From a virus, in IMG/VR virus record IMGVR_UViG_3300046507_000002, positions 1 through 23,005 of that record: a stretch of DNA of 23,005 nucleotides; one strand, 5' to 3'. The notes under the pieces are model-generated. The model was not told where the DNA came from, did no database searches, and saw only the letters and a program-made list of their open reading frames with translations. Below, in pieces: positions 1 through 23,005 of this stretch. A program made the position numbers and the translations under genes. Position 1 is the first letter of the stretch. Each line of letters opens with the position of its first letter.

Positions 1-259
1 GCAACAGGCGTACGTGTTCCGTGCCGATCCATTCGGCGCGCAACGTCTTGCGTGCTTCAAGCCCGCTTCGGGATTCAACGCCGGTCGGCTGAACCTTCAG
101 GAATGGAATTCGCTTGCCGTAGGCATATCGAATCTCAATTTCCCGAATGATTGCGTCCGTTGCCCGGGTCCCATTCCCGCAGCGGGTTGCGTAGTTGATC
201 AGGTCACCGACATACAGGGGCTCACCCGCATAGTCGGTGACCGTTCCGCGCTGGGCCAC
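1..259 (-). CDS. Hypothetical protein, N-terminal part (runs off the left edge)
   Basis: An open frame begins with GTG at 259-257 and continues to the window edge without a stop, giving at least 86 residues starting MAQRGTVTDYAGEPLYVG. The GTG shares one base with the TAG stop of the preceding gene, so translation is probably coupled. The visible part is soluble and mixed in charge, with one Cys (CGNGT) and no membrane segment or motif that I recognise. It belongs to the same tight cluster as the RDF-like gene and the 60-residue gene. No function can be assigned. The start is supported only by the overlap, because no clear separate ribosome binding site is visible. Confidence 0.65.
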   Translation of the reverse strand, partial: MAQRGTVTDYAGEPLYVGDLINYATRCGNGTRATDAIIREIEIRYAYGKRIPFLKVQPTGVESRSGLEARKTLRAEWIGTEHVRLL

Positions 260-441
260 TAGTGGTATTCCGGATCGAAGTCGTCTGCCGTCGGAACGCC
301 GAACCGGGCGCGACGCTCATGAAGGACGGCAAGACGTGCTTCCGGCGGGTACTGCCACAGTGGCGCCCCAACGGCTTCGTCACTCGCACCCTTCATGACG
401 CGCGCCCAGGCTTCAGGCGTAGCGGCTTCCGGCGCGCTCAC
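259..441 (-). CDS. Small hypothetical protein, 60 aa
   Basis: The frame runs from GTG at 441 to TAG at 259. Its start overlaps the TGA stop of the RDF-like gene as GTGA, and its stop overlaps the next start, so it sits between two genes with no gap. That arrangement is typical of translationally coupled phage genes. The product is acidic and hydrophilic, with a central [23 protein letters not shown] segment likely to be partly helical, and no membrane helix or Cys pair. I do not recognise the family. Its placement immediately behind the RDF-like gene suggests co-expression with it, nothing more. Confidence 0.7.
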
Positions 442-1184
442 TCGGCGTCGTCGGCAATGGCGTCGTTGAAGGACTTCACGACGTTGATGACGGGCTTGTA
501 ATACGACACAAGCTTGTTCCGCATCGGGCCCTTCTTCGGCGTGTACTCGACCAACTCAAGCTCAAGGTAAGCGAGCACAGCGCCACCCTTGCCGATGCGC
601 TCAAGGTCGTCTTCGGCTTCGTGAAGCACCTTGAAGAGCGTCCAAGACCCAGTCTGAAACTTGAACTTCCCAAGCTCCGGGTCGTCGGCAAGGTTGAAGG
701 TCACCGTGATTGCCGGGTTCGGGCCGTCGTCGTTCTTCGCGTCCGCCTTCCGCTCATCGAAGAGCGTCGGGCAACCGCACGGCTGACCAACGGCGTCCGG
801 GTCGCTGGGGTGCGACTTGAAGTCGAAGCCGTCACAGTGGTGCTTCAGCTTGCCGTTCACCCAGTGCTTCATGTCCCACTGGATACCGTCGGCCTCAAGG
901 ATGATCGGCACCCGGGCCTTCTCCGTGAAGACGTCAATGAAGTTCTCAGACGTGCTCTCTTCGTTCTCGACCGGAGTGCCGCCGAAGAGCTGGGCAACGG
1001 CGTCGGCAACGGTCTTCTCACCGGTCGACACGCGCCACTCAGCAAGGGCAACGGGAACCATCTTCCCGCGCTCGTTCAGCTCAGAGAAGCCGGAGTGAAA
1101 GCGGCCAACGGTGTCGTCGGCGTACGTCTCACGCTTCTTCGGCTTGTTGTCTTCGTCTCCGGCCCAAATGGAACGCTTCGCCAT
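438..1184 (-). CDS. phiC31 gp3-like recombination directionality factor (putative)
   Basis: This 248-residue protein starts [10 protein letters not shown] at ATG 1184, preceded by a GGGAG ribosome binding site. A longer in-frame extension to 1313 would read through a terminator hairpin and is not used. Size and pattern resemble the phiC31 gp3 family: the N-terminal [13 protein letters not shown] block, LFGGTP (66-71), the CDGF...PCGCP block with Cys117, Cys136 and Cys138 and neighbouring His115/116 (a possible metal site), [13 protein letters not shown] (145-157), and [16 protein letters not shown] (174-189). In phiC31, gp3 binds the large serine integrase and switches it from integration to excision. 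A similar role here, with an integrase outside the window, is inferred from remembered family features, not from an alignment. It forms the head of a short unit with the next two genes, behind its own terminator-bounded leader. Confidence 0.75.
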
Positions 1185-1239
1185 GTGTGTGCTCCCAGGT
1201 GCAGGGGCTTGCCGCCCGTTTGCTGTCTCACTTGTGGGT

Positions 1240-1254
1240 AAGGGAGTCGGTGAC
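1240..1254 (-). repeat. 15-bp asymmetric intergenic element, copy 1
   Basis: The plus strand reads AAGGGAGTCGGTGAC. It lies between the terminator at 1284-1322 and the RDF-like start at 1184, so it falls in the only space where a promoter for that unit could be. It matches the other four copies except for the TG at positions 12-13. Confidence 0.6.
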
Positions 1255-1283
1255 CTGAGCCGGGTTGGTACAAGGCGAAACAC

Positions 1284-1322
1284 AAAAAGCCCCCCAGCGC
1301 CCTTGTGAGGCACTGAGGGGCT
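1284..1322 (-). terminator. Rho-independent terminator after the small membrane protein gene
   Basis: Read on the minus strand, AGCCCCTCAGTG pairs with CGCTGGGGGGCT to give a 12-bp stem with two T-G wobbles and an 11-base loop, followed directly by TTTTTG. It ends the unit containing the 1351-1581 gene and isolates the RDF-like gene. Confidence 0.85.
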
Positions 1323-1350
1323 GACCCTGGGGAGTTGGGCCGGAAGGGTG

Positions 1351-1581
1351 CTAGTCGCGCGTCAGGGGCGCCACGATGAGCCCCAGAAGGCCGACAAGGG
1401 CGACGCCGTACACGGAGTCAAAGAAGCCCAGCGCCGGAATGGCGTCGTTGTGGCCGTGCCACATACCGACAAGGATCATGACGGCGTACGCCGACACCAT
1501 GAGCCCCAGGAAGGCGAAGGCGAAGCCCAGGGCAGCGCCAACGGCAAAGGTCTTCAGGGCGTCCTTCGTGCGACGGTTCAA
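1351..1581 (-). CDS. Small membrane protein, 76 aa, possible second holin
   Basis: The start is TTG at 1581, chosen because GAAGGAGAG lies at good spacing just upstream. After a positive N-terminus (NRRTK), a hydrophobic helix covers about residues 11-38 and a second covers about 53-71, separated by a short polar WHGHNDAIP turn. The protein ends APLTRD. Two helices and this size fit a class II-type holin or a small inner-membrane protein of the phage early region. It lies far from the endolysin, behind a nuclease gene, so holin is only one option; a superinfection-exclusion or unknown membrane role is equally possible. A strong terminator follows. Confidence 0.75.
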
Positions 1582-1625
1582 GGTGTTCTCTCCTTCAGCG
1601 GTGCGGGTGTCTCTCAGTCGTGAGT

Positions 1626-1640
1626 AAGGGAGTCGGTTAC
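1626..1640 (-). repeat. 15-bp asymmetric intergenic element, copy 2
   Basis: The plus strand reads AAGGGAGTCGGTTAC. It overlaps the TAA stop of the nuclease gene and lies 45 bp upstream of the TTG start of the membrane protein gene. After the element, the minus strand shares GAGACACC and ACCGCTGAAGG with the leader of the nuclease gene. Confidence 0.65.
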
Positions 1641-2482
1641 CGGGCGCGCCGCTGGGTGCCGGTCACAAGCTTGCCCGCTGCCTTCTTCGCAATGGGCTTC
1701 CCGATCACCTTCCGGGAAACGTCACGGTCCCAATCGAATGTTGCGCGAAGGTGCAGGAAGTGAGCGAAGACGTCCGGCCCAGTCTCGACCGGCTTGAACG
1801 CCCAGGTTGTGTCAGTCACGTGAAGCACAGCGGCGCCGTCAAACTCCGGCATCGGCTCACGGTTGCCGTCCGGGTCAATGATGAAGTCGGCGTTCATGTA
1901 AGCGCTCATCTGAAGGGCGACGTCCGGGTAAGTCGCCTTCGAAGTCTTCCAGTCGCCCATGATCAGATGGGGCGTGCCGGACCGGTCGGGAGTCGGGTTG
2001 CCGTCGGCGTCGAGCCATACGCGCATAACGACGTCAAAGCTTCCGGCGTACCCGTAGGTGTCCGACCATGCGACGTCTTCGGCCCGTACAAGCTCCGGGT
2101 TGACTGCCTCAAGGAACTCACGGAAGTGCTCGACGTAGGGCGTCAGATCAGCGCGCACGCGTCCGACGTACTCACCCCGGATCAGTCGCTCAAACAGGTC
2201 GTGCGCTTCGCTGCCCAGGTCGGCGCGAACCTTCGTGTACCGGCGCGCGGCACCCTTCAGGTAGTCAACGGCTCCGTCACGGTCGCGCTGGGCCATGTCG
2301 GCAACGAAGTCGATTGAGTCAACGGCCAACTCAGCGGCCATCTTCGCTTGCCACGGAGCAAGGAAGTTTTGCTTTGCCAGCATTCCGAGAACGGACGTCA
2401 CGCCCGGGTGAACAATTTCCCGGTTCTCAGGGTGGACGTAGAACCGGCTTCCGCCACGGTAGACGGTACGAATCTTGGGCAC
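1637..2482 (-). CDS. RecB/Cas4-like PD-(D/E)XK exonuclease
   Basis: The protein has 281 residues and starts with GTG (PKIRTVYRGG) behind GAAGGGGG. Nuclease motifs are visible in the expected order: His94 in GSEAHDLFE, Asp150 in GYAGSFD, the Asp177-x-Lys179 pair in GDWKTS, and the Q191xxxY195 motif in QMSAY. This set is the signature of the RecB/Cas4 branch of PD-(D/E)XK enzymes, which act on DNA ends in recombination or replication. The N-terminal YVHPENREIVHPGVTSVLGML is a common lead-in for phage members. No four-Cys cluster is present, so an iron-sulfur Cas4 is unlikely despite the fold. The C-terminus is basic (GKPIAKKAAGKLVTGTQRRAR), perhaps for DNA contact. It is first after a terminator and the inverted-repeat region, so it probably has its own promoter. 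Confidence 0.85.
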   Translation of the reverse strand: MPKIRTVYRGGSRFYVHPENREIVHPGVTSVLGMLAKQNFLAPWQAKMAAELAVDSIDFVADMAQRDRDGAVDYLKGAARRYTKVRADLGSEAHDLFERLIRGEYVGRVRADLTPYVEHFREFLEAVNPELVRAEDVAWSDTYGYAGSFDVVMRVWLDADGNPTPDRSGTPHLIMGDWKTSKATYPDVALQMSAYMNADFIIDPDGNREPMPEFDGAAVLHVTDTTWAFKPVETGPDVFAHFLHLRATFDWDRDVSRKVIGKPIAKKAAGKLVTGTQRRAR

Positions 2483-2521
2483 GTGGGCCCCCTTCAGCGG
2501 TAGGTGTCTCTACCTGTTTTG

Positions 2522-2536
2522 AAGGGAGTCGGCTAC
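2522..2536 (-). repeat. 15-bp asymmetric intergenic element, copy 3
   Basis: The plus strand reads AAGGGAGTCGGCTAC, 40 bp upstream of the nuclease start. Although it contains a TAG in minus-strand reading, the frame it would close has only about 19 codons, so here the element is non-coding. Confidence 0.65.
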
Positions 2537-2539
2537 GTG

Positions 2540-2623
2540 GTGACGCTGTGACGAAGTGGCGTCGAGCTGGGTTTACTCAATGAGAAGTCTTATGTGAATC
2601 CAGGAAAAGAGTCACAGCGTCAC
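2540..2623. repeat. 13-bp perfect inverted repeat around an AT-rich core
   Basis: GTGACGCTGTGAC at 2540-2552 is the exact reverse complement of GTCACAGCGTCAC at 2611-2623. The segment next to the right arm, 2571-2610, has about 14 G/C in 40 bases, far below the surrounding DNA. The arms are too distant for a simple terminator and no T-run follows. Paired protein-binding sites of a promoter or replication origin are possible. Confidence 0.75.
2570..2598 (-). promoter_or_regulatory. Candidate promoter for the nuclease gene
   Basis: On the minus strand TTCACA (2598-2593) and TAAACC (2575-2570) are separated by 17 bases inside the AT-rich core of the inverted repeat. This is a loose match to a sigma-70-type promoter. 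It is well placed, after the 2675-2707 terminator and before the nuclease gene, but the match is weak. Confidence 0.25.
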
Positions 2624-2674
2624 TTCATCACTCACCCCAGGTCAGCCGTTCCTTCCGCTGTAAGGGCGTGACGA

Positions 2675-2707
2675 AGCCCCGCCGGTACGTGGTGACCCGA
2701 CGGGGCT
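2675..2707 (-). terminator. Hairpin terminator after the three-module ORF
   Basis: On the minus strand AGCCCCGTCGG pairs with CCGGCGGGGCT (11 bp, one wobble) around an 11-base loop. The following sequence, TCGTCACG, has no real T-run. The position just after the stop at 2742 supports a terminator, perhaps an inefficient one. Confidence 0.65.
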
Positions 2708-2736
2708 GTGAGGGGCTGTGAGGGGCGCTCAGCCCC
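2702..2736. repeat. 10-bp tandem repeat and small hairpin
   Basis: GGGGCTGTGA occurs twice in tandem (2702-2711 and 2712-2721) and a partial GGGG follows. GGGGC and GCCCC at 2722-2736 form a 5-bp stem. These units can pair with the terminator stem in alternative ways. Confidence 0.6.
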
Positions 2737-2741
2737 GTGTG

Positions 2742-4913
2742 TCAGTCTTCGTCGTCCGACGTGACAAGCGCGCTCAGGTCAAGGTCGAACGCGTCGGCGG
2801 CAGCGCGAATGATGCTGTACAGCTCCGCCTTCGCCTTCCGCTTGTCGGCAGCGCTCTTGACCTTGCCGAAGCGCTTACCGGCCTTCTCAAGCTGGGTCTT
2901 CACGGCGGCAAGAGCTTCGACCGTCTTCTGACCTTCGGTCTTCTCCTCCTTCTCTCCGTCCGGCACGAACTCAGCGGGAATCTCCGCCGTCAGTTCCTTC
3001 AAGGCGCCCTCAAGCTCTTCGACCTTCGAAGCGTCGGCGTCGTCGGCTTCCTTCAGCGCCTCAAGTTCCTTCGTGGTCGCCTCAAGCTTCTTCACGCGCC
3101 GGTCGATACGGGCAAGCTCCGTACGGCCGTACTTCGGAAGCTCAACGCCGTTCTCTTCGTACAGCGCACGAATGGCGTCGGACGGCTTCAGCTCCGCCGG
3201 GTAGTCGGCTTCGTCAACGTCGGCGTCGGCCTGAGCCTCAGCGATAGCGGCGGCGTTCGCTTCGAGCTTCGCGACGGCACCCGGGAAGAGCGACCGCATG
3301 ACCGTCAGCGTCTCTTCACGGTCCGGGCCGTTGAAGGACTCAAGCCAGTCACACAGCACGTCCGAAGCCTTGTTCTGAGTGGCGCGCTGAAGGGAGTTGA
3401 AGGCGCCCAGGCGCTCAACGTCGTCGTCGGCAATGCTCTTCCGGACTTCGTCCCACACGGCGGCGTGACTGTTCTTCGTGGTCTTCCGAACCGACGTCAG
3501 GTCGGGCAGGTTGTTCGCGTCCGGGTTCGGGATGCGGGTGCGCATGTCGAGCATGGTGTGTGCCAGGCGCTCACCGACGTTGGTCATCTTCAGACCCAGG
3601 TCGATACCTTCGCTGACGAACTTGACGCCGTCCTTCACAAGCTTCGTCACGCCGTCGAACTTGTTGAAGTCTTCGGCCACTTCGGCAACGGCCTTCTTCG
3701 CAACGGCCTTCGAAGCGGTCTTCTTCGCGGCAGGGGCAGCGGGGGCAGTAGCGGCGGCAGGCGCGTCGGCGGCAGGTGCCGGGTTCAGCTCCGTCAGCTT
3801 CGCCTTCTTCGCCTCAGACACGGTCGCACGAAGCGTGTTGCGGTGCTTCGTCGGAAGCTTCGCAATCAGGTCTTCCGCCTGCCCAGCGTTCGCCTCAGCG
3901 ACGTCGGCGGACTCAGCGGCCTTGATTGCGTCGACGTGCTCATGAACACGGCTGATCTGAGCGTCAACGTCCTGGGCTTCGGGCGTAGCGGCAGCGGTCT
4001 TCTTCGCGGCAGCGGGCATGACGTTCTCTCCTTCGTTGGCGCCCTCAACGGGCGTGATCTTCTTCTGACTGACCGTCAGGTTGAGACCCGGGATCTTCAC
4101 CGGCTCTTCCGTCACGATCACGTCGCCGGTCGGAACGACCTTCGAGCAACCGGCGCACAGCTCAAGTTCGGGCTTCTGATCCATGGCCGGACCGAAGGAC
4201 CGAACGGGCGTCTTGAACTTCGTCGGGCAGTAGGTGACGTTCCGGCCGTCGGCGTCAAGCTCCGCCTTCAGAGCGTGCATGGTTCCGTTGGAACCGGTCG
4301 CGCTGCCAATCCGAATGTCGCCCCGGACGTCCTTCAGCTTCAGCTTCTTCGCGGCCATGGTGGAGCCCCCTTCGTTGTTGTCGTCGTCGTGCGTGGCCGA
4401 CTCTACCAGACTACTCACGTGAGTAGTCACGTCTTCGGCAATGTCGGCGTCGGTCACCACAACGAACGAATCGGTACGGTTCCCGTCTTCGTCCACATAG
4501 GCAACCGTCCAACCGGGCGTGATGTGGTCCGCGCCGGTCAGCTCCGTGTCGAACGTCCGGCCGTTCAGGGTCACGGTCACGGCGTCACCGATCGTGCGCC
4601 CCATCCATTCGTCACCGCGCGGGTCACGGTTCAGGCGCTCTTCACGGGCGACACGCTCAGCCTCAATCATGGCTTCAGCGGCCTTCTCACAGTGCTTGCA
4701 CAGCTTGCGACCCCCAGCCTTACGCGCTGCCTCAAGGGCGTCTTCAACGTCTTCGAACTGGGCGCCGTCCGCGAAGTTGTACCGGGTCAGCGACGGGCAG
4801 GCGCTCAGCGCGTAATCCGACACGTGGTCGCCCATGTCGTTGCCGCCGCCGGTCGAGCGAATCGCAAGCCCGTCAATGTGGTTGGTCGTCCGGTTGTACT
4901 TGACCGTGAACAT
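2742..4913 (-). CDS. Three-module 723-codon open frame, function unknown (possibly three fused or nested genes)
   Basis: The frame starts at ATG 4913 behind GAAGGGG and stays open for 723 codons. Module 1 (residues 1-185) has a CKHC Cys pair at 72-75 and a beta-rich segment, VTVTLNGRTFDTEL. Module 2 (186-298) starts MAAKKLKLKDVRGD and has a CAGC pair. Module 3 (299-723) is Ala/Lys/Glu rich: a low-complexity AAKKTASKAVAKKAVAE stretch, then long charged helices likely to form coiled coils, ending in the acidic TSDDED. Internal ATGs at 4358 and 4019 each have a near-perfect ribosome binding site, and a copy of the genome-wide palindrome precedes the first. Separate 185-, 113- and 425-residue proteins may therefore be made, alone or with read-through forms. 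I do not recognise any family. It is bounded by terminators on both sides, so it is its own transcription unit. Confidence 0.75.
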   Translation of the reverse strand: MFTVKYNRTTNHIDGLAIRSTGGGNDMGDHVSDYALSACPSLTRYNFADGAQFEDVEDALEAARKAGGRKLCKHCEKAAEAMIEAERVAREERLNRDPRGDEWMGRTIGDAVTVTLNGRTFDTELTGADHITPGWTVAYVDEDGNRTDSFVVVTDADIAEDVTTHVSSLVESATHDDDNNEGGSTMAAKKLKLKDVRGDIRIGSATGSNGTMHALKAELDADGRNVTYCPTKFKTPVRSFGPAMDQKPELELCAGCSKVVPTGDVIVTEEPVKIPGLNLTVSQKKITPVEGANEGENVMPAAAKKTAAATPEAQDVDAQISRVHEHVDAIKAAESADVAEANAGQAEDLIAKLPTKHRNTLRATVSEAKKAKLTELNPAPAADAPAAATAPAAPAAKKTASKAVAKKAVAEVAEDFNKFDGVTKLVKDGVKFVSEGIDLGLKMTNVGERLAHTMLDMRTRIPNPDANNLPDLTSVRKTTKNSHAAVWDEVRKSIADDDVERLGAFNSLQRATQNKASDVLCDWLESFNGPDREETLTVMRSLFPGAVAKLEANAAAIAEAQADADVDEADYPAELKPSDAIRALYEENGVELPKYGRTELARIDRRVKKLEATTKELEALKEADDADASKVEELEGALKELTAEIPAEFVPDGEKEEKTEGQKTVEALAAVKTQLEKAGKRFGKVKSAADKRKAKAELYSIIRAAADAFDLDLSALVTSDDED
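4017..4034 (-). promoter_or_regulatory. Internal ribosome binding site and ATG for module 3 (CDS 4019 to 2742, 425 aa)
   Basis: The minus strand has GAAGGAGAGA at 4034-4025, five bases before ATG 4019, in frame with the long ORF. The downstream protein would start MPAAAKKTAAATPEAQ. This is one of the best ribosome binding sites in the window, unlikely to arise inside a gene by chance. Confidence 0.6.
4356..4373 (-). promoter_or_regulatory. Internal ribosome binding site and ATG for module 2 (start at 4358)
   Basis: The minus strand has GAAGGGGGC at 4373-4365 and ATG at 4358-4356, in frame with the long ORF. A palindrome lies 51 bp upstream, the same arrangement that precedes five other gene starts in this window. 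The product would start MAAKKLKLKDVRG. Confidence 0.65.
4409..4428. promoter_or_regulatory. 20-bp palindrome, copy inside an open frame
   Basis: GACTACTCACGTGAGTAGTC is a perfect palindrome. It is the only one of six copies that lies within an open frame, where it encodes TTHVSS (residues 163-168 of the 723-codon ORF). The module 2 start at 4358 lies 51 bp downstream. Confidence 0.8.
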
Positions 4914-4979
4914 GCGCCCCGCCCCTTCGTCGTCTTCGCTGTGCTGTGCTCAGCCTAGCGCCCCGAAGCCCCGTTTCGT

Positions 4980-4999
4980 GACTACTCACGTGAGTAGAC
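4980..4999. promoter_or_regulatory. 20-bp palindrome, upstream of the three-module ORF
   Basis: The sequence is GACTACTCACGTGAGTAGAC, with a perfect 16-bp palindromic core (4982-4997) and one changed flank. It lies between the kinase terminator and ATG 4913, where the unit's promoter should be. Confidence 0.85.
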
Positions 5000-5031
5000 A
5001 GAAAGCTTTACCTTCCCGTGACCAAACGACG

Positions 5032-5078
5032 AAAGCCCCCTACCGACCAACCCGGTTGAGGGTCAGTCAGTAGGGGGC
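5032..5078 (-). terminator. Terminator after the dNMP kinase gene
   Basis: On the minus strand GCCCCCTACTGAC pairs with GTCGGTAGGGGGC (13 bp, one wobble) around an 18-base loop that can itself fold, followed by TTTCG. It begins six bases after the kinase stop. The stem is strong, but the T-run is short. Confidence 0.8.
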
Positions 5079-5083
5079 CCGTG

Positions 5084-5659
5084 TCAGCGGCTCCGGGGGA
5101 GAAGGAGTGAGTCAATGATCCGGTTCAGCTCTTCGAGCGTTCCCGTGTTCGCAATGGTCAGCGCCGTCGCCCAGTTCTCAAGCTCCGTTTCGCTCTTGTG
5201 CTTCGCCGTGTCGCCGGTAGCTCCGGCCCCAGGTCGAGTAACCCGGATCGTGGCGAAGCCCCTGTCACGAAGGTAAGTCGCTTCGTTCTCGTACCGAACG
5301 TCAGTGACGACAACCGGCAGGTTCAGGCGCTCCGCAGCGTCGATAGCGGGGGCAGCGGCACGGACCCAGAAACCCGGGTCAATGTCGCGAACCGTCTGCC
5401 CGACGTGCTGAAGCACCCGACGAACTTCCGGGTACGTGGTCTTCGCGTAGTCCCAGCCGACGGCGGCAATGAGCTTCGAAAGCCGGACGTGCACGCCGTA
5501 CGTGGTCGGGATGATCGGGTCAACGCGAAGCGCTGCCCGCTTCAAAGGGTCAGCGAATGCGACGCGCTGATATCCGTAACGCTGCCGGAGCCGTGCGCCG
5601 ACCGTGTCTTTGCCGGACTGGGCCGGACCGATCAGACCAATGGACTTGTAATAGGCCAC
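5084..5659 (-). CDS. Deoxynucleoside monophosphate kinase
   Basis: The 191-residue protein starts GTG (AYYKSIGLIG) behind GAAGGG. The Walker A loop is GPAQSGKDT (11-19). VVVTDVRYENEATYLR (117-131) carries the DVR-x-x-NE motif typical of phage dNMP kinases, and HKSETEL (154-160) fits the lid region. These enzymes phosphorylate deoxynucleoside monophosphates to diphosphates, feeding dNTP synthesis for phage replication. It follows the lysis genes with a leader carrying the 15-bp element and is closed by a strong terminator, so it may be expressed separately from the late operon. The family assignment is secure; the substrate range cannot be read from the sequence. Confidence 0.88.
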   Translation of the reverse strand: MAYYKSIGLIGPAQSGKDTVGARLRQRYGYQRVAFADPLKRAALRVDPIIPTTYGVHVRLSKLIAAVGWDYAKTTYPEVRRVLQHVGQTVRDIDPGFWVRAAAPAIDAAERLNLPVVVTDVRYENEATYLRDRGFATIRVTRPGAGATGDTAKHKSETELENWATALTIANTGTLEELNRIIDSLLLPRSR

Positions 5660-5701
5660 TGCCGAATTCCCTTCGCGGTGAATGCACTTACACCCGCCAC
5701 G

Positions 5702-5716
5702 AAGGGAGTCGGCTAC
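5702..5716 (-). repeat. 15-bp asymmetric intergenic element, copy 4
   Basis: The plus strand reads AAGGGAGTCGGCTAC. It adjoins the stop codon of the holin-like gene and lies 43 bp upstream of the kinase start. Confidence 0.65.
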
Positions 5717-5893
5717 CTAGACACCCAGAAGGACATGAACGGCGCCCATGACGGCAGCGCCCGGGAAGTCCGGCTTGATGGCAGTCACGGCAGCGACGGC
5801 ACCCGCCACGAAGCCGACGATTGCTTTCCGATGCTTCCTGACGAAGTCGAGAACGACGCCGATACCGGCCGGTCCCTTGCTGTGCTCACCCAT
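5717..5893 (-). CDS. Holin-like small membrane protein, 58 aa
   Basis: The frame runs from ATG 5893 (MGEHSKGPAGIGVVLDF) to TAG 5717 and has AAGGGGCT just upstream. The protein has a basic FVRKHRK segment (17-23), then a hydrophobic helix IVGFVAGAVAAVTAI (25-39), a short KPDFP turn, and a second hydrophobic stretch AAVMGAVHVLLGV to the C-terminus. Its position immediately downstream of the endolysin and its size fit a holin, which would form the membrane lesions that let the endolysin reach the wall. Small actinophage holins are poorly conserved, so this is assigned from position and topology. Ninety-seven bases of non-coding DNA separate it from the endolysin. Confidence 0.75.
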   Translation of the reverse strand: MGEHSKGPAGIGVVLDFVRKHRKAIVGFVAGAVAAVTAIKPDFPGAAVMGAVHVLLGV

Positions 5894-5990
5894 GCGAGCC
5901 CCTTACTGTGAGTGACGAAAACGCCGGAGCCGGCACGCCCTGAATACGTGCAAAATAGGACATGCCGACCACCGCGGTAATGACAGAGTG

Positions 5991-6821
5991 TTACTTGACC
6001 TTCGGGACCTTCAGCGCGTCCCACGTGGTCTTACCGGGCCAACCGTCGGCGTCGGCACCCGTGTACCCGTTCTTGCGCTGCCACTTCGCGTACGAAGCCT
6101 TGTCGGCGTCAGTCCACTGGGGACCCGGGCCGGACTTGTACGCGGAGCACCCGACGGCAACAAGCCGCTTGCCCATGGCCGTGACGATTGCCGACTTCGG
6201 CTCACCCTTGAAGAAGGCAGCACCCGGGAACGGCTCATACGACGGCTTCGGCTTCGGCTTCGGCTTGCTCGGCGTCGAGCCGGTCACGTCCGAAAGCTTG
6301 CCGGTCGCCTTGACCTTGTACCCGTACTTCGCGGCGTTCGGGTCAGCGGAGACGGAGCCGCCTTCGTAAGCCGGGTAGCCGTAGCCGTACAGGTACGAGT
6401 CACGCCGCGCGCGCTTCTTCTCATACACGCCGTCACCCTCAGCGGAGCCGTTCGCGTTCGTGTTGCCGCCGACCGTGTACACGTAATCGGCGTCGTACGA
6501 AACGACTATCTCAGTGTGCGAGCCGCCACCGTTGCCGAAGAAAACCTGAGCGCCAACCGCCGGGTACTCACTGAAGCGCCCCTTGTTGCGGAACCAAGAA
6601 ACGCCGGTTGCACACGAAGCCGTGCGCGGGAAAAGCTCAGCGTCTCCGGCCTTCAGCGCAACCCAGCTCACGAAGGTCGCGCACCATGCCTGATTCTGGG
6701 ACCACTCAAGGCCCGGAACGGCAGGCGAATACTTCTGGAAGTTGTTCCAATGTCCGCCCGACTTGCCTTCGTGATAGCCGACTTCGCCGGACGCGATAGA
6801 CAGAACCTTTGCGAGACTCAA
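5991..6821 (-). CDS. Endolysin: CHAP domain plus Streptomyces-type peptidoglycan-binding domain
   Basis: The start chosen is TTG 6821 (MSLAKVLSIASGEVGYHEG), because GAAAGAGAG lies six bases upstream; a TTG at 6848 abuts the terminator stem. The protein has 276 residues. The N-terminal CHAP domain (about 1-150) shows the catalytic Cys47 in NQAWCATFVSW, His102 in GGGSHTEIVV and a polar Asn120 in GGNTN. A KPKPKPKP linker (187-194) leads to a C-terminal domain (about 197-276) with FPGAAFFKG, GPGPQWTDADKASYAKWQ and GADADGWPGKTTWDAL, a pattern common in Streptomyces wall hydrolases. It should cut peptidoglycan at the end of infection. There is no signal peptide, so release depends on a holin. A hairpin and a palindrome lie just upstream. 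Confidence 0.92.
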   Translation of the reverse strand: MSLAKVLSIASGEVGYHEGKSGGHWNNFQKYSPAVPGLEWSQNQAWCATFVSWVALKAGDAELFPRTASCATGVSWFRNKGRFSEYPAVGAQVFFGNGGGSHTEIVVSYDADYVYTVGGNTNANGSAEGDGVYEKKRARRDSYLYGYGYPAYEGGSVSADPNAAKYGYKVKATGKLSDVTGSTPSKPKPKPKPSYEPFPGAAFFKGEPKSAIVTAMGKRLVAVGCSAYKSGPGPQWTDADKASYAKWQRKNGYTGADADGWPGKTTWDALKVPKVK

Positions 6822-6848
6822 CGTGTGCTCTCTTTCTGTGCAACACAA

Positions 6849-6876
6849 AGCCCCCCAGTCGGATTACTGAGGGGCT
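6849..6876 (-). terminator. Hairpin terminator between the tail fibre and endolysin genes
   Basis: On the minus strand AGCCCCTCAGT pairs with ACTGGGGGGCT (11 bp, one wobble) around a six-base loop, followed by TTTGTGTT. It abuts the palindrome at 6877-6896 and ends 27 bp before the endolysin start. The T-run is short, so partial read-through is likely. Confidence 0.75.
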
Positions 6877-6896
6877 GACTACTCACGTGAGTAGTC
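6877..6896. promoter_or_regulatory. 20-bp palindrome, between tail fibre and endolysin
   Basis: A perfect copy of GACTACTCACGTGAGTAGTC lies six bases after the tail fibre stop and directly against the terminator stem, 56 bp before the endolysin start. Confidence 0.85.
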
Positions 6897-6901
6897 GGTG
6901 A

Positions 6902-8761
6902 CTAGGCAAGCGCCACAATCGGTATGTCGTGATCGGCGAGCGCAGCGGCGTTCGTAGGGCTCACCGTTGTCGGCAACCCTGTCTGACCGTCGAGATACCA
7001 GGCACGGGGGAACGGCGTTGTGGTCATGAAGAAGTTCGCCGTTGCAACAGGCGCTTCGTTCTGTACGTGATAGAAGGCGAAGTCAGCCGTGCCGCCGATC
7101 GTCTGAATCCACGCAATCCAGTAGCGCCCAGGTGTGAGCGTGCTCGACGTAATGCTGATCGGCACGGCTCCGATGTGGTTGGAAGCCATGGCGGGAAGTA
7201 CGCCGGATTCCTGCCCAGCCATGGTCAGCGCGACGGCAGCGGAACCGACGACCTTCGTGCCGTCTTCCCGATAGATGCCCGCTGCCCAACGGTCCGCCGA
7301 CACGCCGCCATACCCGCGCGCGAACATGACGACCTTAGAAACAGTGGTCGACTCCGTGATGTTGATTCCCGACAGGAACAACCGGCCGGTCTTCAGGTAC
7401 TTCACGGCAGGGTTCGCCACGCCGCCCGGGTCGCACGACCATGCCTTGAAGCCGAGTGCCTGGGGCGTCCAACTGTTGCGCGCAGCATCGGGGATCTGAG
7501 CAATCGGAACGTCGCCGGACGCGTCGAGCGTGGCAACTCCGTTCGCTACGCCCCTAGTTGAGACGGCAACGTAAGTCGACGTGAGCGACGGAATCTGAGC
7601 CGTCGGGACCTTGCTTGAAGCGTCGAGCGTGGCGACACCCGAAGCGGCACCCAGCGCGGTAGTGGCAACGGCGCCAACGTCGGCAGCGTTCAGGACAACG
7701 TCACCGGTCTTCGTGTTGACGCTCGACACAGCGCCCCCGCCCGAAGCCGCCGGAAGCTGAGCCGACGGAACCTTGCCGTCACTGCCCAGGGTCGCAACGC
7801 CGTTCGCTGCGCCCTTCTCTGTAGTCGGCACAGCCCCAACGTCCGTAGCGGCAAGGGTGATTGCCGCCGCACTGACACCGTTGACCGACTGAACGACACC
7901 CGGAGCACCCGCAGCGCCCGTATCACCCTTCGGCCCCTGAGCGCCGGTCGCGCCCGTGTCGCCCTTGACGCCCTTGATGTTGCCCTTCGGCGTGCCCCAG
8001 CCGGACGCGTCACGCTGATAGACGTCACCCGTGTCAGTCCGGATCAGGACGTCACCGGCAACGGTCCCAGTGCTCGACGTCGCGCCGGTTCCCACGTACA
8101 GCGCAGCGCCCCGAACATCGGCCGTAGCGACCGACCACGTACCGGCGGACTTCGTCCACATCTTGTACGCCGTGTTATCTACGCCCAGGGTCGTTGTCGT
8201 GACGCGCTGAAAGAACACGTCTCCGTCAATGCCGACCGTTGTAGGCGAAGTGGTGCCCGTCCAAATCTTGTTACCGGGCGAACCGACGGGCCCAACAAGG
8301 GAGTCGAGCCATTCCGCCTCAGTGCCGGTGAAGCCGTCGGCAACGGCCACTTCGTACGCGCTGGGTCCGGGAACGGCAACGTACGTCGGCGTAGTCGGGT
8401 CAGCGGGTGCAACGTCGGCAAGGTCAACCGTGTTGTTCAGCGTGTCCTTCGGCAGCACCATGGAATAGGTGCGCGCCCCAGTGACGCCGGTCAGATTCTC
8501 CTTAACCGTGTACGTCCACCCGGAAGGGTTCATGTTCGGCGCGTCCGTGGCAGGCAGGCGCACGCCAATGTTTCCGTCGGCGTCAATCAGCCTGCCCGAC
8601 TCATCGAGCGAACAGACGACCGGACCGGCAAGGAACAAGTCCGACTCAGAGAATGTGACGAAGGGCGCCGTGAATGTAACGGTGCCCTTCAGTCCCTTGC
8701 CGCCGAATCCCTCGTACTGTGCCGTGACGCGCACCGTAGGAATCTCATTCGGAATCGGCAC
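6902..8761 (-). CDS. Tail fibre / receptor-binding protein with collagen-like segment
   Basis: The start is GTG 8761 (PIPNEIPTVRVTAQYEG), chosen for GGGGG five bases upstream; a TTG at 8773 overlaps that site. The protein has 619 residues. The N-terminal domain (about 1-125) is beta-rich and probably joins the baseplate. It is followed by a short GPVGSPGN, a beta segment, and a collagen-like Gly-X-Y run (about 264-288). Three copies of a GxAxGVATLDxSxKVPxAQIP repeat (317-424) form a likely trimeric shaft. The C-terminal domain (about 430-619; TPGRYWIAWIQT, FAFYHVQNEAP) is probably the receptor-binding tip. It overlaps the preceding small gene by 17 bp and is the last gene of the structural operon. 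Confidence 0.88.
   Translation of the reverse strand: MPIPNEIPTVRVTAQYEGFGGKGLKGTVTFTAPFVTFSESDLFLAGPVVCSLDESGRLIDADGNIGVRLPATDAPNMNPSGWTYTVKENLTGVTGARTYSMVLPKDTLNNTVDLADVAPADPTTPTYVAVPGPSAYEVAVADGFTGTEAEWLDSLVGPVGSPGNKIWTGTTSPTTVGIDGDVFFQRVTTTTLGVDNTAYKMWTKSAGTWSVATADVRGAALYVGTGATSSTGTVAGDVLIRTDTGDVYQRDASGWGTPKGNIKGVKGDTGATGAQGPKGDTGAAGAPGVVQSVNGVSAAAITLAATDVGAVPTTEKGAANGVATLGSDGKVPSAQLPAASGGGAVSSVNTKTGDVVLNAADVGAVATTALGAASGVATLDASSKVPTAQIPSLTSTYVAVSTRGVANGVATLDASGDVPIAQIPDAARNSWTPQALGFKAWSCDPGGVANPAVKYLKTGRLFLSGINITESTTVSKVVMFARGYGGVSADRWAAGIYREDGTKVVGSAAVALTMAGQESGVLPAMASNHIGAVPISITSSTLTPGRYWIAWIQTIGGTADFAFYHVQNEAPVATANFFMTTTPFPRAWYLDGQTGLPTTVSPTNAAALADHDIPIVALA
7490..7813 (-). repeat. Three imperfect 21-residue repeats in the tail fibre shaft
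   Basis: The repeats lie at 7751-7813, 7589-7651 and 7490-7552. Each encodes a version of GAASGVATLDASSKVPTAQIP. The DNA also repeats, with GTGGCAAC/GTCGAGCGTGGC-type blocks on the plus strand, so recombination between units could change shaft length. Confidence 0.8.
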
Positions 8762-9005
8762 GTGCGCCCCCAATCAGGTTGTCAATGTGCGTGCGAAGCT
8801 CACGGTTCTCAGAACGGAGCGCTTCAACTACGTCGATAAGGCGCGCAACTTCCTTCTCAAGCCGGTCAGCGCGCGCCGTCTGTGCCTCAGCTTCTTCGCG
8901 CCACGCATCCCGTGCGCCGGTCTTCACCTGCCGATAGACCAGCAACAGGAAGAGACACGCTCCGCCGACAATCTCAGCGGCGCCGGTCAGATCACTTATC
9001 CCCAT
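8745..9005 (-). CDS. Membrane-anchored coiled-coil protein, 86 aa
   Basis: The frame starts at ATG 9005 behind ACGGGGGCG. It overlaps the upstream stop by 10 bp and the tail fibre start by 17 bp, so all three are probably coupled. One hydrophobic helix (about 7-24, TGAAEIVGGACLFLLLVY) is followed by a basic junction (RQVKTG) and a long charged helix with heptad spacing (EAQTARADRLEKEVARLIDVVEALRSENRELRTHIDNL), predicted to be a coiled coil. This layout is unusual for a virion protein. Candidate roles are a spanin-like or holin-associated lysis factor, or a baseplate helix bundle; the sequence does not decide. Confidence 0.82.
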   Translation of the reverse strand: MGISDLTGAAEIVGGACLFLLLVYRQVKTGARDAWREEAEAQTARADRLEKEVARLIDVVEALRSENRELRTHIDNLIGGARADSE

Positions 9006-9628
9006 GTCGCTGCGCCCCCGTCAGTCGGCGTCAGGGTGCCGTCAATGCGCGGGTTGCCGTTCGTGTTCTCTTCGACGTACGTGCCCAGGGGCACACCCGT
9101 AATCAGGTGCGGCATTCCCATGCCGACCGTGTTGCCGTCGGGCAGGCGCTTCAGAACCTTGTATTCAACGGCAAAAGCCTTCCACTGATTCGGGTCGTCA
9201 AAGCCGATCGGCTGGGGGTGAATCCAAGAGATTGTGAGCCGACGCGTCAAGCCCCGCATGTCGGCACTCGTGAAGTCCGACGTCTTGTCAATCACGAATT
9301 CCGAAGTCTTGCCGCCGGTAATCATGTCGCGCACCCAGACACGCACAGAGACGTCAGGGGTGCCGGTCGAATACCAGGGAAGGTGAAACGGAATCTGAAG
9401 GAGAAGCACCGGCTGATTCAGGCCCGTCGAGTTGATAAGCCCTAGCACGTGCGGCCCATACTCTTCGCCCGTCGTGCCCTCAACCGAAGGCGACTGATAC
9501 GAACTGAAGGGCATCGGCTGATTGACGCTCCCTAGCTTCGGCTTCCGCTCAAGGGCAGCAAGCCGACGCTTCATTTCGTTCAGCTCCGCCACAAGGGAAG
9601 GCGGCAGCGCATTAGCCTGAATCGCCAC
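8996..9628 (-). CDS. Minor tail / baseplate protein, 210 aa
   Basis: The start is GTG 9628, with AAGGAAG upstream, and it overlaps the previous gene by 17 bp. An N-terminal helix (LVAELNEMKRRLAALERKP, about 11-29) can form a coiled coil. The rest is beta-rich, including VSVRVWVRDMITGGKTSEFVI and LTISWIHPQP, ending in a Gly/Thr-rich tail. A trimerising helix before a beta domain is common in baseplate and fibre proteins. I do not recognise the family, so the call rests on its place between the tail hub and tail fibre genes. Confidence 0.78.
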   Translation of the reverse strand: MAIQANALPPSLVAELNEMKRRLAALERKPKLGSVNQPMPFSSYQSPSVEGTTGEEYGPHVLGLINSTGLNQPVLLLQIPFHLPWYSTGTPDVSVRVWVRDMITGGKTSEFVIDKTSDFTSADMRGLTRRLTISWIHPQPIGFDDPNQWKAFAVEYKVLKRLPDGNTVGMGMPHLITGVPLGTYVEENTNGNPRIDGTLTPTDGGAATWG

Positions 9629-10667
9629 TTACAAACACTTCCTTACTCGCCAAAGACAAAGCCGCCGTCTCCGTGCCGTTCACGTCAACATCAATGCGGC
9701 GTTCGGTCAGAACGAACTCTTCAAGCAACTGGACATAGCCGGAATCGACATTGACCGTGCCGGACGCGCCGACCACGAACGCCGCCGGGTCATACACGCC
9801 CGGGTACAGGTTCAGCGTCGGAATGGCGATTACCTGACGCCCAACGGCGGCAAGGGCAGCGGCCTTCGGAATCAGGTCAGCGGTCGACTTCAAGTCGGCG
9901 TACGTCGTGACCTGGGTCAGCTCCGGGCCGTCGAGCGCATTCGACACGATGCTGTACGGCTTCACGCCCGTGCCCATGTCGGCACCAAACGTCACGGCTT
10001 CACTCGCAAGCTTGCTGCCGTCGTACGCGACCGTAGACACGTCGGCGTCAACACGGTGCGTCAGCGTCGGGAACGTCCGGGAGACGCGCGCTGAGTGAAG
10101 AATCCGGTGACCTATCCGGGTGCGCTTCGCGTCCGCCCAGAAGGTTTCATACCGAAGGTCAAAGCCGCCGTCTTCGTCGGCAAGCTCATTCATGGCTTCA
10201 GCGATTTGCTTGAACTCACTGAAGCCCCAGGTGCGCGACCGAATCCGGCCGGTCGTCGTCAGCCGTGACGTGTCCGTGCCGATACCGCCGTTGGCGTTCG
10301 CGTGCTCGACCCAGGCGCGCAAGAGAAGCGCCTGATCCGTCTTGCCGCTGTACCCGCCGGGCATGTCGAGATAGCGCGCGGCGTAATAGCTGTGCCACCC
10401 GGACGCGTTCAGTGCGAGCGTTCCGGCGGCAAGGTCAGCGGTCGCCGTCCAAAGCATTCCGCCCCAGTCGGGTTCGCCGTCGCGCGTCACCACAAGGGCA
10501 GTGCGCCCAGGTGCAAGCGTCTCAGGGTCGGCAGCGTCAAGCGGCATACCGACGGAGCACGTACCCGCAGCGTTCAGCGTTTCGCTGTATTGAATGCCGG
10601 TGACCGGCAACGTAGCAATCACGCTGCCGGTCGTGGCTTCAACCTGAAGGACTTCGAAGTCAGGCAT
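9612..10667 (-). CDS. Minor tail protein, probable baseplate hub component
   Basis: The 351-residue protein starts MPDFEVLQVEATTGSV at ATG 10667, with GGTAGGGGG upstream. The N-terminal region (ATLPVTGIQYSETLNAAGTCSVGMPL, about 19-43) and GRTALVVTRDGEPDWGGMLW (about 54-72) resemble the Gp37-like actinophage tail proteins that occupy the hub position, as the ReqiPepy6 Gp37-like family does. The middle contains a SYYAARYL segment and FKQIAEAMNELADEDGGFDLRY. These hub proteins cap the tail tube below the distal tail protein and attach fibres. The family call is from memory of this pattern, so it is moderately certain. Confidence 0.8.
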   Translation of the reverse strand: MPDFEVLQVEATTGSVIATLPVTGIQYSETLNAAGTCSVGMPLDAADPETLAPGRTALVVTRDGEPDWGGMLWTATADLAAGTLALNASGWHSYYAARYLDMPGGYSGKTDQALLLRAWVEHANANGGIGTDTSRLTTTGRIRSRTWGFSEFKQIAEAMNELADEDGGFDLRYETFWADAKRTRIGHRILHSARVSRTFPTLTHRVDADVSTVAYDGSKLASEAVTFGADMGTGVKPYSIVSNALDGPELTQVTTYADLKSTADLIPKAAALAAVGRQVIAIPTLNLYPGVYDPAAFVVGASGTVNVDSGYVQLLEEFVLTERRIDVDVNGTETAALSLASKEVFVSGDSG

Positions 10668-10689
10668 GGATATACCCCCTACCTATATG

Positions 10690-10704
10690 AAGGGAGTCGG
10701 TTAC
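10690..10704 (-). repeat. 15-bp asymmetric intergenic element, copy 5
   Basis: The plus strand reads AAGGGAGTCGGTTAC, overlapping the TAA stop of the preceding tail gene and 23 bp upstream of the hub protein start. This is the only copy inside the structural operon. Confidence 0.65.
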
Positions 10705-11684
10705 GAATTCCATGGCGACTTCGAGAACGACTCATTGACGTAGACGTTGGCAACCGACGCGTCAGCGCCGTACTCAATCGAGCCGTTCGCCATAAGGGCG
10801 AGTCGGCCAACGCCGCTATTCGTCGTGCCGTACGACTGACCCGAAGAGCCGTACGTGTTCTGAGTCGGTCGCGTAATCCCGGACGGCATAAGCGCGGGAA
10901 TCACAAGCTGATCAATGTCCTTGCTGGGCGACATGTTGATTTGCCCGGACAGTTCCCAGCCGTTCGAAGACTCGCGAATGTACAGCGTGCCCGTCACGGT
11001 TATGTTCGTGCCGTCCTTCGCCTGAACGTTCTGAAGCGTGCACGTCTTCCAGGGGCCCGGGTCCGACGTGTGCCACGCTCCGGCGTTCGTCCGTACCCAA
11101 CGCTGATTCGTGCCCAGGTCGTACAGCGTGAAGCCAACCGGGAACGCCGACGCCGACGGCAGCACACCCGCCCAGTCAATCGCCACATGGCCGTTCGCTA
11201 GCGTGCCCTGATCCTGATACTGACCCGTGTGCCGAACTACCGTGATAGTGAACGTGGTTGTGGCCTTCGGCACGTCAACTACGCACAGCGCAACGGAGTT
11301 TGCCGGACGCGTCGGCACAACCGGCGAAGCGGCAGGGGTGCCCTGAACAAGTTCAATGGCAAGCCCGTTGCTGCCGTCGACCGCCGACGTAGTCAGCCGC
11401 GCAACGATCAGGTCCTTACGGGGGTTGTCGTTCGAAGCCGTCGGAATGGCAATCGTGTCGCCCGACGACCATGCCCAGGTGCCGCCGCTCGACGCTCCGC
11501 CGATGAGCACGTTGCCCGACCCAACGGCCACGGTTCGGTTCGTCTGATTCGAGTTGGCAAGGAACTGGGTCGTGCTCGAAAACAGGTGACTCAGCGACCC
11601 GCGCGGAACCATGACACTTTGCCAGTTGGCAAGGTCAGCCGCGCCATACCCGACGCCGTCCTGAAACCATGCAAAGGAACTCAT
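10701..11684 (-). CDS. Minor tail / baseplate protein, 327 aa
   Basis: The start is ATG 11684, which shares its A with the TGA stop of the distal tail gene (TGATG), with AGGTGG five bases upstream; a GTG at 11693 is less well placed. The N-terminus (SSFAWFQDGVGYGAADLANWQ) is a familiar start for actinophage minor tail proteins. It is followed by Ser/Gly/Thr-rich beta segments and a C-terminal part with TLYIRESSNGWELSGQIN and TYGSSGQSYGTTNSGVGRLALMANGSIEYG, which looks like a beta-rich fibre or carbohydrate-contacting domain. A virion surface role is inferred from composition and position; no enzyme motif is visible. Confidence 0.82.
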   Translation of the reverse strand: MSSFAWFQDGVGYGAADLANWQSVMVPRGSLSHLFSSTTQFLANSNQTNRTVAVGSGNVLIGGASSGGTWAWSSGDTIAIPTASNDNPRKDLIVARLTTSAVDGSNGLAIELVQGTPAASPVVPTRPANSVALCVVDVPKATTTFTITVVRHTGQYQDQGTLANGHVAIDWAGVLPSASAFPVGFTLYDLGTNQRWVRTNAGAWHTSDPGPWKTCTLQNVQAKDGTNITVTGTLYIRESSNGWELSGQINMSPSKDIDQLVIPALMPSGITRPTQNTYGSSGQSYGTTNSGVGRLALMANGSIEYGADASVANVYVNESFSKSPWNS

Positions 11685-12550
11685 CAAACCCACCTATCCG
11701 ACCACGTAAGCGAAGCCGTTGCCGTCGTGTATTCGTCTCTACTGCGGAGCCGCAAACGGTGCTCACCCGGGCCAAACTCAGGCCACGTCGAACCAACCGT
11801 GATGAAGCCGGAGACGTCGCCACCCTGGGCGTTCGTCGCCGTCATGGCAGCGGAGTCAATGACAACCGTGCCGTCGTAATCCACGCTGAAGAACTGTCCG
11901 GTGACGTCGTCAATCAGCGTCGGTGAAGCCGCACTTGTGATCGTGACGACCGGTCGAGCCGCCTCACTGCCGTACTGGGTGAACCGGCTTACCGGGTCTT
12001 CAGGCTGGGGCCCCTGCCCTTCGATCTGCCATGGAACCGTTGCCGGTATCACAAGGCCCGAAGGGAGTTGGTCACGCTTGAAGCTATTCACGGTGACCGT
12101 CCGGGGCGCGTCGCCCACGATGTACGGAGACGACGCGAAAAGCTCAACCACCATGTTGCAAGTCAGGTACGCGAAGTTCAGGTCAAGGGGTGCCGTCCGC
12201 CGACGCGTGCGCGCCATGACGTAAGCCGTCTGATCGGCCGCAGCGCCCGGGAAACGGAACCGGAAGGGGCTTTCATCAATGCCCGGCTTGAAAGCCGCCT
12301 GAAGGGCGTTCAGGGCTTCCGTGAACTCTTCCCGGGTCGAGCCGTAAACCTCAAGCGTCAGCGTGACCGTGCGCCCGTTCAGGTAGTCCCGTCCGGGCCA
12401 CAGTCCGTTTCGCTGCACAAGGGTTAGGTCTGACGACCGTACGTCGGGCAGCGACAGAAGCCCGTCAACGCCGACAATCGAAATGGCGGAGTCGGGTACG
12501 CCCATGACAAGCCCCCGAAACTCACATGTCCAGTCGTCCAACTCCGCCAC
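11684..12550 (-). CDS. Distal tail protein (Dit-like, siphovirus tail component family)
   Basis: The 288-residue protein starts GTG (AELDDWTCEFRGLVMG) just after AGGAAGGGG; the palindrome lies 16 bp upstream. It directly follows the tape measure gene, the standard place for the distal tail protein that ends the tail tube and opens the baseplate. The first half (LPDVRSSDLTLVQRNGLWPGRDYLNGRTVTLTLEVYG, EEFTEALNALQAAF, LNFAYLTCNMVVELFASSPYI) matches the usual N-terminal ring domain. The second half is beta-rich, with GPGEHRLRLRSRDEYTTATASLTWSDRW, as in Dit proteins with an added galectin-like domain. The family is confident; the subdomain is less so. Confidence 0.88.
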   Translation of the reverse strand: MAELDDWTCEFRGLVMGVPDSAISIVGVDGLLSLPDVRSSDLTLVQRNGLWPGRDYLNGRTVTLTLEVYGSTREEFTEALNALQAAFKPGIDESPFRFRFPGAAADQTAYVMARTRRRTAPLDLNFAYLTCNMVVELFASSPYIVGDAPRTVTVNSFKRDQLPSGLVIPATVPWQIEGQGPQPEDPVSRFTQYGSEAARPVVTITSAASPTLIDDVTGQFFSVDYDGTVVIDSAAMTATNAQGGDVSGFITVGSTWPEFGPGEHRLRLRSRDEYTTATASLTWSDRWV

Positions 12551-12565
12551 TTCGAACCCCTTCCT

Positions 12566-12585
12566 GACTACTCACGTGAGTAGTC
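12566..12585. promoter_or_regulatory. 20-bp palindrome, between tape measure and distal tail genes
   Basis: A perfect copy of GACTACTCACGTGAGTAGTC starts one base after the tape measure stop codon and touches the ribosome binding site of the distal tail gene. Confidence 0.85.
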
Positions 12586-12586
12586 G

Positions 12587-14779
12587 TCACGCCGGACTAG
12601 TACGCATGGCCCAGGCGACTTCGCGCCCGATAGCGAACGGGTCGGCGTTCGTCTGAACGTTCACGGTTACGCCGCCCCCGCCGGGTCCCGACGCATGGTT
12701 AGGCAGCACAGTCGAGCCGCCGGGCAGGTTCACCCATTCCGGGCCACGCTCACCAACGCGCGTCCAGCCGGAAGCCGGGCCACCCATGGCGCGAATCTTG
12801 GGAATGGGGGAGTCGGGCAGATCAATGCTGAGCTTGCCCCAACCCAGCTTGTTCGGAATGGCCCAGTTGAGAAGGTCGATCACTCCGTTGATTGCACCCT
12901 TGGCAGCGCGACCAACGGCCGAAGCGAGAGACGACGCGAAGCCGCCCAGCTTCGAAAGACCGTTCTTGATTCCGTCAATGACGTAACCACCGACCGACTT
13001 GCCCGCGCTGAGAAGCTTGGAAGCCGCCGACAGAATGCGCCCAGGCAGACCCTTGACGAAGTCGACAACGGCGTTAAGCGCGTCCTTCGCGAAGTTCTTC
13101 ACGTTGTTGAACGTGGACTTCGTGGCCGACCAAATCTTGTCCCAATGCTTGATGAGCAACCCGGGGCCGGTGAAGTTAAGGAATAGGTCCTTCAGCCAAT
13201 TGAAGATTTTCTTGACCCAGTCCCAAAGCCACTGAAAGACCTTCTTCGTGTACGCCCAAATCGTGTCCCAGTTGGCAACGATGATGACGACAAGGCCGAT
13301 GATTGCAGCGATCAGAAGCGCAATCGGGCCCATGGCGATAAGCCACGCCGCCGCCATGCGTGCCGCCTGAAGGAGTGACTGAGTGCCCATGAGAATCCAT
13401 GTGCCGACAATCGTTGCCCCCGACAGAACGGCCCTTGCCGCTGCCGCAATCCAACCGCCGATAGTCGACCACGAAGCCGCTACCTGAGTTGCCGCCGACG
13501 TGACCGAAGCCGCCGCCGTTGTGACCCAGCCGGTAACCACACTCGCAGCGGTAATGACTTGCTGAGTGGCCCAGCCGATCAGCGCCGGAAGGATCAGGGT
13601 CGTAATGACTCCGGCGATAATCCCGAAGGTCGTGCTGTGCTGAGAGATGAACGACGCCGTTGTCTGGATAGCCGACGCCACGCCGCCCAGCTTGCTTGCG
13701 AACGTCTCGACAACGGGAATGACCGTGCCGCCCAGGAAGTCAACAAGCCCAGTCGTCAGGCTCCGGGTGAATTCCTTCATCTTGTTCGCGGCGTTGTCGT
13801 GCATGGTTTCACCGGCGGTCTTCGCTGCGCCGTCAATCTTGCCCAGCGACTCAACGGCCGTAGAAGGGTCGAGCGCAAACAACGCGTCTTGCATGTCTTC
13901 GGCCTGGGTGCCGAAGAGCTTCACGGCCAACGCCGAACGCTCCGCCGGGTCCTTCACGTTCCGAAGACCGTCAAGAGTCTGGTCAAGCGCCTTCGCTGCC
14001 GCCGGTCCGCCTTCGGCAATGGCCTTCGTCATGTCCTTGCCGTTAAGGCCAATGGCCTTGTACGACGCGTTCACTTCGTCGCCACCCGCGCGGACGATAA
14101 GGCCGAATTCCTTCAGGGAGTCGGCCACAAGGTCAGCGTCACGGGCGCCACCCTGAAGACCCTGGGACAGAAGACCCATAGCCGTTTTGCCGTCAAGGCC
14201 GATGCCCTTGAACTGAACGCCGTATTCGTTGAACGTGTCCAACAGGTCTTCCGACTTGTTGGCACCTTCCTGGGTGCCGCGCACGAGAATGTCAAACGCT
14301 TCGTCGGCATTCTTCGCAAGACCGGTCTTCAACATCTGACCAACGGCGGCAGACGTCGGGCCCACTTCGTCACCCAGGACCGTAGCGACGTCCATTGCCT
14401 TCTTCGAAATGTTCGCCATTTCGTCGGCGGTCGCTCCGGCAGGAACAAGCCCCTGTTGCCAAAGACCCTTCAGGGCTTCGTTCGCGTCGGCCACAGATTC
14501 GCCGTAGCCGGACGAATAGACGGCACCCGCAGCTTCACCCAGGCGCTTCGCCTCAGCCGGTGACGCGCCCAACTGAGCCGTCAGAACATCGTTCCCGGCT
14601 TCCCTCTCAAGTGCCTCAGCGATACCCGCACCGATGCCGACGGCGATAGCGCCACCCGCTACAGCGGCAAGCCCCTTCGCCGTCTCACCGAATGCACTGA
14701 TCTCTTCCGACGCTTCGTCAAGTGTCTGTGACAGTTGCTCGGCGTCACCCATGATTGTGACCTGAATCGGCTTAGCCAC
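12587..14779 (-). CDS. Tape measure protein
   Basis: The largest structural gene encodes 730 residues, starting GTG (AKPIQVTIMGDAEQLSQTL) behind TAGGGGG. The N-terminus is helical, with a Gly/Ala hydrophobic segment (about 36-55). A tail-tape-measure region follows (AAGAVYSSGYGESVADANEALKGLW, GANKSEDLLDTFNEYGVQFKGIGLDGKTAMGLL). The centre contains several hydrophobic helices (GIIAGVITTLILPALIGW, GPIALLIAAIIGLVVIIV), a repeated Trp/Lys amphipathic stretch (WDTIWAYTKKVFQWLWDW) and the common C-terminal motif GERGPEWVNLPGGSTVLPN. The protein sets tail length and may help DNA cross the membrane. At about 1.5 angstrom per residue it implies a tail near 110 nm. It follows the tail chaperone pair, as in most siphoviruses. 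Confidence 0.95.
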   Translation of the reverse strand: MAKPIQVTIMGDAEQLSQTLDEASEEISAFGETAKGLAAVAGGAIAVGIGAGIAEALEREAGNDVLTAQLGASPAEAKRLGEAAGAVYSSGYGESVADANEALKGLWQQGLVPAGATADEMANISKKAMDVATVLGDEVGPTSAAVGQMLKTGLAKNADEAFDILVRGTQEGANKSEDLLDTFNEYGVQFKGIGLDGKTAMGLLSQGLQGGARDADLVADSLKEFGLIVRAGGDEVNASYKAIGLNGKDMTKAIAEGGPAAAKALDQTLDGLRNVKDPAERSALAVKLFGTQAEDMQDALFALDPSTAVESLGKIDGAAKTAGETMHDNAANKMKEFTRSLTTGLVDFLGGTVIPVVETFASKLGGVASAIQTTASFISQHSTTFGIIAGVITTLILPALIGWATQQVITAASVVTGWVTTAAASVTSAATQVAASWSTIGGWIAAAARAVLSGATIVGTWILMGTQSLLQAARMAAAWLIAMGPIALLIAAIIGLVVIIVANWDTIWAYTKKVFQWLWDWVKKIFNWLKDLFLNFTGPGLLIKHWDKIWSATKSTFNNVKNFAKDALNAVVDFVKGLPGRILSAASKLLSAGKSVGGYVIDGIKNGLSKLGGFASSLASAVGRAAKGAINGVIDLLNWAIPNKLGWGKLSIDLPDSPIPKIRAMGGPASGWTRVGERGPEWVNLPGGSTVLPNHASGPGGGGVTVNVQTNADPFAIGREVAWAMRTSPA

Positions 14780-14789
14780 GACGCACCCC

Positions 14790-14996
14790 CTAAGTCATAA
14801 CCGGCGTGCGTCGCTCACTGCCGCTAGCCGTGCCGCCACTACGTCCACGCGAAGACCGGCGAAGCTCTTTCTGTTCCGCCTCAATGTCTTCAGCCATCTG
14901 TTCAACCAACGCGTTGAAGTCTCGAAGTTCCATGCCGCGCACGTCCGACCACGTCAGCCCCCGGAAGTGGGAGACAAGACGCGCGCAAGCAATCAC
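14790..14996 (-). CDS. Second tail assembly chaperone (T-like), 68 aa
   Basis: This short frame lies between the first chaperone and the tape measure, the place of lambda T-like chaperones. It starts GTG 14996 and overlaps the preceding TGA as GTGA, in the -1 frame relative to the upstream gene. The product (MIACARLVSHFRGLTWSDVRGMELRDFNALVEQMAEDIEAEQKEL) is helical, with a basic Gly/Ser-rich C-terminus. The frame is open back through the end of the upstream gene, so either re-initiation at GTGA or a -1 frameshift could express it. No textbook slippery heptamer is visible, only AAGGGCAAGGGCAAG repeats, so the mechanism is undecided. Confidence 0.75.
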   Translation of the reverse strand: MIACARLVSHFRGLTWSDVRGMELRDFNALVEQMAEDIEAEQKELRRSSRGRSGGTASGSERRTPVMT

Positions 14997-15274
14997 GCGT
15001 TGGCTTCGGTAGGGTCCGGCTTGCCCTTGCCCTTCAGGTTGATCTTCAGCGCTCCGGCGTCCTCAATGGTGAAGTCCGGGTACTTGCGCTTCATGGTCAC
15101 GTACGCCATGGCCTTCAGCATCGGGGCGCGTCGAGCACCCGGCTTGTTCAGCGCGTCGAGCGGCTGACCCGTGATCTCTTCAATTGCGTCAATCTCATCG
15201 AGCGTCAGGGAATCAAGCTTCAGGTCAAGGGTGAAGTTGTCGGGGGCAACGAAGGCAGGCTTCTTAGCGGGCAT
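14993..15274 (-). CDS. Tail assembly chaperone (G-like), 93 aa
   Basis: The start is ATG 15274 (MPAKKPAFVAPDNFTLDL), one base after the TGA of the gp10-like gene, with GGAGAG at good spacing. The longer frame to 15424 overlaps that gene and is not used. The acidic DSLTLDEIDAIEEITGQPLDAL (26-47) and the helical RRAPMLKAMAYVTMKRKYPDFTIEDA are typical of actinophage tail chaperones, which coat the tape measure during tail assembly and do not stay in the virion. It ends with the Lys-rich KINLKGKGKPDPTEANA, where a frameshift into the next frame could occur. Assignment rests on motif and position. Confidence 0.88.
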   Translation of the reverse strand: MPAKKPAFVAPDNFTLDLKLDSLTLDEIDAIEEITGQPLDALNKPGARRAPMLKAMAYVTMKRKYPDFTIEDAGALKINLKGKGKPDPTEANA

Positions 15275-15275
15275 A

Positions 15276-15707
15276 TCAACTCTCCAAGAATTTGCGAACG
15301 ACGGCGTCAATGCGGCGTTCGTACGTAGCGGCCACGACGTCCGACTTACGGGCCATGGCACGGAAAAGGAACCGGTTCGGGCGTATGTTGCGCTTGCGAT
15401 ATCCGAAGTGGATTGCAGCGGCATAGGGAACGCGTGAAGCCGAACCGGCTTTGATGACGGCGCCCTTCGCGGAAGCCGTGACCTTAATGGACTTGTCCAG
15501 CTTGCCCGGACGGTATTTCTTGCTCGACTTAGAGTCGCGCTTACCGTCCGGGCTTTCGTGCTTCGCCTGGGGGATCAGAACTTCGCCGGAAGCCTTGTTG
15601 GCTTCGCGCACGGCCTTGTTCAGTTCCTTGTCTTTCAGGCTCCGTACATTCCGCTGAAACTCACGAAGTCCGTCGACACGAATTGTGTACGCACTTCGCT
15701 GCGCCAT
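15276..15707 (-). CDS. HK97 gp10-like head-tail joining / tail completion protein
   Basis: The 143-residue protein starts MAQRSAYTIRVDGLREFQRNVRSL at ATG 15707, which shares a base with the TAA of the major tail protein gene. The VDGLREFQRNVRSLKDKELNKAVREANKASGEVLIPQAK pattern, then basic PDGKRDSKSSKKYRPGKLDKSIKVTASAKGAVIKAGSASRVPYAAAIHFGYRKRNIRPNRFLFRA, is the HK97 gp10-like family, including the AAAIHFGYR segment common to it. These proteins act at the head-tail or tube-completion interface. In many phages this gene precedes the tail tube gene; here it follows it. The family is confident. Confidence 0.88.
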   Translation of the reverse strand: MAQRSAYTIRVDGLREFQRNVRSLKDKELNKAVREANKASGEVLIPQAKHESPDGKRDSKSSKKYRPGKLDKSIKVTASAKGAVIKAGSASRVPYAAAIHFGYRKRNIRPNRFLFRAMARKSDVVAATYERRIDAVVRKFLES

Positions 15708-16693
15708 TACGGCTCGACCGGCGTACCCGGCTCGACGTACGTGAGCTTGATTGCAGCCACGCCCGGAGTGCCCGGGTCGAGAATGCGGAAGGGGAGATTG
15801 TGAACGGTGACTTCGTCGGTAGCCGCTTCGGGAGACTCACCCGTGAACTGAATCGCCGGAGCCTCAACGGTCAGCGAAGAGCCGGGCAGCACACCCGTGA
15901 ACTCGACCTTCAGGGAGCACAGCTCACCCGCAATGAAGGCTTCGTACAGGGTCAGCGAAGACGCGCTGAACTCACCCTCAAGGGTGCCTTCGTACGTCGG
16001 CACAGCGTTGCGAACGGGCTTCTTCTTCAGCTCATTCGCGCGCAGAAAGCGCCGGTCCGTCTTCATGCCCAGGTCACCGGTCAGCTCAAGCGAAGTGGCG
16101 TCGAACGCAACCGCGCTGCCGTCCTTCGAAAGCTCGACCCCGGTCCGGGTCCAGTCGTACGGGTACGCCTCAACCGGGTACACGGGCGCGATGATCTGAG
16201 CCGGGTTGGTCGTGTGCTCGACGTCCTGAAAGTCGAACGTGACGTTGAGCTTCACAGCCTCTTCAACTTCAGCGGTCAGTGACCACTCAGTTGCAACACA
16301 GCCCTTGTGCTTGTACGCCGCCTTCGTGCCGTCGGTCCCAGGGCGAACCATCTGAGCGGAGAATGAAGGCGCCTGGGTCACGTCGGACGTCTCAAGGACC
16401 GTAGTCCGTACGCCGCCCGTGTCGGTGACCGTGACCTTGTCGAACGCCGACGTCAGAAGGGAACCGGCCCCAGCGTCCAGAAGGTCAACTTCAAGCTCAC
16501 CTTCGCCACCCATGTTGACCACGTTCCGCCGGTCAGCGCGTGCCGTCTGCATACCGGCCCGGAAGCCGACAGACTCAATGAACTCACGAGTGGTCTTCCA
16601 GCTATCCGCCTGCCCCTCGTATCCCTCAACGTCGGCGGACAGGGTCCCGTAAGTGTCTTCCCGCCCAATGCCAATGCTTGCGTCAAGCGCCAT
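15707..16693 (-). CDS. Major tail (tube) protein
   Basis: The 328-residue protein starts ATG 16693 (MALDASIGIGREDTYGTLS) behind GAAGGGGG. The opening IGIGREDTYGT and the FIESVGFRAGMQTARADRRNVVNMGGEGELEVDL block are typical of actinophage tube subunits, as are the strand-rich WSLTAEVEEAVKLNVTFDFQDVEH and TSLELTGDLGMKTDRRFLRANELKKKPVRNAVPTYEGTLEGEF. Many copies form the tail tube. The C-terminal VTVHNLPFRILDPGTPGVAAIKLTYVEPGTPVEP may contact neighbouring rings. It lies between the putative terminator gene and the gp10-like gene. Family and position agree. Confidence 0.88.
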   Translation of the reverse strand: MALDASIGIGREDTYGTLSADVEGYEGQADSWKTTREFIESVGFRAGMQTARADRRNVVNMGGEGELEVDLLDAGAGSLLTSAFDKVTVTDTGGVRTTVLETSDVTQAPSFSAQMVRPGTDGTKAAYKHKGCVATEWSLTAEVEEAVKLNVTFDFQDVEHTTNPAQIIAPVYPVEAYPYDWTRTGVELSKDGSAVAFDATSLELTGDLGMKTDRRFLRANELKKKPVRNAVPTYEGTLEGEFSASSLTLYEAFIAGELCSLKVEFTGVLPGSSLTVEAPAIQFTGESPEAATDEVTVHNLPFRILDPGTPGVAAIKLTYVEPGTPVEP

Positions 16694-16707
16694 GCGTGCG
16701 CCCCCTT

Positions 16708-17145
16708 CTATTGGTAGACGCGCCCACGAACACGGACGCGAACGGTCAGCGCGGAGTACGCGCCGTCAGTGGTTTCAGTGGATTCGACGGAAGCCGACTC
16801 AGGCCGTACGTCGAGCAAGCCGGGCACCGAAGCAAGGTCGGCATTCAAGGCCGCGCAAGCTTCCTTCACGTGGTCGCGTATCTCGTACACGGCACGCTCA
16901 GCGTCAATGGGATTGCCCGGGGTCGTGACAACGGCGTGCGCTTCTACGTAGCCGGTCACGTTGGTTGGCTTCGCGCCGGAGCGCATAGCCGCTGGGGCAA
17001 GGTCGTCGTCAGTGGTCGCCCCCAACCACACAGCTTTTCTACGGGAGTTGTCCCCCGTCTCAGCGAAGGTGCACTGAACGCCCGTCGGCACAGCGGCCTT
17101 CAGTGCGTTGAACAGTGCAACCTTCGCGTCAAAGATCAGCGCCAC
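16708..17145 (-). CDS. Putative tail terminator / neck protein, 145 aa
   Basis: GTG 17145 is chosen because GAGGGG lies six bases before it; the TTG at 17151 touches that site. The product (MALIFDAKVALFNALKAAVPTGVQCTFAE) has an N-terminal helix, then strands with VEAHAVVTTPGNPIDAERAVYEIRDHVKEACAALNAD and a C-terminal SALTVRVRVRGRVYQ. This alpha-beta pattern and the position just before the tube gene fit a tail terminator, which caps the tube and joins it to the connector. Sequence conservation in this group is low, so a head-closure role is an alternative. No catalytic motif is seen. Confidence 0.75.
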   Translation of the reverse strand: MALIFDAKVALFNALKAAVPTGVQCTFAETGDNSRRKAVWLGATTDDDLAPAAMRSGAKPTNVTGYVEAHAVVTTPGNPIDAERAVYEIRDHVKEACAALNADLASVPGLLDVRPESASVESTETTDGAYSALTVRVRVRGRVYQ

Positions 17146-17155
17146 ACGCAACCCC

Positions 17156-17524
17156 TCACATGAAGATGAACGGAAGGCGGACGCGATACAGGTTCAGCTT
17201 CGCGTTCACTTCGGGCAGCGACGTCGGGCGCCAACTACCCCCAGCCTGGGCAAGCTGAATCGAGCCGAACTCAGACTGAAGCTGAAGGGCACGATCAGGA
17301 ATGCGCGACACATGGTCGAGCACGTATTGCCGCCCCAGGGTGCGCACGCACCAACGAATGGTTTCCGGAGTCGGGTTCTCGGCTGTGTCCCACTTCTGAC
17401 CCGTGTACGCCTCAACCGTCTCAACAGAGAAGTCGATTGCTTCGGACAGAAGCTCATCGGAAAACAACGAAGCGTCATCCAACCCGTCAAGCGCGCGAAG
17501 CTCTTCAATCGTCGCGTATGCCAC
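17156..17524 (-). CDS. Head-tail connector protein (gp6-like), 122 aa
   Basis: The start GTG 17524 (AYATIEELRALDGLDDASLFSDEL) has GGAAGGGG at the right distance; an upstream TTG at 17554 adjoins the palindrome hairpin and is rejected. The all-helical pattern ATIEELRAL...LLSEAIDFSVETVEAYTGQ...TIRWCVRTLGRQYVLDHVSRIPDRALQLQSEFGSI is the usual one for gp6-like connector proteins that form the ring below the portal. It follows the capsid gene as in most HK97-type phages. A hairpin built on the genome-wide palindrome lies in the 84-bp gap upstream. The assignment is confident at the family level. Confidence 0.87.
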   Translation of the reverse strand: MAYATIEELRALDGLDDASLFSDELLSEAIDFSVETVEAYTGQKWDTAENPTPETIRWCVRTLGRQYVLDHVSRIPDRALQLQSEFGSIQLAQAGGSWRPTSLPEVNAKLNLYRVRLPFIFM

Positions 17525-17563
17525 GCTGCGCCCCTTCCAAGGGACCCAGGGCAAGGGCGCCCC

Positions 17564-17583
17564 GACTACTCACGTGAGTAGAC
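17564..17583. promoter_or_regulatory. 20-bp palindrome in an extended hairpin after the capsid gene
   Basis: GACTACTCACGTGAGTAGAC has the perfect 16-bp core at 17566-17581. Outer arms continue the pairing (GGGCGC at 17555 with GCGCCC ending at 17592), making a 38-bp imperfect inverted repeat. It sits in the gap between capsid and connector genes. Confidence 0.85.
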
Positions 17584-17608
17584 GGAGCGCCCCCACACCT
17601 AGGAAGGA

Positions 17609-18787
17609 TCAGGCACCCGGACCAACGGTCAGAACCTTCGCGCCGCGCGCGTCGACCAGAAGGCCGTCAGCACGCTGAAGGAACCGGTAAACAATCTGGT
17701 CAGTGCTGAACTTCGCGTCAACCGAACGGTCGACACGCAGCGAACCGGCGAAGCGGACACGGTACTTGCTCAGGTCGGCAAACAGGATCTTGTCGACCGG
17801 CATACCGTCGTCAGTCTCAACGACCTTGCCGTTGAAGGTGGACGGAGCGCCAACGGTAAGACCGGACTGCCACAGGTACTGACCGTTCGCGTCCTTGAGC
17901 TTGCGCATCTGAGCCGCGCGAAGGTCGTTCACAACGTACTTCGCGTTCGCCCGGTACGCGCTGGGGACCTCGTGGTAAAGGTCAATCAGGGCGTCGGAAA
18001 CCTTGCTGTCCGTGTCGGTCAGCGCGAACGTGGCAGTGGCCGGAGAAGCGTCGGTCAGAATGCCGCGCGGCTGACCGGTACCGGTACCCGTGATGAAGTG
18101 GCGCCCCATGGCGTCACCGATAGCCGGACCGGCGTCGGAGACAAGGAAGCCGACAAGGTCAAGAACCTGGTCAGTGGCGAACTCATACGACACGACAGAA
18201 GCGAAGCCGTACTTGAACCCGCCCATGCTGCGCTGAGTGGTCGCCGGGTAAGACTCAGGAATCTCGGCAGTCTCACCGACAATCGAAGCGGTCGACCGAC
18301 CCGTGATGACAGTGAAGTCAAGCGGGTTGGCGTCGGACGTAGTGAACGTGGTCGCGCCACCGCGCATGATCGCGGAACGCTCGACCGCCTGAGCAATGAG
18401 CTGACCGTAAAGGGTGCGGCTCAGCACGTTCGGGTTCGCGGCCTTCGTGCCGTCGCGCTTCTCCGGGGCGAACTCAAAGGAACGCGCTTCGCCCAGGTTG
18501 CCCGCTCGAAGGGTGGCGTCGTCGTCAACGTCGGCGGAGCGCTGGGCGCCGGAGCCGGAACCCTGAAGGCCCGACAGAAGCGACGTCACAGCGTCGGTCG
18601 CCTTGATTGCCTCAATGCCACGCTTGATACGGCCGTCAAAGTCAGCGACGGCGGAGAGAAGGCGCTCTTCCTTCGCGGTCGCGTCGGCGTCCATGGGCTT
18701 ACCGGCGAACTCATCAGTCAGCGCCCGAAGCTCAGCGGTCGCACGCTCGCGCGCCTCAAAGTTGGCGCTCAGGGTAGTCGCGTCCAT
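17609..18787 (-). CDS. Major capsid protein, HK97 fold
   Basis: The 392-residue protein starts ATG 18787 (MDATTLSANFEARERATAELRALTDEF) behind AAGGAG. The first roughly 100 residues are helical and charged, like the delta (scaffold) domain that the upstream protease removes. The rest has HK97-type segments: GGATTFTTSDANPLDFTVITGRSTASIVGETAEIPESYP, SVVSYEFATDQVLDLVGFLVSDAGPAIGDAMGRHFITGTGTGQPRGIL, and ANAKYVVNDLRAAQMRKLKDANGQYLW. The C-terminus has KILFADLSKYRVRFAGSLRVDRS...DQIVYRFLQRADGLLVD. Protein, protease and portal occur in standard order. It forms the icosahedral head. The assignment is confident; whether it cross-links like HK97 cannot be told. Confidence 0.95.
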   Translation of the reverse strand: MDATTLSANFEARERATAELRALTDEFAGKPMDADATAKEERLLSAVADFDGRIKRGIEAIKATDAVTSLLSGLQGSGSGAQRSADVDDDATLRAGNLGEARSFEFAPEKRDGTKAANPNVLSRTLYGQLIAQAVERSAIMRGGATTFTTSDANPLDFTVITGRSTASIVGETAEIPESYPATTQRSMGGFKYGFASVVSYEFATDQVLDLVGFLVSDAGPAIGDAMGRHFITGTGTGQPRGILTDASPATATFALTDTDSKVSDALIDLYHEVPSAYRANAKYVVNDLRAAQMRKLKDANGQYLWQSGLTVGAPSTFNGKVVETDDGMPVDKILFADLSKYRVRFAGSLRVDRSVDAKFSTDQIVYRFLQRADGLLVDARGAKVLTVGPGA

Positions 18788-18798
18788 GCGGACACTCC

Positions 18799-19443
18799 TT
18801 ACTTAGAAAGCGCGCGAACAAGGGCACGCGCGTCAGGGTGAGAAGCCGGGGCTGTGTCGCCGTCCGGCTGGGAATCGCGCACTTCGTCAGAAGCCGGGGG
18901 CGCGAACTCCCCGATGTTCAGGACTTCTTCAATCGAGCGAAGAGAAGCCTGAGTTGAGAGATAGGCAGGGTTCGTAACCGGGCCCAGCTCTCTTACGTCC
19001 ATGGCCGTGATCTCCCGAATGGGAAGACCCGTTTCCGTGTCGTCGTCGTCGGCACGTCGCTGCCCGCCGTCGAGCACCCGGAACGTGAAGGACGACCCCT
19101 GAAGGTCGCCACGCTTCAGAAGCTCAGCAACGTCACGACCAACCGTCGTGTTCGGTAGATCAATCTCGTACCAACCGCCTTCGCGGTCTTCACCGACTCG
19201 CAGCGTCCCGGACGAAGTACGCCCTAGCAACGCCGATGAGTTGTGGTTGAACGTGGCGTACACGTCGTTCTGTCGCAGCGACGGAGCACCGGCCCCAGGA
19301 ACAATGCGTTCCCGGAAGCCGCCCAGGTCTTGACTCAGTTCGTTGAACCGGTACGCGTACCCGCGCATAGAAATGCGCCCGTCTTCCGACGCGCGCTCTT
19401 CAAGTGCTCCGACGGCAACGCGAAACTCACGCGTCTCCGTCAT
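18799..19443 (-). CDS. Prohead (capsid maturation) protease, U35/S78 type
   Basis: ATG 19443 (MTETREFRVAVGALEERAS) is taken because GAAGGGGAA lies just upstream; a longer frame to 19575 would be a basic shadow inside the portal gene. This gives 214 residues and a 17-bp overlap with the portal gene. SMRGYAYRFNELS and GGFRERIVPGA are typical of the family, and the catalytic residues are visible as His67 in ATFNHN and Ser117/118 in LQGSSFTF. A C-terminal RELGPVTNPAYLSTQASLRSIEE is also conserved. It cleaves the capsid delta domain and itself during head maturation. It is 11 bp from the capsid gene. Confidence 0.93.
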   Translation of the reverse strand: MTETREFRVAVGALEERASEDGRISMRGYAYRFNELSQDLGGFRERIVPGAGAPSLRQNDVYATFNHNSSALLGRTSSGTLRVGEDREGGWYEIDLPNTTVGRDVAELLKRGDLQGSSFTFRVLDGGQRRADDDDTETGLPIREITAMDVRELGPVTNPAYLSTQASLRSIEEVLNIGEFAPPASDEVRDSQPDGDTAPASHPDARALVRALSK

Positions 19444-20806
19444 CTTCAGATTCCCCTTCGTCGTCCGGCTCTTCGTCGTCCGGCTTGTCGTCCGGCGCTT
19501 CGTCGTCCGGCTCAGGTGCGGGGGGCTCAATGGCTGGGGGAGTAGGGGCCGGTTCGGGCTTCGACTCTTCGTCAACGTCGCCCAGGTTCAGCGGCACCCG
19601 GTACTTCTCACCCAGTCCGTCAGGAAGGGGCGGCAAGTCTTCAGCGGCACGCACTTCGTCAATGCTGTAAATGCCGTTCTGAAGTCCCAGGCTCCAAAGC
19701 TCCATTCGTTCCTTCGGAGCGCCACGCTTAATTTCGTCAAGGTCGAACTTGACGAACTTCATGCGGTCCGCCGTCTCAGCGAAGAGAAGCCGGTTAAAGC
19801 CCGACTCAATCCGCTCAAGCCACGGCCGAAGGCTGAACATGCTGAACGCAATGTTCTGTTCAGCAAGCCCGCTGCCCCATGACGTCGAGTTGGTTGCATC
19901 GCTGATCAGGTGCGGAGGCACGCCGAATATGCGCGCAATCTCCGGAACCTGAAACTGACGTGTCTGAAGAAACTGGGCTTCGTCCGGCGACATGGCGACC
20001 TTCGAGAACTTCGCACCTTCAGTGAGAAGCGCTACGCGGTGCGCGTTGTCGACCCCGGAGTTGGCGGCACGCCACGCTTCACGCGCACGTGCAAGCCCCT
20101 CTTCGCTCATCGTGCCGGGTACCTCAACCACTGCCCCAGGCATGGCGCCGTTCGCAAAGAACTTGCTGCCGTACTTCTGAGACGCAAGCGCAAGCCCGAT
20201 GGACTCACGCGCGTAGGTGATCGGGGAGCAACCGACGAACTCACCGGGAAGCATCATCCCGGGAATGTGAAGGACGTCGCGCGGCGTGAACCAACCCAAC
20301 AGAACTTCGTTCCCGTCGGCGTCAATGTCGTACGCCTCAAACACCTTCCGGCGTAGGCCGTCGACCATGACCATGTGAACGTGAATCTTCGTCGGGTCGA
20401 GCACGTCAAGCCCAGCGATGTTCGGCCCAGCCCAGCGGACGGCAAGGAACGCGTTGCCCTGAAGGAGAAGGGAAAGAACCGTCTGAGACAGAATGTCGAT
20501 TCGACCCATGCCGCCGGGTTCGGCGTTCGGGTAGTCGAGCCATTCCGGCGACGTGATCTCTCGACGTGAGCCGCCCCGCTTGCTGTACGACGTCAGCGGC
20601 AGGGTTGCAATCGTCTCAGACAGGAGACGAACACAGCCGAAGACCGCCGACACCTGAAGGGCTTCGTGCGGCGTTACACGCTCACCTGAAGCCGCCGTAC
20701 TGCCCAGGCTGTACACAGTCGGGTCGTACGGTTCCCAGGCCCGTTCAGTCTCGGCTTCGTCGCCGTTGCCCATGAGCCACCCGAAGGCGGATTGCCAAAC
20801 GCGCAC
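19427..20806 (-). CDS. Portal protein, HK97 family
   Basis: The 459-residue protein starts GTG 20806 (RVWQSAFGWLMGNGDEAE) behind GAAGGGGG. Portal features include SAVFGCVRLLSETIATLPLTSY (53-74), LSQTVLSLLLQGNAFLAV (106-123), PRDVLHIPGM, SPITYARESIGLALASQKYGSKFFANGAMPGAVVEVPG, and the RIFGVPPHLISDATNSTSWGSGLAEQNIAFSMFSLRPWLERIESGFNRLLF stem/clip block. A dodecamer forms the DNA channel at one vertex. The last roughly 50 residues are an unusual Pro/Asp/Glu tail of EPDDE-type repeats. A palindrome lies 17 bp upstream of the start. Confidence 0.94.
   Translation of the reverse strand: MRVWQSAFGWLMGNGDEAETERAWEPYDPTVYSLGSTAASGERVTPHEALQVSAVFGCVRLLSETIATLPLTSYSKRGGSRREITSPEWLDYPNAEPGGMGRIDILSQTVLSLLLQGNAFLAVRWAGPNIAGLDVLDPTKIHVHMVMVDGLRRKVFEAYDIDADGNEVLLGWFTPRDVLHIPGMMLPGEFVGCSPITYARESIGLALASQKYGSKFFANGAMPGAVVEVPGTMSEEGLARAREAWRAANSGVDNAHRVALLTEGAKFSKVAMSPDEAQFLQTRQFQVPEIARIFGVPPHLISDATNSTSWGSGLAEQNIAFSMFSLRPWLERIESGFNRLLFAETADRMKFVKFDLDEIKRGAPKERMELWSLGLQNGIYSIDEVRAAEDLPPLPDGLGEKYRVPLNLGDVDEESKPEPAPTPPAIEPPAPEPDDEAPDDKPDDEEPDDEGESEDDGDA
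19449..19515 (-). repeat. Repeats encoding the acidic portal C-terminus
   Basis: The plus strand repeats CGTCGTCCGGC, spaced about 12-18 bases, encoding PDDE/PDDK units at the portal C-terminus. The last repeat lies just before the ribosome binding site and start of the protease gene. Confidence 0.7.
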
Positions 20807-20822
20807 AGTGCCCCCTTCGGTC

Positions 20823-20842
20823 GACTACTCACGTGAGTAGTC
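20823..20842. promoter_or_regulatory. 20-bp palindrome, between large terminase and portal genes
   Basis: A perfect copy of GACTACTCACGTGAGTAGTC lies in the 39-bp gap between the terminase stop (20846) and the portal start (20806), beside the portal ribosome binding site. Confidence 0.85.
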
Positions 20843-20845
20843 GGG

Positions 20846-22423
20846 TCAGATATCAGAGAAGAAGTCGTCAGATTCAGCGGCGTAACCGGACGTGAACACC
20901 TGCCCGTCGTCGCCTTCCCACGTGGCGAGAATCGCCGTATCAACGTGGGCGCCGTTGTCTTCGCGCCACATGATCGCGCCGTGAACGGCTAGCACCATGG
21001 CAATAGCAAGGTCGATCTTTCGACGGCTTGCCGCGTATTCCTTCGTGACCCGGGCGCCGTTCTTGTCTTCCTTCAGGACGGCGTTACCGATGTGCCGGGC
21101 AAGAGCCGGGTTGCCGTCGTGGCAAAGCCGACCGTCACGGCACGCGTCATACACAGCCTGAGTCGCCGGAATCATGCGCTTCAGTGAGTTGGTCGGGAAC
21201 GCTTCAACCGGGAAGCCGTCGGCTTCGAGATTGTCTAGCGTCTCTTCCCAGCGGTACGGGTCGGCAACAAGGTTGCGCACCCGGTACGTATCGAGCGCTT
21301 CGTGTAGGGCGTCGCGCACGTCGGCCATGGGAACGCGCCAATGCACATCATCGGCCGGAGCTTCCCAGTGACCCAGGACGAACACCTTCAGGTCACGTAC
21401 ACGGCAGGCGACAAGCGCTGTGCTGTCACCCTTCCATGACCCATCGAAGCCCAATACAACTTCGTCCCCAGGCTCAAGCGGGTCGTCAGCGTCGGCCAAC
21501 GAATCCCAAAGCCCATGCGGCAACCACGTAGACGCGCCACGCACGAACTGTGAAAGCCGGTAGATTCGGAAGCTTGCTTCTGTGCTCCGCTGTGCTGCCG
21601 CCTTGAAGTCGTCCGGGTTCAGAATCTCGTACGACGGATTGCAGCGCGCCCACACTTCGGGGTCAAGGTGGTCGACCGTCTCACCCAGCTTCGGGCCCCA
21701 TGACCGATAGAACAACGTCGGGTCATCGGCTTCGCCGGAGTTGACGCGCTCACCTTGCTCGCACAGTGCGGCAAAGGGGCCGTCAGGGTCGGGCCCAGCG
21801 GTCGAGATAATCAAGAACATGGGCTGACTACGGGCAGCGGAACCGAGCGTCAACGCGTCGAACAGATCACTGTTCTTGCTGAACGCGTACTCATCGAGCG
21901 ACACAGCGGCAGGGTTCAAACCTTGCTGCCGTCCGGCGTCCGCCGACACGACCCGGTAAGTGTTGTCCTTGTACCGGATCACGTCGCGCTGAACGTTGCA
22001 CACAGCCGAAAGCTTCGGGCTTGCGTTCACCATTTGCTTCGCGGAGTCAAAGACCATGCGCGCCTGATTGCGGTCATTGGCAGCGGCGATTACCTGACGC
22101 TGAGTGTCGCCACGATCGGCAATCAGGTGATACAGCATGATCGCTGCGGCAATGGTGCTCTTCCCGTTCTTGCGCGCCACGCACACGACAACGGTCCGAT
22201 GCTTCCGACGCCAACGCCCGAAGGTGTCTTGCGTCAGTTCGTACGCGTCGACCAGAAGTGAACGCTGCCACGGAAGAAGCCGGAACGGCTGACCGGCGAA
22301 CGACCCAGTCAGGTAGCAAAACTCTTCAATCCACTTCGCCACCCGATAGCCTTCGGACGGGAAGGGAGCGTCAGCGGGAATGTGCCGCGCAATGACGGGA
22401 TCAATTCCAACCCAGTCAGTCAC
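20846..22423 (-). CDS. Terminase large subunit
   Basis: The 525-residue protein starts GTG 22423 (TDWVGIDPVIARHIPADAPFPSEGY); its ribosome binding site AGGGGGTG overlaps the small-subunit stop. The ATPase domain shows Walker A in ARKNGKST (83-90), Walker B in AVSLDEY (173-179) and the coupling motif IISTAG (205-210). The C-terminal nuclease domain has acidic residues at Asp327 (LGFDGS), Asp388 (VADPY) and Asp471 (KIDLAIAM). It docks on the portal and drives and cuts DNA during packaging. The type resembles the HK97/phiC31-like terminases that act with P27-family small subunits, which suggests cohesive ends, though no cos site was found here. Length is within the usual range. Confidence 0.95.
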   Translation of the reverse strand: MTDWVGIDPVIARHIPADAPFPSEGYRVAKWIEEFCYLTGSFAGQPFRLLPWQRSLLVDAYELTQDTFGRWRRKHRTVVVCVARKNGKSTIAAAIMLYHLIADRGDTQRQVIAAANDRNQARMVFDSAKQMVNASPKLSAVCNVQRDVIRYKDNTYRVVSADAGRQQGLNPAAVSLDEYAFSKNSDLFDALTLGSAARSQPMFLIISTAGPDPDGPFAALCEQGERVNSGEADDPTLFYRSWGPKLGETVDHLDPEVWARCNPSYEILNPDDFKAAAQRSTEASFRIYRLSQFVRGASTWLPHGLWDSLADADDPLEPGDEVVLGFDGSWKGDSTALVACRVRDLKVFVLGHWEAPADDVHWRVPMADVRDALHEALDTYRVRNLVADPYRWEETLDNLEADGFPVEAFPTNSLKRMIPATQAVYDACRDGRLCHDGNPALARHIGNAVLKEDKNGARVTKEYAASRRKIDLAIAMVLAVHGAIMWREDNGAHVDTAILATWEGDDGQVFTSGYAAESDDFFSDI

Positions 22424-22431
22424 GGCACCCC

Positions 22432-22872
22432 CTAGAAGTCTTCAGGACCGGCGGACACCTTCCGTGCCTCAGCGGCCACAATGCCCAGGCGCAAGCGCGA
22501 CTCAGGAGTGAAGCCAATCGCCGTTTCGATGGAACGCAATTCCTTCTCAGTCGACTCGACGTAACGAAGCATCGGGTGCGCGACCGGCTGACCGTTGTAA
22601 CCCTCAGACATGAAGCCGTCGGATTCGATCAGCGCCAACAGGTCGGCACGCCGGTCGTGAAGTTCGCAGTACCGAAGGATCACGTTGCGGTCAGTCTCAG
22701 GGGAGTAGGCACCCATTCCGGCTGACCACACGTTGCGCCATACGTCCTTGCCGGTCGCCTTCAGGTGCGAAGGGACACGGGGCGCTCGACCCTCGTACAC
22801 GATGGGGGCAGCGGAGTCGGCGGCAGAATTCGCGTTGCCGGTACGAAGCTCCGGGGCTTTGCTGCGGCTCAT
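22432..22872 (-). CDS. Terminase small subunit, P27 family
   Basis: ATG 22872 (MSRSKAPELRTGNANSAADSAAP) is preferred to GTG 22878 because AAGGGGG lies five bases upstream. The 146-residue protein has a flexible N-terminus and then RVPSHLKATGKDVWRNVWSAGMGAYSPETDRNVILRYCELHDRRADLLALIESDGFMSEG, a pattern typical of the P27 family, ending ESRLRLGIVAAEARK. This subunit recognises the packaging site and recruits the large subunit. It opens the late structural operon; a gap of about 36 bp separates it from a possible upstream frame. Confidence is good from motif and position. Confidence 0.9.
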   Translation of the reverse strand: MSRSKAPELRTGNANSAADSAAPIVYEGRAPRVPSHLKATGKDVWRNVWSAGMGAYSPETDRNVILRYCELHDRRADLLALIESDGFMSEGYNGQPVAHPMLRYVESTEKELRSIETAIGFTPESRLRLGIVAAEARKVSAGPEDF

Positions 22873-22887
22873 TAGCACCCCCTTAGC

Positions 22888-22904
22888 GGGTCGTTAACTG
22901 ACCC
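22888..22904. repeat. Small inverted repeat upstream of the small terminase gene
   Basis: GGGTCGTTAACTGACCC has 5-bp complementary ends and a GTTAAC centre. It lies about 16 bp before the small terminase start. It might be a protein-binding site or weak hairpin; no T-run follows. Confidence 0.4.
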
Positions 22905-22908
22905 ATTC

Positions 22909-23005
22909 TCAGCGGGGTGAAAGGCCGCTTGCCCAGTGTTCACAAGGGTCGAAGGGCTGGGGGGCGCCTGGGTCCGGCGTCACACCTAGCGTGCGTTTTC
23001 CGAGC
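22909..23005 (-). CDS. Possible C-terminal end of an upstream gene (cut by the window edge)
   Basis: A minus-strand frame open from the right edge ends at TGA 22911-22909, encoding LGKRTLGVTPDPGAP then QPFDPCEHWASGLSPR. Actinophages often carry an HNH endonuclease gene just upstream of the small terminase, and this could be its tail, but the 32 visible codons contain no HNH motif. It could also be chance, so it is listed at low confidence. Confidence 0.3.
   Translation of the reverse strand, partial: LGKRTLGVTPDPGAPQPFDPCEHWASGLSPR

Follow-up and report, generated by a model that had tools for sequence, protein, structure and literature searches.

The locus analysed here raises the question of why one long open reading frame should look like three genes joined in frame. 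The frame lies within a 23,005-nucleotide stretch of viral DNA (IMG/VR virus record IMGVR_UViG_3300046507_000002, positions 1 to 23,005; hereafter the window), where it occupies positions 2742-4913 on the minus strand and runs in translation for 723 codons from its ATG without an internal stop. A first-pass annotation had drawn attention to two internal ATGs, and offered three explanations: fusion of three genes after the loss of ancestral stops, a nested set of proteins sharing a C-terminus, or three proteins overlapping by read-through.

Judged by homology and by its Pfam domain, the full-length frame (723 residues, 77.5 kDa) is a homologue of the immunity repressor gene c of phiC31-type Streptomyces phages. 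In tblastn searches against phages it matched Shawty gp22 (61% over 100%) and the phiC31 repressor c (NP_047944; 55% identity over 90%), as well as the repressors of TG1, phiBT1, Lilbooboo and Vash. The Pfam family PF25746 (Phage_Repressor_c) was found at residues 312-711 with a score of 362 bits against a curated cut-off of 27 (E 3.8e-108). The genomic context agrees: the window is collinear with the phiC31 segment from gene 31 to gene 4, and in both c is placed between the genes for dNMP kinase (52) and exonuclease (1). A 746-codon antisense open frame also lies over c (2718-4958, plus strand) and most likely reflects nothing more than codon usage at high G+C.

The internal ATGs are found at 4358 (codon 186) and 4019 (codon 299), from which products of 538 and 425 residues would be made. 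The anti-Shine-Dalgarno duplex energies of the starts at 4913, 4358 and 4019 were -11.0, -10.9 and -9.6 kcal/mol, respectively, which are the top three among the 33 in-frame ATG, GTG and TTG codons of c. By the same scoring, the ribosome-binding sites, all on the minus strand, are GAAGGGG for start 1 (4922-4928), GAAGGGGG for start 2 (4366-4373) and GAAGGAGAG for start 3 (4026-4034). When 20 genes of the window were scored, a Shine-Dalgarno score of -9.5 kcal/mol or better was reached by 2 of 298 internal in-frame start codons, and these were the ATGs at 4358 and 4019, bearing out their earlier description as having near-perfect sites. The starts of the genes themselves scored from -2.2 to -11.5, most of them at -7.7 or better. 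The two internal ATGs with their ribosome-binding sites are not a product of chance. The reported shift in protein character at both ATGs was also confirmed by composition: module 1 has a pI of 4.5 and three Cys, module 2 a pI of 8.5 and three Cys, and module 3 has more Ala, Lys and Glu and one Cys. In addition, the PF25746 domain begins just past the third start.

In the alignment, the window start codons 1, 186 and 299 correspond to phiC31 codons 1, 189 and 300. The three best-scoring starts of phiC31 c are codons 1, 300 and 189, with predicted masses of 74.1, 41.9 and 53.8 kDa, respectively, and the published masses of the phiC31 repressor are reportedly 74, 54 and 42 kDa. Three isoforms from one reading frame are described for this repressor (PMC4557955). 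The predicted middle form of the window phage (2742-4358, minus strand; 538 residues, 57.5 kDa) would be the counterpart of the phiC31 form from codon 189, and the predicted short form (2742-4019, minus strand; 425 residues, 45.5 kDa) would be the repressor core with PF25746 (residues 312-711 of the full frame). The pattern of synonymous codons around both internal ATGs fits with their use, very few codons being available for this comparison. A nested set of 723, 538 and 425 residues with a common C-terminus, one of the three explanations first offered, is a well-supported prediction for the window phage: the phiC31 homologue is known to behave in this way, and the starts and ribosome-binding sites are conserved across relatives.

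The first internal start was also said to have a palindrome 51 bp upstream, and this is indeed the case: ACTACTCACGTGAGTAGT is located at 4410-4427, inside c, separated by 51 bases from the ATG at 4358. It is a conserved inverted repeat of the phiC31 type, with 6 copies in the window at no more than one mismatch, compared to 0.00 expected in shuffles. The other copies are found before c (4981-4998), before the endolysin gene (6878-6895; phiC31 counterpart at 17009), before gene 44 (12567-12584; counterpart at 11089), before gene 37 (17565-17582; counterpart at 6097) and before the portal gene (20824-20841; counterpart at 2848). Altogether, the six window palindromes match six places in phiC31 (2848, 6097, 11089, 17009, 19200 and 19772), whose genome contains many copies of TACTCACGTGAGTAG, with a core common to the window palindrome. 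Read from the sequence, the palindrome has three forward frames, of which only ACT CAC GTG AGT (Thr-His-Val-Ser) is free of stops; this is also the frame in which the palindromes embedded in c frames, including the one at 4410-4427, are all read.

Two further differences from phiC31 were noticed. Its gene 32, for which transcription in lysogens is noted, and its palindrome before the large terminase gene have no counterpart in the window (22423-22432), where only 8 bases separate the two terminase genes. The endolysin homologue (5991-6848) lacks about 77 residues compared to the phiC31 protein, and its C-terminal part is strongly conserved (88%), an apparent internal deletion.

We consider it very probable that the frame is an immunity repressor gene c with three in-frame ATGs, giving 723-, 538- and 425-residue forms that share a core binding the palindromes and are built with exchangeable front modules. 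Ribosomes would initiate at the three ATGs with strong ribosome-binding sites, producing proteins with a common C-terminal core. By homology, this core would bind the 18-bp palindromes that lie ahead of c, within it and ahead of several late genes, and would thereby silence the lytic genes and regulate its own production. Of this mechanism, the analysis itself shows homology, the conservation of starts with their ribosome-binding sites, where the operators lie, and that modules are exchanged and leaders homologous; for the window phage itself we infer expression, DNA binding, the internal promoter, metal binding and module function.

The gene-start signals at the module boundaries are not the same. 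Start 2 has a complete set, with palindrome, leader and ribosome-binding site, and at the third start there is a conserved ribosome-binding site, with the palindrome and a leader of the start-2 type absent. A -10-like box, TAGAGT, is present in the embedded leader (4400-4405, minus strand) and another, TAGGCT, before start 1 (4952-4957, minus strand), both marking putative promoters. In two relatives, L036 and L037, c is headed by a palindrome, then TAG(G or A)GT, a leader, (G or A)AAGGGG and ATG, and the whole series comes just after an inverted repeat resembling a terminator. The window's own leader inside c, before the ATG at 4358, aligns with the front-of-c leader of L036 with a score of 68; when the palindrome was masked, the score was 44 compared to 13.1 +/- 2.5 in simple shuffles (p at its floor, 0.0005). 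L037 carries this leader two times, at the front of c and inside the frame. On these alignments, the start-2 leader is homologous to the front-of-c leader of both relatives. When the palindrome is set aside, the leaders at start 1 and start 2 of the window phage resemble each other only weakly (p 0.04), and a direct duplication of the leader within this phage is not claimed. Together, the palindrome inside c, the -10-like box and the ribosome-binding site of start 2 make up a gene head embedded in the frame, so the middle form can probably also have a transcript of its own, controlled by the operator. For the short form, which has a ribosome-binding site only, the probable source would be internal initiation on longer messages.

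For the comparison across relatives, about 30 distinct c frames were read, taken from phages, from IMG/VR contigs and from one contig of a Streptomyces genome, with the near-identical contigs L008-L010 not counted as independent. In all of them the core opens with a start codon that has a ribosome-binding site, and the first core position is a start codon in 14 of 14 alignment rows (GTG displayed as M). In Shawty the core start is GTG, a codon that the longer forms read as Val, so it is the start that is conserved and not the methionine residue. The core alone makes up the whole gene in Dubu and AbbeyMikolon, with zero front modules. One front module is present in Vash, Lilbooboo, Samora, Euratis, Heather, L044 and L045, two in the window, phiC31, Shawty, phiBT1, the S-455 contig, RemusLoopin and L036, and three in TG1 and L037. 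Throughout these c frames, strong in-frame starts coincide with the module boundaries. For example, the repressor frame of L037 (1813-4218) has four of them (781, 683, 576 and 407 residues), with three palindromes located at or within it.

This conservation also bears on the possibility of a single-chain repressor of 723 residues, in which the internal ATGs and ribosome-binding sites would be unused leftovers of module fusion. The frame is continuous in all relatives and their records annotate one long protein, as such a repressor would predict. However, both internal sites match gene starts in strength, the starts with their ribosome-binding sites persist over large divergence, including the Shawty GTG, and three isoforms are published for the phiC31 homologue (PMC4557955), which makes the single chain improbable compared to the nested set.

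The front modules were sorted into kinds by eye, using their sequences, and the same kinds turn up in different combinations. In RemusLoopin the kind found in L044 is followed by the kind found in L045, and the module preceding module 2 is common to the S-455 contig, TG1 and L037. These combinations are at odds with the core tree, of which only this mismatch was used, the root being arbitrary and several branches long. The comparison supports a gain, loss and swapping of N-terminal modules between phages. More broadly, the repressor gene could be a stackable array, in which portable N-terminal cassettes each keep a ribosome-binding start, often with an operator and a promoter-like leader, the latter being translated in the single forward frame of the palindrome that is free of stops. 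Insertion or swapping of a cassette would then change the number (one to four) and kind of isoforms, leaving the core undisturbed. We judge this wider interpretation to have an even chance of being correct.

Module 1 of the window (residues 1-185; 4359-4913, minus strand) consists of an exchangeable front with Cys39, Cys72 and Cys75 and a second half common to phiC31. Module 2 (residues 186-298; 4020-4358, minus strand) contains His213, Cys229, Cys253 and Cys256, a putative metal site which is invariant across 10 aligned relatives. The front modules with this His-Cys-CxxC pattern perhaps bind metal; as AlphaFold modelled modules 1-2 alone with a mean pLDDT of 35, the idea draws on the conserved His and Cys pattern only. 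No named domain was found for the front modules in Pfam, PHROGs assigned them for the most part to the same family of unknown function as the repressor, and a plasmid search gave no match. Front modules of this type would have been added before the core and exchanged among phages, while the boundaries retained their start signals, and they would probably tune oligomerisation or partner binding. The core was confidently modelled as all-helical over about residues 315-718. A fold search with the full model gave no PDB match at E <= 0.001 and, among viral proteins, its own homologues only, and no match to PDB sequences was found by phmmer. DNA binding by the core, whose fold matches no solved structure, is therefore proposed from homology.

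Modules of a similar kind may also occur outside c. The first 76-93 residues of module 1, its head, also head a different gene in Streptomyces phages of 68-70 kb, in Dryad gp100 and Wentworth gp95 (L006:1495-2226 and L028:992-1768). Just behind c in phiC31, the small gene product gp54 (L001:4991-5164) has a similar His-Cys-CxxC pattern and is possibly a free-standing module.

The unlinked head homologue in the Dryad and Wentworth phages, together with module exchange, could be expected if read-through or overlap gave three independent proteins, with modules 1 and 2 having separate functions unrelated to repression. This is very unlikely indeed: in none of the relatives examined was module 1 or 2 a free-standing gene next to the core, and as the frame has no stop, translation from start 1 or start 2 necessarily continues into the repressor core. 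In phiBT1, Vash and others a small gene lies before c; it was considered as a detached module and rejected, as it showed no resemblance to the modules by inspection. The earlier proposal of read-through itself finds no support, because there is no stop codon in the frame to be read through.

Returning to the nested repressor, the proposal that three genes had fused after ancestral stops were lost stands in part. Module exchange and the homology of the start-2 leader support genes joined in frame in an evolutionary sense, by module accretion, but not the loss of stops. It had been suggested that the modules be compared with relatives for intervening stop codons, and none was found in the about 30 distinct c frames, no relative examined having modules separated from its core by a stop.

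The puzzle raised by the first-pass annotation is thus settled as a known nested repressor system, here in a new member, an uncultivated phage, and the cassette pattern across the family may be new. Many relatives are annotated as a single long 'hypothetical protein' or 'immunity repressor', and the predicted isoforms are thereby hidden. As the front modules are exchangeable, with a start at each boundary, the role of the longer repressor forms can be tested by comparison.

Among named systems, phiC31 c is alike in genome position, in three corresponding in-frame starts with ribosome-binding sites, and in palindromes before and inside c. It differs in that the first ~70 residues of module 1 in the window are of another kind, that of Shawty, the window core is 41 residues longer, and the window palindromes are flanked by A..T, whereas those of phiC31 have mostly C..G. 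The repressors of TG1, phiBT1, Shawty and Vash/Lilbooboo share a core whose first codon is a start with a ribosome-binding site, and front modules with boundary starts, but differ in the number (one to three) and kind of these modules. According to the literature, phiC31 has many dispersed repressor sites. In their site layout, the repressor-stoperator systems of mycobacteriophage L5 and Streptomyces phage R4 are comparable, with many repressor sites dispersed over the phage genome (PMC4557955, PMC10276819). The L5 sites are described as asymmetric and monomer-bound (PMC4557955), whereas those of the window are palindromes.
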